DNA from: Acidobacteria bacterium RIFCSPLOWO2_12_FULL_66_21
Lineage (GTDB): Bacteria > Acidobacteriota > Vicinamibacteria > Vicinamibacterales > 2-12-FULL-66-21
Direction of reading: 5' to 3'
Assembly: GCA_001767455.1 (NCBI GenBank)
Contig: MELC01000004.1
Location: forward strand, 1 to 64,000
DNA: 64,000 bases
The notes under the pieces: generated by a model
What the model saw: the letters and a program-made list of their open reading frames with translations, nothing else
Databases searched by the model: none
What the model was told of the DNA's origin: nothing
Position numbers and translations under genes: made by a program
In this document: one piece after another, positions 1 through 64,000 of the stretch
How positions within the stretch are numbered: position 1 is the first letter of the stretch
How the letters are laid out: every line of letters starts with the position of its first letter

Positions 1-561
1 CTTCGCGCCGACCCAGAAGTCGCCCAGGTTGTTGCCCGACCACCCGTCCCGGGCGAGGGGGTTCTGCGGTACCCAGCCGCCTGCGGCCGGCAGCGTCGGG
101 ACGAACAGCGGCCGGATGTCCCGGTCGATCCGATTGACGAGCGTCCACGCGCCGAAGATTTCCGCGCGGTCCCCGACGCCAATCCCGAAGGTGATCGGCC
201 AGTTGGACACGTCGGTGAAGCCCTGGTTGTCGTCGAAGTTCACGCGATACGCGCTGATCGACCCTTTCTTTGCCGGCAGGACCTCGCCGGTCGGCACCAT
301 CCACAACCCCGTGTCTCCCATGAACGTGGTCGTAGCGGGCCGCGTCGCGGTGGGTCCCGTGGTTGCCGTCGGAGGAGCCGTCTGTCCCGCCGGTTGTGCT
401 GTCTGGGCGAGCGCTGGAGCCGCGAAGGCGACCACGATGGCGGCCAGGCATCCTACCAGTCGTCGGGGCCCCCTGCACCCCGACTGGCGGCCTTCATTGC
501 GCCAGCGCCTCGCCGCTGGCTCCATTCCGGCCGCGCTCAGCGTCCTCGCTGAAGTTCTCAT
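1..561 (-). CDS. Exported protein, probable outer-membrane beta-barrel N-terminus (partial)
   Basis: The reading frame is open from an ATG at 561 to the window edge (187 codons), so the C-terminus is missing. Residues about 33-52 form a signal peptide (Arg-Arg-Leu, then a hydrophobic stretch ending ALAQT), followed by a Thr/Pro/Ala-rich linker. The mature start has GDTGLWMVPTGEVLPAKKG and later FGIGVGDRAEIFGAW. From memory this style occurs at the N-terminus of acidobacterial OmpA-family or YjbH-like barrel proteins. That assignment is inference, because no OmpA domain is visible in the truncated part. An alternative Met lies at codon 13. A GAAAGG-like ribosome site and a good sigma-70-type promoter lie upstream. 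It follows tatC on the same strand but appears to have its own promoter. Confidence 0.7.
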   Translation of the reverse strand, partial: MRTSARTLSAAGMEPAARRWRNEGRQSGCRGPRRLVGCLAAIVVAFAAPALAQTAQPAGQTAPPTATTGPTATRPATTTFMGDTGLWMVPTGEVLPAKKGSISAYRVNFDDNQGFTDVSNWPITFGIGVGDRAEIFGAWTLVNRIDRDIRPLFVPTLPAAGGWVPQNPLARDGWSGNNLGDFWVGAK

Positions 562-623
562 CTCGGTTCGACCTTTCCGCGTTGCACTCACGATAGATGT
601 CTCGGGCACGCGCCCACCTCATC

Positions 624-652
624 AATATAGGGCCTGAGTCGCGGACAGTCAA
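624..652 (-). promoter_or_regulatory. Sigma-70-type promoter for the exported protein
   Basis: Read on the minus strand, TTGACT (652-647), a 17-base spacer and TATATT (629-624) make a near-consensus housekeeping promoter. It lies about 60 bases upstream of the ATG at 561 and downstream of tatC, so the exported protein can be transcribed independently of tat. This is the best promoter match I found in the window. Confidence 0.65.
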
Positions 653-700
653 CTGGGCACAACCCAACCATGGGCTGGTAACTCCAGGTTCCCCTATTGT

Positions 701-1522
701 TTAGAGTTTGGTCGCGGCCGGCGCGACGATCCAGGCGATACCGATGCTGAGGATGTACAGGCCGATCATCGGGAGCGCGAAGATCGTCTGCGTGCCGGGG
801 TCGCCGGTCGGCGTCATGATGGCCGAGGCGACGAAGGTGACGAGAACGGCGTACTTGAAATGGCGGACAAGGAACCGCGCGGTGACGAGTTTCATGCGCG
901 CGAGGAAGAAGACCACCGTCGGAATCTGGAAAATCAGGACGCACGCGATCAGGAAATTGGTGTACAGCGAGAATACCGGATCCAGCTTCGGCATGAACAG
1001 CGTTTCCGGCGAGCTGAAGCTCCCGAAGAACGTCATCATGAACGGGAACAGGACGTAGTGATTGAACGCGGCACCCGCCAGCGCGCCGCCGGTCGAGAGC
1101 AGCACGAACGGGATCGCCATCTTCTTCTCGTGCGAGTACAAGCCCGGCGCGATGAACAGCCATACCTGGTACATGATGTACGGCGCGGCCGCGAGCACGC
1201 CCGCGATCAGCGCGATCTTCAGGTGCAGCGAGAAGGCCTCGCCGGGCTCCGTGAAGATGAGCGACGTGTGCGGCGGAAGGACCCTTCGCGTCGGCTCGAA
1301 GACGAAGTTGTAGATCTGGTTGTGGAAATAGAAGGTCGCGCCGACGCCGACGAGGACCGAGACGACCGCGTGGATCAGGCGCTTGCGCAGCTCGTCGAGG
1401 TGATCCAGGAAGGACATCTTCGCGCCGGCCGCCTCTTCGTCGAAGAGATCCGGGTCCGTCAGATGGATATGCCGATCGTCGGGATCGGGCTCGACGGCTC
1501 CGGGAAATTTCACGAGCGGCAT
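701..1522 (-). CDS. tatC: Sec-independent protein translocase TatC
   Basis: Core membrane subunit of the twin-arginine translocase, which recognises twin-arginine signal peptides and exports folded proteins. The 273-residue product has the family hallmark MSFLDHLDELRKRL (residues 36-49), the conserved EPGEAF loop (92-97) and about six hydrophobic segments to the C-terminus. An acidic 35-residue extension precedes the conserved start. Met36 (at 1417) is an alternative start that would give a more standard protein. The gene follows tatA by 8 bases, so the two are co-transcribed. A candidate substrate, the glycosylasparaginase at 39.0 kb, is encoded in this window. Confidence 0.96.
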   Translation of the reverse strand: MPLVKFPGAVEPDPDDRHIHLTDPDLFDEEAAGAKMSFLDHLDELRKRLIHAVVSVLVGVGATFYFHNQIYNFVFEPTRRVLPPHTSLIFTEPGEAFSLHLKIALIAGVLAAAPYIMYQVWLFIAPGLYSHEKKMAIPFVLLSTGGALAGAAFNHYVLFPFMMTFFGSFSSPETLFMPKLDPVFSLYTNFLIACVLIFQIPTVVFFLARMKLVTARFLVRHFKYAVLVTFVASAIMTPTGDPGTQTIFALPMIGLYILSIGIAWIVAPAATKL

Positions 1523-1530
1523 GGGGCGAA

Positions 1531-1800
1531 TCAGACCTCGTCGGACTTGCGCGGCACGTTCTGATCGTCGGGCGAGGTCGGACGGTGCGGCTCGGGCGTG
1601 CGCTGCCGGTCGGCACTGCGCTGCTCTTCCTGACGGATTTCCTCGTCGAGCGTGCTCTTCAGCTCGTTCGAGGCGCGCTTGAATTCATTGATGCTCTTGC
1701 CGAGCGATCGGCCGAGTTCCGGCAGCTTTCTGGGCCCGAAGATGATCAAGGCGATCACGAAAATGATGATCAGCTCGGGCATGCCGATGGAACCGAACAT
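1531..1800 (-). CDS. tatA: Twin-arginine translocase subunit TatA/TatB family
   Basis: An 89-residue single-span protein. It has a short periplasmic N-terminus, a transmembrane helix (about residues 5-20), the [10 protein letters not shown] hinge, an amphipathic helix, and a charged tail rich in Glu, Arg and Pro. The FGP hinge is typical of TatA, which forms the protein-conducting assembly with TatC. No separate tatB lies next to it, so this may be a minimal TatAC system, although other copies could lie elsewhere. An AGGA ribosome site precedes the ATG by about 9 bases. It is divergent from the S41 protease gene. Confidence 0.93.
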
Positions 1801-1865
1801 AAATTAAATCCTTGATGGGCTGACAGTTAACGACGGCTGAGATGCCCGCGGACCCCTCGCTTTGC

Positions 1866-1871
1866 ATTATA
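1866..1871 (-). promoter_or_regulatory. Candidate -10 element for tatA-tatC
   Basis: A perfect TATAAT on the minus strand lies about 65 bases upstream of the tatA ATG in the divergent spacer. No good -35 hexamer is visible at 16-18 bases, so the assignment rests on the -10 alone. Confidence 0.4.
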
Positions 1872-1937
1872 AGCCGAGACGCCGGCGGTTTGGCGCGCCG
1901 AGGCGGGCTCAGCCGTTCCATCCGTGCCCGGAAGTCG

Positions 1938-1966
1938 TTGCGACAATGGAACTTGTCTGCTACGAT
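1938..1966 (+). promoter_or_regulatory. Candidate promoter for the S41 protease, possibly giving a leaderless mRNA
   Basis: TTGCGA (1938-1943), a 17-base spacer and TACGAT (1961-1966) each match 4 of 6 consensus positions. The predicted transcription start falls at or next to the ATG at 1973, which also lacks a ribosome site, so the mRNA could be leaderless. Confidence 0.35.
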
Positions 1967-1972
1967 GCAAAG

Positions 1973-3589
1973 ATGCGTAGTTCCCGGTTCTTTCCGGTCT
2001 CCGTTCTTGCCGTGCTGGTCTCGGCGCTGGTTGGCGGCTTCTTCGGCAGCAACCTGCTCGCAACCGAAGATGAAGTCTCGCAGCAGTACCGCGTGTTCAC
2101 GTCGGCGCTGGCGGCGATCGACCGCGAGTACGTCGACGCCGTGCCCTCCGAGCGGCTCGTCTACGGGGCGATCGACGGCATGCTGCACACGCTCGATCCG
2201 CACTCGAGCTTCTTCGATCCGAAGGAGTACGCGCAGATGCGCGAGCGGCAGGAGGGGCGCTACTACGGTCTCGGCATCACGATCCAGGTCATCGACGGCG
2301 ACATCACCGTGATGTCGATCTTCGAGGGTTCGCCCGCCTACAAGAAGGGGCTGCGCCGCGGCGACGTCATCGCGCGCATCGAAGGCGTGGACACGAAGGG
2401 GTGGCTGAGCGACCAGGCGGTGAAGAAGCTCAAAGGCCCGAAGGGCACCACCGTCAACATCTCGATCCGCCGCCCGGGCTACGAAGGGCTGATCGACATG
2501 GAGGTCGTGCGCGACGAGGTGAACATCACGACGGTCCAGGGCGAGTTCATGCTCGACAAGGACACCGGCTACGTGAAGCTCACCGAGTTCTCCGAGACGT
2601 CGGACCGCGAGCTCGGCAAGGCGCTGTCGGGGCTGACGTCGAAGGGCATGACGCGGCTCGTGCTCGACCTGCGGAACAACCCCGGCGGCGCGCTCGACCA
2701 GGCCATCCGGATCTCCAACCGGTTCCTGCCGCGCGGCGACCTGATCGTCTACACGCGCGGCCGCATCGCGAACGCGGATCAGGACTATCGCGCGACCGAG
2801 GAGAGCGGCTACACGCACCTGCCCATGGTCGTGCTCGTGAATCGCGGCAGCGCCAGCGCCTCGGAGATCGTCACCGGCGCGCTGCAGGATCACGATCGCG
2901 CGCTCATCGTCGGCGAGCGCACGTTCGGCAAGGCGCTCGTGCAGTCCGTCTACCGGATTGTCGAAGGGGCGGGCGTCGCGGTCACCACCGGCCGCTACTA
3001 CACGCCGAGCGGACGCCTCATTCAGCGCCCGTGGGACGGGACGTTCGACGAGTATCTGATGTACGGTCTCCGCGATCAGACGAGTGAGCGTCCGCATCAG
3101 GCCTCGGAACTGAAGTACACGGATGCCGGCCGCAAGGTGTATGGCGGCGGCGGAATCGAGCCCGACAAGTTCGTCCTCGGCTCGTACGAAGGGTTCAACC
3201 CGACGCGGTTCGGGCGGCAGCTTTTCGCGCGGCAGTCGTTCTTGAACTTCGCCGACCGGTTCACGGCGGAAGGCGACACGCGGCTGAGCGCGGCCAACCA
3301 GAACCGGAAGCGGATCTCGCGCGGCTTCACCATCACCGACGACATGATGAAGGACTTCCGCGCGATGCTCGTGTCGCAGAAGGTCAGGATCGACGAAGAG
3401 GCGTTCGTGAAAGACGAGGCGTTCATCCGGGCGATGATTCGCTACGAGATCGATTCCGCACTGTTCGGGATCGACGAAGCGCGCCGGAACCTGATCGCCG
3501 CCGACCCGCAGGCGCAGTTCGCGGTCACGCAGTTCCCGGAAGCCGAACGCCTGATGCAGCTTCCGCAGGCGCACGCGAAGGCGCGCTGA
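1973..3589 (+). CDS. S41 family (CtpA-like) C-terminal processing peptidase
   Basis: Exported serine protease, 538 residues with this start. An N-terminal hydrophobic segment (about residues 5-28) acts as signal or anchor. A PDZ domain follows around residues 90-170 (YGLGITIQV, GSPAYKKGLRRGD). The tail-specific protease core has the nucleophile motif GSASASEIV and the general-base lysine in FGKALVQ. This is the Ser/Lys dyad of CtpA/Prc proteases, which trim or degrade periplasmic proteins. I chose the ATG at 1973 because it places the signal segment at the N-terminus. The frame is open back to 1862, with another ATG at 1946, but that adds non-signal sequence. No ribosome site is obvious. Confidence 0.9.
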   Translation: MRSSRFFPVSVLAVLVSALVGGFFGSNLLATEDEVSQQYRVFTSALAAIDREYVDAVPSERLVYGAIDGMLHTLDPHSSFFDPKEYAQMRERQEGRYYGLGITIQVIDGDITVMSIFEGSPAYKKGLRRGDVIARIEGVDTKGWLSDQAVKKLKGPKGTTVNISIRRPGYEGLIDMEVVRDEVNITTVQGEFMLDKDTGYVKLTEFSETSDRELGKALSGLTSKGMTRLVLDLRNNPGGALDQAIRISNRFLPRGDLIVYTRGRIANADQDYRATEESGYTHLPMVVLVNRGSASASEIVTGALQDHDRALIVGERTFGKALVQSVYRIVEGAGVAVTTGRYYTPSGRLIQRPWDGTFDEYLMYGLRDQTSERPHQASELKYTDAGRKVYGGGGIEPDKFVLGSYEGFNPTRFGRQLFARQSFLNFADRFTAEGDTRLSAANQNRKRISRGFTITDDMMKDFRAMLVSQKVRIDEEAFVKDEAFIRAMIRYEIDSALFGIDEARRNLIAADPQAQFAVTQFPEAERLMQLPQAHAKAR

Positions 3590-3894
3590 CACGGAAAGGT
3601 GTAGGGCATTTGGCCCTAGATTTTGGGGTACGAGTTTAATCTTGTCCTAGGTATAGGGGCTTGTTAGACTGACGGCCGTTCGCTGGCGTCCAGGGGCCAT
3701 CCCGCTTTGGGTGGGGTGTGGGCACCGGCCGTACGGCCTTGTCACGTCATCGTCGTAGACTCCCGAGCAATCACGTGTCTTCGAAGCGCTCCCAGCCGCT
3801 TCACGGCCGGAGTCGTGTCTCCCGGCGCCGGTGAAGCGGCTTTCGCCGTTTTGGGCTGAACACGTCGCGGGCCACAGCAAGGAACCAGATCGCC
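3590..3894 (+). other. Intergenic region with a terminator-like hairpin
   Basis: This 305-base gap separates the S41 gene from smc. A 6-bp stem (3602-3607 with 3613-3618, loop of five) followed by GATTTT resembles a weak intrinsic terminator for the protease gene. The remainder has local GC palindromes around 3715-3740. I saw no gene, tRNA or convincing promoter. smc has an AAGGAA ribosome site about 10 bases before its ATG. Confidence 0.4.
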
Positions 3895-6800
3895 ATGCGG
3901 TTGCAACGTCTCGAAATTGCCGGCTTCAAGAGCTTTCCCGACCGATCGGAACTCACCTTCGACCAGGGCGTCACGGCGATTGTCGGTCCCAACGGATGCG
4001 GCAAGAGCAACGTCGTCGACGCGCTGACCTGGGTCCTGGGCGAGCAGAGCGCGAAGAGCCTCCGCGGCGACCGCATGGAGGACGTCATCTTCGGCGGGAG
4101 CGACGCACGCAAGCCCACGGCCGCCGCGGAAGTGCGGTTGAAGCTGAAAGGGGTGGCGGCGCGCGTACCGGCGGGCGCGGGCGCCCGCGCGGTGGTCCTG
4201 GACGAAGGAGGCGTCGCCCCCGGCGGCGGGGAAGCGCTTGCCGGTCCCGACGGCACGCTGCTGGTCCCTTCGGTCGCGCTCGACGACGAGCCGCTCATCG
4301 TGCGCGACGTGGAGCTGATGCGGCGCCTCTATCGCTCCGGGGAAAGCGAGTACCTGATCGACGGCGAGAGCTGCCGGCTGCGCGACGTGCAGGACCTGCT
4401 GATGGATGCGGGGCTGGGCATCAAGGCGTACGCCGTGATCGAGCAGGGCAAGATCGGCCAGATTCTCAGCGCGCGCCCGACCGATCGGCGCCAGCTGATC
4501 GAAGAAGCCGCGGGAGTGACGAAGTACAAGAGCCGCCGCCGGGCCGCGGAGCTGAAGCTCGAGGCGGCGCAGCAGAACCTCACGCGCGTTGACGACATCA
4601 TCTTCGAGGTCGAGAAACAGCGTGGCGCGCTGAAGCGGCAGGCGGCGAAGGCCCGCCGGTACAAGCGGCTGCGCGAACAGCTGCGGCAATGGGAGAAGGT
4701 CCAGTTCGCCGAGCGGTACCGCGTGCTCGGACGCGCGAGAGAGTCGGCGCGGACGCGGCTGGCCGACGCGCGCGGCCGCGAGACGATGGCGGCCGCGCAC
4801 CTCGCCGAGGTCGAGGCGTCGCTCGAGCGCCTGCGGCTCGAGGTGGCGGAGGCGGACGGCCGCACGACCGCGGCGCGTGAAGCGGCGCACGCGAGCGAGC
4901 TCGAAAACGGGCGGCTGCAGCAGCAGATCGCGTTCGACAAACAGCAGGTGGAGTCGCTGGGCACCGCCGCCGCGGAGATCGAAGCGGAGCTCGCGGCGCT
5001 CGAGGCGCGGCGCGGGCCGGCCCGGCTCGAGATCGACGCGCGCCGCGAGGCCGCGCTGCGGGCCGGCGCGGAGCGCGATGAGGCGGCCGGCGCCCTGCGC
5101 GCCGAGGAGATCGCCTACGGAGAGCTGCACCGCAATATCGAGGGACTCGAAGCGGACGTGGAAGCCGCGCGCAGCGAGGTGTTCGCGGCGGTGAATGCCG
5201 CGACCGCGCTGCGGCATGCGATGGACCATGCGGCCGCCGCGGGCTCGAGGATGGCCGAGCAGATCCACAAACTGGAGGTCGAGAGCCAGGACGTGCGCGT
5301 CGAAGCGGAGCGCGCGTCGGACGAACGGCGTGCCGCCGAAGCCGCCATGGCGCGCGCGTCCGAGGCCATCGAGACGTTGCGGCTGGAGCACGCCGCGAGG
5401 GAGTCGGAGCACTCGGGGGCCCGCGGCGATCGCGAGCGACGCATGCGGGCGTTCCAGGCACAGGAGCGCGAGCTCGCCGGGGTGGTGGCGCGGCTGAAGT
5501 CGCTCGAGGAGCTCGACGCCGCGCGCGCCGAGTACGGCGATGGCGCGCGGCTCGTGCTCGCCGAAGCGGGCGACGCCGTCGCGCACATGGGGTCGGTCGC
5601 CGACCACCTCGAGGTGGCCGGAGACTACGAGCGGGCCGTCGAAGCCTGTCTCGGAGATCTGCTGCAGCATGTCGTCGTGCCCACGCACGCACACGCGGCG
5701 GCCGGCCTGGATCTCGCGCGAACCCGCCGTGCGGGCCGGGTCGGCTTCCTGATCGCCGGCGCCGCCGCGACACTCGACGTGCAGAGTCCTGGGCCGGGGG
5801 TACGGCCGCTGTCATCGGTGGTCCGCATCGATGGACCGGCGGCGGAGGCCATTCGCGCCGCAATCGGCGGCGCGTTGATCGCCGACACCCACGAGGCGGC
5901 GCGCGCGGCCGCGGCGGCCACCTCGGCACCGGTCGCCACGCTCGACGGCCGCGTGTTCCGCGGCGCGCACGTGGTCGAGGGCGGCACGCCCGCCGAGGCT
6001 CGCGGCATCCTGACGACGAAGCGCGAGATCAAGGAGCTGCGCGAGCAGAGCGAGACCGGCCGCGCCGCGGTCGCGCGCCTCGCCGAGGAGATCTCCGCCC
6101 TCGATCTGACCATCGCGTCGGTGGAATCCGCCATCCTCGCGCTCCAGTCGGAGCTGCACCGCCAGGAGAAGGCGGCCGTCGGCTTCGAGCTGCAGATCGC
6201 GAGCGCGCGCGAGGCGGGGGAGCGGGTCGCGCGCAAGCAGGAACAAATCGCCACCGAGCGCCGATCGGCGGAGGAAGAGCTGCGGGCGCAGGAGGCCCGT
6301 CACGAAGAGGCGCGCGAGTCCATCACGCGCATCCAGACGGAACAGCGGGCCGCCGACGAGCGGCTGCACCAGGCGCAGCGCCGCCTGTTCGAGGCGCGTG
6401 AGGCGATGCAGGCGCAGGCCGAGCGCACCGCGGACGCCAAGGCGGCGCATGCCGGCCTCGTCGAGCGGACCAGCGGCCTGGCGGTCGAAGTCCAGCGGCT
6501 GGAGGAAGCCGCCCGCGAGCTGGAATCGCGCGTCACGGCGCGCCAGGACGATCTCCGTCGGACCGATGCGCGCCGCGCCGAGCTCGTGACCGCGATCGCC
6601 GCCGCGGAGACGCGCCTCGACGAGGGGCTCAGGGCCTTCGACGAGCTGCGCGAACGCGTGCGGGCGGCCGACGACACATCACAGGCGCTCCACGGCGCGT
6701 TCGACGAGCAGGACGGGCGCATCCGGGAGGCCCGCCGCGCGCTCGAACTCGTGCGCGCGGAGCTGGCGCAGGCCGACCTCGCCCGCGCGACCGCCGAATC

Positions 6801-7647
6801 CGATCTCGCGCATCTCGCCGAGTCGTGCGTCGAAACCGTGGAGGCGTCGCTCGACGAAGTGGCCGCCGCGGTGGCGGAGCTGGAACGCACCGGCGTGCTC
6901 GCCAGCCCGCGGCCCGTGGACGATGCTCCCGACGCGGCCGAAATCGAGGACGAGGCCGGATCCGCCGCCCTCGCGGAACCCTCGCCGCCGGCCGACGCCG
7001 GGCCGATGACCCCCGAGCAGATGGTCGCCGACCTGCGCGCGAAAATCGAGCGCATGGGGGCCGTCAACATGATGGCCATCGATCAGTTCGACGACCTCGA
7101 GTCGCGGCACACGTTCCTGACCGTACAGCGCAAGGATCTCGTGGACGCGATCGCGTCGACGGGCGAGGCGATCCGGCGCATCGACAAGACGACGAGGGAA
7201 CGCTTCCGCGAAGCGTTCGAGGTCATCAACCGGTATTTCGAGCAGACCTTCACGACGCTGTTCGGCGGCGGGCGTGCCGGGCTCGTGCTGCTCGACGAGA
7301 GCGACCAGCTCGAGAGCGGCATCGACATCATCGCGCAGCCCCCGGGCAAGCGGCTGCAGAACGTGCAGCTCCTGTCGGGCGGCGAGAAGGCGCTCTCGGC
7401 GATGGCGCTGATGTTCGCCATCTTCAAGTACCGTCCGAGCCCATTCTGCCTGCTCGACGAGATCGACGCGCCGCTCGACGACGCGAACATCGGGCGGTTC
7501 GTCGAGATGCTCCAGGGCATGCAGGAACACACCCAGTTCATTCTCATCACGCACAACCGCAAGACGATGGAGATCGCGGATCGGCTCTATGGCGTGACCA
7601 TGGAGGAACCCGGCGTCTCGAAGTTGATTTCAGTGCAGCTGAACTGA
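3895..7647 (+). CDS. smc: Chromosome segregation protein SMC
   Basis: A full-length SMC ATPase of 1250 residues, which compacts and helps segregate the chromosome, normally with ScpA/ScpB (neither is in this window). The N-terminal head has Walker A GPNGCGKS (residues 31-38). Long heptad-rich, Ala/Glu/Arg-rich coiled-coil arms flank a hinge at roughly residues 540-680. The C-terminal head carries the ABC signature LLSGGEKAL (near 1159) and Walker B with FCLLDEIDAPLDD (near 1184). Just before the C-terminal head, an acidic, Ala/Pro-rich insert (about residues 1000-1045) breaks the coiled coil. It is followed within a few bases by the M48 protease frame. Confidence 0.97.
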   Translation: MRLQRLEIAGFKSFPDRSELTFDQGVTAIVGPNGCGKSNVVDALTWVLGEQSAKSLRGDRMEDVIFGGSDARKPTAAAEVRLKLKGVAARVPAGAGARAVVLDEGGVAPGGGEALAGPDGTLLVPSVALDDEPLIVRDVELMRRLYRSGESEYLIDGESCRLRDVQDLLMDAGLGIKAYAVIEQGKIGQILSARPTDRRQLIEEAAGVTKYKSRRRAAELKLEAAQQNLTRVDDIIFEVEKQRGALKRQAAKARRYKRLREQLRQWEKVQFAERYRVLGRARESARTRLADARGRETMAAAHLAEVEASLERLRLEVAEADGRTTAAREAAHASELENGRLQQQIAFDKQQVESLGTAAAEIEAELAALEARRGPARLEIDARREAALRAGAERDEAAGALRAEEIAYGELHRNIEGLEADVEAARSEVFAAVNAATALRHAMDHAAAAGSRMAEQIHKLEVESQDVRVEAERASDERRAAEAAMARASEAIETLRLEHAARESEHSGARGDRERRMRAFQAQERELAGVVARLKSLEELDAARAEYGDGARLVLAEAGDAVAHMGSVADHLEVAGDYERAVEACLGDLLQHVVVPTHAHAAAGLDLARTRRAGRVGFLIAGAAATLDVQSPGPGVRPLSSVVRIDGPAAEAIRAAIGGALIADTHEAARAAAAATSAPVATLDGRVFRGAHVVEGGTPAEARGILTTKREIKELREQSETGRAAVARLAEEISALDLTIASVESAILALQSELHRQEKAAVGFELQIASAREAGERVARKQEQIATERRSAEEELRAQEARHEEARESITRIQTEQRAADERLHQAQRRLFEAREAMQAQAERTADAKAAHAGLVERTSGLAVEVQRLEEAARELESRVTARQDDLRRTDARRAELVTAIAAAETRLDEGLRAFDELRERVRAADDTSQALHGAFDEQDGRIREARRALELVRAELAQADLARATAESDLAHLAESCVETVEASLDEVAAAVAELERTGVLASPRPVDDAPDAAEIEDEAGSAALAEPSPPADAGPMTPEQMVADLRAKIERMGAVNMMAIDQFDDLESRHTFLTVQRKDLVDAIASTGEAIRRIDKTTRERFREAFEVINRYFEQTFTTLFGGGRAGLVLLDESDQLESGIDIIAQPPGKRLQNVQLLSGGEKALSAMALMFAIFKYRPSPFCLLDEIDAPLDDANIGRFVEMLQGMQEHTQFILITHNRKTMEIADRLYGVTMEEPGVSKLISVQLN

Positions 7648-7655
7648 AACTTTCT

Positions 7656-8765
7656 TTGAACGAAGACAAGTCCTCGCGCTACCACCGCCTGAGGCGCCGC
7701 GCCGCGCTTGTCTCCCTGGCGGTTGACGGCGCGCTGTTCACCGGCCTGCTGGCGTCCGGCGCCTCGCGCTTCCTGTGCGACCGCGCGGCCTCGCTGACCG
7801 GCGGCACGGTGGACGCGGTCTCCACCGTGGCGATCTACTCCCTCTGGATTGCGCTGGCGTACGAGGCTGTGGCGCTGCCGCTGGCGTTTCAGCGGAGCTA
7901 TCTGCTCGAGCGCCGCTTCGGACTGTCATCGGAGTCGTTCGCGACATGGCTGCGCGATCATGCCAAGGCGACGTCGATCAGCGTGATCGTCGGCGTGGCC
8001 GGGGCCGAAGCGGTGTATGCCACGATGCGCGGGCTGCCGCAGGCGTGGTGGGTTGCCTCCACGGCGATCTGCGTCGCGGCGCTGGTGGTCGTCGCGAAGG
8101 CCGCGCCGCTCGTGCTGCTTCCCCTGTTCTATCGGTTCACGCCGCTCGACCGCCCCTCGTTGAACGATCGCCTCGTCGATCTCGCGCGGCGCGCGGGCGT
8201 GCCCGCGGTCGGAGTCTACGAGTGGGGCCTCGGCGAGAAGAGCCGGCGCGCGAACGCCGCGCTGGTCGGCACGGGCGCAACCCGCCGCATCATCGTCTCC
8301 GACACCCTGCTGGCCGCGTACTCGGAGGACGAGATCGAGGTGATCCTCGCGCACGAGCTCGCGCACCACGTGCATCGGGACATCCTCAAGGGGCTCGCCG
8401 TGGAAGCCGTCGTGATCGCGGCCTCCTTCTTCGCGGCCGCGCTCGCGCTGGACGCCTGGTGGCTGCGGCTCGGCCTCCGTTCCCCGGCCGATGTCGCGGG
8501 CCTGCCGCTGCTGCTGCTCGCCGGGGCAGCGACGACCCTTGCCGCGACACCGATCGTGAATGCGATCTCGCGCGCCGCGGAGCGCCGGGCCGATGCGTAC
8601 GCGCTGAGGCTGACCGGACGTCCCGCCGCGTTCGTCTCGGCGATGCGGCGCCTGGCCACGCAGAACCTGGCGGAGGAGCACCCGTCGCGCGCGGCGCTGT
8701 GGCTGTTCTACACGCATCCCCCGATCGGGGAGCGCATCCGGTCCGCGGCGCCAGGGAACTCGTGA
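7656..8765 (+). CDS. M48 family (Ste24/CAAX-protease-like) membrane metallopeptidase
   Basis: Integral membrane zinc protease of about 369 residues. HELAHH (residues 233-238 from this start) gives two zinc ligands and the catalytic glutamate. AAERRADAYAL about 90 residues later supplies the third ligand. Hydrophobic helices lie at about 17-35, 55-78, 105-125, 133-158, 245-265 and 275-295, matching the Ste24-like topology of M48A. There is no ATG at the N-terminus. The frame is open upstream inside smc, and TTG at 7656 is the most sensible start, although no ribosome site precedes it. Translation may be coupled to smc termination at 7647. The stop codon lies inside a GTGAATTCG-type tandem repeat. 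Confidence 0.85.
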   Translation: MNEDKSSRYHRLRRRAALVSLAVDGALFTGLLASGASRFLCDRAASLTGGTVDAVSTVAIYSLWIALAYEAVALPLAFQRSYLLERRFGLSSESFATWLRDHAKATSISVIVGVAGAEAVYATMRGLPQAWWVASTAICVAALVVVAKAAPLVLLPLFYRFTPLDRPSLNDRLVDLARRAGVPAVGVYEWGLGEKSRRANAALVGTGATRRIIVSDTLLAAYSEDEIEVILAHELAHHVHRDILKGLAVEAVVIAASFFAAALALDAWWLRLGLRSPADVAGLPLLLLAGAATTLAATPIVNAISRAAERRADAYALRLTGRPAAFVSAMRRLATQNLAEEHPSRAALWLFYTHPPIGERIRSAAPGNS

Positions 8766-8813
8766 ACTCGTGAATTCGTGAATTCGTGAGTTGGTGAGTT
8801 GGTGAGTTGGTCC
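8752..8813 (+). repeat. Short tandem repeat GTGAATTCG / GTGAGTTGG
   Basis: Degenerate 9-base units (GTGAACTCG, GTGAATTCG, then GTGAGTTGG three times) begin in the last codons of the M48 gene and run into the intergenic gap. The same GTGAGTTGG unit forms the larger array at 28.89 kb, so this is a dispersed family. With the downstream cupredoxin gene convergent, it may also act as a transcription boundary. Confidence 0.8.
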
Positions 8814-8825
8814 GCCAACCACAGA

Positions 8826-9194
8826 CTACCGGACGATGAGCTGTCCCTTCATCTGGCGGCAGCGGTCGTCCTGCGTGAGGTTGCAGTAGTAGGTGAAGGT
8901 GCCCGCCTGGTCGGCGCGGAACTCGATTTCTATGATCTGGCCGGCGCCCGCGCGCTTGGAGATGCGATAGTCGTCGATCGTGAAGCTATGCGGCATGTCG
9001 GTCGCCGTGAAGCGGATCTTCACGAGATCGTCCTTGCGGACGGGAATCTCGGCCGGTGAGAACGAGAATTTGTCGCCCGTCACGGTGAACTCGCGCGTCT
9101 GTCCGTGCGGATGGGCCGCCTGAACGCGCAGCGCGAACGCGATGAGGAGGGCCGCGGCCAGACACGCCGACGCGACGATCGTTGGCCTTTTCAT
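8826..9194 (-). CDS. Exported cupredoxin-domain protein
   Basis: A small periplasmic protein of 122 residues. The signal peptide is MKRPTIVASACLAAALL ending near VQAAHPHG, and the rest is a plastocyanin/azurin-like beta-sandwich. Likely copper ligands are His in DMPHSF, Cys in FTYYC and Met in RCRQMKG. The second histidine expected between Cys and Met is not evident: the loop reads CNLTQDDRCRQM. The metal site is therefore either atypical or nonfunctional. The ATG at 9194 was chosen because GGGAGGG precedes it by 5 bases and it begins a clean signal peptide. It lies downstream of pnp but is separated by a strong hairpin. Confidence 0.85.
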   Translation of the reverse strand: MKRPTIVASACLAAALLIAFALRVQAAHPHGQTREFTVTGDKFSFSPAEIPVRKDDLVKIRFTATDMPHSFTIDDYRISKRAGAGQIIEIEFRADQAGTFTYYCNLTQDDRCRQMKGQLIVR

Positions 9195-9242
9195 GGTTCC
9201 CTCCCTGCCGGCGGGGCAAGACCGGCGCTCCCTGTAGTAAAG

Positions 9243-9279
9243 ACGCCGGACCGGGCGGTTTAGTTGCCCGGCCCGGCGT
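9243..9279 (-). terminator. Terminator-like hairpin after pnp
   Basis: A 14-bp GC-rich stem (9279-9266 with 9256-9243, one G-U pair) with a 9-base loop, followed on the minus strand by TCTTTACT. It lies just after the pnp stop and before the cupredoxin, and probably ends the rimP-pnp operon. It may also stabilise the mRNA 3' end. Confidence 0.7.
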
Positions 9280-9288
9280 TTCTCTCCG

Positions 9289-11442
9289 TCAGCGGTGACG
9301 GCGCCCGTCGCCTCCAGGCCCCTCACCCTTGCCGGCCGCCGCGGGGGTCTGGCCTTCCTCCGGCTGCAGGAGCGCCTTGCGGCTGAGGCGAATCTTGCCC
9401 GACGGATCGATGTTGATCACCTTGACCATCACCTGATCGCCTTCCTTCAGCTCGTCGCGCACGTCCTTCACACGGTAGTGCGCGATCTCCGAGACGTGCA
9501 GCAGGCCGTCGAGCCCCGGCATGATCTCGACGAACGCGCCGAAGTCCGCGATGCGCTGCACCTTGCCCATGTAGGTCTTGTTGATCTCGGGCGTCGCGGT
9601 CAGCTCCTGGATGATGCCGATCGCCTTCTGCGCCGACGCCTCGTCGGCCGACGCGACGTTGACCCGGCCGTCGTCTTCGACGTCGATCTTCACGCCGGTC
9701 CGCTCGATGATGCTGCGGATCATCTTGCCTCCCGGCCCGATGACGTCGCGGATCTTGTCGACGGGGATCCGGATCGTCACGATGCGCGGGGCGTGCTGCG
9801 AGACGTCCTTGCGCGAGGCGGCGAGCGTTTCCTGCATCTTGCCGAGAATGTGCATGCGCCCCTGGCGCGCCTGCTCGAGCGCCTTGCGCATGATCTCGGT
9901 CGTGACGCCCGCGACCTTGATGTCCATCTGGAGCGCCGTGATGCCGTCGGAGGTTCCGGTGACCTTGAAGTCCATGTCGCCGTAGTGGTCTTCCGCGCCC
10001 GCGATGTCGCTCAGGACCGCGTAACGGCCGGTCTCTTCGTCCATCACCAGGCCCATCGCCACGCCGGCCACCGGCGCCTTGAGCGGCACGCCCGCATCCA
10101 TCATCGCCAGCGAGCCGCCGCAGACCGACGCCATCGACGACGACCCGTTCGACTCGAGGATCTCCGAGACGATGCGGACGGTGTAGGGGAACTGCTCCTC
10201 GGTCGGCATCAGCGGCGTGAGCGAGCGCTCGGCCAGCGCGCCGTGGCCGATCTCCCGGCGGCCGGGGCCGCGCAGGAACTTGACTTCACCGACCGAGAAC
10301 GGCGGGAAGTTGTAGTGGAGCATGAAGCGCTTCCAGATCTCGCCGTCCACCGACTCCACCTTCTGCTGGTCGTCGGCCGTGCCGAGCGTGGCCGTCACGA
10401 GCGCCTGGGTCTCGCCGCGCGTGAACAGGGCGGACCCGTGCGCGCGCGGGAGGACGCCCACCTCGATCGTGATCGTGCGGATCTCGTCGAACTTCCGGCC
10501 GTCGAGCCGCTGCCCGCGCTCGAGGATCTCGTCGCGCAACACCTTCTCTTTCAGGCCCTTGAGGATCGACTTCGCGTCGGCCTTCCGTTCGTCGTCCCCC
10601 TCCGGCAGGTTCGCGACGAACCCGTTCACGATCTTGTCCACGGTCGAGTAGTTCTCGAGCTTGTCCTTGATCCGCATCGCCTCGGTGAGCGGCCCGAGGA
10701 CCTGGTCCTCGATCTCCTTGATGAAGTCCTTCGAGATCTCCTTCTTCAGCGCGGGCACCCGCTTGGCCTTCCCGGCCTGGGCCACGAGGGCGTCGATGCC
10801 GGCCACGATCTCCTTGATCGCCGCGTGCGCGCGCTCGAGCGCCTGGACCATCTGCTCTTCCGGCACTTCCTTCGCGCCCGCCTCGACCATCACGATGCCG
10901 TCCTTGCTGCCGGCGACGATCAGATCGAGCGTGCTGCGCTTGCGCTGCTCGAAGGTCGGATTGATGACGAAGTCGCCATCGACGTGCCCGACGCGCACCC
11001 CGGCGATCGTCCGCGTCTGCGGGACGCTCGACAGTGCGAGCGCCGCCGACGCACCGGTAATCGAGAGCACGTCCGAGTCGTTGTCCGAGTCGGCCGAGAT
11101 CACGAGCGCGATGATCTGCGTTTCATTGCGCCAGCCGTCCGGGAACAGCGGGCGAATCGGGCGATCGATCAGCCGGCTCGTGAGCACTTCCTTTTCGGGC
11201 GGCTTGCCCTCGCGCTTGAAGAACCCGCCGGGAATCCGCCCCGACGCATACGCGTTCTCCTTGTAGTCGCAGGTGAGCGGCAGGAAATCGACGCCTTCGC
11301 GCGGGTTGAGGTCCGCGCAGGCCGTCACGAGCACCATGGTGTCGCCCATGCGGACGACGACGGCGCCATCGGCCTGCTTGGCGAGGCGGCCGGTTTCAAG
11401 GGAGAGTGTCCGACCGTCGAACGAAATGTCGCGTTTGTGCAT
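9289..11442 (-). CDS. pnp: Polyribonucleotide nucleotidyltransferase (PNPase)
   Basis: Phosphorolytic 3'-5' exoribonuclease, 717 residues, the usual family length. Two RNase PH-like domains (about 1-230 and 310-545) are separated by the all-alpha segment. GRREIGHGALAERSL and the acidic DMDFKVTGTSDGITALQMDIK stretch mark the active second PH domain. A KH domain (IRDVIGPGGKMIRSI) and an S1 domain (GKVQRIADFGAFVEI) follow, with a disordered Gly-rich tail. It is the last gene of the rimP operon, directly after rpsO as in many bacteria, and acts with RNase E-type enzymes in mRNA decay. Confidence 0.98.
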   Translation of the reverse strand: MHKRDISFDGRTLSLETGRLAKQADGAVVVRMGDTMVLVTACADLNPREGVDFLPLTCDYKENAYASGRIPGGFFKREGKPPEKEVLTSRLIDRPIRPLFPDGWRNETQIIALVISADSDNDSDVLSITGASAALALSSVPQTRTIAGVRVGHVDGDFVINPTFEQRKRSTLDLIVAGSKDGIVMVEAGAKEVPEEQMVQALERAHAAIKEIVAGIDALVAQAGKAKRVPALKKEISKDFIKEIEDQVLGPLTEAMRIKDKLENYSTVDKIVNGFVANLPEGDDERKADAKSILKGLKEKVLRDEILERGQRLDGRKFDEIRTITIEVGVLPRAHGSALFTRGETQALVTATLGTADDQQKVESVDGEIWKRFMLHYNFPPFSVGEVKFLRGPGRREIGHGALAERSLTPLMPTEEQFPYTVRIVSEILESNGSSSMASVCGGSLAMMDAGVPLKAPVAGVAMGLVMDEETGRYAVLSDIAGAEDHYGDMDFKVTGTSDGITALQMDIKVAGVTTEIMRKALEQARQGRMHILGKMQETLAASRKDVSQHAPRIVTIRIPVDKIRDVIGPGGKMIRSIIERTGVKIDVEDDGRVNVASADEASAQKAIGIIQELTATPEINKTYMGKVQRIADFGAFVEIMPGLDGLLHVSEIAHYRVKDVRDELKEGDQVMVKVINIDPSGKIRLSRKALLQPEEGQTPAAAGKGEGPGGDGRRHR

Positions 11443-11518
11443 TGAACTTTCTTTCTGTCAGTGTGAGCTGCGCCAGCTTTCAGGTGTGCGAAGGGCTCAG
11501 GGCTCAGGGCCCTGCCCC

Positions 11519-11788
11519 CTACTTGCGGATGCCGAGGCGTCGGATCAACTCGGCGTAGCGGTCGGTGTCCTTCCGCTTCAGGTAATCGAGCAGGCTGCGC
11601 CGCTGCCCGACCAGCTTCAGCAGGCCGCGCCGGGAATGATGGTCCTTCGCGTGCGTCTTGAAATGTTCCGTGAGGTAGTTGATGCGCTCGCTGAGGAGGG
11701 CGACTTGCACCTCGGGAGATCCGGTGTCGGTGTCGTGGGTCCTGTACGAGCCGATGACTTCCGTCTTGCGATCCTTGCTGAACGTCAC
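11519..11788 (-). CDS. rpsO: 30S ribosomal protein S15
   Basis: An 89-residue ribosomal protein that binds the central domain of 16S r[23 protein letters not shown] and the SRRGLL and LDYLKRKD motifs are diagnostic. The start is the GTG at 11788: GGAGG lies 7 bases upstream and the length is then exactly the family norm. The frame stays open upstream but reads the intergenic inverted repeat. It lies between truB and pnp, and the 76-base gap to pnp contains GGGCTCAGGGCTCAGGG repeats. Confidence 0.97.
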
Positions 11789-11858
11789 TTCGTCCCTCCA
11801 CGCACGGCCCAGACCCTCGGGGCACCAGCCCCCGCACCAGACCGCCGTTCCAAACCAA

Positions 11859-11923
11859 GGTGCTGAAGCGTGCTGAGAGGTGCTGAGAGCACCCTTCAGC
11901 ACCTCTCAGCACCCTTAAGCACC
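11859..11923 (-). repeat. Inverted repeat built of GGTGCTGAGAG units
   Basis: Two 28-base arms (11859-11886 and 11896-11923) separated by 9 bases. The inner 17 bp, GTGCTGAGAGGTGCTGA, pair perfectly and the outer part has two mismatches. Each arm is itself a degenerate tandem repeat. It sits in the truB-rpsO spacer within the operon, so it would be a large mRNA hairpin and could set relative rpsO/pnp expression. Confidence 0.85.
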
Positions 11924-11937
11924 GTAAGCTCAATATC

Positions 11938-12843
11938 TTACCCCAGAACGACGACGGGTTGCAAAAGGTCGCCGTCCCGCGGTTCTGCGATGCCGAGAAG
12001 CCGTCCGGCCTCGTCAACGATCCGCACTCGCGGCGTGGATGCCGGGAGTCCGGCAGTTCCCGGCGAGCCGAGCAGGTCCTCCACGCCCAACACATTGCCA
12101 TGCCCCGCGCGCGCCACCCCGCGGGCGCTCAAGACGACGCCGGGCATGCCGGGAAGCAGCCGCTCCAGGGGAATCAGGCGCGCGGCAGCCGCGGCGGCCC
12201 CTTCGATCACCGCCTCGAGGGGCACCGCCTGCTCGATTGTGAACTCCCCGGCGCGGACGCGCCGGAGGTTCTCGAGGTGGGCGCCGCATCCAAGCCGCTG
12301 GCCGAGGTCATGCGCGAGCGACCGCACGTAGAACCCGCTCGACGCGACCACGCGGAGGCGGATGAGTCCGCCCTCGTGCGACACCATCTCGAGCGTGCTG
12401 ACGGTCACCGGCACCGGCGTCATCTCGGGCGGCTTGCCCTTTCGCGCGAGTCGATGCGCGGGCGTCCCGCCGATCTTCTTTGCGGAGAACACAGGGGGTG
12501 ACTGCAAGTACGTCCCGCGGAATTCTTCGAGAAGCGCGGCCACGGCCTCGACGGCCCCGGCGGGGACCGGCGCCAGCACCGGCGCCTCCTGGCGTTCATC
12601 CGCGTCGAACGTGGAGGTCGCGGCCCCCAGCCGGACCTCCGCGATGTACTCCTTGTCCGCGCCGCTCAGGAACCGCGCGAGCCGCGTCGCGCGCCCCACG
12701 ACCAGCGGAAGGACGCCCGTTGCGAGCGGATCGAGGGTGCCCGTGTGCCCGATGCGCTTTTCATCGAGCGCCCGGCGGACGACGGCGACCACGTCGTGCG
12801 AGGTCGGACCGGCGGGTTTGTCGATGACGAGGACGCCGTCCAT
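11938..12843 (-). CDS. truB: tRNA pseudouridine(55) synthase TruB
   Basis: Makes pseudouridine 55 in the T-loop of tRNAs. It has 301 residues. The N-terminus DGVLVIDKPAGPTSHDVV and the catalytic aspartate in GHTGTLDPLATGVLPL (about residues 37-52) identify the family. YIAEVRLG, PPVFSAKKIGG and GFYVRSLAHDLG are further conserved blocks, and a small PUA-like C-terminus is present. Its ATG at 12843 directly abuts a long CAAACTCC inverted repeat that separates it from nrnA. It is part of the rimP-pnp operon. Confidence 0.97.
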   Translation of the reverse strand: MDGVLVIDKPAGPTSHDVVAVVRRALDEKRIGHTGTLDPLATGVLPLVVGRATRLARFLSGADKEYIAEVRLGAATSTFDADERQEAPVLAPVPAGAVEAVAALLEEFRGTYLQSPPVFSAKKIGGTPAHRLARKGKPPEMTPVPVTVSTLEMVSHEGGLIRLRVVASSGFYVRSLAHDLGQRLGCGAHLENLRRVRAGEFTIEQAVPLEAVIEGAAAAAARLIPLERLLPGMPGVVLSARGVARAGHGNVLGVEDLLGSPGTAGLPASTPRVRIVDEAGRLLGIAEPRDGDLLQPVVVLG

Positions 12844-12851
12844 TTGATTCT

Positions 12852-13016
12852 TTGATTCTTGTCAACTCCAAACTCCAAAGTTCAAACTCCAAGGGCACGC
12901 CAAAATCCAAACTCCAAACTGCGAAGGAACGCCGAATTGGAGCGGCTTGCACCTTTGGGCTTTGGAGTTGGCCTTTTGGAGTGCCTTTGGAGTTTGGAGT
13001 TTGGAATTTGGAATTG
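12852..13016 (-). repeat. Long inverted array of CAAACTCCAAA units
   Basis: The 165-base nrnA-truB spacer consists of AACTCCAAACTCCAAA-type units (12861-12920) and their reverse complement TTTGGAGTTTGGAG (about 12955-13015), around a core with AATTGGAGCGG. The whole spacer can fold on itself. It lies inside the operon, so the transcript would carry it. A shorter relative lies at 14408-14474. Confidence 0.85.
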
Positions 13017-14036
13017 TCATTGCGGCCGCGTTTGGAGACCGTGTTCGATGGCGGCGATGAGCCGCTGGAGGATATCCGCACGGACATCCTCCAGCCGTCC
13101 GTCGACGGTGAAGCCCGCCGCGTTCTTGTGGCCGCCGCCCCCGAACTGGGTGGCCACGAACCGCACGTCGACGTCGTACTTCGACCGCATGCTGACCCGC
13201 ACTTCCCCGTTGGGGGAGACCTTGAAGAAGACCACCGCCTGGATCTCCCGCGCGGTGAGGGGCAGGTTGATGATCCCTTCGGTGTCGTTGTTCGTGCAGC
13301 CGCACGCCTCGAGCATCGCGTCGTCGATGCGCAGGACCGCCAGCCGTCCCTCGTCCACGAGCTCCATCGAGTCGAGCAGCGCGCCGATGAGCTTCAGCTT
13401 CCCGAAGCTGTTGCTGTCGAACACGCGCCGCGCCATGATCGCCGGGTTCACCCCCGCTTCGACGGTCTCGCGGCAGATGTCGAAGGTGCGCGGCGTGATG
13501 TTCGAGTGGTGGAACGACCCTGTGTCGGTCAGGATCGCGAGGTACACGTGCGTCGCGATCTCCTGGGTCAGGGGAACACCGAGCGCGCGGATCAGATCGA
13601 AGACCATCTCGCCGCACGCGGCCGCCGACACGTCGTGCCAGTTGAGCGCGCCGTAGTGGGTGTTGCCGGCGTGGTGATCGATGTTGATGAGGAACTGGTC
13701 CTCGAGACCCGCGACGCCGGTGCGGCCGAGGTCGCTGCACTCCATCACGATGACCGCGTCGACCTCTGGCGTGGCCTGGGAGGCGATCTCGATCCGGCCG
13801 ACGCCTGGAAAATCCTGGTAGTGCTCCGGCGGGGGATCCGCGTTGACGATCCGCACCGCCTTGCCGAGCGCGTCGAGCGCGAAGGCCATCGCGACCTGCG
13901 AACCGATCGAGTCGCCGTCCGGCCGCGCGTGGGAGGTGAGCAGGAAGCGCCTGCGGCGCAGCACCTCGTCCCTGATCCGCCCGATGATGTTCGTGTGCTC
14001 GTCGCTGTCACTTCTCGTCATCGTGTCCCGTGCCAT
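13017..14036 (-). CDS. nrnA: DHH/DHHA1 phosphoesterase, NrnA-like oligoribonuclease/pAp phosphatase
   Basis: Predicted to degrade short oligoribonucleotides and dephosphorylate pAp. It has 339 residues. Metal-binding motifs are in order: SHARPDGDSIGS (about 35-46), ECSDLGRTG, the DHH signature NIDHHAGN, ILTDTGSF, and a C-terminal DHHA1 domain with GGGGHKNAAGF. The ATG at 14036 follows GGAGGCGG and overlaps the end of rbfA by 29 bases, indicating translational coupling. In many Gram-positive and acidobacterial genomes this gene sits between rbfA and truB, as here. Confidence 0.93.
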   Translation of the reverse strand: MARDTMTRSDSDEHTNIIGRIRDEVLRRRRFLLTSHARPDGDSIGSQVAMAFALDALGKAVRIVNADPPPEHYQDFPGVGRIEIASQATPEVDAVIVMECSDLGRTGVAGLEDQFLINIDHHAGNTHYGALNWHDVSAAACGEMVFDLIRALGVPLTQEIATHVYLAILTDTGSFHHSNITPRTFDICRETVEAGVNPAIMARRVFDSNSFGKLKLIGALLDSMELVDEGRLAVLRIDDAMLEACGCTNNDTEGIINLPLTAREIQAVVFFKVSPNGEVRVSMRSKYDVDVRFVATQFGGGGHKNAAGFTVDGRLEDVRADILQRLIAAIEHGLQTRPQ

Positions 14037-14409
14037 CCGCCTCCGGCCCGCCCTCCGCGCGCTCGGAGCTGAGATCCCGGAGGATCCGCTCGATCCTGTC
14101 CGCCCCCTCGATGGATTCGTCGAAGAAGAAGGTCAGCTCGGGCACCCGCCTGAGCCGCAAACGCCGGCCGATCTGCCGCCGCAGGAACGGGGTGGCGCGG
14201 CCGAGGGCGCGGGCCGTGTCGCGCCGCGCCTTGTCGTCGCCAAGGGTCGTGTAATAGACGCGCGCCTGCTGCAGGTCGGCGGTCACGGTGACGCGGGTGA
14301 GCGTGAGGAAGCCGATGCCGGGATCGTGGACCTCGCGCGCGAGCAGCTCGCCGAGCTCCGCTCGAATCTGGTCGCCGACTCTGGCTGGACGCTCAGAAGA
14401 CAGGATCAA
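14008..14409 (-). CDS. rbfA: 30S ribosome-binding factor RbfA
   Basis: Cold-shock ribosome maturation factor that helps 16S 5'-end processing. The protein is about 130 residues, with RPARVGDQIRAELGELL, DPGIGFLTLTRV and PELTFFFDESIEGADRI typical of the KH-fold family. The start is uncertain. There is no ATG: TTG at 14409 or 14415, or CTG at 14403 (with GGAG 6 bases upstream), are possible, and the frame is open to 14436. All of these lie inside an intergenic inverted repeat, which supplies the only GGAG ribosome site. A C-terminal acidic tail overlaps nrnA. Confidence 0.88.
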   Translation of the reverse strand: MILSSERPARVGDQIRAELGELLAREVHDPGIGFLTLTRVTVTADLQQARVYYTTLGDDKARRDTARALGRATPFLRRQIGRRLRLRRVPELTFFFDESIEGADRIERILRDLSSERAEGGPEADGTGHDDEK

Positions 14410-14474
14410 CTCCAAACTGCAAACGCCAAACTCCAAACCTCAAATTTGGAGTTTGAAGTTTGCAGTTTGGAGTT
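14408..14474 (-). repeat. CAAACTCC-family hairpin over the rbfA start
   Basis: Arms of 17 bases (AACTCCAAACTGCAAAC at 14408-14424, complement at 14458-14474) pair perfectly around a loop that contains a smaller CCAAA/TTTGG pairing. It occupies the whole infB-rbfA spacer and covers the candidate rbfA start codons and ribosome site. Confidence 0.85.
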
Positions 14475-14489
14475 ATCACGCATCAAGAA

Positions 14490-17300
14490 TCAAGCGACAG
14501 GAGTCGCCACCCGCTCGTTGGCGAAGACCTCGATGACGTCGCCGACCTTGACGTCGTTGTACTTCTCGAAGCCGATGCCGCACTCGAACCCGGCCTTGAC
14601 CTCGGACACGTCGTCCTTGAACCGGCGGAGCGAGCCGATCTTGCCTTCGTAGATGACGACGTTGTCGCGCAGGAGCCGCGCCTGGGCGTCGCCCGAGCGC
14701 GTGATCCGCCCCTCGAGCACCATGCAGCCGGCAATCGTGCCGAACTTCGGGGTCCTGAACGTGTCGCGGACCTCGGCCGCGCCGACCCGCACCTCGCGGA
14801 ACGTCGGGTCGAGCAGGCCGGCCATCGCCTTCTTCATTTCGTCGACGACGTTGTAGATGACCGAGTGCAGCCGGAGATCCACTTTCTCGCGATCGGCCAC
14901 GTCGGCCGCGTTGCGATCCGGCCGGACGTTGAAGCCGACGATGATGGCGTTGCTGGCCGAGGCGAGCAGCACGTCCGACTCGTTGATCGCGCCGACGCCG
15001 CTGTGGATGATCCGAACCTTCACCTTCTCGTCGGTGAGCTTCGTGAGCGTGTCGGCGAGCACTTCGGCCGACCCCTGCACGTCCGCCTTGATGATGATCG
15101 GCAGCTCCTTCATGCCGCCCTCGGCAATCTGCTGCTGCAGCGATTCGAGCGTGAGGCGGCTGCCCTTGCCGCCGAGCGCCTTCTCCTTCGCCTGCGACTG
15201 GCGGAAATGCGCGATCTGCCGCGCCTTGGCGGCATCGGTCAGCGCCTGGAACGCGTCGCCCGGCTGCGGCAGGCCGCCGAGGCCGAGCACCTCGACGGGA
15301 GTCGACGGCGCGGCCGCTTTGATCGGCCGCCCGCGATCGTCGATGAGCGCGCGAACCTTGCCGACAATCGTCCCGGCGATGAACGTATCGCCGACGTGCA
15401 GCGTGCCGTCCTGCACGAGGATCGTCGCGACGGGACCGCGTCCCTTGTCCAGCTTCGCCTCGAGCACGGTGCCCGACGCGTTCCGCTTGGCGTTCGCCTT
15501 GAGCTCGCCGAGCTCGGTGACGAGCAGAATCATCTCGAGCAGGAGATCGAGGTTCTCCTTCTTCTTCGCCGACACCTCGACCATGACGGTCTGGCCGCCC
15601 CACGCCTCGGGGGTGAGGCCGAGATCCGACAGCTCCTTCTTCACGCGCTCGGGGTTCGCGTTCGGCTTGTCGATCTTGTTGATCGCGACGAGGATCGGCA
15701 CCCCCGCGGCCTTCGCGTGATCGATCGCCTCTCTCGTCTGCGGCATCACCCCGTCGTCGGCCGCGACGACCAGGATGACGACGTCGGTGACCCGCGCGCC
15801 GCGCGCGCGCATCATCGTGAAGGCCTCGTGGCCCGGCGTGTCGAGGAAGACCACTTTGCGCTCGTTCACCTGCACGCAGTACGCGCCGATGTGCTGGGTG
15901 ATCCCGCCGGCCTCGCGCTCGGCCACGCGTGCCGACCGGATCGCGTCGAGCAGCGTCGTCTTGCCGTGGTCGACGTGGCCCATGACGGTGACGACGGGGG
16001 CGCGCGTCGCGACATCCTCCGGGTTGACGTCCCCGGCCTCGACCTGCAGCATCTCCTCTTCGAAGGTCTGCATCTTGACGTCGGCGCCGAACTCGCGCGC
16101 GATCATCGCGGCGGTCTCGTCGTCGAGCGTGCTGTTGATGGTCATCATCAGCCGGCGTTCCATCAGCTTCTTGAGGACGTCCTTCGCCTTCACGTCGAGC
16201 TTCGTCGCGAGATCGGCGACGGTCATGCCCTCGGCGAGCGTGATGGTGCGGGTGACGGGCGGCGGCGGCGCCTGCATCGGCGCCGGCGCGGCCACGCGCG
16301 GTCCCATGTCCCGGCGTCCGGGACGCTGGGAGCCGGGACGGTGGTGCATCGGCGGCCGGTACGCCGGCATGCCAGGACGCGGAGGCACGGCCGGCCGGAC
16401 CGGCTGTGCGGGCAACGGGCGCGGACCGCCCATCGCCGCCCCGGGCCGCGGCGGCAGTCCGCCACCGGGACGAGGTGCGGGCCGCGCGGCGCCGGGCGCC
16501 GCGGGGCTCTTCGCCGCGGGACGGCTCAAGTTACCGGTGGGCGCCTGGGCTGCCTGCGCCGGCTGGACCGGCGGACGCACGAGGACGGGCCGGCGCGGCG
16601 GTGCAGGCGGCGCCTGCCCGGTGCGCGGATCCTCCACGCGCAGCCTGAGCGTGGGCGGCACGACCCGGCCGGTCGGCGCCGGCATCACCGGCCTTGCCCC
16701 CGGAGGCGGCGCGGCCGCGGCGGGACGCGCCGCGGCCGGCTCGTCCTGTGGCGTTTCCGGCGCCGGCGGAGCAGCGGCGGCTTCGGGCGCCTGTTCGACC
16801 GGCTGCGCGGCGGCCGCGGGTTCTTCGGACACGGGCGGCGGCACAACGGCCGGCGCTTCCTCCGGCGCCTCGACGTGCGGCACTGCGTGCAGGACGCGCG
16901 GGTGCCCTGGCTCCGCCGCGGCTGGCTCGACGGCCGGCGCGGCGGGGGGCGCTTCCTCGACCGGTGCGGGGGGAGGCGGCTCGGGCGCCGGCGGCTTCGC
17001 GGATTTCACCAGGCGCGGCGGCGGCAGGGCCGGTGCCGCGGGCTTCGCGGGCTCGGCGGCCTTGCCCGAGGGCTTGCGTCCTTTCGCGGCCGCGGGGGTA
17101 TCGGCGAACGAGGCGTTGGTCGGCACCGTGATGTTGCGCTGACGCGCCAGCCGCGCAACGAACTCCCGCGCGACAACCTCCTCGATCGTGCTCGAGGCGC
17201 TCTTCACCTCGATGCCGTGATCGCGCTTGAGCAGCGCGATGACTTCCTGGCTCGACGTGTTGAGCAGTTCCGCGACTTTGTAAATCCGGACAGTGGCCAA
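14490..17300 (-). CDS. infB: Translation initiation factor IF-2
   Basis: GTPase that places initiator tRNA on the 30S subunit, 936 residues. The N-terminal IF2_N helix-turn-helix ([18 protein letters not shown]) is followed by a very Pro/Ala/Gly/Arg-rich unstructured region (about residues 68-350). Next comes a second IF2_N-like segment, then the G domain: HVDHGKTT (near 439), [22 protein letters not shown] and SAKK. Domains II-IV end in [19 protein letters not shown]-like sequence. The start is a TTG at 17300 with AAAGGAC upstream, 12 bases after nusA. Confidence 0.97.
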
Positions 17301-17312
17301 ATTGAGAGTCCT

Positions 17313-18647
<1,335 letters not shown>

Positions 18648-18656
18648 GTTCACTCT

Positions 18657-19160
18657 TTAAAATTCAACTTCCAGCCGCCCGCGTTTGATGCGCGCGAGCG
18701 GGACGCGGTGCACCCGGCGTCCTTCCTCCAGGACCACGACGCCGTTGTCGACGCCGGCCAGCCGCCCCGCGAACGCCGACTGTCCCTCGATCGGCTCGGT
18801 CGTCACAATCTTGGCCAGCCGCCCGGCGAACCGGCGATAGTCCGCTTCGTGACGGAGCGGCCTGTCGAGCCCCGGCGAAGACACTTCGAGCGTATATCCC
18901 TGATCGAGCGCCGCCGCGCCCAGTTCATCCTCTTCGACGTCCAGGATCGCGCTGAGGTCGTGGCTGACTCGCTGGCACTCCTCGATGCTGACGCTGTCCG
19001 CTTCCGGCGGCTTCGGCACGCCGCTGCCGGCATGATCGATGACGACGCGCAACACCATGCCCACCGGCTCGCGCCGGAGCTGCACGTCGAAGATCTCGAG
19101 CCCGTAGCTGCGGGCCACGCGTTCCGCCGCCTCACGGACCCGCGCCAGTTCCGTCCGCAC
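18657..19160 (-). CDS. rimP: Ribosome maturation factor RimP
   Basis: Needed for 30S subunit assembly, 167 residues. SYGLEIFDVQLRRE, the CQRVSHDLSAILD helix and LEVSSPGLDRPLR are the family signatures, and a C-terminal Sm-like barrel ends GRLEVEF. A short insertion (DELGAAALDQG) lies before LEVSSPG. The start is GTG at 19160, AGGGG lies about 15 bases upstream, and it is the first gene of the rimP-nusA-infB operon. A hairpin with a U-rich tail lies immediately upstream. Confidence 0.95.
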   Translation of the reverse strand: MRTELARVREAAERVARSYGLEIFDVQLRREPVGMVLRVVIDHAGSGVPKPPEADSVSIEECQRVSHDLSAILDVEEDELGAAALDQGYTLEVSSPGLDRPLRHEADYRRFAGRLAKIVTTEPIEGQSAFAGRLAGVDNGVVVLEEGRRVHRVPLARIKRGRLEVEF

Positions 19161-19176
19161 CGCTGGACTTTGCCCC

Positions 19177-19205
19177 TAAAAACAAAAAGTGGGCAACGGC
19201 CCACT
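19177..19205 (-). promoter_or_regulatory. rimP-leader-like hairpin / attenuator
   Basis: On the minus strand AGTGGGC pairs with GCCCACT (19205-19199 with 19194-19188) around a 4-base loop, followed by TTTTTGTTTTTA. It ends 17 bases before the rimP start. It has the form of an intrinsic terminator in the operon leader. A rimP leader RNA of this kind is known upstream of rimP-nusA operons, where NusA may autoregulate. A candidate TATATT -10 lies at 19242-19237. Confidence 0.7.
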
Positions 19206-19273
19206 CGGGTAACCTTACTCGAACCTGCCACCCATAAATATAGCATGCGCCCCGCCTTCGCGCCGATCCGGCG

Positions 19274-20731
19274 CTACGGCGGGCAGGCGTTTGCGGTCTG
19301 CGAGACTGGCGTGACGAGCAGATCGTAATCCCGGGCGCCGACCACGCGCGCCCGGATGAGGTCGCCGGGCTGGTATCTGTCGAGGTCGCAGTCAGTTAGG
19401 AAGACGACGGGGTCGATCTCCGGCGCCTGGCCCTCGAGCCGGCCTTGCCGCACCAGCTCATGCTCGCGGGATCGTCCGTCGACCATCACGGAGACGTCAG
19501 AGCCGATTCGCGCCTTCTGGGCGGAGCGGACGATTCGCTTCTGCCGCGACATCAACGCATTCCGCCGCCTGCGTTTGACCGCGGCTGGCACGTCGTCGGG
19601 GAGATCGAACGCGCGGGTTCCCTCCTCGTGGGAATAGGTGAACACGCCGACATGGTCGAACGCCGTGCTGGCAACGAAACTGTCCAGCTCGGCGAAATCC
19701 TCCTCATCTTCCCCGGGAAAGCCCACGATGAGGGTCGTCCGCAGCGTAACCCCGGGGACGCGGGCGCGGATCCGCGCGAGCAGCGTCTCGTACGAACGCC
19801 GGTTGCCGGGGCGCCGCATGCGCTTCAGGACCGATGCGGACGCGTGCTGGAGCGGCAGGTCGATGTAGCGGCACACCTTGTCGCAGTCCGCCATCGCGTC
19901 GAGCACGTCGTCGGTGATCGTGGTGGGGTAGAGGTACAAGAGCCGGATCCATCGCAGGCCGTCGATGGCATTCAGCGCGCGCAGCAGCCGCGCGAGGGCG
20001 CCGCGCTCGCCGCGATCGATCCCGTAGAACGTCGTGTCCTGCGAGATGAGCAGCAGCTCCCGGACGCCGCGCTCGGCCATCATTCGCGCTTCGCGGACGA
20101 TCGAGTCGGCGGTGCGGCTCCGATACTGCCCCCGCAGCGTCGGGATGATGCAGAAGGCGCAGGTGTAGTCGCATCCTTCGGCGATTTTCACGTACGCGAA
20201 ATGCCTCGGCGTCGTTTGAAGGCGGGGAGTGTCGGCGTCGTAGAGGTATGTCGGCGAAGCCGTTGTTCGTGGCTCGTGACTCGTTGCTCGTCGCTCGTTG
20301 CTCGGGCGCTTCGAGTAGAAGGTCAGCGGTGCGGCTTCGTCTCCGGCATCCTCGAGCCACGAGCCACGAGCCACGAGCTGCGACGCCCGACCCCCGATCG
20401 CATCGAGGATATCTGGTACCTCCCCCGTCCCAAGCACCGCGTCGATCTCAGGAATCTCCCGTTTGAGCTCGTCGCGATACCGTTCCGCGAGGCATCCGGT
20501 GACGACGAGGCGCGAGCAGCGGCCGTCGCGTTTCTGCCCCGCCATCTTGAGGATGGCGTCGATCGACTCCTGCTTGGCCGAGTCGATGAACGCGCACGTG
20601 TTCACGACGAGCACGTCGGCGTCGGCCGCTTCCGGCGTGATCTCATGGCCGGCATCGCGCGCGATCCCGAGCATCACCTCGCCGTCGACGAGGTTCTTCG
20701 GACAACCCAGACTGACGAAGCCGATTTTCAT
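19274..20731 (-). CDS. rimO: Ribosomal protein S12 methylthiotransferase RimO, with a repeat-encoded insertion
   Basis: Radical-SAM enzyme that methylthiolates Asp89 of ribosomal protein S12. From ATG 20731 it has 485 residues. The N-terminal UPF0004 domain has its three cluster cysteines in SLGCPKN, NTCAFIDSA and TGCLAERY. The radical-SAM CxxxCxxC lies in CDYTCAFC, and a C-terminal TRAM domain follows. Between the first two domains, residues about 116-156 (including ERRATSHEPRTT) are encoded by a GAGCCACGAGCCACG inverted-repeat element found elsewhere as non-coding DNA. This makes the protein about 40 residues longer than E. coli RimO. The reading frame and all catalytic motifs are intact. 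Confidence 0.95.
   Translation of the reverse strand: MKIGFVSLGCPKNLVDGEVMLGIARDAGHEITPEAADADVLVVNTCAFIDSAKQESIDAILKMAGQKRDGRCSRLVVTGCLAERYRDELKREIPEIDAVLGTGEVPDILDAIGGRASQLVARGSWLEDAGDEAAPLTFYSKRPSNERRATSHEPRTTASPTYLYDADTPRLQTTPRHFAYVKIAEGCDYTCAFCIIPTLRGQYRSRTADSIVREARMMAERGVRELLLISQDTTFYGIDRGERGALARLLRALNAIDGLRWIRLLYLYPTTITDDVLDAMADCDKVCRYIDLPLQHASASVLKRMRRPGNRRSYETLLARIRARVPGVTLRTTLIVGFPGEDEEDFAELDSFVASTAFDHVGVFTYSHEEGTRAFDLPDDVPAAVKRRRRNALMSRQKRIVRSAQKARIGSDVSVMVDGRSREHELVRQGRLEGQAPEIDPVVFLTDCDLDRYQPGDLIRARVVGARDYDLLVTPVSQTANACPP
20264..20384 (-). repeat. GAGCCACGAGCCACG-family inverted repeat inside rimO
   Basis: Plus-strand GTTCGTGGCTCGTGACTCG-type units at 20264-20304 are complemented by CGAGCCACGAGCCACGAGC at 20353-20380. 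About 45 unrelated bases lie between the arms. The same unit occurs in the archease-rtcB spacer at 32.3 kb. The 121-base element is a multiple-of-three-compatible insertion that leaves rimO in frame. Confidence 0.8.
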
Positions 20732-20861
20732 AACTTCAGTATTCGTGAACGGGTCACGGGTGAAGGCGAGTGGTGAAGGAGAGGCAACGTGCCGAAGTCG
20801 TCCGGCCGGACGACCAGCAGCTTGTTGCCGCTGAATCACCACTCACTCTTCACTCTTTCAC

Positions 20862-22154
20862 CTAGGGGTAAATCCTGTACAGCATGCGCGGGTAAGGAAT
20901 GGCCTCGCGCAGATGATCGATGCCGCAGATCCAGGTGACGACGCGCTCGATGCCCATGCCGAAGCCGCCGTGCGGCACGCTGCCGTAGCGGCGGAGATCC
21001 AGGTACCACTCGAAGGCTTCCTGCGGCAGGTTGTGCTCCTTGATGCGCTGCAGGAGCAGGTCGTAATCGTCGATGCGCTGCCCGCCGCCGATGATCTCGC
21101 CATATCCTTCCGGCGCGAGGACGTCGACGCACAGGGCGACGTCCGGCCGCGCGGGATCCGGCTTCATGTAGAACGCCTTGATGGCTGACGGGTAGCGGTG
21201 GACGCACACGGGCCGGTCGAACTGTTCGGAGATCGCCGTTTCGTCCGGCGCGCCGAAATCGCCGCCCCACTCGAAGGGGAGTCCCTTCTCCTTCAGCAGC
21301 TTCGCCGCGGCGTCGTAGGAGAGGCGCGGGAACGGCGCCTTCACGCGCTCGAGCTTCGCGATGTCGCGCTCGAGGACGGCGAGCTCCCGCCGGCGCGTTC
21401 GCAGCACGCGCTCGACCACGTGCACCACCAGCGCCTCGGCGAGGTTCATGACCTCCTCGAGATCCGCGTAGGCCATCTCGGGCTCGACCATCCAGAACTC
21501 GGTGAGATGCCGCCGCGTCTTCGACTTCTCCGCGCGGAACGTCGGGCCGAAACAGTACACGCGGCCGAGCGCCATCGCGTTGGCTTCGTTGTACAACTGG
21601 CCGCTCTGCGTGAGATACGCCGTCTCCTCGTCGAAGTACTGGACGGGGAAGAGCGTGGTCGTGCCCTCGCATGCGGCGGGTGTGAAGATCGGCGTGTCGG
21701 CCAGGATGAAACCGCGCGCATTGAAGAAGTCGCGGACGGCGTCGATCACCTCGTGGCGAATGCGGAGAATGGCCTGCTGGCGCGGCGCGCGGATCCAGAG
21801 GTGGCGGCGGTCCATCAGGAAGTCGACGCCATGCTCCTTGGGGGTGATCGGGTAGTTCAGCGATTCGGAGACGATCTCCAGCCGCGCGACGTCGACCTCG
21901 TACCCTCCCGGGGCGCGCTGATCCGCGCGGACGGTGCCGTCCACGACGATCGCGCTCTCCTGGGCGAGATGATCCGCACGCATGAACGCGTCGTCGCCCA
22001 CGGCCTGTTTGGTCATCACGCACTGGATGAACCCGGTGCCGTCGCGCAGCGTCAGGAAGTGGATCTTGCCGCTCGACCTCCGGTTGTGCAGCCAGCCGCG
22101 GAGCGTCACGGCCTGTCCGTCGTGGCGGGCGATGTCCTCGATGTAGGCGATCAT
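20862..22154 (-). CDS. asnS: Asparaginyl-tRNA synthetase
   Basis: Class IIb aminoacyl-tRNA synthetase of 430 residues. The N-terminal OB-fold anticodon-binding domain ([29 protein letters not shown]) precedes the catalytic core. The core has motif 2 ([19 protein letters not shown]) and motif 3 ([11 protein letters not shown]). The sequence WMVEPEM and the overall length fit AsnRS rather than AspRS, which is longer. The ATG overlaps the stop of the upstream isomerase gene by 4 bases (ATGA), so the two are translationally coupled. rimO follows after 130 bases. Confidence 0.96.
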
Positions 22155-22990
22155 GCGTGTGCCAGCGTGCGTTCGAAGCGCTGGCGGGCCCGGCCTGCCT
22201 CCGCGAGATCCCGCGCGGCCGCCGCCGACGCCTGCAGCTCCATCATGTAGGTCCCCTCGTAGCCGATCTTCCGCATGGTCACGAGCGCGGTGTCCCAGTT
22301 GATCGATCCGCCGTAGGGCACGAGGTGCTCGTCCTGGCGGCCGTGGTTGTCGTGCACGTGCGTGGCGATCAGGTGTTCGGCGGCCGTCTCCACTTCGTCC
22401 GCCACGTCGCCCAGCAGATGTGCGTGGCCGAAGTCGAGGCAGATGCCGGCGTGCCGCGCTTCGAGGTCGCGCTCGAGCATCGCGACGAGCGCCTGGGCCG
22501 TCGACAGGTCATTCGGGATGACCTCGAAGGCGACCCGAACCCCGAGCGGCTCTGCCATGCGGCAGACCTCCTCGGCGCTGCGCAGCGCCGCCGCCCGGCT
22601 GTTGTCGCCCGGCGCCGCCTGCGCCGACGGGCTGCCCAGGTGCACGACCAGCGTCTGGAACGGAATGCGCCGGGCAATCTGCAGCGCCGCTTCCGTTTCC
22701 TTCAGCGCCGCATGCCGCTTCGCGGCGTCGCCGCACGCGTTCGACAGCATGGATCCCCATCGGCCATTCGAGCGGCTTTCACTGATGGGCGCGTGGATGC
22801 TGTCGAGCGCCAGCCCCGTCTCGGCCAGCCACGCCGCCAGGCGATCGATCGCGGCCGGATCGTGGTAGTCGAAGTGCGTCCGGGTCGCGAAGAGCTCCAC
22901 GGCCTCGAACCCGTGGCCGGCGATCTCCGCCAGGTGCGCCCGACCGAGCCGCTCGTCGATGTAGAGATGGGTCGAAATACCGAAACGCAT
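22151..22990 (-). CDS. Sugar phosphate isomerase/epimerase-like TIM-barrel protein
   Basis: A 279-residue member of the AP-endonuclease-2/xylose-isomerase-like TIM barrel family. The N-terminus [10 protein letters not shown], the HAPISES strand, [28 protein letters not shown] and THVHDNHG supply the usual metal-site His/Glu/Asp residues. YMMELQAS closes the barrel. The substrate cannot be told from sequence. The ATG at 22990 starts the domain cleanly; the frame is open 77 codons further but that part reads repeat DNA. It is coupled by a 4-base overlap to asnS. Confidence 0.85.
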
Positions 22991-23113
22991 GGAATTCTGG
23001 GCCAAATCGAACCACTGATTGTACCACGAGCGACAGCCACCCCCACGCTGCACGCGCCGACGGCTCTTTGGCACGAAGACCACGAAGAGGACACGAAGAC
23101 CGTCATGACGAGG

Positions 23114-23261
23114 CTGTGCCGTCGAGCCGCGCGCAGCGCGGCAAGGACAGTCGGAACCCGCACACGCACGCAGCACGCGATCCCGAGCTGTTTGCGTGTG
23201 CCGGTTCCGGCTGTCCTGCACCGCCGGCCCGCAATCATGCGGCCGGCGCTCGACGGCCCAG
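23114..23261. repeat. Multi-stem inverted-repeat element (four-helix fold)
   Basis: A closing stem (23114-23125 with 23250-23261, one mismatch) encloses three hairpins. These are a 7-bp stem with GCA loop (23126-23142), a 25-base arm pair (23144-23168 with 23193-23217, two mismatches) and a 7-bp GC stem (23223-23229 with 23241-23247). The layout is a compact four-way junction. It is flanked on both sides by opposite-orientation CACGAAGAC repeats. It could be a MITE-like element or a structured RNA; I know no named family that matches. Confidence 0.5.
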
Positions 23262-23344
23262 CCGAGTCTGACGTTCCGCTGAGGCGAGACACCTGACGGT
23301 CTTCGTCGTGATCGTCTTCGTGAGCTTCGTTCGCAGCCCGTAAT

Positions 23345-23800
23345 GCTGCGTGTCTTGCCGGTGGAAGTCCGGCCGTGGGAGCCGGCTGTCTCCTCACGTA
23401 GTGAGACTCGACATCTCGCTGAGACGACTCAGGAGGTGAAAGCTCGAACGTAAACGTCCTGGCCGGCGCAGGGCAAGCAACCCATCGGGCCGTAGCGGAT
23501 GCGAACTCAATCAGCCTCGTGACACGACGCGCTGGTACCGGAACGCGCGACAGTGCAGATGCCGAGCCGATGCGAAGACGGCAAAGGCCAATGCGAACGG
23601 TCACGTGACAGCCGCATGCGACCGTCCGGTCTGCCGGGGTTCAGAGATGGCACGGTGGGACAGACACGCAGAGTAAAGCGGGGACCCTCTCGCGACCTGC
23701 GGAGGGGGAGAGGGAAACACCGGTGCCCCGAGCGCGTTCACCCAGACGCTTCATGGACATTGGGTTCTCCAGCTTGCCGTGCACGTCGGTGCGCCCTCCC
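23345..23800 (+). mobile_element. Probable group II intron 5' ribozyme remnant
   Basis: The sequence CTGCGTGTCTTGCCGGTGGA, then AGTCCGGC, AGGAGGTGAAAG, CGTGACACGACG, ACGGCAAAGGCCAA and the later GGCACGGTGGGACAGACACG matches in order what I remember of the domain I-III leader of some bacterial group II introns. No reverse-transcriptase/maturase frame follows, and no domain V hairpin or 3' end was recognised. It would therefore be a truncated, inactive copy. This rests on remembered motifs, not alignment. Boundaries are approximate, and the canonical GTGYG 5' end is not exact. Confidence 0.4.
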
Positions 23801-23814
23801 TCTACTCGGCGACG

Positions 23815-24180
23815 AAGAGCCGTCAGCTCGCGACAGCGGCACAGCGGAACAGCGGGGGAGCGGAGCCTTCGTGCACTTCGTGTTTGGAAAGCCGTCAGCT
23901 CGCGACAGCGGCACAGCGGAACAGCGGGGAAGCGGAGCAGCGGGGAAGCGGAGCAGCGGAACAGAAATCGATCTATTTGACAGTCTTCGTGTGCTTCGTG
24001 TCCTTCGTGCACTTCGTGTTTGGAAAGCCGTCAGCTCGCGACAGCGGCACAGCGGAACAGTGGGGGAGCGGAACAGCGGAACAGGAATCGATCTATTTGA
24101 CAGTCTTCGTGTGCTTCGTGTCCTTCGTGCACTTCGTGTTTGGAAAGCCGTCAGCTCGGGACGGCGGGACAGTGGGACAG
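23815..24180 (+). repeat. Tandem-repeat block (CAGCGGAACAGCGG and CTTCGTGTGCTTCGTG units)
   Basis: Four copies of AGCCGTCAGCTCGCGACAGC begin near 23818, 23890, 24027 and 24147. Each is followed by CAGCGGAACAGCGGGG-type units. Copies two and three continue through GAATCGATCTATTTGACAG-like sequence and CTTCGTGTGCTTCGTGTCC units. Higher-order spacing is about 72, 137 and 120 bases. Copies two and three are nearly identical over about 100 bases, suggesting recent duplication or slippage. Confidence 0.85.
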
Positions 24181-24199
24181 CGTTACGGGCTCGGTGCGA

Positions 24200-25234
24200 T
24201 CAGCGGAATTCGTCGACCAGGTCCGCGAGCAGGTCGCGCATCGGGCCGAATTCGGTGAGGCGATCGAGGTTGTCGCGGACGTACCGAAGCGTTCGGGGGA
24301 TGTACTGGATGTACACCGGGTTGCGCCGCGCGGTCGTCTGGTAGCCGAACGTGCCGAGCGCCTTCAGGTTGCGCTGGAGCGCCATGTGGTCGAATCGCTG
24401 CCGGAAGTCGCGCTGCGCGCCGCTTTCCCCCTTCAGCGCGAGGAAGTACGCGATCAGCTCGTCGACCGTCTGCTCGGGCAGGTCGACATACGAGTCGCGG
24501 AGCAGCGACACCAGGTCGTAGGTGTCGGGACCGAGCCTCGCGTCCTGGAAGTCGATGATGCACAGCCGCCCGCGGTGGAGCATCAGGTTGCGGCTGTGAT
24601 AATCGCGGTGGCAGAGGACCCGCGGCTCGGCCGCGAGCGTCTCGATGAGGCCGGCGAACTCGCGGCGAAGGGCCTCGCGCGTGTCCGGCGCGATGACGAT
24701 TCCGCGGTAGGCCTCGACGAAGTGCTTGATGAAGAAGTCCATCTCCCAGGTGAGCTTCTCGACGTCGAAGGCGATGCCGTACGGCAGGTACTCCGGCGAG
24801 GCCAGTTCGGCGCCGCGGCGCTGCAGGGTCGCGATGAGGGCGACGGCCTCGCGGTAGAGCGCCGCATGTTCGGCGGGCGTGGCCGCCCCGAGATGCGCCT
24901 GGAGCGTGACGTCGCCGAGATCCTCCAGCGCCAGCACGCCGAGGTCCTCGGCGTGGCCGAGCAGCGCCGGCACGGGCACGGGCATCCGCGCGAGCAGCCG
25001 CGCGACGTTCACGAACGACATCGTCTCGAATTCGAAGGGAGCGGAATAGAGTGAGAGCACGATCGAGGGGCGGTCGGGCACGAGCACGCGGAAGTAGCGG
25101 CGGTCCGAGGCGTCGCCGGTCAGCGGCACGACGCGCGGCCGCGATTTGGCGAGGCTGCTGCGCTCGAGATACCCGGCAATCCGCTCTCGCGCCCCCGTGG
25201 CGTCGGCCTGTCGATGGTCGATCATCGGCGTCAC
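24200..25234 (-). CDS. amgK: Phosphotransferase, AmgK-like anomeric MurNAc/GlcNAc kinase
   Basis: A 344-residue aminoglycoside-phosphotransferase-fold kinase. Catalytic motifs are LCHRDYHSRNLMLH (Brenner loop, Asp as base) and IIDFQDARLGP (metal-binding Asp). SDRRYFRV and LEDLGDVTL belong to the nucleotide lobe. In Pseudomonas, AmgK phosphorylates MurNAc at C1 and MurU converts it to UDP-MurNAc. Here the frame directly follows and overlaps a murU-like gene, which supports this role. The start is GTG 25234 overlapping the murU stop (GTGA), or ATG 25225. Substrate is inferred from family and context. Confidence 0.85.
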   Translation of the reverse strand: MTPMIDHRQADATGARERIAGYLERSSLAKSRPRVVPLTGDASDRRYFRVLVPDRPSIVLSLYSAPFEFETMSFVNVARLLARMPVPVPALLGHAEDLGVLALEDLGDVTLQAHLGAATPAEHAALYREAVALIATLQRRGAELASPEYLPYGIAFDVEKLTWEMDFFIKHFVEAYRGIVIAPDTREALRREFAGLIETLAAEPRVLCHRDYHSRNLMLHRGRLCIIDFQDARLGPDTYDLVSLLRDSYVDLPEQTVDELIAYFLALKGESGAQRDFRQRFDHMALQRNLKALGTFGYQTTARRNPVYIQYIPRTLRYVRDNLDRLTEFGPMRDLLADLVDEFR

Positions 25235-26238
25235 TCTTCGATCTCCGCGACGAGCAGCGGCCCGTCGACGCGCTCGCCGGGCGCCGGTGCCCGCGTTCCC
25301 GCGGGCACGATGGCCGAGCGGCAGTACCGTGCGCCGTCCGGTATGCGGGCCCCGTCGCCGACGACGCAGTCCACCAGTTCCGCGTCACGGCCGACGACCA
25401 CATCATCCCACACTGCCGTGCGCTCGATTCGCGCGGACCGATGCCGCGTGCCACCGGCCCCGGCCGCAAGCCGATCGCCTTCGACGCCCGCCAGCTCGAC
25501 CGAGGTGCGGAGGTAATCGGACGGCGTCCCGATATCGCGGAATGACGCGTCACACGTGAACGCCGCAACGCTGCGGGGCCGGGCTGCCATCAATCTCGGA
25601 TACACGCCCGTCACCGACTCGGCCGGCACGCCGTCGTCGAGGCCGGCGAACACCTTCGACTCGGCCACCTGCACGCCGATGAAATGCCACGAGGGGCCCG
25701 GCGCACCCGCCCGCGAGAAACCCGTGACCCATCGGCCGTCCGGCACGAGCACGCCGCCATACTTGTCGGGCCGGGGATTCGGGATGAGCGCCATCGTGAC
25801 AAGGGCGCCGGAGCGGCGATGCGCGTCCATGATGGCCTCGAGATTCACGTCGGTCAGCGTGTCGCCGTTGATGATGAAAAACGTGTCCGACCGCCGGGGC
25901 GCGCCGTCCACGAGCAGGGGAAGCGCGCGGCGCGGACCGCCGGCGGAGCCCAGCACCGGCTGTTCCCAGGAGTAGCGGACGCGCGCGCCGAGGTCCGATC
26001 CGTCTCCGACCCGCGCCGTAACGGAGGCGGGGTGATGATGCAGGTTCACGACGAGGTCGGTCACGTGCTCGGAGACGAGCCACCGGATCACGCGGCGTAC
26101 GAGCGGCTCGCCGTTGACCGGCACCGCCGCCTTCGCGCGCACGTAGGTGAGCGGGCGCAGCCGGGTGCCGAGGCCCGCGGCCAGCACGAGCGCAGATACC
26201 TGCTTGTCGCGCCGGAGCCCTGCCGAAGGCGGACTCAT
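25231..26238 (-). CDS. murU: Nucleotidyltransferase, MurU-like MurNAc-1-phosphate uridylyltransferase
   Basis: A 335-residue sugar-nucleotide pyrophosphorylase. The Rossmann-type N-terminus LVLAAGLGTRLRPLTYVRAK (about residues 16-35) binds the nucleotide. GSAGGPRRAL and IINGDTLTDVNL (metal Asp) follow, as does FRDIGTPSDYLRT. The C-terminal about 80 residues are a short left-handed helix-like acyltransferase-type tail (IERTAVWDDVVVGRDAELVDCVVG), which plain MurU lacks and GlmU/RfbA-like long forms carry. It overlaps the CYTH gene upstream and amgK downstream by 4 bases each. Function as MurU rests on the amgK pairing. Confidence 0.8.
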   Translation of the reverse strand: MSPPSAGLRRDKQVSALVLAAGLGTRLRPLTYVRAKAAVPVNGEPLVRRVIRWLVSEHVTDLVVNLHHHPASVTARVGDGSDLGARVRYSWEQPVLGSAGGPRRALPLLVDGAPRRSDTFFIINGDTLTDVNLEAIMDAHRRSGALVTMALIPNPRPDKYGGVLVPDGRWVTGFSRAGAPGPSWHFIGVQVAESKVFAGLDDGVPAESVTGVYPRLMAARPRSVAAFTCDASFRDIGTPSDYLRTSVELAGVEGDRLAAGAGGTRHRSARIERTAVWDDVVVGRDAELVDCVVGDGARIPDGARYCRSAIVPAGTRAPAPGERVDGPLLVAEIEE

Positions 26239-26801
26239 TCCCCGGTCGCGTCGAACATCATGTCGGGGCCGGTGAGGCCGAACGCGTCGCGCGACTGAAG
26301 GAACAAGGACCGGTACGAATCGAGAATGTAGTCGGAAGGCGTGCGGCCGAGCGTGGCGGTCATGGCGGCGATGCCCTGCTCGCCCCCTTCGATCTCGACG
26401 AACACGCCGATCGGCGTCTCGTCGATCGCGACGATCACATCCTCGTGCGCGAATTCCTCGCGGTACTTCTCGTACCTGAACCACACGTGCAGCCCCAGCT
26501 CTTCGAAGACGCGCAGCAGCACCGCGCCGTCGCCGACGACGGTTTCGAGCTCCTCGCGCAGCTTCATCGCCGAAGGCTGCACCGGTCCTTTGAAGGTGAT
26601 GCGGCTCTTGCCGTTTTCCATGCGGACGCGCAGCACCGAACGGCGCCGCCGGAACTGCTCGTCGTCGGTATCGAGCAGGGCGTCTTCCTGGAGCCGCCGC
26701 CCGAGCAGCGGCGTCGCGCCGGTCGCGAGCACCGCGCTCCGCGCCTCGTCGGCGCTGTCGAACCGCAGCTTGATCTCCCGCTCGAGCGTCGTCGCCTGCA
26801 T
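26235..26801 (-). CDS. CYTH-domain protein (class IV adenylate cyclase / triphosphatase-like)
   Basis: A 188-residue CYTH fold protein with the signature ExExK in LEREIKLRF near the N-terminus. The alternating charged strands RVRMENGKSRITFKGP, ELETVV, FRYEKYREEF, VIVAIDETPIGVFVEIEG and LGRTPSDYILDSY line the tunnel that binds triphosphates. Family members include inorganic or thiamine triphosphatases and class IV adenylate cyclases; which one applies cannot be decided here. AGGGAGA lies 8 bases before the ATG. The stop overlaps the murU start (ATGA), placing it in the cell-wall recycling operon. Confidence 0.85.
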   Translation of the reverse strand: MQATTLEREIKLRFDSADEARSAVLATGATPLLGRRLQEDALLDTDDEQFRRRRSVLRVRMENGKSRITFKGPVQPSAMKLREELETVVGDGAVLLRVFEELGLHVWFRYEKYREEFAHEDVIVAIDETPIGVFVEIEGGEQGIAAMTATLGRTPSDYILDSYRSLFLQSRDAFGLTGPDMMFDATGE

Positions 26802-26866
26802 GAGTGATCTCCCTCGGAAGAGCTGGACGCCACCGCCGAAGCGGTCAGCGTCCGCCCAATCCCGGA

Positions 26867-27718
26867 TTATAGCGAGATCGGCCGCGGCGCTGCGTTCCAG
26901 AGCCACCGCCGCACGGCCACGTACATCACGAAGCACTCCAGGGCGAACGGCGGGAACCCGCCGAAGCCGAGGATGGGCATCTCGAAGATTCTGAACGACG
27001 GCGGAATGGGGACGTTGTAGATCCACCTGGTTCCGGCCCAGTAGTTCCAGAACTCCCACAGGACGCCGCAGAGGATGCCGGCGGCGAGCAGATTGACGAG
27101 CCGGCGCGTGCGCCCCCGGCGAAAATCCCCCAGGATGGACTCCGCGCCGCCTCGCGCGTTGAGTGGATCGAGCAGGAATATGAACCCGAGCCAGACCGGC
27201 GCGGCGAGGTATGGGGACGGGTACGCGATCGGCACGAGCAACAGGAGCGCGCCGGACGCAACCGACGTCCACGCGAGCGGGCCGAGCCGCTCGGGCACCG
27301 GCCGGTCCGCGCGATGCGAGTCGGCGCGGCGGTCGCGAAGCGTGGAGACGAGATCGCCGGTCTCGAAGATGGCCGGCCAGATGGTCGCGAACGACCAGAT
27401 GTACCCGAAGTAGCGAAGATGCAGGTTCTCGGGCAGGCCGACGTAATACCAGTTCTGCAGCGTGTACTTGTTGTACAGCTCGAAGATCACCCACAGCGGG
27501 ATCGACGCGGCGACCAGGAACAGGAATTCTCCTCCACGGCTGCGAATCCACGAGTCGCCGCGGCGTTTCCAGACCAGCGCATCGGCCAGCAGAATGTAAC
27601 CGGTCCACGCCGTCGGCGTGTGCCATGAAAAGAACGGGTCGATCCGCGCCAGCATGCCGGCCTCTGACGCGAGCATGATGACGAGACCCAACCAGCCGTA
27701 TACCGGCAGCCTGCGCAT
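26867..27718 (-). CDS. Integral membrane protein of unknown function
   Basis: 283 residues with about seven hydrophobic spans: near 8-24, 36-50, 66-82, 105-120, 150-168, 172-188 and 215-260. Loops are rich in Trp/Tyr (ELYNKYTLQNWYYVG, LWEFWNYWAG). I do not recognise a family with confidence. The aromatic-rich WEFWN motif and its repeated counterpart WVIFELYNK suggest an internal duplication. It begins 1 base after the MidA-like methyltransferase stop, so it is co-translated with that gene, and the CYTH gene follows after 65 bases. Confidence 0.75.
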   Translation of the reverse strand: MRRLPVYGWLGLVIMLASEAGMLARIDPFFSWHTPTAWTGYILLADALVWKRRGDSWIRSRGGEFLFLVAASIPLWVIFELYNKYTLQNWYYVGLPENLHLRYFGYIWSFATIWPAIFETGDLVSTLRDRRADSHRADRPVPERLGPLAWTSVASGALLLLVPIAYPSPYLAAPVWLGFIFLLDPLNARGGAESILGDFRRGRTRRLVNLLAAGILCGVLWEFWNYWAGTRWIYNVPIPPSFRIFEMPILGFGGFPPFALECFVMYVAVRRWLWNAAPRPISL

Positions 27719-27719
27719 C

Positions 27720-28835
27720 TCAGGTCAGCCGCCCATGAGCGACCCCGCGAAGCGTGCCGCGGCCGGTGTGCCGGCCGAACGCCATCACTTTCATCGTGCT
27801 GCCGAGCCCGCCGGGCATCATCAGCGTCCGCGCAGCAAGGCGCCGTTTGATCACGGGCAAATCATCCCCCTTCTCGATCCGCTCGGCAAGTCCCAACGCG
27901 ATCAAGAAGTAGGTCTGATCCACGATGCCCATCGTCGTCAAACCCGCGGCCTCCGCGGCCTGCCGGATCGCCGTCAGGTTGACGTGCGACGTCAGATCGG
28001 CGCTGCCGGGATCCTGCAGCCAGCCGGCGGCTCCGGCGGTATGCGCGCGATAGGCCGCGAGCGTGCCCGAATAGTGGGTTGGCGAGTACAACTGGGGCGC
28101 TTCGTGGCCGTAGTCGAACAGGAGGAGAAATCCCGCCGCCAGCGCCGAGGCCGCCGCGTCGATCCATCGGCATGCGGCGAGCCCGACTTCGGCGCGAGCC
28201 CCGCGCTCCAACGTCGCCCCGGCCGACGCCAGGTACTCGGCAATCCGAGGATCCGACGGCGGTCCTTCCGTCTCGACCAGCCGCCCGTCGTGCTCCCCGA
28301 TCAGGATTTCGCGGAGCCCCGCTCCGGTCATCGTCACCAGATGGACCGGAAGGGCGTCGAGTAGCTCGTTCGCGAGAATCACCCCACGGACGGAGGACGG
28401 GAGGTCCGGCACGCTGCCGACGATACGCGCGCGATGATCGCGCAGCGTCTCGTGCTGTGCCGCGCGCGCCGCGGCGCTCGCTTCGACGAGCGTCAGACGC
28501 AGGCGCGCGTAGGCGCCCCTGTGCGCCGCAGCCAGGGCGTCGAGAATGTCGCGCGCGAGCCGGCCGTTGCCCGCACCCGCTTCGACGAGATCGAAGGTCG
28601 TCGCGCCCCGCTCGCGCAGCCTCTCCCACATCTCGGCGATCTGCTCGGCCACCAGCTCGCCGAAAAGCGGGCCGACATCGACGCTTGTGTAGAAGTCACC
28701 CGCGCGTCCCGAGCGCTGCGCCGCTGTCGCGTAGTACCCCAGGCCCGGATGATAGAGCGCGATCTCCATGAACTCGGCGACGGTAATCGGGCCGCGCTCG
28801 CGGATACGTTGGATGAGGATGTCTTGTACAGACAT
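27720..28835 (-). CDS. MidA/NDUFAF7-like SAM-dependent methyltransferase
   Basis: 371 residues of the DUF185 family. Mitochondrial NDUFAF7 methylates an arginine in complex I; bacterial substrates are mostly unknown. Conserved blocks are ITVAEFMEIALYHPGLGYY, GDFYTSVDVGPLFGEL, the SAM-binding VEAGAGNGRLARDIL, ILANELLDALPVH, LLLFDYGHE and DLTSHVNLTAI, and the core is complete. The ATG at 28835 starts the family-typical SVQDILIQRIRERGPIT; another ATG at 28859 adds eight residues. A tandem GTGAGTTGG array separates it from htrA upstream. Confidence 0.9.
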   Translation of the reverse strand: MSVQDILIQRIRERGPITVAEFMEIALYHPGLGYYATAAQRSGRAGDFYTSVDVGPLFGELVAEQIAEMWERLRERGATTFDLVEAGAGNGRLARDILDALAAAHRGAYARLRLTLVEASAAARAAQHETLRDHRARIVGSVPDLPSSVRGVILANELLDALPVHLVTMTGAGLREILIGEHDGRLVETEGPPSDPRIAEYLASAGATLERGARAEVGLAACRWIDAAASALAAGFLLLFDYGHEAPQLYSPTHYSGTLAAYRAHTAGAAGWLQDPGSADLTSHVNLTAIRQAAEAAGLTTMGIVDQTYFLIALGLAERIEKGDDLPVIKRRLAARTLMMPGGLGSTMKVMAFGRHTGRGTLRGVAHGRLT

Positions 28836-28887
28836 GAGGGCGTGACCCCAGTATTTCATGGCGGGGATACGCCCTTATGCCAGTATT

Positions 28888-28980
28888 TGGTGAGTTGGTG
28901 AGTTGGTGAGTTGGTGAGTTGGTGAGTTGGTGAGTTGGTGATGTCGTGAATTCACGACATCACCAATTCCACCAACTCGC
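28888..28980. repeat. GTGAGTTGG tandem array with perfect palindrome
   Basis: Six units of the 9-mer GTGAGTTGG run to about 28939. A perfect 22-base palindrome centred on GAATTC (28940-28961) and the partial complement CACCAATTCCACCAACTCGCC follow. The whole can fold as a hairpin. It fills the htrA-midA spacer on the minus-strand transcript. The same unit appears at 8.77-8.81 kb. Confidence 0.9.
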
Positions 28981-29017
28981 CAGTTTCCACGCGAGCCGCG
29001 AGCGGCGAGCTGCGGCT

Positions 29018-30574
29018 TTACTTCTTCGTCATCGTGACGAACACCTGCTGTCCAGCGCGCCACACGAGGAGGAACACGGGCGTTCCCTGCGACGTGTTCT
29101 GCAGCGCGCGCGTGATCTGGCTGATGTTGGTGACCGCCTGCCCGTTCACCTTGAGGATGATGTCGTTCGGCTGCACCCCGCCGAGCGCCGCGGCGCTGCC
29201 GCGCTCGACATCGACGACGATGCCGCCGCCCTGGCCGCGCGGCAGCTCGGCCTGCTGCGCGATGTCGGGCGTGACCGGTTCGAGCGTCAGGCCGAACCCG
29301 GTCTCGGTCGGCGTCGACGGCTCGCCGCCGCCGCGCCGCGCCGTGCGTCCCTGTTCCGCCTCGAGATCGAGCTCGTCGACCGTGATGTTGACCGTCCTGC
29401 GCTGCTTGTCGCGATAGATGGTCATCGGAACCGTCATCCCCGGCTTGGTGTTCACGACCATGTTGACGAGCGAGTCGCTGTCGGTCACCGGCCGGCCGCC
29501 GTACTCGACCACCACGTCGCCCGGATCGAGACCCGCCCTGGCGGCCGGACCGCCCGGCGTGACGATGACCAGCACCGCGCCGTTCGTGTTCGGCAGGCCG
29601 AAGGCCGACGCTTCCTGTTTGGTGATGGCGTCGCGACGGACCTGGACGCCCATCACGCCGCGCGTGACCTTGCCGGTCCGGAGCTGCGGCAGCAGGTCCC
29701 GAATCGTGTTGATCGGGGTCGCGAAGCCGATGCCGATGTTCGCGACGCGCTGCGCGTCGGTGTAGATCGCCGTGCTGACGCCGACGACTTCGCCGCGGAT
29801 GTTCAGGAGCGGCCCGCCCGAGTTTCCCGGGTTGATGGCTGCGTCGGTCTGCAGCATGTCCTGCTCGCGTCCCGCGACGCCGCCGAACGGCCGGCCGAGC
29901 GCCGAGACGACGCCGACCGTCACGGTGTGCCCGAGATTGAACGGGTTCCCGATGGCCATCACCCAGTCGCCCTGCTGTATCTGCGAGGAATCCCCGAACT
30001 TCGCCTCCTGCAGCGGCTCGGCGGGCATCTCCGTGAACTGAATCAGCGCGACATCGGTCAGCGTGTCGCGCCCGATCACCTTGGCCGAGTACTCCACCCC
30101 CCTGGCCGCGTTCGCCAGCGAGATCTTGATCGTCTCGGCACCCTCGACCACGTGGTTGTTCGTCAGGATGAACCCCGCCCTGTCGATGATGAAACCGGTG
30201 CCGGCCCCCGCGGTGAACTGCTCCGGCGGCGGCTCCTGGCGGCCGCGGCCGCGCGGCCGCCGCCCGGGAGCCTGCTGGCCGAAGAACCGCTGGAGCAGAT
30301 CGTCGCCCCCGAAGAAGTCGCTCAGGTCCTGCGTGCGCTGCCGCGATTCCGTCCGGATGTTCACGACGGTCGGGATCTGTGCCTTCGCGATGCTCCGGAA
30401 CGTCGTGGCGTCGATCGGCCCGCCGAGCGGCGCGCTGTTCGTGGCGGGCACGCTGAGGTTCTGCGCGGTGGAGGACGGCGCCAGATCGAGCCGCGAGGCG
30501 ATCACCATGCCGACCGCAATCGACGCGGTTGCGATCAGGACAGCGTAGAAAACCGTGGTCTTGCGCGTGGACAT
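29018..30574 (-). CDS. HtrA/DegP-family S1C serine protease with two PDZ domains
   Basis: Periplasmic quality-control protease of 518 residues. A membrane anchor lies at about 8-27, with a Pro/Ser-rich linker and an Arg/Gly-rich loop (102-115). The trypsin-like domain has catalytic His141 (TNNHVVEG), Asp174 (LTDVAL) and Ser252 (NPGNSGGPL). PDZ1 spans about 310-395 (GVMGVQVRRDAI onward) and PDZ2 about 415-510 (GFGLTLEPV, GVQPNDIILKVNGQAV). GAGGAGA precedes the ATG. It lies 24 bases after an M24 peptidase, so the two proteases are probably co-expressed. Confidence 0.95.
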   Translation of the reverse strand: MSTRKTTVFYAVLIATASIAVGMVIASRLDLAPSSTAQNLSVPATNSAPLGGPIDATTFRSIAKAQIPTVVNIRTESRQRTQDLSDFFGGDDLLQRFFGQQAPGRRPRGRGRQEPPPEQFTAGAGTGFIIDRAGFILTNNHVVEGAETIKISLANAARGVEYSAKVIGRDTLTDVALIQFTEMPAEPLQEAKFGDSSQIQQGDWVMAIGNPFNLGHTVTVGVVSALGRPFGGVAGREQDMLQTDAAINPGNSGGPLLNIRGEVVGVSTAIYTDAQRVANIGIGFATPINTIRDLLPQLRTGKVTRGVMGVQVRRDAITKQEASAFGLPNTNGAVLVIVTPGGPAARAGLDPGDVVVEYGGRPVTDSDSLVNMVVNTKPGMTVPMTIYRDKQRRTVNITVDELDLEAEQGRTARRGGGEPSTPTETGFGLTLEPVTPDIAQQAELPRGQGGGIVVDVERGSAAALGGVQPNDIILKVNGQAVTNISQITRALQNTSQGTPVFLLVWRAGQQVFVTMTKK

Positions 30575-30598
30575 CTCTCTTGTCTCCTCAGGAAGTGG

Positions 30599-31780
30599 CT
30601 ATCCGAGCATAACGAGTTCTGTCTGCAGTGGCCCGGTGACTTCCGCCTCGCGCGGGCCGATGAACATGTTGATTTCCGTGCGGACGCCGAACTCGGGCGT
30701 GTACACGCCCGGCTCGATCGTGAAACCGGTGCCGGGGATCAGGCGGCGCTCGTCGTGCGTTTCGTAGTCGTCCATGTGGACGCCGTTGCCGTGTACTTCT
30801 TCGCCCAGGCTGTGGCCGGTGCGGTGGATGAACTGCGCGCCGAATCCGGCGCGCTCGATCACGTCGCGGGCCGCACGGTCGACCTGGTAGCCGCGCAGGT
30901 CGCGGCCCTCGCGGACCGCCGTGCGCACCAGCTCGACGGCAGCGTCGCGGCCGTCACGGGCGGCGGCAAACGCCCTGGCGTACTTCTCGGGCACGGTCGC
31001 GCCCGTGAACCCCACCCAGGTGATGTCAGCAAAGACCGCGCCGGGCGTCGTGAGTTTTCCCCAGAGGTCGAGCAGAAGAATCTCGTTCGGCCCAATGGCC
31101 CGGTGCCGGCCTTCAGTCGGCTGGTAATGAGGGTCCCCGGCGTTCTCCTGCGCCGAGACGCAGGGGGACGAGTCGGTCACCAGCCCCGCTTCTTTGAACC
31201 AGGCGTCCATCGCCTGCTGCACGTCGTACTCGGTGATCGCCGCCCGGGCGGCCATACGCTCTCGCACGAGATCAAACGCGCGATCCTTGATTCCATAGAG
31301 CGCCCGAGACGCAGTCCGATGGGTCGCCAGCGCCGCGTCGTCCCAGACCGCCTCGAATCGCTGAACGAGATCGCCGGACGACACCACCTCGACGCCGAGC
31401 TCCCGTACGGCTTCCACGGTGCCCGCGTCCACTCTCGAGACGTATGGAATCGCGTTGCGCGGGGAGTACTCCATCGCCACCCGCCTCATGCCCTGGAGCA
31501 GGTCGCGCAGGCCCGATGCCAGCAGTTCCCGCCCCGCGTATATCGTCTTGCCGCCGGGCACGCCGTCGAGGTTATGACGCTCGATCGCGTGGACCAGCCC
31601 CCGGGGCTCGCCATCGGCGGGGATGAGGTAGTACCAGCGCCGCGTCGTCATCTTCGTCGTCGAGGCCAGGCCGACCAGCTGCGTGGCGATCGGGTTGGAG
31701 CCATGAAAATCGTACAGGAGCCACCCGTCGAGGCCGTCCTGCTTCAATGCCTGTTGAACTGCGGGGATTGAGAGAGACAT
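30599..31780 (-). CDS. M24 family Xaa-Pro-type metallopeptidase
   Basis: 393 residues. An N-terminal creatinase-like domain (about 1-140) is followed by a pita-bread catalytic domain. Metal ligands are Asp in LLLDLWGK, Asp in FADITWVGF, His in HRTGHSLGEEVHG, Glu in FTIEPGVY and Glu in VRTEINMF, so the dinuclear site is complete. There is no signal peptide, suggesting a cytoplasmic Xaa-Pro dipeptidase or aminopeptidase. GAAGG lies directly before the ATG, and TATACT lies 9 bases upstream of the ATG. It heads the run of minus-strand genes that includes htrA. Confidence 0.92.
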   Translation of the reverse strand: MSLSIPAVQQALKQDGLDGWLLYDFHGSNPIATQLVGLASTTKMTTRRWYYLIPADGEPRGLVHAIERHNLDGVPGGKTIYAGRELLASGLRDLLQGMRRVAMEYSPRNAIPYVSRVDAGTVEAVRELGVEVVSSGDLVQRFEAVWDDAALATHRTASRALYGIKDRAFDLVRERMAARAAITEYDVQQAMDAWFKEAGLVTDSSPCVSAQENAGDPHYQPTEGRHRAIGPNEILLLDLWGKLTTPGAVFADITWVGFTGATVPEKYARAFAAARDGRDAAVELVRTAVREGRDLRGYQVDRAARDVIERAGFGAQFIHRTGHSLGEEVHGNGVHMDDYETHDERRLIPGTGFTIEPGVYTPEFGVRTEINMFIGPREAEVTGPLQTELVMLG

Positions 31781-31870
31781 CCTTCAAGTATACAGCCGGG
31801 ATTCGCGCCGGGCCTCCTGTCGATTGGACGACGCCGCGGTCTCGGCAGTTGTTAAAGTTGTAAAAGGGGC

Positions 31871-32293
31871 GTGGCCTACAGCTTCTTCGATCACACCGGC
31901 GACATCGGGGTGAGGCTCGAGGGCTCCACGCTCGAGCGCCTGTTCGCCGACGCGGCGCTGGCCTTCACCGACACCATCACCGACGTCTCCACGGTCGCGG
32001 CGATCTCGCCACACTGCGTCGAAATTGCCTCGCCGACGCTCGATGCGCTCATGATCGACTGGCTGGATGAGCTGGTGTACCGGTTCGAGGTACGAAACCT
32101 GCTAGTCGCTGAAGCCGATGTGCACGTGCGCGAAGCCGCGTCGGGGTGGTCCCTTGAAGGCGTGCTTCGCGGCGACACGTTCGAGGCGCTGCGGCACCCC
32201 ATCAAGGTGCTCGTCAAAGGCGTCACCTACCACCAGCTCGATATCCGCCGCACGCCGAAAGGGTGGGAAACAACAGTCATCTTTGATATCTAA
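31871..32293 (+). CDS. Archease, RtcB activator
   Basis: A 140-residue archease (MTH1598/TM1083 family) that promotes guanylylation and multiple turnover of the RNA ligase RtcB. FFDHTGDIGVRLEGSTLERLFADAALAF, WLDELVYRFEV and the end VKGVTYHQLDIRR, with the C-terminal VIFDI, are the family blocks, including the metal-binding Asp/His. The start is GTG at 31871. rtcB follows after 49 bases of AGCCACG repeats. The gene diverges from the M24 peptidase. Confidence 0.93.
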   Translation: MAYSFFDHTGDIGVRLEGSTLERLFADAALAFTDTITDVSTVAAISPHCVEIASPTLDALMIDWLDELVYRFEVRNLLVAEADVHVREAASGWSLEGVLRGDTFEALRHPIKVLVKGVTYHQLDIRRTPKGWETTVIFDI

Positions 32294-32294
32294 G

Positions 32295-32330
32295 CCACGA
32301 GCCACGAGCCACGAGCCACGAGCAACGATT
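32295..32330 (+). repeat. AGCCACG tandem repeat between archease and rtcB
   Basis: Four units of the 8-mer AGCCACGA-type repeat followed by GCAACGATTCC. This is the same family as the element in rimO. It sits in the short spacer upstream of the rtcB ATG and takes up the place where a ribosome site would be expected. Confidence 0.85.
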
Positions 32331-32342
32331 CCGACAAGAATC

Positions 32343-33779
32343 ATGGACATCGAACAGATAGATGCGAACCGCTGGCGCCTGCCGAAATCCGGCGGCATGC
32401 GCGTTGACGGGATCGTCTACGCCGACGAGACGATGATCCGCGAGCTCGGCGACGACCAGAGCCTCCAGCAGGTCCGCAACGTGGCGCACCTGCCCGGCAT
32501 CGTCGGCGCGTCGCTCGCGATGCCTGACATCCACTGGGGCTACGGTTTTCCGATCGGCGGCGTGGCGGCCACGAGCGCGGAGGGCGGCGTCATTTCCCCC
32601 GGCGGCGTCGGGTACGACATCAACTGCGGGGTGCGTCTGCTCAGGTCCGGTCTCGACCGCGACGACGTCGGGCCGCGCGTGCGCGAGATCGTGGCGCAGA
32701 TGTACCGCCACGTGCCGACCGGAGTCGGTGCGCACCGCAGCGACCTGCGCCTGACGTCGCGCGACCTGAAGCGGGTGATGGAGCGCGGCGCCTCATGGGC
32801 CGTGGCGCAGGGATTCGGCACGCGCGACGACCTCGAGCGGGTGGAGGAGCAGGGGTGCATTCAGGGCGCCGATCCGGATCTGGTGTCGGACCGCGCGGGA
32901 GAGCGAGGGCAGTCGCAGCTCGGTACGCTCGGCTCGGGCAACCACTTCGCCGAACTGCAATACGTCGCCGAGGTGTACGATCCCCGCATCGCGGCCGCGT
33001 TCGGGCTGCGGGCCGGACAGATCACGGTGATGATTCACAGCGGGTCGCGCGGCCTCGGACACCAGGTCTGCCAGGATCACCTGCGCGTCATGGTCGGGGC
33101 GGGGCGGAAATACGGCATCGAGCTGCCCGATCGGCAGCTGGCGTGCGCCCCGCTGGACTCGCCGGAAGCACGCGCGTACGTGTCGGCGATGGCGGCGGCC
33201 GCCAACTTCGCCTTCGCGAACCGTCAGGTGATGGCGCACTGGGTGCGCGAGAGCGTCGCGAGCGCGCTCGGCATCGCACCCGATCGGACCGGCATCGAGA
33301 CGCTGTACGACGTCTGTCACAACATCGCCAAGTTCGAGACGTTCACCATCGACGGGGCCGAGCGACGCGTCTGCGTGCATCGAAAGGGAGCGACGCGTGC
33401 CTACCCGCCGAACCATCCGCAGACGCCCGACGCGTACAAGCCGGTGGGACAGCCCGTGTTGATTCCGGGAGACATGGGCCGGTATTCATACGTGCTGGCC
33501 GGAACCGAGCGGGCGTTTGCCGAGACATTCGGTTCCGCCTGCCACGGCGCAGGGAGAAAGATGAGCCGCGGAGAAGCCAGGCGCGCCGCCCGCGGCCGCC
33601 AGGTGTTCGAGGAGATGGCGGCGCGCGGCGTCCACGTGCTGGCCGCCGGGATGGCCACGGTCGCCGAAGAGATGCCGGAAGCCTATAAGGATGTGTCCGA
33701 CGTCGTTCGCGTCGTCCATGATGCTGGGCTCGCGACGCGTGTCGCTCAACTCAGGCCGCTTGGCGTCATCAAAGGGTGA
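32343..33779 (+). CDS. rtcB: RNA-splicing ligase RtcB
   Basis: GTP- and Mn-dependent 3'-phosphate/5'-hydroxyl RNA ligase, 478 residues. Manganese and guanylate site motifs are YDINCGVRLL (Cys ligand), GSGNHFAELQ, HSGSRGLGHQV, CHNIAKFE, VHRKGATRAYPP and HGAGRKMSR (guanylylated His). All are intact. In bacteria it repairs or recircularises cleaved RNA, often under stress. It sits between archease and a PrcB-like/DUF4870-like fusion gene that starts 1 base after its stop, giving a three-gene unit. No RtcA or sigma-54 RtcR regulator is nearby. Confidence 0.96.
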   Translation: MDIEQIDANRWRLPKSGGMRVDGIVYADETMIRELGDDQSLQQVRNVAHLPGIVGASLAMPDIHWGYGFPIGGVAATSAEGGVISPGGVGYDINCGVRLLRSGLDRDDVGPRVREIVAQMYRHVPTGVGAHRSDLRLTSRDLKRVMERGASWAVAQGFGTRDDLERVEEQGCIQGADPDLVSDRAGERGQSQLGTLGSGNHFAELQYVAEVYDPRIAAAFGLRAGQITVMIHSGSRGLGHQVCQDHLRVMVGAGRKYGIELPDRQLACAPLDSPEARAYVSAMAAAANFAFANRQVMAHWVRESVASALGIAPDRTGIETLYDVCHNIAKFETFTIDGAERRVCVHRKGATRAYPPNHPQTPDAYKPVGQPVLIPGDMGRYSYVLAGTERAFAETFGSACHGAGRKMSRGEARRAARGRQVFEEMAARGVHVLAAGMATVAEEMPEAYKDVSDVVRVVHDAGLATRVAQLRPLGVIKG

Positions 33780-33780
33780 T

Positions 33781-34554
33781 ATGACGTCCATGCTCCACAC
33801 GATCGCTCGCGGCGAGAGCAGCCTCATTCTCCAGCCCACGCGGCTCATCGTCAGGAGCGCGCCGGAGTGGCGCGCGTTGTGGGCCGCGCACGCCGGCCCC
33901 GCGGCCGCCGAGCCGCCCGTCGATTTTGCGACGACGACGGTCGCCGCGGTCTTTGCGGGCGAGCGTCCGACGCCAGGTCACGAGATAGAGATCCTGGGCC
34001 AGCGGCGCGAGGGCGCTTTGCTCGCGCTCGCCGTCGCCGAGCGACACCCCGCGCCAGACGCGCTCGCCGCGCAGATGATCGTCACGCCGTTCCACATCGT
34101 GGCGCTGCCGCGGTACGACGGAGAGGTGCGATTCGTCGACGGAGGTTCCCCCGGCGCCGTCGTCGCGACACCGTCGAGGACGCCGGCCGACGACGTCACG
34201 GAGCCCTCGACGACGGGGCTCGACCCGACCTTCGCCGCGGCGCTCGCGTACCTCGCGGGTCCGTTTTCCGGTGTGTTGATTCTGCTGGCTGAAAAGACGA
34301 ACCGCTACGTGCTGTTCCACGCGTGGCAGGCGATCATCGGATTGGGCGGTCTGGCCGGACTCGCGGTTCTACTGCTGTTCTTCGCGTTCCTGACGCTGTT
34401 CCTCTCGCCGCTCGCCTTCGCGATCCTCTACCGGCTCGCTGCCGCCGCCGGCCTCGCGTGGATCGTCGCGTGGATGATCTGTCTCTACAAGGCGTTCAAA
34501 GGGGAAGCGTGGAAGCTCCCCGTGGCCGGGGAGAGGGCGGAGAAGCGACTGTAG
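33781..34554 (+). CDS. PrcB-like domain fused to DUF4870-like membrane domain
   Basis: 257 residues. The N-terminal half (about 17-125) resembles the PrcB C-terminal protease-regulator fold: LIVRSAPEWRALWAAH, DFATTTVAAVFAGERPTPGHEIEIL and TPFHIVALPR. A linker is followed by a hydrophobic domain (150-240) with AAALAYLAGPFSGVLILLAE and RYVLFHAWQAI, typical of DUF4870/Tic20-like small membrane proteins. Both assignments are by eye. There is no signal peptide, so the PrcB-like part would be cytoplasmic. The ATG lies 1 base after the rtcB stop, implying coupling to RNA repair; the role is unknown. Confidence 0.75.
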   Translation: MTSMLHTIARGESSLILQPTRLIVRSAPEWRALWAAHAGPAAAEPPVDFATTTVAAVFAGERPTPGHEIEILGQRREGALLALAVAERHPAPDALAAQMIVTPFHIVALPRYDGEVRFVDGGSPGAVVATPSRTPADDVTEPSTTGLDPTFAAALAYLAGPFSGVLILLAEKTNRYVLFHAWQAIIGLGGLAGLAVLLLFFAFLTLFLSPLAFAILYRLAAAAGLAWIVAWMICLYKAFKGEAWKLPVAGERAEKRL

Positions 34555-34568
34555 CAGACAGCTGGCAG

Positions 34569-34631
34569 CGGGCGGCCGGCAGTGGATCAAGCTGTCAAGC
34601 TGTTAGCGGGACATCGTGATCCACTGCCTGC
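34569..34631. repeat. Palindromic convergent-gene spacer
   Basis: GGCAGTGGATCA near 34578-34589 has a perfect complement TGATCCACTGCC about 30 bases later, with AAGCTGTCAAGCTGTTAGC between. Flanking CAGCTGGCAGCGGGC-type repeats extend it. It lies between the convergent PrcB-like and exported-protein genes and may terminate transcription from both sides. Confidence 0.65.
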
Positions 34632-34648
34632 TGCGTGCTGCATGCTAC

Positions 34649-35149
34649 TCAATCGAACTTCTTGACCTTCTTGGGATCGATGCTGCCGTTGGCGTGCGAG
34701 AACATCCAGTTGCTCGTCCACGCTTCGGCCTTGTACGGCGAGCGCATCGTGATTTCAATGATGTCGCCCGGGTTGAACGGCTTCCGGTACGGCTGGGAGT
34801 CGCCGGTGACGACCTGATTCTTCTTGTCGTACCAGTACTCGTCAATCTTCAGCAGCGCGATCGATCCCGAAGAGACGTTCTTGATCTTGAAGACGGTGAC
34901 GATGTCGTCGCCGACCCGTTTTGACTGTCCCTGAACGAACTGGATTGACGCGGTTCCCTTGATCGGTCTAGTAAACTTGGCCGGGGCCGCCGGCGCCTGC
35001 GTCGTCGGCGCCGCCTTGGCGACGGGCACCTGAGCGGTCTTGGCCGGGGCGGCCGGCTTGGATGACTTGGGTTTGGTTTGCGCGAACGCGGGACCTGCGG
35101 CCAGTGAGCACACGAACGCAGCCGCGACGGCGAGTGCGAAGCGTTTCAT
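34649..35149 (-). CDS. Exported protein of unknown function
   Basis: 166 residues with a clear signal peptide (MKRFALAVAAAFVCSLAAG, ending AFAQ). A Lys/Pro/Ala-rich linker covers about 25-58 and a compact beta-rich domain about 60-160. The domain sequence (ASIQFVQGQSKRVGDDIV, VFKIKNVSSGSIALLKIDEYWYDKKNQVV) resembles an FxLYD-type or immunoglobulin-like extracytoplasmic domain; I am not certain of the family. GGAGGG precedes the ATG by about 5 bases. No functional partner is evident nearby. Confidence 0.8.
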   Translation of the reverse strand: MKRFALAVAAAFVCSLAAGPAFAQTKPKSSKPAAPAKTAQVPVAKAAPTTQAPAAPAKFTRPIKGTASIQFVQGQSKRVGDDIVTVFKIKNVSSGSIALLKIDEYWYDKKNQVVTGDSQPYRKPFNPGDIIEITMRSPYKAEAWTSNWMFSHANGSIDPKKVKKFD

Positions 35150-35197
35150 AGAGACCCTCCGGGGGACACAAGAGCGTGTACCTTGGATTATAGGACT

Positions 35198-35656
35198 CTA
35201 CATCTCCCCGTTCCAGTCCTCCGGCTCCGGGCTGGACGAGCGGAAGATCTCAAGGTGCCACTTCCCGCCCCCCCAGGGCTCGATCACCTCGGACATGAGG
35301 ACGTCGACCAGAATCTCGGCGAAGGAGCGTCCTTCGGGGTCCCCCTCGAGGTGATAGGCGGCTTCGTCCCACGCAAAGCTCGGATACAGCACCATCGACA
35401 GGAACAAGTCGTAGCCGTCGTCGACGACGATGAGCTGGCCGCAGGGGCGTTTCAGGGTGGAGTGATAGATGAGGTATTTCTCGGCGCTGTGGGCGCGGAT
35501 GTAGCGCTTGACCGCGAATTCGCGCGCGACGATCTCCTCGACCGCGATCTTCTTGTCCCAGCAGTCGCGGCAGTAGCGCTCCTCGCCCCGGGGCTCGGAG
35601 ACGTCTTTCGCGCCGCAGAGCGCGCAGCGTGCCTGCGCGACGGTTTTCCGGGACAT
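35198..35656 (-). CDS. Small zinc-ribbon protein of unknown function
   Basis: 152 residues. An N-terminal treble-clef/zinc-ribbon-like module has Cys11, Cys14, Cys29 and Cys32 (CALC, CRDC). Mixed alpha/beta sequence follows (KYLIYHSTLKRPCGQLIVVDDGYDLFLSMVLYPSFAWDEAAYHLEGDP) and ends in a Trp-rich acidic tail. It is probably cytoplasmic. I do not recognise the rest of the protein. It lies between the exported protein and glgP on the same strand, with GGTGCCGGGTGCTGGG-type repeats in the 57-base gap to glgP. Confidence 0.75.
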   Translation of the reverse strand: MSRKTVAQARCALCGAKDVSEPRGEERYCRDCWDKKIAVEEIVAREFAVKRYIRAHSAEKYLIYHSTLKRPCGQLIVVDDGYDLFLSMVLYPSFAWDEAAYHLEGDPEGRSFAEILVDVLMSEVIEPWGGGKWHLEIFRSSSPEPEDWNGEM

Positions 35657-35713
35657 CCCCCTATTTTACGGCAGGATCGGTGCCGGGTGCTGGGTGCCAG
35701 GTGCCCGCAGGTG

Positions 35714-37858
35714 CTAGGGCTGCGGTTCCGGCTGGCGGCGCTGCATGGCCGGATGGTACATCTCTTCGGCGTACTGCTTGACCATGCGCCGGGCGCTGAA
35801 ACGCGGGGTGACCGAGATGATCGCCTGGCGGACGTGTCCGAGCCAGCGCCGCGGGATGCCCGCCGCGTCGCGATCGTAGAACGTCGGAACGATCTCGCTT
35901 TCGAGCAGCCGGTAGAGCGCTTCGGCGTCGCCCGCGTCGGTCGCGTCGGGATCGAGATGCTCCGGGCCGTTGATCACCCAGCCGTTCTGCCCGTTGTAGC
36001 CCTCGGCCCACCACCCGTCGGCGATGCTGAGATGCGGGACCCCGTTGATGGCCGCCTTCATCCCGCTCGTGCCGCTGGCTTCGAGGGGCTTGCGCGGGTT
36101 GTTCAACCAGACATCGCAGCCCTGGACGAGGAAATGGGCCACGTGGAGGTCGTAGTCGTCGACGAACGCGATCCGGCCGCCGAAGATCGGATCGATCGCG
36201 CGGCGATAGACCTGCTGCAGGTGATGCTTGCCCGTCTCGTCGGCCGGGTGCGCCTTTCCGGCAAAGACGATCTGCACCGGCCGCCGCAAGGCGTTCAGGA
36301 TCCGGTTCAGCCGCTCCGGGTTGTGGAAGATCAGCTCCGGGCGCTTGTAGGCCGTGAAGCGGCGCGCGTATCCGATGGTGAGCGCTCTGGGGTCCAGCAG
36401 CGTTCCGGCCGCGACCACCCGCGCCGCGCTGACGTGCTCTTCCTTCCACCGCAGGCGCGCCCGTTCGCGGACGAACGCGAACAGGTAATTGCGAAGCGCC
36501 TGCCGCGCGGCCCACAGCTCCTCGTCGGGAATGTCGAGGATGCGCTTCCACAGGTCCGCATCGTCGTGGTGCTCGCGCCAGTCGGCGTCGAGGTGATCGT
36601 CGAACAGGCGCGCCATCTCCGCCGAGAGCCACGTCGGCGTGTGAATGCCGTTGGTGATCGCGCGGACCGGCCGCTGCTCGTCGGACGCGCCGGGCCAGAT
36701 GGATGCCCACATCTCGCGCGTCACCTGGCCGTGCAGCTGCGAGACCGCGTTGACGGCCCCGGCCGTGCGGAGCGCGAGCGCGGTCATGTTGAACAGCGGG
36801 CCGCTGCCGTTGTCGTAGTGGCCGAGCGCCATGAACGCGTCGCGGTAGCCGCCGAGCGTGCCCCACGCCCCGGCGAGATGCGTCTCGACCAGGTTGAACG
36901 GGAAGGCGTCGTGCCCGGCGGGCACCGGGGTGTGCGTCGTGAAGATCGTCGTGCGGCGCACGTCGGCGAGCGCGGACTCGAACGAGTCGCCGCTCTCGAT
37001 CCTGTCGCGGATGCGCTGGAGGACGACAAACGCCGCGTGCCCTTCGTTGAGATGCCAGGCGGCGGGGGCCGCCCCCATCGCCTTCAGCGCCCGCACGCCG
37101 CCAATGCCGAGGATGATCTCCTGCTGGACCCGTGTCTCGCGGTCGCCGCCGTACAGCCGCGCCGACAGCTCGCGATCCCACGGGGCGTTCTCCTCGAGGT
37201 CGGTGTCGAGCAGGAACAGCGTCACGCGTCCCAGGTGCACGCGCCAGACGGCTGCCAGGACGCTGCGATTGCCGAGCGGCACCGCGACGACGCACGGCTG
37301 TCCCTCGGGAGTGACGGCCGCGTCGATCGGCGCGTTCGCCCAGTCCAGCCGCTCGTACGATTCCTGCTGCCACCCTTCAGGCGAGACGCTCTGGTGAAAG
37401 TAGCCCTGCGGGTACATGAACCCGACGCCGATGAGCGGGATGCCGAGGTCGCTGGCCTCCTTGCAATGATCGCCGGCGAGGACGCCGAGGCCGCCGGCGT
37501 AGATCGGCAGCGACTGGTGCAGCGCGAACTCCGCAGAGAAGTACGCGATGGGGCCGTGCGCCTCGGGATGGCGGTCCTGCCACCACGTGTCGCGCGCGCT
37601 GCGGGCGCGATCGAGCGCGTCCATGGCCGAGTCGTACAGGATCAGGAACCGGTCGTCGACCGCCGCCGCGTTCAGCATGTCCTGCGGGAGCAGCTGCAGC
37701 ATCAGCACCGGGTTGTGGGCCGTCTGCCGCCACAACTGATAATCGAGCTTGCGGAACACCTCGCGCGCCTGCGTGTTCCACGTCCACCAGAGGTCCGACG
37801 CCAGCTCGCGCAGCCGCGTCAGCCGATCGGGAATGTTCGGGGCCGTGACGTTGTCCAA
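35714..37858 (-). CDS. glgP: Alpha-glucan (glycogen/maltodextrin) phosphorylase, short form
   Basis: GT35 phosphorylase that releases glucose-1-phosphate from alpha-1,4-glucans. It has about 714 residues and is the alpha-glucan phosphorylase type common in non-enteric bacteria. IAYFSAEFALHQSLPIYAGGLGVLAGDH, FTTHTPVPAGHDAF and RRFTAYKRPELIF are conserved. EASGTSGMKAAINGVPHLSIADGWWAEG carries the PLP-binding lysine. The start is uncertain. TTG 37858 has GGAAGG 8 bases upstream and GTG 37876 is an alternative; no ATG is suitable, although the frame is open far upstream. It lies 38 bases downstream of a dehydratase gene. Confidence 0.92.
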   Translation of the reverse strand: MDNVTAPNIPDRLTRLRELASDLWWTWNTQAREVFRKLDYQLWRQTAHNPVLMLQLLPQDMLNAAAVDDRFLILYDSAMDALDRARSARDTWWQDRHPEAHGPIAYFSAEFALHQSLPIYAGGLGVLAGDHCKEASDLGIPLIGVGFMYPQGYFHQSVSPEGWQQESYERLDWANAPIDAAVTPEGQPCVVAVPLGNRSVLAAVWRVHLGRVTLFLLDTDLEENAPWDRELSARLYGGDRETRVQQEIILGIGGVRALKAMGAAPAAWHLNEGHAAFVVLQRIRDRIESGDSFESALADVRRTTIFTTHTPVPAGHDAFPFNLVETHLAGAWGTLGGYRDAFMALGHYDNGSGPLFNMTALALRTAGAVNAVSQLHGQVTREMWASIWPGASDEQRPVRAITNGIHTPTWLSAEMARLFDDHLDADWREHHDDADLWKRILDIPDEELWAARQALRNYLFAFVRERARLRWKEEHVSAARVVAAGTLLDPRALTIGYARRFTAYKRPELIFHNPERLNRILNALRRPVQIVFAGKAHPADETGKHHLQQVYRRAIDPIFGGRIAFVDDYDLHVAHFLVQGCDVWLNNPRKPLEASGTSGMKAAINGVPHLSIADGWWAEGYNGQNGWVINGPEHLDPDATDAGDAEALYRLLESEIVPTFYDRDAAGIPRRWLGHVRQAIISVTPRFSARRMVKQYAEEMYHPAMQRRQPEPQP

Positions 37859-37896
37859 GAGTGTCCTTCCATACACGCCCGGCCTGACGGCCGGGC

Positions 37897-38901
37897 CTAC
37901 TCGCAGGCGCCGACGAGCTTCGCGAACGTCGACAGGTCGATGTTGCCGCCCGAGACGACGGCGACGACCTTGCGGTGGCCGCGTTGCGCGAAGGACGGGG
38001 CCAGCGCTCCGGCCACCGCGCACGCCGCCGCGCCCTCGGCAATCACATGCACGCGATCGGCGACGAGCCGCATGGCGCGCGCCGCGTCGTCGAGCGTCAC
38101 GACCAGCGATTCGGCGACCCACTCGCTCAGCAGCGGCCACATCGTCGTCAGGACGGACTTGCCACCGGCGCCGTCGACGAACGACGATTGCCACGCGTCG
38201 AACCGGCTGGCGCGGCCGGCGCGGAACGACACGGCCAGCGGCGCCGCCGTCTCCGGCTCCGCGGCGTACACCCGCGCCTCGGGCCGCGTCGCCCGCACCG
38301 CGCACGCGATCCCGGCCAGCAACCCGCCGCCGCCAAGCGGCGCGATCACCGCGTCGACGTCGGGCAGATCCTCGAGAATCTCCAGTCCGATGGTGCCGTT
38401 CCCGCTGATGAACCCGTCGTCGTCGAACGGATGGACGAAGTGGCCGTGCATGCGGCCGGACCCGTGGTCCTCGACCGTCTTCCAGCACTCCTCGTACGTC
38501 GCCTGCACGATCGTGGCGCCGAGCCGCCGGATGGCGTCGAGTTTCATCGCCGGTGCCGTGTCCATCACGAGCACGCTGCAGGGCGCGCCCGCCATCCGGG
38601 CCGCGAGCGCGACACCCTGCGCGGCGTTGCCCGCGCTCACGGTCCAGACGCCCTGCGCGAGCTGGTCCCGCGTCAGGTGCGACACGGCATTGTAGGCGCC
38701 GCGAATCTTGAAGGATCCAATCGGCTGCAGTGTTTCCAGCTTCAGGTAGATTTCGGGCCCCGCGGACGGGGAGCCCGGCACGTGGAGCCGGACGAGCGGG
38801 GTGCGAACGGCGGCCTTGTAGACGGTGGCTGCGGCGTCGCGAATCGTGTCCAGGGAGATGCGTCTCTGAATCAAGGGCGTAAGCAGCGATGAAGACGCCA
38901 T
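37897..38901 (-). CDS. PLP-dependent serine/threonine dehydratase-like enzyme
   Basis: 334 residues of fold-type II PLP enzyme. The Schiff-base lysine is in IGSFKIRGAYNA (about residue 64), the phosphate-binding loop is GGGGLLAG, and VSAGNAAQGVALAA and VVSGGNIDL complete the cofactor site. There is no C-terminal ACT domain, so it resembles the catabolic threonine/serine dehydratase or racemase group rather than biosynthetic IlvA. The substrate is uncertain. The ATG at 38901 is clear. glgP follows, but a functional link is not obvious. Confidence 0.88.
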   Translation of the reverse strand: MASSSLLTPLIQRRISLDTIRDAAATVYKAAVRTPLVRLHVPGSPSAGPEIYLKLETLQPIGSFKIRGAYNAVSHLTRDQLAQGVWTVSAGNAAQGVALAARMAGAPCSVLVMDTAPAMKLDAIRRLGATIVQATYEECWKTVEDHGSGRMHGHFVHPFDDDGFISGNGTIGLEILEDLPDVDAVIAPLGGGGLLAGIACAVRATRPEARVYAAEPETAAPLAVSFRAGRASRFDAWQSSFVDGAGGKSVLTTMWPLLSEWVAESLVVTLDDAARAMRLVADRVHVIAEGAAACAVAGALAPSFAQRGHRKVVAVVSGGNIDLSTFAKLVGACE

Positions 38902-39014
38902 CGTAGTCGGCCCGATCCATGGCCGTCAACAAATCCGATAGACTGGCGCGGTCGCGTGGTCCATGCTGAGCTGCGGGGTGTCGCCGCCCGCAGGGCCTCC
39001 GGCAGGAAGGACAC

Positions 39015-40142
39015 ATGATGCCGCGCAGAATCAACCGACGGGAATTTGTCATGACCGGCACCGCCGCGGGGCTTGCCGCCGCCGCGCCACGCGCCGCGTT
39101 CGCACAGGGGCCGACGATGATGACCCGCAGCACATCGAAGCCGGCCGTGGTCTCGTCGGCGAACGGCCATCGATTCAAGAACGGCGGCAGCAAGACCTGC
39201 ATCGAGACGGCCTTCTCGATGATGACCGCCGGCACGGACGTCCTCGACGCACTCATCGCCGGCGTCAACATCGTGGAGCTCGACCCCGACGACAACAGCG
39301 TCGGCTACGGCGGGCTGCCCAACGCCGACGGCGTCGTCCAGCTCGACTCGTGCTGCATGCACGGACCGAAGAAGCGCGCCGGCGGCGTGGCCGCGATCGA
39401 AGGCGTGAGGACGCCCTCCCTCGTCGCGAAGGCGGTCATGGACGAGACCGATCACCACCTGATCGTCGGGAAGGGGGCCCAGGACTTCGCGCGCAACATC
39501 GGCATGAAGATCGAGGCCGACCTGAACACCGACCGTTCGCGCGAGGCCTGGCTGCGCTGGAAGCGCGAGACCGATCCCCTGCACTACCTCGACCCGATCA
39601 AGCGGCAGGAAGGGATGCGCCGGATCGAGCGGCAGATGATCGCCGACGGATTGATCAACGAGAACCATCTGTACGGGACGATCAACTGCGACGGCGTCAA
39701 CGCGAAGGGGGAAGTCTGCGGCGTCACGACGACGAGCGGGCTCGCCTGGAAGATCCCGGGACGCGTCGGCGACTCGCCGATTCTCGGCGCCGGCCTGTAC
39801 GTCGACGGCGAAGTCGGCGCGGCGGGCTCCACCGGACGCGGCGAAGCGAATCTGTACAACCTGTGCTCGTTCCTCGTCGTGGAGGAAATGCGGCGAGGCG
39901 CGCGCCCGAAGGACGCCGGCCTGACCGCGCTGAAACGGATCAAGGCGAACACGATCGAGAAGCGGCTGCTCAACGCGCGCGGCGAGCCGAACTTCAACAT
40001 CAACTTCTACATCCTCAACCGCGCCGGCGAGTACGCCGGAGTGGGGATGTACTGCCCGGGGAACCGCCAGCAGTTCGCGGTCTGCGACGAGAAGGGCCCG
40101 AGGCTCGAGATCGTCGAGCCGCTGCTGCAGGGAGAGCCATGA
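39015..40142 (+). CDS. Tat-exported N4-(beta-N-acetylglucosaminyl)-L-asparaginase-like Ntn hydrolase
   Basis: 375 residues. The signal peptide is twin-arginine type: NRREFVMTG followed by a weakly hydrophobic stretch and PRAAFAQ. The glycosylasparaginase core has PNADGVVQLDSCCM, KKRAGGVAAIEGV, and the signature VTTTSGLAWKIPGRVGDSP followed by GAGLYVDGEVGAAGSTGRGE. The family self-cleaves before a Thr, usually HDT. Here the site reads YGTIN, keeping Thr but replacing the preceding Asp with Gly. The product would remove Asn-linked GlcNAc in the periplasm. AGGAAGG precedes the ATG. The stop overlaps the next gene (ATGA). Confidence 0.88.
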   Translation: MMPRRINRREFVMTGTAAGLAAAAPRAAFAQGPTMMTRSTSKPAVVSSANGHRFKNGGSKTCIETAFSMMTAGTDVLDALIAGVNIVELDPDDNSVGYGGLPNADGVVQLDSCCMHGPKKRAGGVAAIEGVRTPSLVAKAVMDETDHHLIVGKGAQDFARNIGMKIEADLNTDRSREAWLRWKRETDPLHYLDPIKRQEGMRRIERQMIADGLINENHLYGTINCDGVNAKGEVCGVTTTSGLAWKIPGRVGDSPILGAGLYVDGEVGAAGSTGRGEANLYNLCSFLVVEEMRRGARPKDAGLTALKRIKANTIEKRLLNARGEPNFNINFYILNRAGEYAGVGMYCPGNRQQFAVCDEKGPRLEIVEPLLQGEP

Positions 40143-42202
40143 CGTCCTCCGGTCTCGCGGCGCTCGCGGCCGTCTCGCTGCTCGCGGCCGCGCAGGCCGG
40201 CCAGGTTCCGACGGTCAAGTCCGGCGTCGAGGTGATCGCGGTCGACGTGGAGGTCGTCGGCCGCGACGGCGAACCGATCGCCGGGCTCCGGCCCGCGGAC
40301 TTCGAGGTCCGCCTGGACGGACGCCCGCGCCGCGTCGTCTCCGCCGACTTCATCCGGTACGGCACAACCGGCGCGGCCGCGGCGCCCGTCGTGACGCCTG
40401 GCGCGACGCCGCCGGCCGCGCGCCGGCTCTATCTGATCGCCGTCGACGAGCACAGCTTCAGGCAAGGGTCGGCGATGGCCGCGATGAAAGCGGCGTCCGG
40501 CTTCATCGACAAGCTGCGGCCCGACGATCTCGTCGGGCTGCACGCGTATCCGACGGGCACAGCCCATGTCGACTTCACCACCGATCACGCGCTGGTGAAG
40601 TCCGCGCTCGGCAAGATCGTGGGCCTGTTCGATCCGCCCCGCAGCGAGTTCCACATGTCGCTGTCCGAGATTATCGACATCAACGCCTCCGACGGGCAGG
40701 TGTTCGCGAAAGTGGTGGCTCGCGAGTGCCCGCCGGGCGACATGTTCTGCCCGGAGGAGGTGAGAAGTGAGGCACTCATGCTCGCGTCGTTTCTCGAGAT
40801 GCAGATCGCGCAGAGCCTCGGAGGGCTGCGGGGACTGATTGAAGGGCTCGCGGCCGTGCCCGAACGCAAGACGGTCGTGCTCGTCAGCGGCGGTCTGATG
40901 GCCAACGATCGGGTCGGCGGCCGCCCGGACGCCTCGGGCCTCACGATGGCCGTGGGCCGCGAGGCGCTTCGCGCGAACGTGAACCTGTACGTGCTGCACA
41001 TGGATACGAGCTTTCAGGACGCGTTTTCATCGGGTCAGTCGCCGCGACTGGACACGCTCTTCCGCGACAGCAGCGTGTCCGCGCAGGGCCTCGAGATGGT
41101 GGCGGGCGCCGGCGGCGGCGCGGTGATGCGCGTGCAGGCAGGCACGCTGGATTCCTCCTTCGCGCGCGTGCTGAAGGAGACGTCGGCGCATTACGTGCTG
41201 GGCGTGGCCGTCGAGGAGGCCGATCGCAACGGGAAGGCGCACGGCATTTCGGTTCGGTACAAGAAACGCGGCGCCACACTTCGAAGCCGGAGCCTGGTGT
41301 TGATTCCACGGCCCGGCGCCGCTGTCGCCGATCCCGAGCCGGAACCCTCCGACGAAATGCCGGCGGAGCCGCCCCAGCCGCCGCTCGCGAAACCGGGCGC
41401 GAAGACCCCGCCGCTCGAGGCGATTCTCAGGTCCGCCGCGATGTACCTCGACGCGTACGAGAAGCAGGCCTCGGCAATCGTGTCGGAGGAAACCTATCTG
41501 CAGCAGGCGCCGCAGCCGGGTCCCCAGACGCCGGCGGTGTCACGCGAGCTTCGATCGGACATGCTCATCGTGCCCGAGGCGCGGGTCGGGTGGATTGGAT
41601 TCCGGGATGTCTTCGAGGTGGACGGCACGCCCGTTCACAATCGCACGGAGCGGCTGACGAACCTGTTCCTGCATCCCCTTCCAGACACCATGGCCCAGGC
41701 GCGGCGGATCGTCGTGGAGGGCTCGCGGCTGAACCTCCGGAGCGACATCCACCGCACCATCAACACGCCGATGATGGCGCTGCGCTTTCTGCGGTTCGTC
41801 GATCAGCGCCGCTCGAAATTCACGCTCGACGGACTCCAGGAGGTCGACGGCGTGTCGGCGGCGGTGGTGCGCTTCGAGGAGAAGCTGAAGCCGCGGATGA
41901 TCGAGTCTGACGACGACGCGGCGGCGAAGGGGACGTTCTGGATCGAGCCCGGCACCGGCCGGGTGCTGAAGACCGAGCTGTTGTTCGACACCGGTGAAAA
42001 ATCCACCCGGCTGCGCGTCCGCGTGCGCGTCGGCTACGCGGCGTACCCGGCGCTCGAGACGTGGGTGCCCGTGACGATGGACGAGGAGTACCGTCTCGGC
42101 AAGGGAGCGCTGGCGGTCGAAGGGCACGCCACGTACGCGAACTTCCGGAAATTCCGGGTCGAGACGAATATCAACATCAAGGACCGGATCCCGGTCCCCT
42201 GA
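40139..42202 (+). CDS. Exported VWA-like domain protein with a large C-terminal domain
   Basis: 687 residues with signal peptide MTSSGLAALAAVSLLAAAQAG. A strand-rich N-terminus (VIAVDVEVVGRDGEPIAGLRPADFEVRLDG) is shared with the other VWA-like proteins here. A von Willebrand A-like region follows (LIAVDEHSF in place of DxSxS, VLVSGGLMAND, LYVLHMD). The C-terminal 250 residues (about 430-680) form a separate beta-rich domain with FWIEPGTGRVLKTELLFDTGEK, reminiscent of LolA/outer-membrane-lipoprotein-sorting-like folds. The metal site is degenerate. It is coupled to the asparaginase by ATGA overlap, with GGGAG upstream. Confidence 0.85.
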   Translation: MTSSGLAALAAVSLLAAAQAGQVPTVKSGVEVIAVDVEVVGRDGEPIAGLRPADFEVRLDGRPRRVVSADFIRYGTTGAAAAPVVTPGATPPAARRLYLIAVDEHSFRQGSAMAAMKAASGFIDKLRPDDLVGLHAYPTGTAHVDFTTDHALVKSALGKIVGLFDPPRSEFHMSLSEIIDINASDGQVFAKVVARECPPGDMFCPEEVRSEALMLASFLEMQIAQSLGGLRGLIEGLAAVPERKTVVLVSGGLMANDRVGGRPDASGLTMAVGREALRANVNLYVLHMDTSFQDAFSSGQSPRLDTLFRDSSVSAQGLEMVAGAGGGAVMRVQAGTLDSSFARVLKETSAHYVLGVAVEEADRNGKAHGISVRYKKRGATLRSRSLVLIPRPGAAVADPEPEPSDEMPAEPPQPPLAKPGAKTPPLEAILRSAAMYLDAYEKQASAIVSEETYLQQAPQPGPQTPAVSRELRSDMLIVPEARVGWIGFRDVFEVDGTPVHNRTERLTNLFLHPLPDTMAQARRIVVEGSRLNLRSDIHRTINTPMMALRFLRFVDQRRSKFTLDGLQEVDGVSAAVVRFEEKLKPRMIESDDDAAAKGTFWIEPGTGRVLKTELLFDTGEKSTRLRVRVRVGYAAYPALETWVPVTMDEEYRLGKGALAVEGHATYANFRKFRVETNINIKDRIPVP

Positions 42203-42221
42203 AGCGGCGCGGAATGGGCGG

Positions 42222-43982
42222 TTATCGATCGACCCTGCGCAAGGTGCGTGTCAGCCGCCCGACGGGCTTGCCGTCGACGTTGACGATCGCGCGCATCACG
42301 TACTCGCCTGGCTTCAGACCCGCCACACCAAAGCCGCCGTAGATGATGCGCATGTCTTCAGCGCTCGCTTGGGTGACCTTCGCCTCGGCGGTGGCCATCG
42401 CCGGGGCGTCCTCCGTCTGCGCGAGCTCCAGCGTGGCGGTCAGCGCGGTTCCCTGCGGGACCCCATAGGCCTCGAAATACCCGACGAGCACCTCTTCGGC
42501 CGGCGTCAACAGCAGTTTCGGCGTGAAGCCGTTCTGCGCGAGGCCCATGACGAGCGAGCTCAATTTGACCGGGCCGGCGGCTGTCAGCTCGGCGCGAACC
42601 TCGTAATCGACCGTGCCCGCCCGGCCTTCGGCGTCGGTGGCGGCGATGCGCATCCGGTAGGCGCCGGGGGGGACGACCAGCGAGGCGGTGACGGTGGGCT
42701 TCGCGAGCTCCGCGGCCTGCGCGGTCCATTTCCCTCTCAGCTTCCCCTTGTCATCGAACAACCCGACGACCGCCGCGTTCAGTGTGGTCCCCGGTTCCGC
42801 CGGCTCGAACAGCGCGAGCACGCGGATCTTGTCGTCGCCGGGGTTGCGGGACGGGAACCCCACGCCTCGCAACGGCAGCTCGTTGTACGTGGTGGCGACG
42901 CCGATCATATCCGCCGCCTTGACCGCGGTCTTTGCGCCCGGTTTCGGGATGATCATCTCGCCGCGCGTGTGCGTCTTGACGCCGTCGCGCGCCACCCGCA
43001 GCTCCAGGCGATAGGTGCTGCCGTTTCGCTCGGATGGCTCGGGATCGAACGAGGCGACGTAATACGCGGACGTCTGCCGCTCGAGCGTGTCCATCATCGG
43101 GCCGGCGTTCGATCCCATGCGCAGGATCGTGGAGTTGCTCACGCCGGCGACGTTCTCGAGGCCCGCCCCAAGCGCCTGCGGATCGATCCTCGGCGCCGCC
43201 TCCAGTGTGTGAACGACATAGAGGCTGGCGCGCGACGCGCGCACCGCGGCGCCAAAGTCGTCGAATTGCGCCATCGTGAGCTGGCACACGCCCGACGAGG
43301 CGCCCATGGTCACCATGCGGTCCGCCCCGGTCGGAGTCGACAGCGACGCGGAGTAGAAGACGAACGTCCGCGCCGGTGTGTCCTGCGGCGTGAAGACTCC
43401 CTGGAGCGTCATCAAGGCCTGCCGCGAGCGGCAGGTGAAGTCCGACGGCGTCTCGGAGGTGAGCGCGTGTCCTTCGAGGCTCGCGATGGCCGCCGTGACC
43501 GCCTGCCGGCGGGTCGTCGGCGCGACGTTGACACCGCCCTGGCGCAGCGAGAGGACGCCAATCCGATCGCGCGGCCCGAGCTTCGCCATCAGCATGTTCA
43601 TCGCCGCTTTCACCGGCGGCTCTTTTCCCGGCGCGATCGATTCCTCGTCCACGAGAATCATGATGTCGCGCCCTTCGGTGACGACGTTGGTGCCGAACGG
43701 CGGCGCTGCCGGCAGCGGTGCGGAGCCCTGGTCGGCTCCCGCGAACTGGACGAGCTTGAATTCCCGCAGCTCGCGCACCTTTCCGTTCACCTTCAGCGTG
43801 ACGTCGGCGGCCTTCAAATCCAGCACGGGCTGGCCTGCGTCGGTCACGGCCCGAAAGTCAATCGCGACGGGCGGTCCCGCGGGCGCCTGGGACTGCACGA
43901 AGACGGGCGATCCAAGTATCAGCAGCCATACGGCGGACAGGCCGCAGAGAGAGCGAGTACGAGACGCAGGATGGGACGGCAT
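42222..43982 (-). CDS. Exported VWA-like domain protein (paralogue A)
   Basis: 586 residues from ATG 43982; the frame extends to a TTG at 44033. The signal peptide ends near VFVQSQA. The N-terminal module VLDLKAADVTLKVNGKVRELREF precedes a VWA-like domain whose MIDAS motif is DEESI instead of DxSxS, followed by VFYSASLS and YVVHTLE. The C-terminal half is beta-sandwich-like (IRVLALFEPAEPGTTLNAAVVGLFD, YRMRIAATDAEGRAGTVDYEV, GEYVMRAIVNVDGKPVGRLTRTLR). It is a clear paralogue of the protein at 49.8 kb. Similar proteins are frequent in Acidobacteriota; their function is unknown. Confidence 0.85.
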   Translation of the reverse strand: MPSHPASRTRSLCGLSAVWLLILGSPVFVQSQAPAGPPVAIDFRAVTDAGQPVLDLKAADVTLKVNGKVRELREFKLVQFAGADQGSAPLPAAPPFGTNVVTEGRDIMILVDEESIAPGKEPPVKAAMNMLMAKLGPRDRIGVLSLRQGGVNVAPTTRRQAVTAAIASLEGHALTSETPSDFTCRSRQALMTLQGVFTPQDTPARTFVFYSASLSTPTGADRMVTMGASSGVCQLTMAQFDDFGAAVRASRASLYVVHTLEAAPRIDPQALGAGLENVAGVSNSTILRMGSNAGPMMDTLERQTSAYYVASFDPEPSERNGSTYRLELRVARDGVKTHTRGEMIIPKPGAKTAVKAADMIGVATTYNELPLRGVGFPSRNPGDDKIRVLALFEPAEPGTTLNAAVVGLFDDKGKLRGKWTAQAAELAKPTVTASLVVPPGAYRMRIAATDAEGRAGTVDYEVRAELTAAGPVKLSSLVMGLAQNGFTPKLLLTPAEEVLVGYFEAYGVPQGTALTATLELAQTEDAPAMATAEAKVTQASAEDMRIIYGGFGVAGLKPGEYVMRAIVNVDGKPVGRLTRTLRRVDR

Positions 43983-44032
43983 GGGGAGAGCATACGCCTC
44001 TTCGCCGCGGCGCGGAAGACGTTTCAGCCGCA

Positions 44033-44076
44033 AAAGAACGGCGCGCCAGCGATGTTCCGCAAGCGCGCCGTTCTTT
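44033..44076 (-). terminator. Terminator hairpin downstream of the BNR-repeat gene
   Basis: A perfect 14-bp stem (44033-44046 with 44063-44076, AAAGAACGGCGCGC) with a 16-base loop. On the minus strand the second arm ends GTTCTTT, providing the U-rich stretch. It lies between the BNR-repeat gene and paralogue A on the same strand. Confidence 0.6.
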
Positions 44077-44172
44077 GACTTTGACTGTCGACTTTGACTG
44101 TCGACTTTGACTGTCGACTTTGACTACCGACTTTGCCTACCGACTTTGACTATCGACTATCGACTATCGACT
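44077..44172. repeat. TCGACTTTGACTG tandem repeat
   Basis: About seven degenerate units of 11-13 bases (GACTTTGACTGTC, GACTTTGACTACC, TATCGACTATCGAC) run up to the stop codon of the BNR-repeat protein. The same family occurs at 57.14-57.29 kb, there as a complete inverted pair. It replaces ordinary spacer sequence beside a terminator hairpin. Confidence 0.9.
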
Positions 44173-47100
44173 GACGATGGCTTGGAACCCACCGCCTTCG
44201 TCTGCGGCGCCGTCAAGGTCAGGTTGTACTTCGCCAGTGCCGGCCCAAGCGTTGCCGCCTTCGCGAAGAGCGCGTTCGCCTCGGCCGCCACCTTCGGCAT
44301 CTGCGCCTTGGCATCCGCGTACGCCTTCATCGTCTGCTCGGTTGCGGGCATGCCGCCCATCAGGCCGTTCTTCGCCTGCGCCGCCCGAGCGAGCGGCTGA
44401 TCGCCGGTTGGCGCGCCGCCTCGGCCACCGCCGCCGCGCCCGCCGGTCGGCGCCGCGAACTTCGGCGTCAGCGTGGCGAGCTCCTTGTTGAAGGCCTCGA
44501 ACGACGCCTTCACCTCGGCGGGAACGTCCGCGCGGCTTCCAAGGGCCGTCGCGATGTCGGCCGCCTGGCGGGACAACGTCTGCACATTCACGGCGAGGTC
44601 GGTGCCGCGACGCTGCAGCTCGTGCATCTCCATGGCCATGTCGAACATCTTCTTCCGCTCGAGATCCGTCAGCGCGACTTCGGGGTCCGCCGTCACGCGC
44701 AGCGGCTTCGACTCGATGGTCTTGCCGTCGACGACGAGCGCGACGGTGTAGACACCGGGAAGCACGAAGGGTCCGGGATTGCCGCCGCCGGCGCCGCCGA
44801 ATCCGCCGCCGCCGAATCCGCCGCCACCACCGCCACAGCCCGCGCCGAACGGGTTGCGCGCCGGCTGCGCGGCGCCGGGTCCGCCGCGTCCTTCAGCCGC
44901 GCCGCCGCCCGCGCCGCGAAGGCCCGCCGGCGGAGGCATCGGCACCGGCTGCACGCGCAGGTCCCAGCACGCCGACTGCATCCCTGCGGTGTTGTAGCTG
45001 GCGAGCACGGGTCCGCTGATCTCGCGCACGTCCTTGCCGAGCGCATCGGTGATCTTCAGCGTCACTTCGCCGACCGCCTTCCTGTTGAACCAGGAGATCA
45101 CGGCGCCAGCCGGCGGATTCTCGCCGAAGAAGGTCTGATCGCCCCAGAACTCGTAGTTGCGATCGCGCGCCGGCCGCCGGTACATCGCGGTCGGCGGCGG
45201 CGTGAACAGCTTCGCGTCGGCCGTCGTCGACTGCGCCGCGGCGTACTCCTGGATCGGCTCGAGGTGGTCGAGCACCCAGAGCGCGCGGCCGTGCGTCGCG
45301 AGGACCATCGCGTTGTCGCGGGGATGCAGCGCGATCTCGTCCACGCGCACCGTGGGCAGGTTCCCCTTGACGTGGTGCCAGGCGCGGCCTCGATCGATCG
45401 AGACGAACAGCCCGGTTTCGGCGCCGACGTACAGCACGTCCGCGTTCTTCTGGTCCTCGGTGATCGTCTTGACCACCGCGCCGCTCAGGTTCCCGTTGAG
45501 CGATCGGAACGTCTGCCCGAAATCGCTGCTGACGTAGATGTAGGTGTCGTAGTCGTTCTGGCGGTGATCGTCGATCGTGACATACACCGTCCCTTCATCG
45601 AAGCGCGACGCCGCGATGCGCGACACGAACCCTCCCTTGGGCGCGTTCGGGAGCTTCGCGTACACGCTCGTCCACGTCTTGCCGCCGTCGCGCGTCACGT
45701 GGAGGCTGCCATCGTCGGTGCCCGCGTAGAGCAGCCCGGCGCGTTTCGGAGACTCGGCGAGCGAAACGATGGTCGGCCACGCGGAGATGCCGTCGTTACG
45801 GGAGATCCGGATGTCGCTCCCCTTGACGCCCATCGTGACGATCTGGTCGCGGTCCGCCGCACCCGTCAGGTCGTCGCTCAACGCCGTCCACGACAGACCG
45901 CGGTCCGCCGACCGGAAGACCCGGTTCGCCGCGACGTACAGCGTCTTGCGATCGACCGGCGACAGGATCATGGGCGTGTCCCAGTGCCAGCGCAGGGGCT
46001 TCTCTCCGGGCGCGGGCTGCGGCCGGATGCTGATCGACTCGAACGTCACGCGGTCCACGCGCGTCAGGTTGCCGTCCTGGGACTCGCTGTAGACGGTCCG
46101 TGGATCGTTCAGGTCCTGCACGACGACGAAGCCGTCGCCTCCCTGGACGGTGGCCCAGTGATGGTTGCCGATGCCGGCCGCGCCGCGCACCGCGCTCGGG
46201 CCGCACCAGTCGTAGTTGTCCTGCATGCCGCCGCACACGTTGAACGGCGTCGCGTTGTCCACGCTGACGTGATAGAAGAGCCCGACCGGCAGATTCGGGA
46301 AGAACTGCCACGTCTTCGCCTTGTCGTACGACGCCGCGAGGCCGCCGTCGTTGCCGATGATGACGTGATCCGGGTTGAGCGGGTTGATCCAGATGGCGTG
46401 CACATCGTCATGGGTCGGCTGCGCAACGTCGGTCTGCATCGTCTTGCCGCCGTCGAGCGTCTGGTGCAGTCCGACGCCGCCGAGATACACGACCTCGGGG
46501 TCGTTCGGATCGATGCGCACCTGGCTGAAGTACATCGGGCGCGGGTTCGCGTTGTTCACCTTCCGCCACGTGGCGCCCGCGTCATCCGATCGATACAGCC
46601 CCGTCGGCTGCGTGTTGAGCGGACCGCCGCCGCCCCGGCCGAACCCCGCAGCCTGCGCCGCGGCTGCCGCCGCCGCGGCGCCCGGTGCCGGCCCACCTGC
46701 GCCGCCGCCCGCGCCGCGGCCGGCCGCCGGGCCTTCGATCAACGCATAGAGAATGTTGGGCCGGCGGCGATACACGTCGAGCGCGATGCGGCCCAGGGGC
46801 CCTTCGGGGATTCCGGTCTTGAGCGGCGTCCACGTCTCGCCCCCGTCGGTCGACTTCCACAGTCCGCTGCCCGGACCGCCGCCGTTCATGCAGCACGCCG
46901 TCCGCCGGCGCTGGTACGTCGACGCGTACAGAATCTTGTTGTTCGTCGGATCCATCGCAAGGTCGTTCGCGCCCGTGTCGTCGTCGACCTTCAGCGTCTG
47001 CTTCCAGGTCTTGCCACCGTCGGTCGTCTTGTAAATGCCGCGCTCGCCGCCGGCGCCGAACAGCGGACCGGTGGCCGCCACGAACACCGTGTCGTTGTTG

Positions 47101-47576
47101 CGCGGGTCCATGACGATGCGGTTGATGTGCCTGGAGGCGCGGAGCCCCACGTGCACGTAGGTCTTGCCGCCGTCGATCGACTTGTAGATGCCGTCGCCCC
47201 ACGACGTGCTCTGCCGGTTGTTCGATTCACCGGTGCCGACCCACACGAGATCGGGGTTGACCTGCGAGATGGCGACATCGCCGATCGACAGCAGCCCCTG
47301 GTTTTGGAACTGAGCCTCGAAGGTGACGCCGTTGTTCGTGGTTTTCCAGACGCCGCCGTGAGCGGTTCCGACGTAGAAGATGGCGGGATTGGCCTCGAAC
47401 GTGGCGATGTCGGAGATGCGGCCGGACATCGAAGCGGGGCCGATCGCACGGAAGTGCAGCGAGTCGAACGGGCCGGCGGCGCCGGCGGTCGACGGGGCCT
47501 GCTCGGTGCGGGCCGACAGCGCCGCAACGGCGGCGACCATCGCCGCGGCCAGCGCGAGTGAACGCAAGTGTCTCAT
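44157..47576 (-). CDS. Large exported BNR/sortilin-type repeat beta-propeller protein
   Basis: 1139 residues with signal peptide MRHLRSLALAAAMVAAVAAL. Repeated BNR/Asp-box-like motifs (GVWKTTNNGVTF, GIYKSIDGGKTY, GIYKTTDGGKTW, GLWKSTDGGETW, LHVTRDGGKTW) make one or two seven- to ten-bladed propellers over about residues 40-780. Gly/Ala-rich low-complexity linkers lie near 285-320 and 880-935. The C-terminal part is an Ig-like plus helical domain (KMFDMAMEMHELQRRG). Such proteins are annotated as glycosyl hydrolases or sortilin-like, but no catalytic residues are evident. GGAGG precedes the ATG. Confidence 0.9.
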   Translation of the reverse strand: MRHLRSLALAAAMVAAVAALSARTEQAPSTAGAAGPFDSLHFRAIGPASMSGRISDIATFEANPAIFYVGTAHGGVWKTTNNGVTFEAQFQNQGLLSIGDVAISQVNPDLVWVGTGESNNRQSTSWGDGIYKSIDGGKTYVHVGLRASRHINRIVMDPRNNDTVFVAATGPLFGAGGERGIYKTTDGGKTWKQTLKVDDDTGANDLAMDPTNNKILYASTYQRRRTACCMNGGGPGSGLWKSTDGGETWTPLKTGIPEGPLGRIALDVYRRRPNILYALIEGPAAGRGAGGGAGGPAPGAAAAAAAAQAAGFGRGGGGPLNTQPTGLYRSDDAGATWRKVNNANPRPMYFSQVRIDPNDPEVVYLGGVGLHQTLDGGKTMQTDVAQPTHDDVHAIWINPLNPDHVIIGNDGGLAASYDKAKTWQFFPNLPVGLFYHVSVDNATPFNVCGGMQDNYDWCGPSAVRGAAGIGNHHWATVQGGDGFVVVQDLNDPRTVYSESQDGNLTRVDRVTFESISIRPQPAPGEKPLRWHWDTPMILSPVDRKTLYVAANRVFRSADRGLSWTALSDDLTGAADRDQIVTMGVKGSDIRISRNDGISAWPTIVSLAESPKRAGLLYAGTDDGSLHVTRDGGKTWTSVYAKLPNAPKGGFVSRIAASRFDEGTVYVTIDDHRQNDYDTYIYVSSDFGQTFRSLNGNLSGAVVKTITEDQKNADVLYVGAETGLFVSIDRGRAWHHVKGNLPTVRVDEIALHPRDNAMVLATHGRALWVLDHLEPIQEYAAAQSTTADAKLFTPPPTAMYRRPARDRNYEFWGDQTFFGENPPAGAVISWFNRKAVGEVTLKITDALGKDVREISGPVLASYNTAGMQSACWDLRVQPVPMPPPAGLRGAGGGAAEGRGGPGAAQPARNPFGAGCGGGGGGFGGGGFGGAGGGNPGPFVLPGVYTVALVVDGKTIESKPLRVTADPEVALTDLERKKMFDMAMEMHELQRRGTDLAVNVQTLSRQAADIATALGSRADVPAEVKASFEAFNKELATLTPKFAAPTGGRGGGGRGGAPTGDQPLARAAQAKNGLMGGMPATEQTMKAYADAKAQMPKVAAEANALFAKAATLGPALAKYNLTLTAPQTKAVGSKPSSVDSR

Positions 47577-47620
47577 GAGGAGAGCCTCCAGAAATGAGCG
47601 AGGGGACGGTGTGACGCGGG

Positions 47621-47648
47621 ATTATATGCCACGGATACTCATCGTCGA
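47621..47648 (-). promoter_or_regulatory. Candidate promoter for the BNR-repeat gene
   Basis: Minus-strand TATAAT (47626-47621) is a perfect -10. TCGACG about 16 bases upstream matches 4 of 6 positions of TTGACA. The predicted leader to the ATG at 47576 is about 40 bases and carries GGAGG. Confidence 0.45.
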
Positions 47649-47694
47649 CCTGCATTTTTTCGTGCACGGCACGCCGCCACGGGCGCTACTCTGA

Positions 47695-49716
47695 ATGGCG
47701 GAAATGCGGCGCCTCCTCGTGCTTCTGTTCGCCGCGCTCGGCCCGGCCATCGCCCTGGCCGGCGCCCAATCCTCCGGCATCGAGCCGGCGTCGTTCGACC
47801 GGTCCGTGCGCCCCCAGGACGATCTGTTCCGGTACGTGAATGGGCGCTGGCTCGCGACGGCGGAAATCGCGGGCGACCGGGTGGCGTACGGCACGTTCGC
47901 CGAGCTCGCGGATCGCGCGGAGTCGGACGTCCGCGAGACCATCGAACGGGCGGCGTCGGCGCCGCGGCGGCGCCAGCCGGCCGCCGTGCGGCAGATCGGG
48001 GATCTCTACGCCAGCATCACCGACGAGGCGCGGCTTGCCGCGCTCGGCTACGCGCCGATCAAGCCCGAGCTCGATCGGATTGCCGCCATTCGGACGCCGG
48101 AACAGCTCGCGCGCGAAACCGGGTACCTGTCCGCCACGGCGCAGGGCGGTCCGTTTGCCGGAACGATCATGGCCGACCCGGGATATCCGGGGGCCCGTAT
48201 CGTGCAGGTCGTGCAAGGCGGGACGCTGTTGCCCGATCGCGACTACTACCTCTCGTCCGACCCGAAATACGCGGCGATTCGGGCGCAGTACGAGACGTAT
48301 CTGACCACGATCTTCACGCTCACCGGCTGGACGGATCCTCCGGGAAAGGCTCGCGCGGTCCTTGGCCTCGAGATCGAGCTGGCTCGCGCGCAGACGCTTC
48401 AAAGCGAGCGCGCGCCGGCGGTACCGCCGGGCGTGCTGACGCTCGCGGAGCTCGTAACCACGATGCCGGGGTTCGACTGGGCCGCGTGGGCGAAGCCGCA
48501 AGGCCTGGAACGGGCGCGCCGGTTGATCCTCCAGCCGCCGTCCTTCTTCAGGCGTTTCGCCGAGCTCGCCGTGTCCGAGCCGGTCTCGACGTGGAGAGCC
48601 TGGCTCGCGGCGCGCTACATCACTTCGTCGGCTCCGTCTCTCAGCCAGCCGTTCAACGACGCGCGCTTCGAATTCTTCGGCCGCGTCCTGAGCGGGCAGG
48701 AGCTGCCGCGCACGCGCTGGAAGCGCGGGGTCTCGCTCGTCAACGGGTACCTCGGCGACGAGGTCGGCCGGCTTTACGTGGAGGCACACTTCCCGCCGTC
48801 GTCGAAAGCAAGGGTGGAAGCGATCGTCGGCCAGCTGCGCGCGGCGTTCCGGCGGGCCATCGAGGACAGCGACTGGATGAGCGGCGGCACGAAACGCGCG
48901 GCGATCGACAAGCTCGCGCGCATGTCAATCCAGGTCGGCTATCCCGACGTCTGGCAGGACTACCGGGCGCTCGACATCAAGCGGGACGATCTGTTCGGCA
49001 ACATCCAGCGCGCGCAGGCGTTCCAGAACGAGCAGCGGATGCGCCGCCTGGCGGGACTGGCCGACCCGCGCGAGTGGCTCATGCCGCCGCAGAGCGTCAA
49101 TGCGTATTACGTTCCCTCGCGCAACTCGATCGCGCTCCCCGCGGCGGTGCTGCAACCGCCGCTCTTCGACGCGGCCGCCGACGACGCGGTGAACTACGGC
49201 GGGATAGGCGCGGTGCTCGGCCACGAGATCGGCCATGCCTTCGACGAACAGGGCCGGCGCACCGACGGCTTCGGGAGGGTGCGCGACTGGTGGACGTCGG
49301 CCGACGCCGAGCAGTTCGCCAGGCGCGCGGACAGGCTGGTCGAGCAGTTCAACGCGTTCACGCCGCTCGAGGGGCTGCACGTCAACGGCGCGCTGACGCG
49401 CAGCGAGAACGTCGGCGACCTCGTGGGCCTGTCGATCGCCTATCGCGCATACGCGCTGTCACTTGGCGGGCGCCCGTCGTCCGTGCTCGACGGGTTCACG
49501 GGCGAGCAGCGTTTCTTCCTGTCATGGGCGCGCGTGTGGCGCGGCAAGGAACGCGACGAGTACCTCCGGCAGACGCTCTTCGCGAACCAGCACGCGCCGT
49601 TTCAATATCGCGCCAACGGTCCCCTGGCTCATTTGCAGGGGTTCTACGACGCATTCGGTGTCAGGCCCGGCGATCGGCTCTATCGCGACCCGGCCGCGCG
49701 CGTGACGATCTGGTGA
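47695..49716 (+). CDS. M13 family (neprilysin-like) zinc metallopeptidase
   Basis: Exported endopeptidase, 673 residues, normal for bacterial PepO/M13 enzymes. The signal peptide is LLVLLFAALGPAIALAGA. The N-terminal M13 domain begins DLFRYVNGRWL. The catalytic domain has NAYYVPSRNSIALPAAVLQPP, the zinc motif HEIGHAFD (His510, Glu511, His514), the third ligand in SENVGDLVG, and a C-terminal GDRLY with TIW end. It likely degrades oligopeptides in the periplasm. Met4 at 47704 is an alternative start. It lies divergent from the BNR gene and just before VWA-like paralogue B. Confidence 0.95.
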   Translation: MAEMRRLLVLLFAALGPAIALAGAQSSGIEPASFDRSVRPQDDLFRYVNGRWLATAEIAGDRVAYGTFAELADRAESDVRETIERAASAPRRRQPAAVRQIGDLYASITDEARLAALGYAPIKPELDRIAAIRTPEQLARETGYLSATAQGGPFAGTIMADPGYPGARIVQVVQGGTLLPDRDYYLSSDPKYAAIRAQYETYLTTIFTLTGWTDPPGKARAVLGLEIELARAQTLQSERAPAVPPGVLTLAELVTTMPGFDWAAWAKPQGLERARRLILQPPSFFRRFAELAVSEPVSTWRAWLAARYITSSAPSLSQPFNDARFEFFGRVLSGQELPRTRWKRGVSLVNGYLGDEVGRLYVEAHFPPSSKARVEAIVGQLRAAFRRAIEDSDWMSGGTKRAAIDKLARMSIQVGYPDVWQDYRALDIKRDDLFGNIQRAQAFQNEQRMRRLAGLADPREWLMPPQSVNAYYVPSRNSIALPAAVLQPPLFDAAADDAVNYGGIGAVLGHEIGHAFDEQGRRTDGFGRVRDWWTSADAEQFARRADRLVEQFNAFTPLEGLHVNGALTRSENVGDLVGLSIAYRAYALSLGGRPSSVLDGFTGEQRFFLSWARVWRGKERDEYLRQTLFANQHAPFQYRANGPLAHLQGFYDAFGVRPGDRLYRDPAARVTIW

Positions 49717-49784
49717 ACGCCGCCACCACCTCTGCCGGCAATCCACTTCACCGCCGCACGTCGAACCGCGCTATCCTGTGCGGC

Positions 49785-51554
49785 ATGCGCGTGCCCTTCT
49801 ATCCTGCCCGCTCGATCTTCCTGCTGGCGTCCGCACTGTTCACGGCGCCGCTTTTCGTGTTCGCCGGCACGGGCGGCCAATCGGCCGCGCCACCGGTGGC
49901 GGTTGTCGGATTTCGCGCCCTTGGCGCCGATGGCCAGCCGGTCGTCGATCTCACCGCGTCCCAGGTGACGCTGCGCGTCGGCGGCCGCATCCGCGAGATG
50001 AAATCGCTCGAATTCGTCCGCGATCGCCGCGAGACGACGGCCGGGCCGCGGTTGCCGGAGCCATTTGCGACCAACGTCGCGGGGCCCGCACGCGGTCGCG
50101 ACGTGGTTGTGATCATCGACGAGGAGTCGCTGATGCCGGGCCGGGAAACGCCGTTCCGGGAAGCGATCCTCCAGCTCGCGGCCGCGCTCGGACCCGCCGA
50201 TCGCGTTCGGCTTCTCAGCACGCGTCAGGGGGGCCTCGACATCGATCTTCCGGATCGTGACGCGGGCGCGCGCGCCGCGCTGGAACGTTTCACGGGGCAT
50301 TCAACGGTCGACGAGACCGAGGAGCGCTTGAACTGCCGCTCGCGCATCGCCGTGCAGGGAATGCGCGCCGTGCTCTCCGGCTACGCAGGACGGCCCTCGC
50401 CGACCGTCGTCGTGTTCTCCGGGGGATTTGGCGCGCCATCGAAGGGCGGTGGCACCCGGCTCGGCATGTCCGGTCCGTGCCCGCCCCTCCAGACGACCGA
50501 ATTCCAGGAGCTTCGCACCGACGCCGCCGCGGTCGGCGCACGCGCCTACGTCATCAACGCGGTGGACGCCACGGCGTCCCGGCTGTCGCACGACATGCTC
50601 GCCAGCGGCCTCCAAGTGCTCGCGGGGTCGCTGGATGCCGAGGTCATCAACATGGTCGGCGGACGCCCGCTCGAGATGAAGCGGATCGCGACCGAAACCT
50701 CCGCCTACTACCTCGCCGCGTTCCAGCTGGAAGCCGGCGATCGTGCGGGAACGGCGCCGCCCGTGGAGATCCTGGTGGCCCGCGAGGGCGTGAAGGTACG
50801 GGCGCCCGCCAGCGTGGTACTGCCCAAGACCGCCGGCGCCGCGGCCGGCGCCAAGCCGGCGTCGCCGAAGGACATGTTGCGGGCGTCCACCGCCTATCGC
50901 GATCTCCCGCTGCGCGCGGCCGCGTTCGCGTCGCGCGCCGACGGAGGGAAGATCCGCCTCGTCGTGCTGTTCGAGCCGGCCGACGCCGGCGTGAAGCTCG
51001 CCGGCGCCGCCATCGGCCTCTACGACGCCAAGGGCAAGCTGACTTCATGGTCCGCCGACGATGCCGACCTCGCGCGCAGTCCCGCGATGGGCGGGATCAT
51101 CGTCCCTGCCGGCACCTACCGGATGCGGGTCGCCGCGATAGACGGCTCGGGCCGCGCGGGTACCGTGGATACGGAGGTGAACGCGAACCTGGAAAGTGCC
51201 GGTCCCGTCACGCTGAGCGCGATGATGGTGGGGGTGGCCGCGCCGGATGGCGGGTTTGCGCCGCGCTTGCTATTCGCCGGCGACAAAGGCGCGTTCGGCT
51301 ACTTCGAGATCTACGGCATCCCGAAAGGCGCGACCGTCGCCGTCCGCCTGGAGATCGCGCCATCGCCGGACGGCGCCGCGCTCGTCAGCGACGACGCGCC
51401 GCTGACTCCCGGTCCGACCGATGACACGCGGATCGCATACAGCGGCTACGCGATCGATGGCATGCCGCCCGGCGACGTTGTCATGCGCGCGCTCATCAGC
51501 GTCGATGGCAAGCCCGCCGGGCGGCTCGTGCGCACAGTGCGCAAGATCAAATAG
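49785..51554 (+). CDS. Exported VWA-like domain protein (paralogue B)
   Basis: 589 residues, collinear with the protein at 42.2-44.0 kb. A signal peptide (ARSIFLLASALFTAPLFVFAG) comes first, then VVDLTASQVTLRVGGRIREMKSLEF. The VWA-like domain has DEESL at the MIDAS position and VVVFSGGFG. A C-terminal beta-sandwich (IRLVVLFEPADAGVKLAGAAIGLYD, YRMRVAAIDGSGRAGTVDTEV, GDVVMRALISVDGKPAGRLVRTVR) completes it. The shared DEES(I/L) suggests a conserved modification of the metal site rather than decay. It follows the M13 peptidase by 68 bases on the same strand. Role unknown. Confidence 0.85.
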   Translation: MRVPFYPARSIFLLASALFTAPLFVFAGTGGQSAAPPVAVVGFRALGADGQPVVDLTASQVTLRVGGRIREMKSLEFVRDRRETTAGPRLPEPFATNVAGPARGRDVVVIIDEESLMPGRETPFREAILQLAAALGPADRVRLLSTRQGGLDIDLPDRDAGARAALERFTGHSTVDETEERLNCRSRIAVQGMRAVLSGYAGRPSPTVVVFSGGFGAPSKGGGTRLGMSGPCPPLQTTEFQELRTDAAAVGARAYVINAVDATASRLSHDMLASGLQVLAGSLDAEVINMVGGRPLEMKRIATETSAYYLAAFQLEAGDRAGTAPPVEILVAREGVKVRAPASVVLPKTAGAAAGAKPASPKDMLRASTAYRDLPLRAAAFASRADGGKIRLVVLFEPADAGVKLAGAAIGLYDAKGKLTSWSADDADLARSPAMGGIIVPAGTYRMRVAAIDGSGRAGTVDTEVNANLESAGPVTLSAMMVGVAAPDGGFAPRLLFAGDKGAFGYFEIYGIPKGATVAVRLEIAPSPDGAALVSDDAPLTPGPTDDTRIAYSGYAIDGMPPGDVVMRALISVDGKPAGRLVRTVRKIK

Positions 51555-51566
51555 TCAACAGAGGAT

Positions 51567-54500
51567 CTACCGGCCCTCGGTCGCCGTCGTCGTCGCGGTC
51601 TTCTTCTTGAACATCGGCGCGACGTCGCGCTTCCCCTTCTCGAGATAGGTCACCCCTTTGTCCATCCACCCCGGGCGCGGCTTGCCCAGCAGGTAGTGGT
51701 CGAAGAACTCGTCCATGTGCACGGTCCAGTGCTTCATGTTGTCGCGGTTGCGGAGGCCGTGCGGCTCCCCGTTGTAGCTGAACATGTAGGCTTCCTTGCC
51801 GAGCCGCCGCATCGCCGTGTTGAACTCGATGCCCTGATACCACGGCACCGCATCGTCGGCATCGTTGTGGATCGTCAGGTACGGCGTCTGGATCTTCCTG
51901 ACCCAGAAGATCGGCGAGTTCTCGATGTACTGGAGCGGCGCGTCCCAGGGGGCGGCGCCGATGCGGCTCTGCGTCTTCTCGTACTGGAACTCGCGCACCA
52001 TGCCCGTGCCCCAGCGGATGCCGCCGTACGCGCTGATCATGTTCGACACCGACGCGCCGGCCTCGACCGCCGCGAACATGTTCGTGCGCGTGATGAGATG
52101 CGTGATCTGGTAGCCGCCCCAGGAGTGCCCCTGGATGCCGATGCGCGTCGGATCGATGAAGCCCATCGCGACCACCGTGTTCACCGCCGGGATGACGCAC
52201 TTCTCGGCGCTTTCACCCGGATAGCCGGTCGCGTAGGCGATGTTCGGCCGCAGCATCACGTAGCCGTTGCTCACGTAGCGCGTGACGTTGATGCTCGTGC
52301 CCACGTTCGGCGCCGCGTGGCTGTGCAGCCCCTGCGTCAGCTCCTCGTAGATGTAGACCATCAGCGGATACTTCTTCGACGGATCGAAGTCGTCCGGCTT
52401 GGTCAGGATCGCCCGCAGCTTCTTGCCGTCCGCGTTGATGTACTCAATCAGCTCGGACTTCCCCCAGACGAACTCGGACTGCTGCGGGTTCGCGTCCGAC
52501 ACCTTCTTCATGTTCGCGAAGCTCGTGTCGCTGACCCACAGGTTCGGGAACTCCTCGAACCGCGACAGGGTGAACACGACGGTGTCCGCCTTTTCGGCCT
52601 TCGTGACCGCGCCGAACGCCCTGTCGAGCATCACGATCTTCTCGGGGGCCGGCGCGCCGGTGAAGGGCACGCGGTAGAAGCCCGTCGCGCGCGTGTCGTC
52701 GTTGGTCGTCGCGAGCAGCAGCGGCTTGTTCGTCGGGACGGTGCGCTCCTCGGGGTCGAGCGACCGATAGCGGAACGCCAGGTGTTGTTTGCGTCCCTGG
52801 CCGCCGGTGATCATCCGCGCGCCGGTGCCGTCAGGCTTGATCTCCCACACGTCGAATTCGTCATAGAGCAGCAGCGACGCGTCGTTCGCCGTCCAGCCGC
52901 CCGTGCCGTACGGTCCGGGCAGATCGGGTGTGTCGTTCTCCTGCTGGAAGCGCACCGGCAGCTTGTCGGTCAGGTTCGCGCGCACGCCGTCGGCCACGCG
53001 GTACGTCAACCACTGCCCCTTGTTCTCGTCGAAATACAGGACGTACTTTCCGCCCGGCGACATCGTCGCGGTGGCGCCCCAGTGTTCGAGCACCTTCTGC
53101 GGCTTGCCCGTCTTGAGATCGACGAGATACACGTCGTTGTACGACTGGTCCCAGGACATCTCCATGCGGTACGGAATGTCGGACGTGCCGAGCGCTCGTG
53201 CCGCGTCCTCGCCGGCCGTGACCGCCGGAAGATCGGGCGTCGCGAGCTGCACGAACTTCTTGTCGGCGAGATGCACGACGGCGCGGTAGCTGCGCGTGCG
53301 CTCCTGTTCCGCGCGGACTCTCTGCATCGGCTGGATGATCGGGTCCTTCCACGACCAGAGATCCACCTGGATCGGAGTCGGCGTCACGGGCTGATCGGCA
53401 TCCGCGGCGGCGCCCGGCGCGCCGGCGGCGGCAGGTGCGGGCGGGGGCGGAAGGGGGGGAGGCGCGGTCGCGAGGAACACCCGCGCGCCGTCCTTCGAGA
53501 ACTGGGGCGCGGCGCTATCCGCGACAACCATGCCGGATGGCATCCCCGGCGTCGTCGCGGACACGAGCTCGGTCGCCTGCCCCGAGCTCGTCGAAGGGGC
53601 CTGCCCTGAGCTCGTCGAAGGGGCCTGCCCTGAATCCGTTGCCTTCCAGTAGTAGAGGCGGTACGGCGATACCGGCTTGTCGTACTCCGCCTTGTCGCTG
53701 AGGAACACGATCTGCTGGCCGGCTTCGTCGAACGCCAGGCTCTTGTAGTGCCCCCGTCCCGTCATCAAGGGCTTCACGACGGCGTCGGCCGTGTGGCGCA
53801 CGAAGGCGCCGTCCTTTGCCGCGTCGGTTGACGACGTGGCGTAGGCGAGCCAGGCGCCCTTGGTGTCGAACTCGTACTCGGTGACCTGGGGGGTCGTCGA
53901 CTCCTCGCCCGTCGTGAGATTGCGCAGCACGAGATCCGAACCGGGGTCCTTGCGCTTCTCACGCGCGGCGGCACCCGTTGCCGGCGGCTCGCCCGCGCCG
54001 GCTGCCGCAGGCGGACCCGCCTGCCGTCCGCCGCCCGCGCCGCGTCCGGCCGCCCCGCCGCGGCCACCGCGTCCGCCGCCACCGGCGCCGCCTACGCCTT
54101 TGTAGTACGCCAGCCACGCCGAGGACTCCTCAGGCACGCGGAAGCTGCCGACCTTTTCGAAGGTGGTCACCTGTCCGCCGGGGAGCGCCATGATCCCCAT
54201 GCCGGTCCGCGGCGTCCGTGCCGCCTGATTGTTGCCGCGCCCGCCCCCCTGCCCTGAGCCTGTCGAAGGGGCCTGCCCGCCGGCGCCGCGGGTGCCGCTC
54301 GCCTGGCTCTGGGTCTGACGGCGCTCCCGTTCCTCTTCCGCCTTCGTCTGCGCGATCGTGAAGATCAGGAATTTGCCGTCTTCCGTGAAGGTCGGAGCCG
54401 TGCCGCGGGGTGACTTGAACTCCTGCCCGGTGGCGAGGTTGCGCACGATGAGTTCGCCGTCCTCGCCTTGCGAGGTCAGCGAGTACGCGAGCCAGCGGCC

Positions 54501-54689
54501 GTCGTTCGACAGGCGCGTGCCCTGGATCGAACGCCAGTAATCCACCACCTCGTATGTGATCGGTCGCTTGGCCGCTGCCTGCCCCGAGCCTGTCGAATGG
54601 GCCGGCGTTTGCGCCGAGAGCGCCCATTGGAACGCGACGAGAGAGCCGACGAGCAGGGCCACAGCACGCCCATGCAGCCGTAAGCGCAT
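51567..54689 (-). CDS. S9 family prolyl-oligopeptidase-type serine peptidase with repeat-encoded insertions
   Basis: 1040 residues from ATG 54689 (GGAGG 6 bases upstream) with signal peptide ALLVGSLVAFQWALSAQ. An N-terminal beta-propeller (about 60-750) is followed by an alpha/beta-hydrolase domain. Its catalytic Ser856 is in GHSWGGY, Asp in NDADDAVPW and His in GEPHGLRN. Gly/Ala/Arg linkers lie in the propeller. Segments STGSGQ (near residue 32), APSTGSGQ (near 142) and a double APSTSSGQ (near 355-370) are encoded by a CCTGAGC-TCGAAGG DNA repeat inserted in frame. It faces paralogue B convergently, with 12 bases between stops. Confidence 0.92.
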   Translation of the reverse strand: MRLRLHGRAVALLVGSLVAFQWALSAQTPAHSTGSGQAAAKRPITYEVVDYWRSIQGTRLSNDGRWLAYSLTSQGEDGELIVRNLATGQEFKSPRGTAPTFTEDGKFLIFTIAQTKAEEERERRQTQSQASGTRGAGGQAPSTGSGQGGGRGNNQAARTPRTGMGIMALPGGQVTTFEKVGSFRVPEESSAWLAYYKGVGGAGGGGRGGRGGAAGRGAGGGRQAGPPAAAGAGEPPATGAAAREKRKDPGSDLVLRNLTTGEESTTPQVTEYEFDTKGAWLAYATSSTDAAKDGAFVRHTADAVVKPLMTGRGHYKSLAFDEAGQQIVFLSDKAEYDKPVSPYRLYYWKATDSGQAPSTSSGQAPSTSSGQATELVSATTPGMPSGMVVADSAAPQFSKDGARVFLATAPPPLPPPPAPAAAGAPGAAADADQPVTPTPIQVDLWSWKDPIIQPMQRVRAEQERTRSYRAVVHLADKKFVQLATPDLPAVTAGEDAARALGTSDIPYRMEMSWDQSYNDVYLVDLKTGKPQKVLEHWGATATMSPGGKYVLYFDENKGQWLTYRVADGVRANLTDKLPVRFQQENDTPDLPGPYGTGGWTANDASLLLYDEFDVWEIKPDGTGARMITGGQGRKQHLAFRYRSLDPEERTVPTNKPLLLATTNDDTRATGFYRVPFTGAPAPEKIVMLDRAFGAVTKAEKADTVVFTLSRFEEFPNLWVSDTSFANMKKVSDANPQQSEFVWGKSELIEYINADGKKLRAILTKPDDFDPSKKYPLMVYIYEELTQGLHSHAAPNVGTSINVTRYVSNGYVMLRPNIAYATGYPGESAEKCVIPAVNTVVAMGFIDPTRIGIQGHSWGGYQITHLITRTNMFAAVEAGASVSNMISAYGGIRWGTGMVREFQYEKTQSRIGAAPWDAPLQYIENSPIFWVRKIQTPYLTIHNDADDAVPWYQGIEFNTAMRRLGKEAYMFSYNGEPHGLRNRDNMKHWTVHMDEFFDHYLLGKPRPGWMDKGVTYLEKGKRDVAPMFKKKTATTTATEGR
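53578..53633 (-). repeat. CCTGAGC...TCGAAGG repeats inside the S9 peptidase
   Basis: Two adjacent copies of TGCCCTGAGCTCGTCGAAGG-type sequence plus a degenerate third copy encode APSTSSGQ twice on the minus strand. Further single copies of the related CCTGAGCCTGTCGAAGGG lie at about 54246-54266 and 54579-54599 in the same gene, and at 55176-55195 in the next gene. Confidence 0.9.
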
Positions 54690-54759
54690 AAGTCCTCCAG
54701 ATGAAGTCGATCCGCCGGTCGGGCCTCCGAAGGCGCCGGCAATCGCAAAGAGCGGCTTA

Positions 54760-55929
54760 TTATGGCGCACTCACGCCGTGTTTCTTCAATACGTCCTTCA
54801 GGGCATCGATCGGCAGCGCCCGGATGGTTCGGCCGCTCCCCGTGGTGTCGATCGCCTTGAGCAGCGAGTTGTAGACCGCCTCTTCCGTCGCGTCGAGCGT
54901 CGCCTCGAACAGGCCGGACACGGCGTCGGTCGGAAGGACCGTGCGCGTCTGCGGTCCCTGGGCGCTGGTGACGCGCAGGGACGGGTGCGTGGAAAACGCG
55001 ATGGCGAAGTCGCCGCTGCCGTTCGAGTAGGTGGATCCGGTCCGCGCGAGCGCGAACACGGCGCGCGCGGCCAGGCGTTTCAGGTTCCGCGCATCCAGCG
55101 GCGCGTCGGTCGCGACGACGATCATGCAGCTTCCGTCGGCGTTCGGGGCCCGTCCCTCGACCTCGCTCGGGACGACCCTGAGCCTGTCGAAGGGCCGGCG
55201 CCCGGCGCTCGGAGCGAGCTCCTTCCACACGGGAACACCCGCGATCGTCAGCTTGCCGCCGTAATTCGTCTGGACGAGGACCCCAGCCGTCCACGTGTCG
55301 CCTCCGACGCGAACGCGGCGCGACGACGTGCCGATGCCACCCTTCCATCCGAACGCAATCGTGCCGGCGCCGGCGCCCACTGCTCCCTCGTCGACGGGGC
55401 CCGTCTTCGCGCCGGCAATCGCCGCCTGCACGTGCTCGCGCGTCACGTGGAGGCCGCGGATGTCGTTGAGCGTGCCGTCATTGGTTTCCCCGACCAGCCC
55501 GTTCACCGAGCGTACGTTCTCGTTCCCTGGCTGCGCGATCGTCCAGCGGACGACAGCGTCGAGCGCGGTACCGACCGACAACGTGTTGGTGAGCACGATG
55601 GGCGACTCGATCGTGCCGAGCTCCTCGACCTGCGTCGAACCGGCCAGCTTCCCGAACGCGTTTCCGACGAACACGGCGCCGGCGACCTTCTCCCGGAAGA
55701 CATTGCCGCCGTGCGGCAGGATGGCCGTGACGCCGGTCCGTACGTTCGTGCCGTCGTTGACGGTCGTCTGTCCGACGAGGACGCCGGCCACATCGGTGAT
55801 GGCATTGAGCGGTCCCGGATCCATCGCGCCGGGCGTGATGCCGAGCTCGCGAGCACGCGGGCGCGCGGCGGGCGGCTGGGCAGCCTGCAGGGCCATGACT
55901 CCAGCACACAGAAGGAAGATCAGTCGCAT
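54760..55929 (-). CDS. P1 (DmpA/BapA-type) family aminopeptidase with repeat insertion
   Basis: 389 residues; signal peptide MRLIFLLCAGVMALQAAQ. Ntn-fold peptidases of MEROPS S58 self-cleave before a Ser that becomes the N-terminal nucleophile. Conserved blocks are ELGITPGAMDPGPLNAITDVAGVLVGQTTV, TLNDIRGLHVTREHV, and NADGSCMIVVATDAPLDARNLKRLA with nucleophile Ser267. About residues 243-262 (RRPFDRLRVVPSEVEGR) are encoded by the CCTGAGCCTGTCGAAGG repeat. They lie in the loop just before the cleavage site, where extra sequence may be tolerated. GGAGAGG precedes the ATG. The enzyme should release N-terminal D- or beta-amino acids or ordinary residues. Confidence 0.92.
   Translation of the reverse strand: MRLIFLLCAGVMALQAAQPPAARPRARELGITPGAMDPGPLNAITDVAGVLVGQTTVNDGTNVRTGVTAILPHGGNVFREKVAGAVFVGNAFGKLAGSTQVEELGTIESPIVLTNTLSVGTALDAVVRWTIAQPGNENVRSVNGLVGETNDGTLNDIRGLHVTREHVQAAIAGAKTGPVDEGAVGAGAGTIAFGWKGGIGTSSRRVRVGGDTWTAGVLVQTNYGGKLTIAGVPVWKELAPSAGRRPFDRLRVVPSEVEGRAPNADGSCMIVVATDAPLDARNLKRLAARAVFALARTGSTYSNGSGDFAIAFSTHPSLRVTSAQGPQTRTVLPTDAVSGLFEATLDATEEAVYNSLLKAIDTTGSGRTIRALPIDALKDVLKKHGVSAP
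55154..55195 (-). repeat. CCTGAGCCTGTCGAAGGG repeat pair inside the P1 peptidase
   Basis: CCCTCGACCTCGCTCGGGAC and CCCTGAGCCTGTCGAAGGGC are two related halves with opposed orientation. In the gene's frame they encode PFDRLRVVPSEVEG. I recognise this peptide pattern as one that occurs in unrelated proteins of other repeat-rich bacterial genomes. Confidence 0.85.
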
Positions 55930-56040
55930 ATGTCGCCTCTCCGCGCCCTTCAACCGGCTCGGGGCGGACGCTGTCGGAGCGCTCAGGGCAGGCGCGTATA
56001 ATACGCGCATTCGCGCCGGGGCGCTCGGGGGCCAACACGC

Positions 56041-56559
56041 ATGGACATCTATCTCGCATGCACGGTGCGCGGGGATCGCGGCGGGCTCGCGTCGGCGCGG
56101 GCGCTTGCCGACCTGCTCGAACAGCACGGGCACACGGTCCTGACACGCCACCTCCTCGCCGACGACGTGGAGGCCGCCGAATCCACCTTGACCGAACGGG
56201 ATGTGTTCGAGCGGGACCTGCGGTGGCTCAACGTGGCGGATCTGCTGATCGCCGAGGCCTCGGGATCGAGCTTCGGCGTCGGCTTCGAGGTCGGCTACGT
56301 GCTCGGGCGCGCCGACCGCACCGGCCAGCGCGTGCTCCTTCTGTACGACTCGACGCGGCGCGCCAACGTGTCGCGGCTGATCGCCGGCAACGCGCACAGC
56401 GCGTGCACGACGTACCCCTATCGCGACGGCGCGGACCTGATGCAGTTCGTCAGCCTCTACCTCGCCCCGGTCGCCGAAACACGGAAGGACACGGAAACAC
56501 GGAAGGACGCGGACGGACACGGAAAAGCCCCGGGTTCTTTCGTGTTCTTCCGCCGTTAG
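56041..56559 (+). CDS. DNPH1/nucleoside 2-deoxyribosyltransferase-like N-glycosidase with repeat-derived tail
   Basis: 172 residues. MDIYLACTVRG, FERDLRWLNVADLLIAEASGSSFGVGFEVGYVLG and RVLLLYD match the nucleoside 2-deoxyribosyltransferase fold of DNPH1 (Rcl), with catalytic Glu in GVGFEVGY and the GSSFGVG phosphate-binding motif. DNPH1 hydrolyses deoxynucleoside monophosphates, especially 5-hydroxymethyl-dUMP. The natural domain ends near VSLYLAPVA (residue about 146). The last 26 residues (ETRKDTETRKDADGHG onward) are read from a CACGGAAG repeat and are probably unstructured. dut follows 141 bases later. Function is inferred. Confidence 0.8.
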   Translation: MDIYLACTVRGDRGGLASARALADLLEQHGHTVLTRHLLADDVEAAESTLTERDVFERDLRWLNVADLLIAEASGSSFGVGFEVGYVLGRADRTGQRVLLLYDSTRRANVSRLIAGNAHSACTTYPYRDGADLMQFVSLYLAPVAETRKDTETRKDADGHGKAPGSFVFFRR

Positions 56560-56690
56560 ACCTCCGTGTTCGTCCGTGGTTGAGATCCGTGTCTTCCCGT
56601 GTGCTTCCGTGGTTGAGATCCGTGTCTTCCCGTGTGCTTCCGTGGTTGAGATCCCGTGTCTTTCCGCGTGCTTCCGTGGTTTGATTCGGT
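56478..56690. repeat. CACGGAAG / CTTCCGTG inverted array
   Basis: ACACGGAAGGACACGGAAAC-type units (56484-56524) are followed by the reverse family TCCGTGTTCGTCCGTGG and then a 33-base unit (TTGAGATCCGTGTCTTCCCG...) present twice perfectly and once degenerately (56583-56690). The array supplies the C-terminus of the DNPH1-like protein and fills the spacer to dut. Confidence 0.9.
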
Positions 56691-56700
56691 GGTGCCGCAC

Positions 56701-57144
56701 ATGACAGTGGTCCGTATCCGCCGCCTGCGTTCCTCCGCGAGTCTCCCTCGATACGAGAGCGTCGCGGCCGCCGGGTTCGATCTCGCCTCCGCCGACGACG
56801 TCACGATTGCGCCGGGACAGGTCCAGCTCGTGCCGACCGGACTCGCGATCGAAGTGCCGGCGGGCATGTTCCTGGGGGTCTTCGCGCGCAGCAGCACGCC
56901 GCTCAAACGCGGACTCATCGTCGCCAACGGCGTCGGCGTGGTCGACGCGGACTACTGCGGTCCGGAAGATGAGATCAAGGTGCAGGTGCTGAACTTCACC
57001 GCGGCGCCCGTCACCGTGCGCGCCGGCGATCGCCTCGCGCAGGGCATTCTGCTGCCTGTGACCCGAATCGAGTGGGACGAGGTCGAGGAATTGAGGAAGG
57101 ACTCGAGGGGTGGGTTCGGATCAACGGACTCAGATCATCGATAG
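56701..57144 (+). CDS. dut: Deoxyuridine 5'-triphosphate nucleotidohydrolase
   Basis: Trimeric dUTPase, 147 residues, hydrolysing dUTP to dUMP and keeping uracil out of DNA. Motif I is AAGFDLASA, motif II FARSSTPL, motif III NGVGVVDADYCGP (catalytic Asp), motif IV near GDRLAQGILLPV, and motif V RGGFGST. The cysteine in DADYCG replaces the more common Arg or Tyr. The ATG at 56701 begins the domain; the frame upstream reads the CACGGAAG array. Its neighbour is a DNPH1-like hydrolase, and both sanitise deoxyuridine-type nucleotides. Confidence 0.93.
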   Translation: MTVVRIRRLRSSASLPRYESVAAAGFDLASADDVTIAPGQVQLVPTGLAIEVPAGMFLGVFARSSTPLKRGLIVANGVGVVDADYCGPEDEIKVQVLNFTAAPVTVRAGDRLAQGILLPVTRIEWDEVEELRKDSRGGFGSTDSDHR

Positions 57145-57292
57145 TCGATAGTCGATGGTCAAAGTCCAAGTCAAAGTCCAGGTCCAAGGCAAAACGTCAA
57201 AGTCCCAGTCATCTCGTGAGAGACGACTGGGACTTTGATTTGGACTGTCGACTTTGACTGCCGACTTTGACTATCGACTATCGACTGATCAT
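57136..57292. repeat. TCGACTTTGACTG-family inverted array and bidirectional terminator
   Basis: GATAGTCGATAGTCGATGG with GTCAAAGTC units on the left and GACTTTGACTATCGACTATC on the right pair across the whole spacer. The core is a 13-bp perfect stem (57198-57210 with 57225-57237) with a 14-base loop, flanked by A-rich and T-rich sequence. It lies between convergent dut and RRM genes, and starts in the last codons of dut. Confidence 0.85.
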
Positions 57293-57302
57293 ATCGACGG
57301 AA

Positions 57303-57653
57303 TCACCACCTGGGTTCTCTGCGCCTATTGCCCCCGCCGCCGCTATTGCCACCACGGCCCCGGCCGCCACCGCCGCCGCCGAATCCGCCGCCACCGGAGT
57401 GCTCCGGCTTCGGCCGCGCCTCGTTCACCGCGAGCGCGCGCCCACCGAGCTCGTACTCATTGAACTCCGTGACCGCCTTCTGCGCTTCCTCGTCGGTGGC
57501 CATCTCCACGAAGGCGAAACCGCGGGCGCGCCCCGTGGCCATGTCGCGCATCACGCGGACCGTCTCGACGTTTCCCGCTTTGCTGAACAGCTCCTGCAGC
57601 TCCGCCTCCCCGATGGAGTAGGGGAGATTCCCCACGTACAACTTGCGACCCAT
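57303..57653 (-). CDS. RRM-domain, glycine-rich RNA-binding protein
   Basis: 116 residues. One RNA recognition motif has RNP2 LYVGNL (5-10) and RNP1 RGFAFVEM (44-51), followed by a Gly/Arg-rich tail (about 88-112). These small RRM proteins occur in cyanobacteria and several other phyla and are often cold-regulated RNA chaperones. The gene stands alone. The 250-base region upstream (57654-57907) is unusually long for this genome and could hold a leader, but I saw no clear promoter or tRNA in it. Confidence 0.93.
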   Translation of the reverse strand: MGRKLYVGNLPYSIGEAELQELFSKAGNVETVRVMRDMATGRARGFAFVEMATDEEAQKAVTEFNEYELGGRALAVNEARPKPEHSGGGGFGGGGGGRGRGGNSGGGGNRRREPRW

Positions 57654-57907
57654 GTGTGTGCTGCTCCTGCCTGCTGCCCGGCTGACGCCCGCCGGGGTGC
57701 GGGTTCACTGCCCCGCGATCCGGAAGAGGAAGCTTAGGACGAGCGGGTGTCCACTCCTGTCGCTTTCGGCGTGCTCGGGCTGAGGGAGCGAGTCGTTGTC
57801 TCGGTCGGCTCTAGTGCGAGAGGCAAAAGCAGGCGGCTAAACTTCGACTGACCCGACCAGAGTACATGAGCGCCGGAGCACGCGCAAGGTAATACGCGGC
57901 GGCGGGT

Positions 57908-59560
57908 TCAGTGCAGGCGGTACAGCCGCATTCCTCCGCGGCCGATCGCGATCAGTTCGAATTCCGATCGCGCGTCGACCTGGCGGACCACGTCGTCCGC
58001 ATCGCGGCCGAACCGTCGCGGATGCACCATCACGTGCGTCACTCCCGCGCGGCGCATCGCCTGAATGGCGCGCTCTTCAGGGAAGTACCAGAAGGTGTCG
58101 GCGAACCTCCCATACGATTCCGGCGTGTATCCGCTGTAGCCGTTCATCAGCGGACGCCAGTGCGCGGTCGAGTTGAGGACGTACTCCCCGTTCTGGAAAA
58201 CAGCCTGCCGGGGGTAGAAGGGCACCTCGGCGAGCACCACCGGCCCCTCATAGGCGGCGAGGAACTTGTAGATGCGTGGAATGCCCTCGAAAGGGTGGAA
58301 GGCGAGCGGGGCGCGAAGCGCCTCGACGTTGACCAGCGCGGCCAGCGCCAGCACACCCGCGGCCGCGAGCCGCCGGCCTGCCGTGCGCCCCGACAGCCCC
58401 GCCATCCCGAGGCCCGCCAGCAGGGCCATCCCGAGCAGGAAGAGATTGCCGAACCGTGCCGCCGCGCGAAGACCCCGCATGGGCGGAAAGACCGCATAGA
58501 GCCAGCCGTAGACGGGCGTCCGCGTGCCGAGCGACAACACGAATCCGACGGCGGCAATCCCGACAAGCATGAGAACGCGCCGCCGCATGAGCGCCGGCGG
58601 CCGATCGGGCGTCTCGGGCCGGCGGCGGGCCGCTGCCGCGACAGCCACGACCGCGAGGACGATCACGACGATGCCGGGAAAGAAACTGTCCACCGGATCC
58701 TTGAACAACGGCGCGCTCCATGTGGCCATGTGGAGCGTCCCGGATGCGGCCAGATACCCCATGGGCGTCGCCGAGTATTCCGCCACCAGTTCAAGCGGCC
58801 GGACCATGTGCTGCTCGCGCGCGACCCGCTGGTAAGGAATGGCGAGCGGCAGGATTGCGAGCCCGGCGCAGAAGGTTGCCGCCGCAAAGGCGCCGAGCGT
58901 GGCCCGAAGACGTGGCGCCCACTCGCGTACGCGTACGACCAGCGCCACGGCAATCATGAGCGTGCCGAACACGATCAAATACCCGGAGGTGTAGGCCATG
59001 ACCGTCATCCACAGCGCGAGCCACAGCCATTGGCGCCGGCCGGAGCCGGTGATGATGCGATCGGTGGCGAGGAGCGCCAGCGGCAGTCCATACAGGTGCA
59101 GCCCCTGCACGTGCGGGATGCGCGTCAGCGTGTGCGTATTGAACGCGAACGCGGATCCGGCGACGAGCGCCGCCGCCCGATCGCCGGTCCAGGCGTACAG
59201 GAGCGCGTACCCGGCCAGCGCGCTCAACGCCAGACCGGCAATCACCATCAGGTTGAAGACGAGCACCGGCGAGCCGCCAAGCCAGGCGAGCGGCGCGCCG
59301 AGGAGCGCCGGCACGATCAATGGTTCCGAAAAGGCCAGCGTGTCGTGTGCCGGGTAAAAGATGTTGGCCTGGAACAGGTGAGCCGGGACGCGCGGCAACT
59401 GATGGGCCACCCAGGCCAGGATCCACTCGTTGAGCTGGGTGTCGCCGTTGTCATTCCGGGAGAGCATGCCGGGCGCGGTGGCCAGCGGCCAGGTGTGGAC
59501 GACCGCGAGCAGCAGACACACGACGGCGGCGCCGGCCCAGGTGGAGCGGTCTTTTGTCAT
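57908..59560 (-). CDS. GT-C-like polytopic membrane protein (probable glycosyltransferase)
   Basis: 550 residues with about 11-12 hydrophobic spans. The first loop after helix 1 contains RNDNGDTQLNEWILAWVAHQL and FYPAHDTLAFSE, the acidic-loop pattern typical of lipid-linked GT-C glycosyltransferases. The C-terminal 120 residues (YKFLAAYEGPVVLAEVPFY, YVLNSTAHWRPLMNGYSGYTPESYGRF) form a soluble domain as in YfhO-like proteins. Sugar and acceptor are unknown. It is divergent from the small exported protein, and no polysaccharide genes surround it. Confidence 0.8.
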   Translation of the reverse strand: MTKDRSTWAGAAVVCLLLAVVHTWPLATAPGMLSRNDNGDTQLNEWILAWVAHQLPRVPAHLFQANIFYPAHDTLAFSEPLIVPALLGAPLAWLGGSPVLVFNLMVIAGLALSALAGYALLYAWTGDRAAALVAGSAFAFNTHTLTRIPHVQGLHLYGLPLALLATDRIITGSGRRQWLWLALWMTVMAYTSGYLIVFGTLMIAVALVVRVREWAPRLRATLGAFAAATFCAGLAILPLAIPYQRVAREQHMVRPLELVAEYSATPMGYLAASGTLHMATWSAPLFKDPVDSFFPGIVVIVLAVVAVAAAARRRPETPDRPPALMRRRVLMLVGIAAVGFVLSLGTRTPVYGWLYAVFPPMRGLRAAARFGNLFLLGMALLAGLGMAGLSGRTAGRRLAAAGVLALAALVNVEALRAPLAFHPFEGIPRIYKFLAAYEGPVVLAEVPFYPRQAVFQNGEYVLNSTAHWRPLMNGYSGYTPESYGRFADTFWYFPEERAIQAMRRAGVTHVMVHPRRFGRDADDVVRQVDARSEFELIAIGRGGMRLYRLH

Positions 59561-59630
59561 GCCGGAAGGGGCATTATCGCACCGCGGCCGGATGGATCGA
59601 CAATAGGAGACGGAGGAGGGTCAGCCGCAT

Positions 59631-60218
59631 ATGAGAGTTCGTCCACGCTTCGCGTTTCCCCTGGCGGTCGCGCTCGGGTTGACGCTCTGCGCGACCGCCG
59701 TACGCGCGCAGGGCACGACGGCGGCGCCAACCAAGGAGGAGTTCACCGCGTTCGCCGTGAACCTGAGCAGAATCGGGAGCACGACGCCGACGCCGCTCGA
59801 CATCACTATTACGCGCTGGACCACGGTCGCGGAGCAGGAGCGGCTCACGTCCATCCTGCGCGAGAAAGGGCAGCCGGCGCTCGTGGATGCGCTGCACAAG
59901 GCCCAGGCCATCGGGTCGATACGCACGCCGACCAGCCTCTCCTACGAGTTCCGGTATGCGATACAGGAACGTACGCGCGACAACCGCCGCCGCATCATTC
60001 TCCTCACCGATCGGCCGATCGAGTACGAGGAGCTTGCCGATCGCGGGGTGACGCTCGAGTATCCGTTCGCCGCGATCGAGCTGCTGGTGGACGACAACGG
60101 GAAAGGGGCGGGCAGTCTCTGGATCGCGGCACGGCTGACGCTGCTCGACAACCTGCTGATTCTCGACAACTACGCCGACCGGCCGGTGACGCTGAACGGC
60201 GTGCACCGGCGCAAGTAA
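59631..60218 (+). CDS. Small exported protein of unknown function
   Basis: 195 residues with signal peptide RFAFPLAVALGLTLCATAVRAQ. The mature part is mixed alpha/beta: EEFTAFAVNLSRIGSTTPTPLDITITRWTT, then ERLTSILREKGQPALVDALHKAQAIGSI and RRIILLTDRPI, with acidic YEELADRG and a hydrophobic strand AAIELLVDDNGKGAGSLWIAARL. I recognise similar acidobacterial hypothetical proteins but no named domain. A strong GGAGGAGGG lies about 9 bases before the ATG, suggesting good expression. Confidence 0.8.
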   Translation: MRVRPRFAFPLAVALGLTLCATAVRAQGTTAAPTKEEFTAFAVNLSRIGSTTPTPLDITITRWTTVAEQERLTSILREKGQPALVDALHKAQAIGSIRTPTSLSYEFRYAIQERTRDNRRRIILLTDRPIEYEELADRGVTLEYPFAAIELLVDDNGKGAGSLWIAARLTLLDNLLILDNYADRPVTLNGVHRRK

Positions 60219-60300
60219 CCAGCGGGGTGAGGCAGCCCTGAAGGGCTGCGCAACAACGACGGCGATCAGAATCTCTGTTACGCAGGCCTTCAGGGCCGCC

Positions 60301-60960
60301 TTATCGGGCCGCGAGGCTGCGGATCAGCGTGAGCAGCACGTCGATGGCGACGGTGTTGTGGCCGCCGAGCGGGATGATGATGTCCGCGTAGCGCTTGCTC
60401 GGCTCGACGAACTCCAGGTGCATCGGCTTCACCGTGCCGAGGTACTGGTCGATGACCGAGTTCACGGTCCGCCCGCGCTCGGCGATGTCCCGCTGCAGCC
60501 GCCGGATGAAGCGCGTGTCGTCGTCCGCGTCGACGAACACCTTGACGTCCATGAGCCGGCGCAGCGCCGCGTCGGTGAAGATCAGAATGCCTTCGACGAT
60601 GACCGCCTTGCGCGGCTCGACGCGAACGGTGACGGGCTGGCGCGCGTGCCGCGCGAAATCGTACGTCGGTTTCTCCACGCCCCGGCCGGCGCGCAGCTCG
60701 TGAAGGTGTCGCACGAGCAGATCGGTCTCGAGCGAATCGGGGTGATCGTAGTTGAGCGAGGCGCGTTCCTCGAGCCGGAGATCGTTGCGGTCCCGGTAGT
60801 AGCGGTCGTGCTCGAGCACCGTGACCTGGTCGTCGCCGATGCTCTCGATGATGTGCCTGACGACGGTCGTCTTCCCCGACCCCGACCCTCCCGCCACGCC
60901 GATGACCAGTGGAGCGTGCGTGCCTGACGCGGCCCCGCCGGCCGCCGTTTTCGCGTCCAT
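60301..60960 (-). CDS. udk: Uridine kinase
   Basis: Phosphorylates uridine and cytidine in pyrimidine salvage; 219 residues, standard length. P-loop GVAGGSGSGKTTV (about 21-33), HDRYYRDRNDL, NYDHPDSLETDLLVRHL, PTYDFARHAR, IVEGILIF (acidic metal site), VDADDDTRFIRRLQRDIAERGR and the C-terminal PLGGHNTVAIDVL identify it. The N-terminus has a short Ala/Gly-rich extension. It is convergent with the exported protein and divergent from the DUF2339 gene. GGGCTGCG...AGGGCTGC repeats occupy the 82-base spacer. Confidence 0.94.
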   Translation of the reverse strand: MDAKTAAGGAASGTHAPLVIGVAGGSGSGKTTVVRHIIESIGDDQVTVLEHDRYYRDRNDLRLEERASLNYDHPDSLETDLLVRHLHELRAGRGVEKPTYDFARHARQPVTVRVEPRKAVIVEGILIFTDAALRRLMDVKVFVDADDDTRFIRRLQRDIAERGRTVNSVIDQYLGTVKPMHLEFVEPSKRYADIIIPLGGHNTVAIDVLLTLIRSLAAR

Positions 60961-61028
60961 ATCCCGCTGAGACTACCAGTTTTCTTCTGGCGCCGGGGCC
61001 GCCGCCGTCGGATAAGATGTGTCGCAGC

Positions 61029-64000
61029 ATGGGGCTCCTCCTGGTTGGCCTCGTGGCGCTCGCGATTCCCTTTCTTCTGCCGATTGCCCTGTGGATCCAC
61101 TCGCGCGAGACGCGTGCGAGGCTGGAGGCGCTCGAGGCATTGGTAGAGGAACAGGCGGCTGCCTTGCGCCGCGTCGACGCGCGGATGGCGCAGCTTCGGC
61201 GCGAGACCCGGTCGCAGCCGGGCGAGGAACGGCCCGAGACCGCCGGCGCGCCGGTCGAAGCACCACCTCCGATCGCGGCCCCGCCGCCGATCATCGCGCC
61301 ACCACCGATCAGCGCGCCACCACCGGTCATCGTCCCGCCGCCGGTTGTTGCGCCCCTGCCGGTTGCGCCGCCCCGGACCGCCGCTCCGCGGCCGGTCGTC
61401 CCTTCGCCCAATGTCGCGGCGCCGCCCGTCGCGCCGCCGCCTCCTGTCGTGCCGCCGCTGATGGAGGAAGCAACGGAGCGCGAGTCGCTGCGGCCGGCAT
61501 TCGACTGGGAGGGCCTCGTCGGCGTGAAGCTCTTTTCGGCCATCGCCGCGATTGCCTTCGTGTTCGCGGCGGTGCTGTTCCTGCGGTACTCCGTGGAACA
61601 TGGCTGGCTCCAGCCCCCGGTCCGCGTCCTGATTGGCGTCGCCACCGGCATCGGGCTGCTGCTCGTGTGCGAGCTGAGAGCGGCGCGCCGGTATCCGGTC
61701 ACCGCCAACGCGCTCGACGCCGCGGGCGTGGCCATCCTCTTTGCCACCTTCTTCGCGGCCCACGCGCTCTGGAACCTGATCCCCGGCGGCGTCGCATTCG
61801 GTCTGCTCGCGATCGTGACGGCGGTGGCCGTGCTGCTGTCGGTGCGCCGCGCATCGCTGTTCATCGCCGTGCTGGGGTTGCTCGGCGGGTTCGCCACTCC
61901 CGCGCTGCTCTCGTCGGGCGAGAACCGGCCGATCGCGCTGTTCGCGTATCTGATGCTGCTCAACATCGGGCTCGCATGGGTCGCGTACCGACAGACGTGG
62001 CCGCTGCTCACGGTGCTCACGCTCGTGTTCACGACCATCTATCAATGGACGTGGGTGTTCAAGTTCCTCGCGGAGAGCCCGCTGCCGCTCGCGATGGGGA
62101 TCTTCCTCGTATTCCCCGTCGCGACCTTCGCGGCGCTGGTCCTGGGGCGGCGGCAGCCGCCCGGCGGCGACAGCGCTGAGACGGGCGTGCTGTTCGAGCG
62201 CACGGCGCTCATCGCCGCAGCCCTGCCGCTCCTCTTTGGCGTGTACCTCGCCGCGATGCCCGCGTATGGGGCGAGGCCGTGGCTGCTGTTCGGCTTCCTG
62301 CTGCTCATCGACGGCGGGTTGCTCGCGGTCGCCATTGCGCGCGGAGAGGAGCTCCTGCATGCGGCCGGCGCGACGGCGACGCTCCTGGTGCTCGCGCTAT
62401 GGATCGCGGGATCGTATGCGCACGCCGGAGCGCTGCCGGCGCTCGTGTTCTGCGCGGTGTTCTGCGTGTTCTTCCTGTCTGGCGGGACGGTTGCCGCCGC
62501 CTTCAGGCGCGCGTTCGTCAGCCACGGGGACAGCGCGATGTCGGCCGCGCCACTCGTGCTCTTCGTGCCGACGGCGCTCGCGCGGATCGACCCGGCATTC
62601 CATGCGCCGCTCCCGCTCGCCGCGACGCTGCTGCCGCTCGTGCTGCTCGTCACCTGGCGTGCGCTGGCCGGCGGACGCGGGGGGCTGTATTTCATTGCCG
62701 CGTTCTTCGCGGTCGCGTTGCAGGGCGTCTGGTCGTGGATCTTCATCGACGCGGATCGACTGGGCACCGCGATCGCGATGTACGCGGCATTCGGCGTGGT
62801 GTCGATCGCCGCGCCGCTGGTGGCCCGCGCCGTCAGGCGACCGCTGCAGCCCGCGGCAGGTCTCGGCGTCCTGTTGATGGCGAGCCTCCTGCTGCTGCTG
62901 TTCCTCGCGTTGACGCGGAGCGGCCCGCTTGTCCTCTGGGCATTCGCGCTGCTGCTCGCCATCGGCGGCGGCGCCCTGTTCGTGGAGAGCGCGGTCTCGG
63001 CGCTGCCGGCGGTCTCGATGGCGGCGGCCGTGGTGTCCGCGCTGGCGGCGGGCGCATGGTGGATCCAGACTGCCGGCGAGCCCGGGCTCCCTACGGCCTT
63101 GACCGTCGTCATCGCGCTCGTCCTGCTGATGCATGCGGCGCACGCGTGGGCCGGTGCGCGCCTCGGTGACCGTGACGCGGCGCAGCCGACGCCGCTCGCG
63201 AACGGCCCGTTCATCGCCCTGCTCGGCCCGTTGTTCCTGCTGTGCCTCGCCGTGAATCCCGAATGGGCGCTGCCTCCCTGGCCGTGGCTGGCGACGCTGG
63301 CGCTCTTCACGCTCGCGACGACCGCGACGTCGCTCGTCACGCGATCGGGACAGGTGCACGCCGGCGGCGTGATGGCCGCGGCCGTGGTCGTCGCCGCGTG
63401 GACGGCGGCGGCGGCGTCGCGGCCATGGTCGGCGGTGGCGCTGGCCTCGTCCGCGGCGACCAGCGTGTACGGCCTCGCGCTCATGTTTGCGCCGCCGTTC
63501 CGGTTGAATACACCCGCGGCGGTCGCCGCGGTCGGCGCGCTGTTCGTTGGCGAGGCCACGGCGGTGCTGGCTGTCCTGACGGACGGGGCCCCGCCATTCG
63601 CGGCGCTCGTGGCGACGCACGCGGCGAGCCTCGCCGTCCTGCTCGCGCTCGGCTGGCGGGAAAGCTGGCCGAAGATCGCGCTGTGGGCGGTGGCGCCCGC
63701 CGCGATCGCGGTGGCCGTCCAGTGGCAGGACGGCCCGCTCGCGGCCGGGTGGATGCGGCTGCTCGTGCTCGGCTTCGCGGTGTATGCGGTGTTTGCCGCG
63801 TACCCGTTCGTGCTCGGCTCGCGCGCACGGAGCGAGCGCGAGCCGTACGTCGCCGCCATCCTGGCCAGCGCCGTGTTCTTCTTCGGCGGCCGCGCGGCGT
63901 TGACCGCCGGCGGGTACGCGTCGATGATCGGCGCGCTGCCGGTGTTCGAAGGGGCAGTCATGGCGCTGCTGCTCCGGAACCTGCTGCGGATCCAGATGCA
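61029..64000 (+). CDS. DUF2339 polytopic membrane protein (partial, runs off the end)
   Basis: Open from ATG 61029 (or 61017) to the window edge, more than 990 codons; the C-terminus is missing. An N-terminal helix (about 2-21) is followed by a short coiled coil (LEALEALVEEQAAALRRVDARMAQLRR) and a Pro-rich repeat (APPPIIAPPPISAPPP). The DUF2339 entry motif FDWEGLVGVKLFSAIAAIAFVFAAVLFLRY sits near residue 155, and some 25 hydrophobic spans follow. Members are giant membrane proteins of unknown function, sometimes linked to cell envelope or glycan transport. The frame has no stop anywhere, so it is easy to overlook in favour of antisense frames here. Confidence 0.88.
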   Translation, partial: MGLLLVGLVALAIPFLLPIALWIHSRETRARLEALEALVEEQAAALRRVDARMAQLRRETRSQPGEERPETAGAPVEAPPPIAAPPPIIAPPPISAPPPVIVPPPVVAPLPVAPPRTAAPRPVVPSPNVAAPPVAPPPPVVPPLMEEATERESLRPAFDWEGLVGVKLFSAIAAIAFVFAAVLFLRYSVEHGWLQPPVRVLIGVATGIGLLLVCELRAARRYPVTANALDAAGVAILFATFFAAHALWNLIPGGVAFGLLAIVTAVAVLLSVRRASLFIAVLGLLGGFATPALLSSGENRPIALFAYLMLLNIGLAWVAYRQTWPLLTVLTLVFTTIYQWTWVFKFLAESPLPLAMGIFLVFPVATFAALVLGRRQPPGGDSAETGVLFERTALIAAALPLLFGVYLAAMPAYGARPWLLFGFLLLIDGGLLAVAIARGEELLHAAGATATLLVLALWIAGSYAHAGALPALVFCAVFCVFFLSGGTVAAAFRRAFVSHGDSAMSAAPLVLFVPTALARIDPAFHAPLPLAATLLPLVLLVTWRALAGGRGGLYFIAAFFAVALQGVWSWIFIDADRLGTAIAMYAAFGVVSIAAPLVARAVRRPLQPAAGLGVLLMASLLLLLFLALTRSGPLVLWAFALLLAIGGGALFVESAVSALPAVSMAAAVVSALAAGAWWIQTAGEPGLPTALTVVIALVLLMHAAHAWAGARLGDRDAAQPTPLANGPFIALLGPLFLLCLAVNPEWALPPWPWLATLALFTLATTATSLVTRSGQVHAGGVMAAAVVVAAWTAAAASRPWSAVALASSAATSVYGLALMFAPPFRLNTPAAVAAVGALFVGEATAVLAVLTDGAPPFAALVATHAASLAVLLALGWRESWPKIALWAVAPAAIAVAVQWQDGPLAAGWMRLLVLGFAVYAVFAAYPFVLGSRARSEREPYVAAILASAVFFFGGRAALTAGGYASMIGALPVFEGAVMALLLRNLLRIQM

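Follow-up and report, generated by a model that had tools for sequence, protein, structure and literature searches.

The DNA analysed, which we call the window, is a single stretch of 64,000 nucleotides. It contains a gap of 1209 bp, 22991-24199, referred to below as the island, which is flanked by two minus-strand genes, one of the TIM-barrel type and the other of the APH family. The genes and features at this locus are the following:

20862-22154: asnS, which adjoins the TIM-barrel gene
22151-22990, minus strand: TIM-barrel (AP_endonuc_2) host-flank gene (Pfam PF01261, 1e-31), with the gene order kept in relatives
23040-23069, plus strand: end A (CACGCTGCACGCGCCGACGGCTCTTT), common to other copies in the genome; terminus approximate
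23072-23098, plus strand: left array of three CACGAAG units, read directly
23110-23265, no strand given: cloverleaf core (R1 160.5 bits, R2 123.7 bits; covariation; unconstrained fold), with the outer stem at 23114-23125/23250-23261 and the hairpins at 23126-23132/23136-23142, 23144-23174/23187-23217 and 23222-23229/23241-23248
23301-23328, minus strand: right array of CTTCGTG-type units, shortened by the intron relic, from the comparison with loci L022-L024
23329-23700, plus strand: 5' relic of a group II intron (D1 to the start of D4), right limit approximate, with no RT and no D5/D6
23813-24196, no strand given: tandem array of end-module units and period-8 GGACAGCG repeats; period-120 part at 23931-24182
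24200-25234, minus strand: APH-family (amgK-like) host-flank gene (Pfam PF01636, 1.9e-27), which adjoins an NTP-transferase gene

The structures that the initial annotation described in this gap, namely an inverted element, a group II intron leader, a tandem array and CACGAAG repeats, are all present in 22991-24199. It had placed them between asnS and the MurNAc-recycling operon, which is correct on the APH side and wrong on the asnS side, because the TIM-barrel gene, whose start codon is at 22990, intervenes.

The order NTP transferase, APH, TIM barrel and asnS is common to many related genomes. In the 20 relatives with both sides of the junction readable, the gap between the APH and TIM-barrel genes had a median of 48 bp (from -13 to 192), against 1209 bp in the window. 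The exception was L210, with a gap of 3131 bp, while the junction was compact in the other 19. The alignment of the junction between relatives is thus in agreement with the initial annotation, as the median gap is 48 bp and 19 of 20 genomes have no large insert. Nevertheless, the idea of a landing site, taken as a hot spot, was not borne out, since besides the window a large insert was found only in L210, where a permease-like gene (888 aa, at 1384-4475) is inserted at the same APH/TIM junction.

Positions 23040-23328 of the window are one of about 48 copies of an element without ORFs, in which an end sequence is followed by a CACGAAG array, a cloverleaf of four helices and an inverted CTTCGTG array. 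Full copies measure around 370 bp and consist of end A (CGCTGCACGCGCCGACGGCTTTT), CACGAAG units, the core, CTTCGTG units and end B (AAAGCCGTGGCCCGTCTCAGCGTGG); according to the comparison with L022-L024, end B is missing from the copy in the window. The nested inverted repeats of this copy (23092-23322, 23107-23268 and 23144-23217) correspond to an outer stem that closes three hairpins. The stretch 23046-23330 matched four other places of the same genome with 80-88% identity over its whole length, and further places in part. The number of copies comes from R1, a covariance model built from 15 copies of the window genome, which found about 48 places in this genome at E<=1e-3. These dispersed copies, together with the median gap of 48 bp in relatives, make an insertion more than a chance reading, and the proposal of the initial annotation that selfish DNA was inserted at this junction is supported and probably right. 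A weak match to a broad cloverleaf model (E 0.03) also lies in the window at 60163-60339.

The copies differ in the orientation of the core relative to the ends, and the long hairpin is lost in some of them. Two main core families occur in the window genome, one with a GTCGAGC stem, which carries CACGAAG arrays in 14 of 14 cases, and another with a GGTCTGG stem, which carries CACGGAG arrays in 15 of 16. Because core family and array unit occur together, cores and arrays appear from their sequences to be passed on together. Relatives have the same architecture with other array units (CACAGATT, ACGCGGAT and others), and short inverted arrays like these are found repeatedly in these genomes. In the window copy, direct reading gives three CACGAAG units to the left of the core and units of the CTTCGTG type to its right, that is, inverted arrays of the C[AG]C[AG][AG]A[GT] type; the score of this copy (L105) in the automated array test was no higher than 1, owing to the shortened right array. 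We found no earlier description of the array sequences in the open-licence literature, which does not prove that there is none.

Regarding the cloverleaf, its structure is kept by compensatory change. In an alignment of 15 copies, 97.2% of the cells were paired and 17 of the 55 pairs had double changes, a result that none of 500 shuffles equalled, and when the partner was slid by 1-3 columns the pairing fell to 33-40%. Folded without constraints, 67 of 68 copies from the window genome and its relatives formed an outer stem that carried three branches, neither more nor fewer, with a middle branch of 68-84 nt. Only 2 of 561 control pieces passed the strict version of this fold test, which was used in place of a loose one whose control (55 of 285) was too permissive.

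Strong covariation and very stable folds are also what a structured RNA would give, or a terminator or attenuator regulating the neighbour genes. However, neither strand is preferred: the fold energies of sense and antisense are balanced, without one strand being consistently better in 19 copies beside genes of the GxxExxY family (see below), and G.U cells number 19 against 15 A.C cells when one invariant G.U pair is left out. Furthermore, both strands score with covariance models, the orientation of the core with respect to the ends varies from copy to copy, and the search of Rfam 15 for the cloverleaf returned only chance-type matches far below the cut-offs. We therefore regard a regulatory RNA as improbable, mainly because of the strand symmetry. 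Since the structural constraint is about equal on both strands, the cloverleaf looks, on sequence grounds, like a DNA-level palindrome rather than an RNA. The strong covariation would in this case seem to originate in DNA and not in RNA, and this matters for the automated discovery of non-coding RNAs.

The tandem array next to the APH gene belongs with the element. Its period-120 part (23931-24182) contains 2.1 copies that match at 91%, with sub-repeats of 8-9 bp, and CACGAAG/CTTCGTG units occur within it as well as at both element ends. The reverse complement of end A aligned to the array unit with a score of 39, whereas 500 shuffles gave at most 25, and similar arrays were found beside cloverleafs at contigs C89, C5 and C24; cloverleafs with arrays of this kind are present in L029, L057, L058 and L059. 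This end-module match and the arrays beside other cloverleafs make the tandem array part of the same system and, as judged from the alignments, it is the element's own end module amplified and not an unrelated repeat. The clear local amplification of end modules at these three contigs could suggest immobile satellite-like DNA that spreads by slippage and gene conversion only. We give this explanation very little credit, since some dispersal is required to account for around 48 copies scattered in the genome and for a lineage-specific insertion between two genes.

The "probable group II intron leader" of the initial annotation was right as to its identity: RF02003 (group-II-D1D4-4) matched 23355-23500 on the plus strand with 55.6 bits, above the gathering score of 49, and this was the sole Rfam match at the gathering threshold in the 64 kb window. 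The alignment to intact introns of relatives reaches approximately 23650-23700. What is left now, as far as these searches indicate, is a real but dead relic, because the island lacks an RT and, at E<=5, any other group II family (D5/D6), and the window genome has no detectable RVT_1 protein. The island copy shares the 5' domain region with group-II-D1D4-4 but is truncated, lacking RT and D5/D6. Intact relatives begin with GTGCGCCGTGAAAGGCGCC, and the window reads GAGCTTC followed by GTTCGCAGCCCGTAATGCTGC, with the boundary placed by reading; the point of entry of the intron seems to be a CTTCGTG unit in the right array. One relative (G142) has 17 RF02003 matches, against the single relic in the window genome.

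Thus, the three structures are not unrelated, as the initial annotation had described them, since the array is made of the element's own end module and the intron relic lies inside the element's CTTCGTG array. That three unrelated selfish sequences gathered independently at a hot spot seems to us highly improbable: the array has the element's end module, both co-occur elsewhere in the genome, and the junction is free of large inserts in 19 of 20 relatives, although a group II intron does belong to another class of elements and L210 carries an insert of its own there, of 3.1 kb.

In relatives, fuller forms of the element contain an ORF of the GxxExxY family (TIGR04256; PF13366, PDDEXK_3). PF13366 is absent from the whole window genome and from the window copy, so that only the solo form occurs there, and nothing in a genome without PF13366 indicates that its copies can move now. 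The gene is present in 70 of 162 genomes of the same bacterial order. Of 63 loci with the gene, 27 had inverted arrays on both sides, and so did 27 of 40 cloverleaf loci in the same test, whereas it was passed by none of 290 random positions, 26 PF05635 genes or 12 group II loci. These counts are exploratory because the array unit pattern was picked after viewing some of the counted loci. This test replaced a first one with plain 7-mers, whose background was too high in GC-rich DNA. When the loci were clustered by their flanks, as a measure of orthology, arrays were found at 14 of 31 independent GxxExxY loci and the cloverleaf at 11 of 39. Therefore, more than half of the independent loci have no array in the strict test and most of them have no cloverleaf.

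The independent test of the link is R1, which was trained on the window genome only, without any PF13366 gene, and which detected the cloverleaf beside GxxExxY genes, with a single weak match, at E<=0.01, in 64 control loci. A second model, R2, which was partly trained on GxxExxY loci, gave 0 matches in 71 control loci. Across the phylum, R2 found the cloverleaf in at least 9 of 396 genomes, all of the same order, a lower bound because 7 candidates were scored per genome. The cloverleafs linked to GxxExxY genes in relatives are unrelated in sequence to the core of the window and have the same architecture. At six GxxExxY loci two cloverleafs surround the ORF, sometimes as direct copies, and these pairs are 71-99% identical within a locus, compared with a mean of 54% between loci. 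At one orthologous GxxExxY site the cloverleaf stands directly after the stop codon in three genomes and is absent in two; this site is shared across genera by L318, L280, L333, L325 and L267. For many GxxExxY loci there are orthologous ones in other genera, which makes them old residents and not recent arrivals.

In other phyla, too, reading by eye showed short arrays at several of five plasmid-borne GxxExxY genes (Sphingomonas, Bernardetia, Gemmatirosa and Persicobacter). On a plasmid of Sphingomonas parapaucimobilis (L369, 1507-1935), the gene lies between fabD and fabG and is flanked by CGCGAAGGCGCGAGG and CTTCGCGGCTTCGCG.

The structure predicted for the GxxExxY protein was confident (pLDDT 93.9), and the structure search matched PD-(D/E)XK folds. 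The best match was 4ic1 (SSO0001) with Z 9.9, restriction enzymes and archaeal Hjc appeared at Z around 7, and lambda-type exonucleases were also among these middling matches. The predicted model supports a PD-(D/E)XK nuclease fold, which by itself does not assign a specific activity. A sequence search of the PDB with the GxxExxY profile gave no match at E<=1; likewise, there was no match in phages and no confirmed relative in viral contigs. To our knowledge, no function is known for this family. We found no description of GxxExxY elements in the open-licence literature, where the name occurs in a virus context.

The element is shorter than 500 bp, has no ORF, ends in similar inverted repeats (A and B) and has about 48 dispersed copies, so that its size, ends, intergenic site and copy number fit those of MITEs (PMC10969869). 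Neither a target-site duplication nor exact termini could be defined in the copies and flanks inspected. It could be a conventional MITE moved in trans by an ordinary transposase, with the cloverleaf as its interior and the GxxExxY genes as passengers. We consider this unlikely, although less so than a regulatory RNA. No transposase lies inside the copies examined, and the architecture, which recurs in different genomes although its sequences are unrelated, is linked to a single nuclease-like family. Furthermore, the Y1 (TnpA-REP) genes of the genome sit among other palindromes (GCAGCCC..GGGCTGC); the search for a parental transposase by family covered one family, Y1 (PF01797), whose flanks do not match the element.

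Several known systems resemble the element in part. Like prokaryotic MITEs and BOX, ERIC and RUP, it is short, ORF-less, dispersed and intergenic, with end inverted repeats and internal hairpins, but it differs from them in that the cloverleaf is conserved as an architecture and not as a sequence, in its degenerate 9-11-mer end arrays and in its link to a PD-(D/E)XK gene, with no transposase found. Like REP/RAYT systems (TnpA-REP, Y1), it consists of palindromes scattered over the genome and, in relatives, has a protein gene linked to it, but this protein is not a Y1 transposase. As a candidate, REP/RAYT was rejected because the Y1 genes L078 and L079 are flanked by repeats of the GCAGCCC..GGGCTGC type and not by the cloverleaf; these two genes lie amid many such palindromes, which is the typical REP arrangement. 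The palindromic GC clusters of yeast mitochondria are mobile, and they diversify and merge; they differ in being organellar and shorter, one example having 42 nt, and short end arrays or an adjacent nuclease gene are not described in the available portion of that source (PMC4478555).

The explanation that we favour, and which we hold to be rather probable, is that the island is one lineage-specific insertion of an ORF-less element of arrays and cloverleaf, in a non-autonomous form, and that GxxExxY may cut the cloverleaf or the ends, after which repair would copy the element. The anatomy, the number of copies, the structural constraint on both strands, the linkage to the gene and the presence or absence of a cloverleaf at one orthologous site are shown by the sequences, whereas mobility, nuclease activity and the target of the nuclease are inferred. 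The window copy is read as non-autonomous because other members carry the GxxExxY gene by or between cloverleafs. According to this explanation, a solo element would have been inserted at the APH/TIM junction in this lineage, its end module would have been tandemly amplified afterwards, and a group II intron would have inserted in the CTTCGTG array on the right, losing its RT and its 3' part later. As to the mechanism, the cloverleaf may form in DNA, either extruded or on single strands during replication, with a shape like a four-way junction, and the GxxExxY protein may cut it or the element ends. The break might then be repaired from another copy, the short end arrays serving for annealing, so that the element is copied or the gene and the cloverleaf are added or removed.

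In a wider reading, which is quite possible but which we put forward with some doubt, these elements would form a separate class of mobile DNA across phyla, in which a PD-(D/E)XK nuclease (GxxExxY) and a DNA cloverleaf replace the transposase and the end arrays are short and degenerate, and the island would be its gene-less form. If this were true, the class would explain many of the so far unexplained repeats of the CACGAAG, CACAGAG and CACAGATT types in environmental genomes. The arrays, the GxxExxY gene and the cloverleaf together lead to a concrete and testable hypothesis of an element with a structure-specific nuclease.

Regarding other partners and arrays, PF05635 (four-helix-bundle) was tried as a partner and rejected, as the arrays beside its genes are heptamer-type with different sequences and a cloverleaf is lacking. 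At L142-L171, PF05635 genes of this order (four-helix-bundle / 23S rRNA IVP) often lie beside heptamer arrays (for example GGCTGGT, GTGAACC, TTGTCCC), which are a class apart from the CACGAAG type. In the window itself, inverted ACACGGAAGG and CCGTGTGCTTCCGTG arrays are separated at 56476-56681 by a short spacer with no cloverleaf between them. Other tandem arrays with units of 7-13 bp were observed in the window at 12864-13012, 14408-14474, 11858-11923 and 57158-57298, and further ones at 44073-44172, 28887-28941 and 8756-8811. Several of the short arrays of the window are inverted pairs: AACTCCA/TTTGGAG, AGGTGCTGAG/AGCACCCTTC and GTCAAAGTCC/GGACTTTGAC.

Follow-up and report, generated by a model that had tools for sequence, protein, structure and literature searches.

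Bacterial MITEs such as Correia, QMITE2 and Chunjie are elements of less than 500 bp that are non-coding, dispersed and intergenic, with inverted ends and a strong predicted fold (PMC10969869), and the element described here resembles them in all of these traits. In contrast to them, it is GC-rich, has array-type ends and possesses a cloverleaf core kept by covariation across five families, and neither a target-site duplication nor a parent element was found for it. REP and REPIN sequences and the CGTC-tagged palindromes are likewise dispersed intergenic palindromes. REPs measure 20-40 bp and carry a GTAG or CGTC tag, and those of the GTAG type are thought to move as folded single strands (PMC3733652, PMC2817692); some known REPs lie within other palindromes (PMC3733652). 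The present element differs from REPs and REPINs by its core of about 150 nt, which is composed of three hairpins and is accompanied by arrays, and no linked RAYT gene was seen. A conserved GTAG was absent from an alignment of 44 copies, and CGTC occurs in subfamily 1 within the paired stem P1 and not as an unpaired tag, the other subfamilies having GGTCTGGC and GGTCGTGC instead.

Three further systems share single aspects with this element. bcr1 of the Bacillus cereus group is a dispersed element of about 150 bp for which a conserved secondary structure is predicted and traits of mobile elements have been reported (cited in PMC2267715). It belongs to another phylum and has another sequence. 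It is not known to have flanking 9-nt arrays. The Porphyromonas gingivalis MITE with an internal minisatellite is an inverted-repeat element containing tandem repeats, and differs from ours in repeat unit, structure and host (PMC4596501). The repetitive hairpin-forming elements of sponge mitochondria are hairpin-forming repeats that invade intergenic DNA, but these are organelle elements (PMC2800124).

Fold and anatomy of the element

The window, that is, the whole stretch of 64,000 nt that was analysed, contains one copy of the element. When positions 23114-23261 were folded as RNA, the free energy was -110.3 kcal/mol, compared with -66.7 ± 4.0 in 200 shuffles (z -10.8), and the opposite strand folded nearly equally strongly (z -9.4). 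The initial annotation had described a four-way junction made of a closing stem and three hairpins, and this description is borne out, since the core (23107-23268) consists of the closing stem P1 and the hairpins A, B and C in a cloverleaf arrangement. The features of the copy and its neighbours are listed in Table 1.

Table 1. Features of the window copy and of the adjoining sequence
Feature	Position	Strand	Evidence or description
Left outer terminus, CACGCTGCACGCGCCGACGGCTCTTTGG	23044..23071	+	Aligned to left and reverse-complemented right ends, 14 copies
Left array, CACGAAG units, period of about 9 nt	23072..23098	+	Unit counts and alignment of ends
P1, 5' strand	23107..23127	+	Inverted repeat; covarying helix 1
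Hairpin A, CGCGC-GCA-GCGCG type	23128..23140	+	Fold; covariation
Hairpin B, 79 nt	23141..23219	+	Fold; covariation; geometry across copies
Hairpin C, GCCGGCC..GGCCGGC	23223..23247	+	Fold; covariation
P1, 3' strand	23248..23268	+	Inverted repeat; covariation
Right array, inverted degenerate CTTCGTG	23301..23331	-	Inverted repeat and alignment of ends
Neighbour, not a family member: fragment of a group II intron domain, RF02003	23355..23500	+	Rfam match
Neighbour: 120-bp tandem units	23866..24160	-	Each with a CTTCGTG array and a AAAGCCGTCAGCTCG...CAGCGG terminus-like stretch

The two 21-nt strands of P1 are 86% complementary. In hairpin B, positions 23144-23180 pair with 23181-23217 at 84% complementarity; at 37 nt, these arms are longer than the 25 bases given at the outset. 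The apex of hairpin B carries a conserved motif, GCAAGCAGC..GCTGTTTGC (GCACGCAGC in the window copy), together with a conserved G.T mismatch.

The flanks in opposite orientation that had been noticed initially were also recovered. The sequence CACGAAGACCGTCATGACGA at 23092-23111 recurs inverted at 23303-23322 (85%), the CACGAAG arrays, of which the window holds 8 against 0.06 expected by chance, are inverted around the core, and both sides share an outer terminus. The actual unit spans approximately 23044-23331 with outer inverted termini and exceeds the extent first given (23114-23261). In 14 copies, left and right ends can be aligned as a single common terminus with the consensus CACGCTG.(G/C)ACG.GCC.ACGGCTTTT, and further 8-nt repeats lie beyond it. 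No sharp outer boundary was found in these 14 aligned copies, the edge being blurred by the further repeats, and no target-site duplication was seen by eye outside their aligned termini. The window copy either lacks the usual terminus at its right end or retains it in degraded form; other copies have AAAAGCCGTGGGCCCGTCTCAGCGTGG there.

RF02003 is matched directly beside the element (55.6 bits) and nowhere else in the genome, and no further group II intron family was matched in the window. The 120-bp tandem units are repeated right-end halves without the core.

Copies and distribution

In the source genome (6.48 Mb, 91 contigs), 32 matches were obtained by DNA search, and a covariance model built from 15 copies gave 70 matches counting both strands, which correspond to about 37 full-length copies and about 7 shortened or cut ones. 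One further full-length copy from a second model brings the full-length total to about 38, and some of the shortened copies retain hairpins A and C alone. The closest named relatives of one neighbouring gene are MAGs of Acidobacteria/Vicinamibacterales. At least two subfamilies are present in this genome, one having P1 GCCGTCGAGC with CACGAAG arrays and the other P1 GCCGGTCTGGC with mostly CACGGAG arrays.

The second model, built from 44 copies, was applied to a comparison set with one genome per species, and the core was found in 28 of 162 Vicinamibacterales genomes, representing 25 of 86 genera and five families. With one genome per species in this set, recent insertions that distinguish strains were not observed. 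Within one family, genera carry anything between 0 and about 38 copies. In a sample of 396 genomes of the phylum, no core was found outside Vicinamibacterales under strict filters, by which weak matches are lost. Two cores in the same orientation lie 474 bases apart in another genome (L161:501-1119, G004:C38), reflecting either a local duplication or repeated insertion. In phage records, plasmid records and viral contigs nothing was found for the core, and the model gave weak matches alone on the viral-collection contigs that hold the arrays (best E 5e-4, covariance-model E-values being rough).

An Rfam search of the window, plus a lax-threshold search of the locus, gave, for the core, matches to miRNAs and sRNAs that did not exceed chance level; in agreement with the first impression, in which no known family could be assigned, no Rfam family was matched. 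A published description of this family was not found in the non-subscription literature covered, and no paper was found for the array strings.

Conserved geometry and covariation

The lowest-energy folds of 96 of the 97 unique copies contain three hairpins, no more and no fewer, of which the middle one is always the longest, and the length of hairpin B had a median of 78 nt (sd 3.9). In the sequence alignment of 44 rows, 90.8% of the cells pair, compared with 33-39% with slid partners. Changes on both sides were found in 42 of 60 pairs, with a total of 435 cells where slid structures gave 60-98 (0 of 500 shuffles), and although the tested structure was derived from folds of the same sequences, these counts are too large for circularity to matter. 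The compensatory-looking changes mentioned in the initial annotation are real. That annotation had named a lone copy and stems free of covariation as findings that would speak against it; what was found is clearly the opposite, namely many copies and massive covariation. One-sided wobble changes were rare beside double changes, which speaks for DNA and against RNA, and this scarcity of one-sided intermediates fits arm-to-arm copying, while the constant geometry fits selection for the folded form.

Pairing at the level of DNA

In an RNA under selection, G.U would be expected to be tolerated and A.C, which is G.U on the other strand, would not. Among isolated mismatches in hairpin B with two good pairs on each side, 65 were G.T/T.G and 74 were A.C/C.A, and when hairpin B was oriented by the conserved near-apical mismatch, the remaining mismatches comprised 25 wobbles and 25 A.C. 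These equal counts indicate that the arms stay complementary as DNA.

The near-apical position of hairpin B was G.T in 20, A.C in 14 and G.C in 10 of the 44 copies, and never A.T. An invariant G.U in 15 copies had prompted the idea of a fixed-strand RNA, which was dropped because other copies show A.C there. Within subfamily 2, the apical parts of G.T and A.C copies matched better as reverse complements in 57 of 72 cross pairs, whereas within the G.T or the A.C group the forward match was better in 57 of 64 pairs, indicating that in part of the copies hairpin B has been turned around with respect to A and C. On the sequence evidence, folding appears to be kept at the DNA level, as in a mobile element, and not as RNA.

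Genomic position and gain

The element is non-coding and mostly intergenic. Among the copies of the source genome, 33 of 37 overlap no coding-scored ORF; the window copy is one of the four that do, its overlap being with an upstream, N-terminal overextension of the isomerase ORF, which in relatives starts at the residue matching 22990. The genes flanking these copies are tandem, convergent or divergent, with no fixed orientation.

The phosphotransferase and isomerase genes on either side of the window copy are adjacent in eight relatives, and the element is absent there. In seven of these relatives the gap between them measures roughly 20-130 bp, whereas that of L035 contains some 300 bp of another repeat, a short-unit array of the AGATC/GATCT type (L035:2680-3000), and that of the window about 1.2 kb of repeats. 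A further genus from the family of the source genome (G003, L139) has a cloverleaf of 61% identity with other arrays in this gap, its core lying in the opposite orientation relative to the genes, and the sharing of the gap by two genera points either to a hot spot or to an insertion that is old and has undergone turnover. Judged by comparison of these gaps, a gain of the element in this lineage is shown.

Arrays as a separate module

The array types observed in other genomes include CAACGAAG, CGCAGAG, CACGGAT and CACAGAT, as a rule inverted around the core, and they vary between genomes while the cloverleaf persists. Arrays also occur without the core, and CACGAAG and CACGGAG arrays surround quite different inserts in many unrelated viral-collection contigs, several of which are probably bacterial in origin. 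The presence of the same arrays around different inserts indicates that array and core are separate modules, and the CACGAAG arrays may constitute an independent module with a wide distribution.

In viral contigs from other environments (L218:765-1135, L251, L310), inverted CACGAAG arrays bracket apparent short open reading frames. In the viral contigs L368 (6727) and L385 (12135), a different long palindrome, GTCATTCCGAAC..GGATTCCTC, lies within inverted CACGGAG arrays as a palindrome inside a palindrome.

Other repeats with this overall design, of several types, are present in the window. At 20261-20378, inverted 7-nt arrays (CTCGTTG.. / CGAGCCA) lie in frame within rimO (ORF 19274-20842, minus strand) and encode RATSHEPRTTAS in a linker that is variable among relatives. 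More inverted arrays, with units of 7 to 13 nt (CACGGAAG/CTTCCGTG, AACTCCA/TTTGGAG, GTCAAAG/CTTTGAC and TTGGTGAG), are present at 56476-56681, 12864-13012, 57158-57279 and 28887-28960.

Search for a mobilising enzyme

No recurrent gene family was found beside 97 copies. Y1 transposases are present in 104 of the 162 Vicinamibacterales genomes, whether or not these carry the element, and one genome (G002) has no Y1 transposase in its contigs despite 12 element matches counting both strands; a Y1 transposase was rejected as partner because no co-occurrence link was observed across the 162 genomes. The group II intron fragment was rejected as a mobiliser because it is unique in the genome, and the four-helix-bundle (23S IVP) genes were rejected as cargo, there being four in the whole genome. 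Neither an autonomous copy with the same ends nor a transposase or other partner was found among the neighbouring genes and candidate families covered.

Discussion

The window copy is probably a member of a non-coding, intergenic family of nested-palindrome DNA elements that is MITE- or REP-like and is moved in trans by a putative enzyme. Its copies are demonstrably dispersed, conserved in geometry and changed in both arms in concert, with hairpin B inverted in some of them, and the element is absent between the same genes in most relatives. Such an element would spread in the form of DNA that is exposed in a folded single-stranded or cruciform state, for instance on the lagging strand, and a trans-acting enzyme would recognise both the fold and the arrays. 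Complementarity of the arms may persist because it is the folded form that serves as substrate, because replication or transposition copies one arm from the other, or for both reasons. In integrons, the R and L boxes of attC are bound by IntI on the folded strand, and this serves as an analogy for folded-strand recognition only.

A MITE had been one of the two initial proposals, and the small size, non-coding nature, intergenic position, inverted ends and gain in a lineage agree with it, while a target-site duplication, a sharp end and an autonomous partner were not found. A MITE of the classical kind, namely an internally deleted DDE-transposase insertion sequence with the inverted arrays as termini and the cloverleaf as incidental cargo, is unlikely. 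It would explain why a small, non-coding, dispersed element has inverted termini common to both ends and why CACGAAG arrays are found on both sides of other inserts in unrelated contigs, but the element is very GC-rich, and it is the arrays that change from genome to genome and the cloverleaf that is retained, which is the opposite of the behaviour expected of cargo.

Passive amplification without a dedicated enzyme, in which recombination and template switching multiply the copies and quasi-palindrome correction during replication matches the arms, is considered rather improbable. The concerted arm changes with few intermediates, the inversion of hairpin B, the tandem half-elements and the nested repeats around the locus are all consistent with such a process; by itself, however, it would not account for the constancy, throughout five families of the order, of a set of three hairpins in fixed sequence with a hairpin B of 78 nt. 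A cis-acting chromosomal element kept for the host, for example a bidirectional terminator or a nucleoid-protein site, would suit the intergenic position, the stable hairpins and the filling of the same gene gap in two genera, but is highly improbable for an element that is missing between the same genes in eight relatives and varies from 0 to about 38 copies among genera of one family. The second initial proposal, a structured RNA, whether non-coding or an element of 5' leaders on a fixed strand, is hardly credible in spite of the strong fold and the covariation, given that G.U shows no excess over A.C on either strand, hairpin B changes its orientation towards A and C, the reverse strand folds similarly, the orientation to neighbouring genes is not fixed and Rfam gave no match.

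The family of nested-palindrome DNA elements is real and was previously unlabelled. Inverted arrays such as CACGAAG/CTTCGTG are common in the genomes of this group, no name having been found for them, and one array set is now tied to a strictly conserved cloverleaf whose arms change together as DNA. The count of G.T versus A.C mismatches is a simple test that separates DNA palindromes from RNA structures; covariation by itself, however strong, would have produced a false claim of a new RNA. It is possible, though doubtful, that these elements constitute a distinct class of mobile DNA, with a single-stranded or cruciform cloverleaf as substrate, an invertible middle arm and interchangeable inverted 9-nt arrays occurring across unrelated bacteria, acted on by a putative enzyme that would read shape more than sequence. 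The family is searchable, as the covariance model works across an order, and this offers a route towards the enzyme that would move it.
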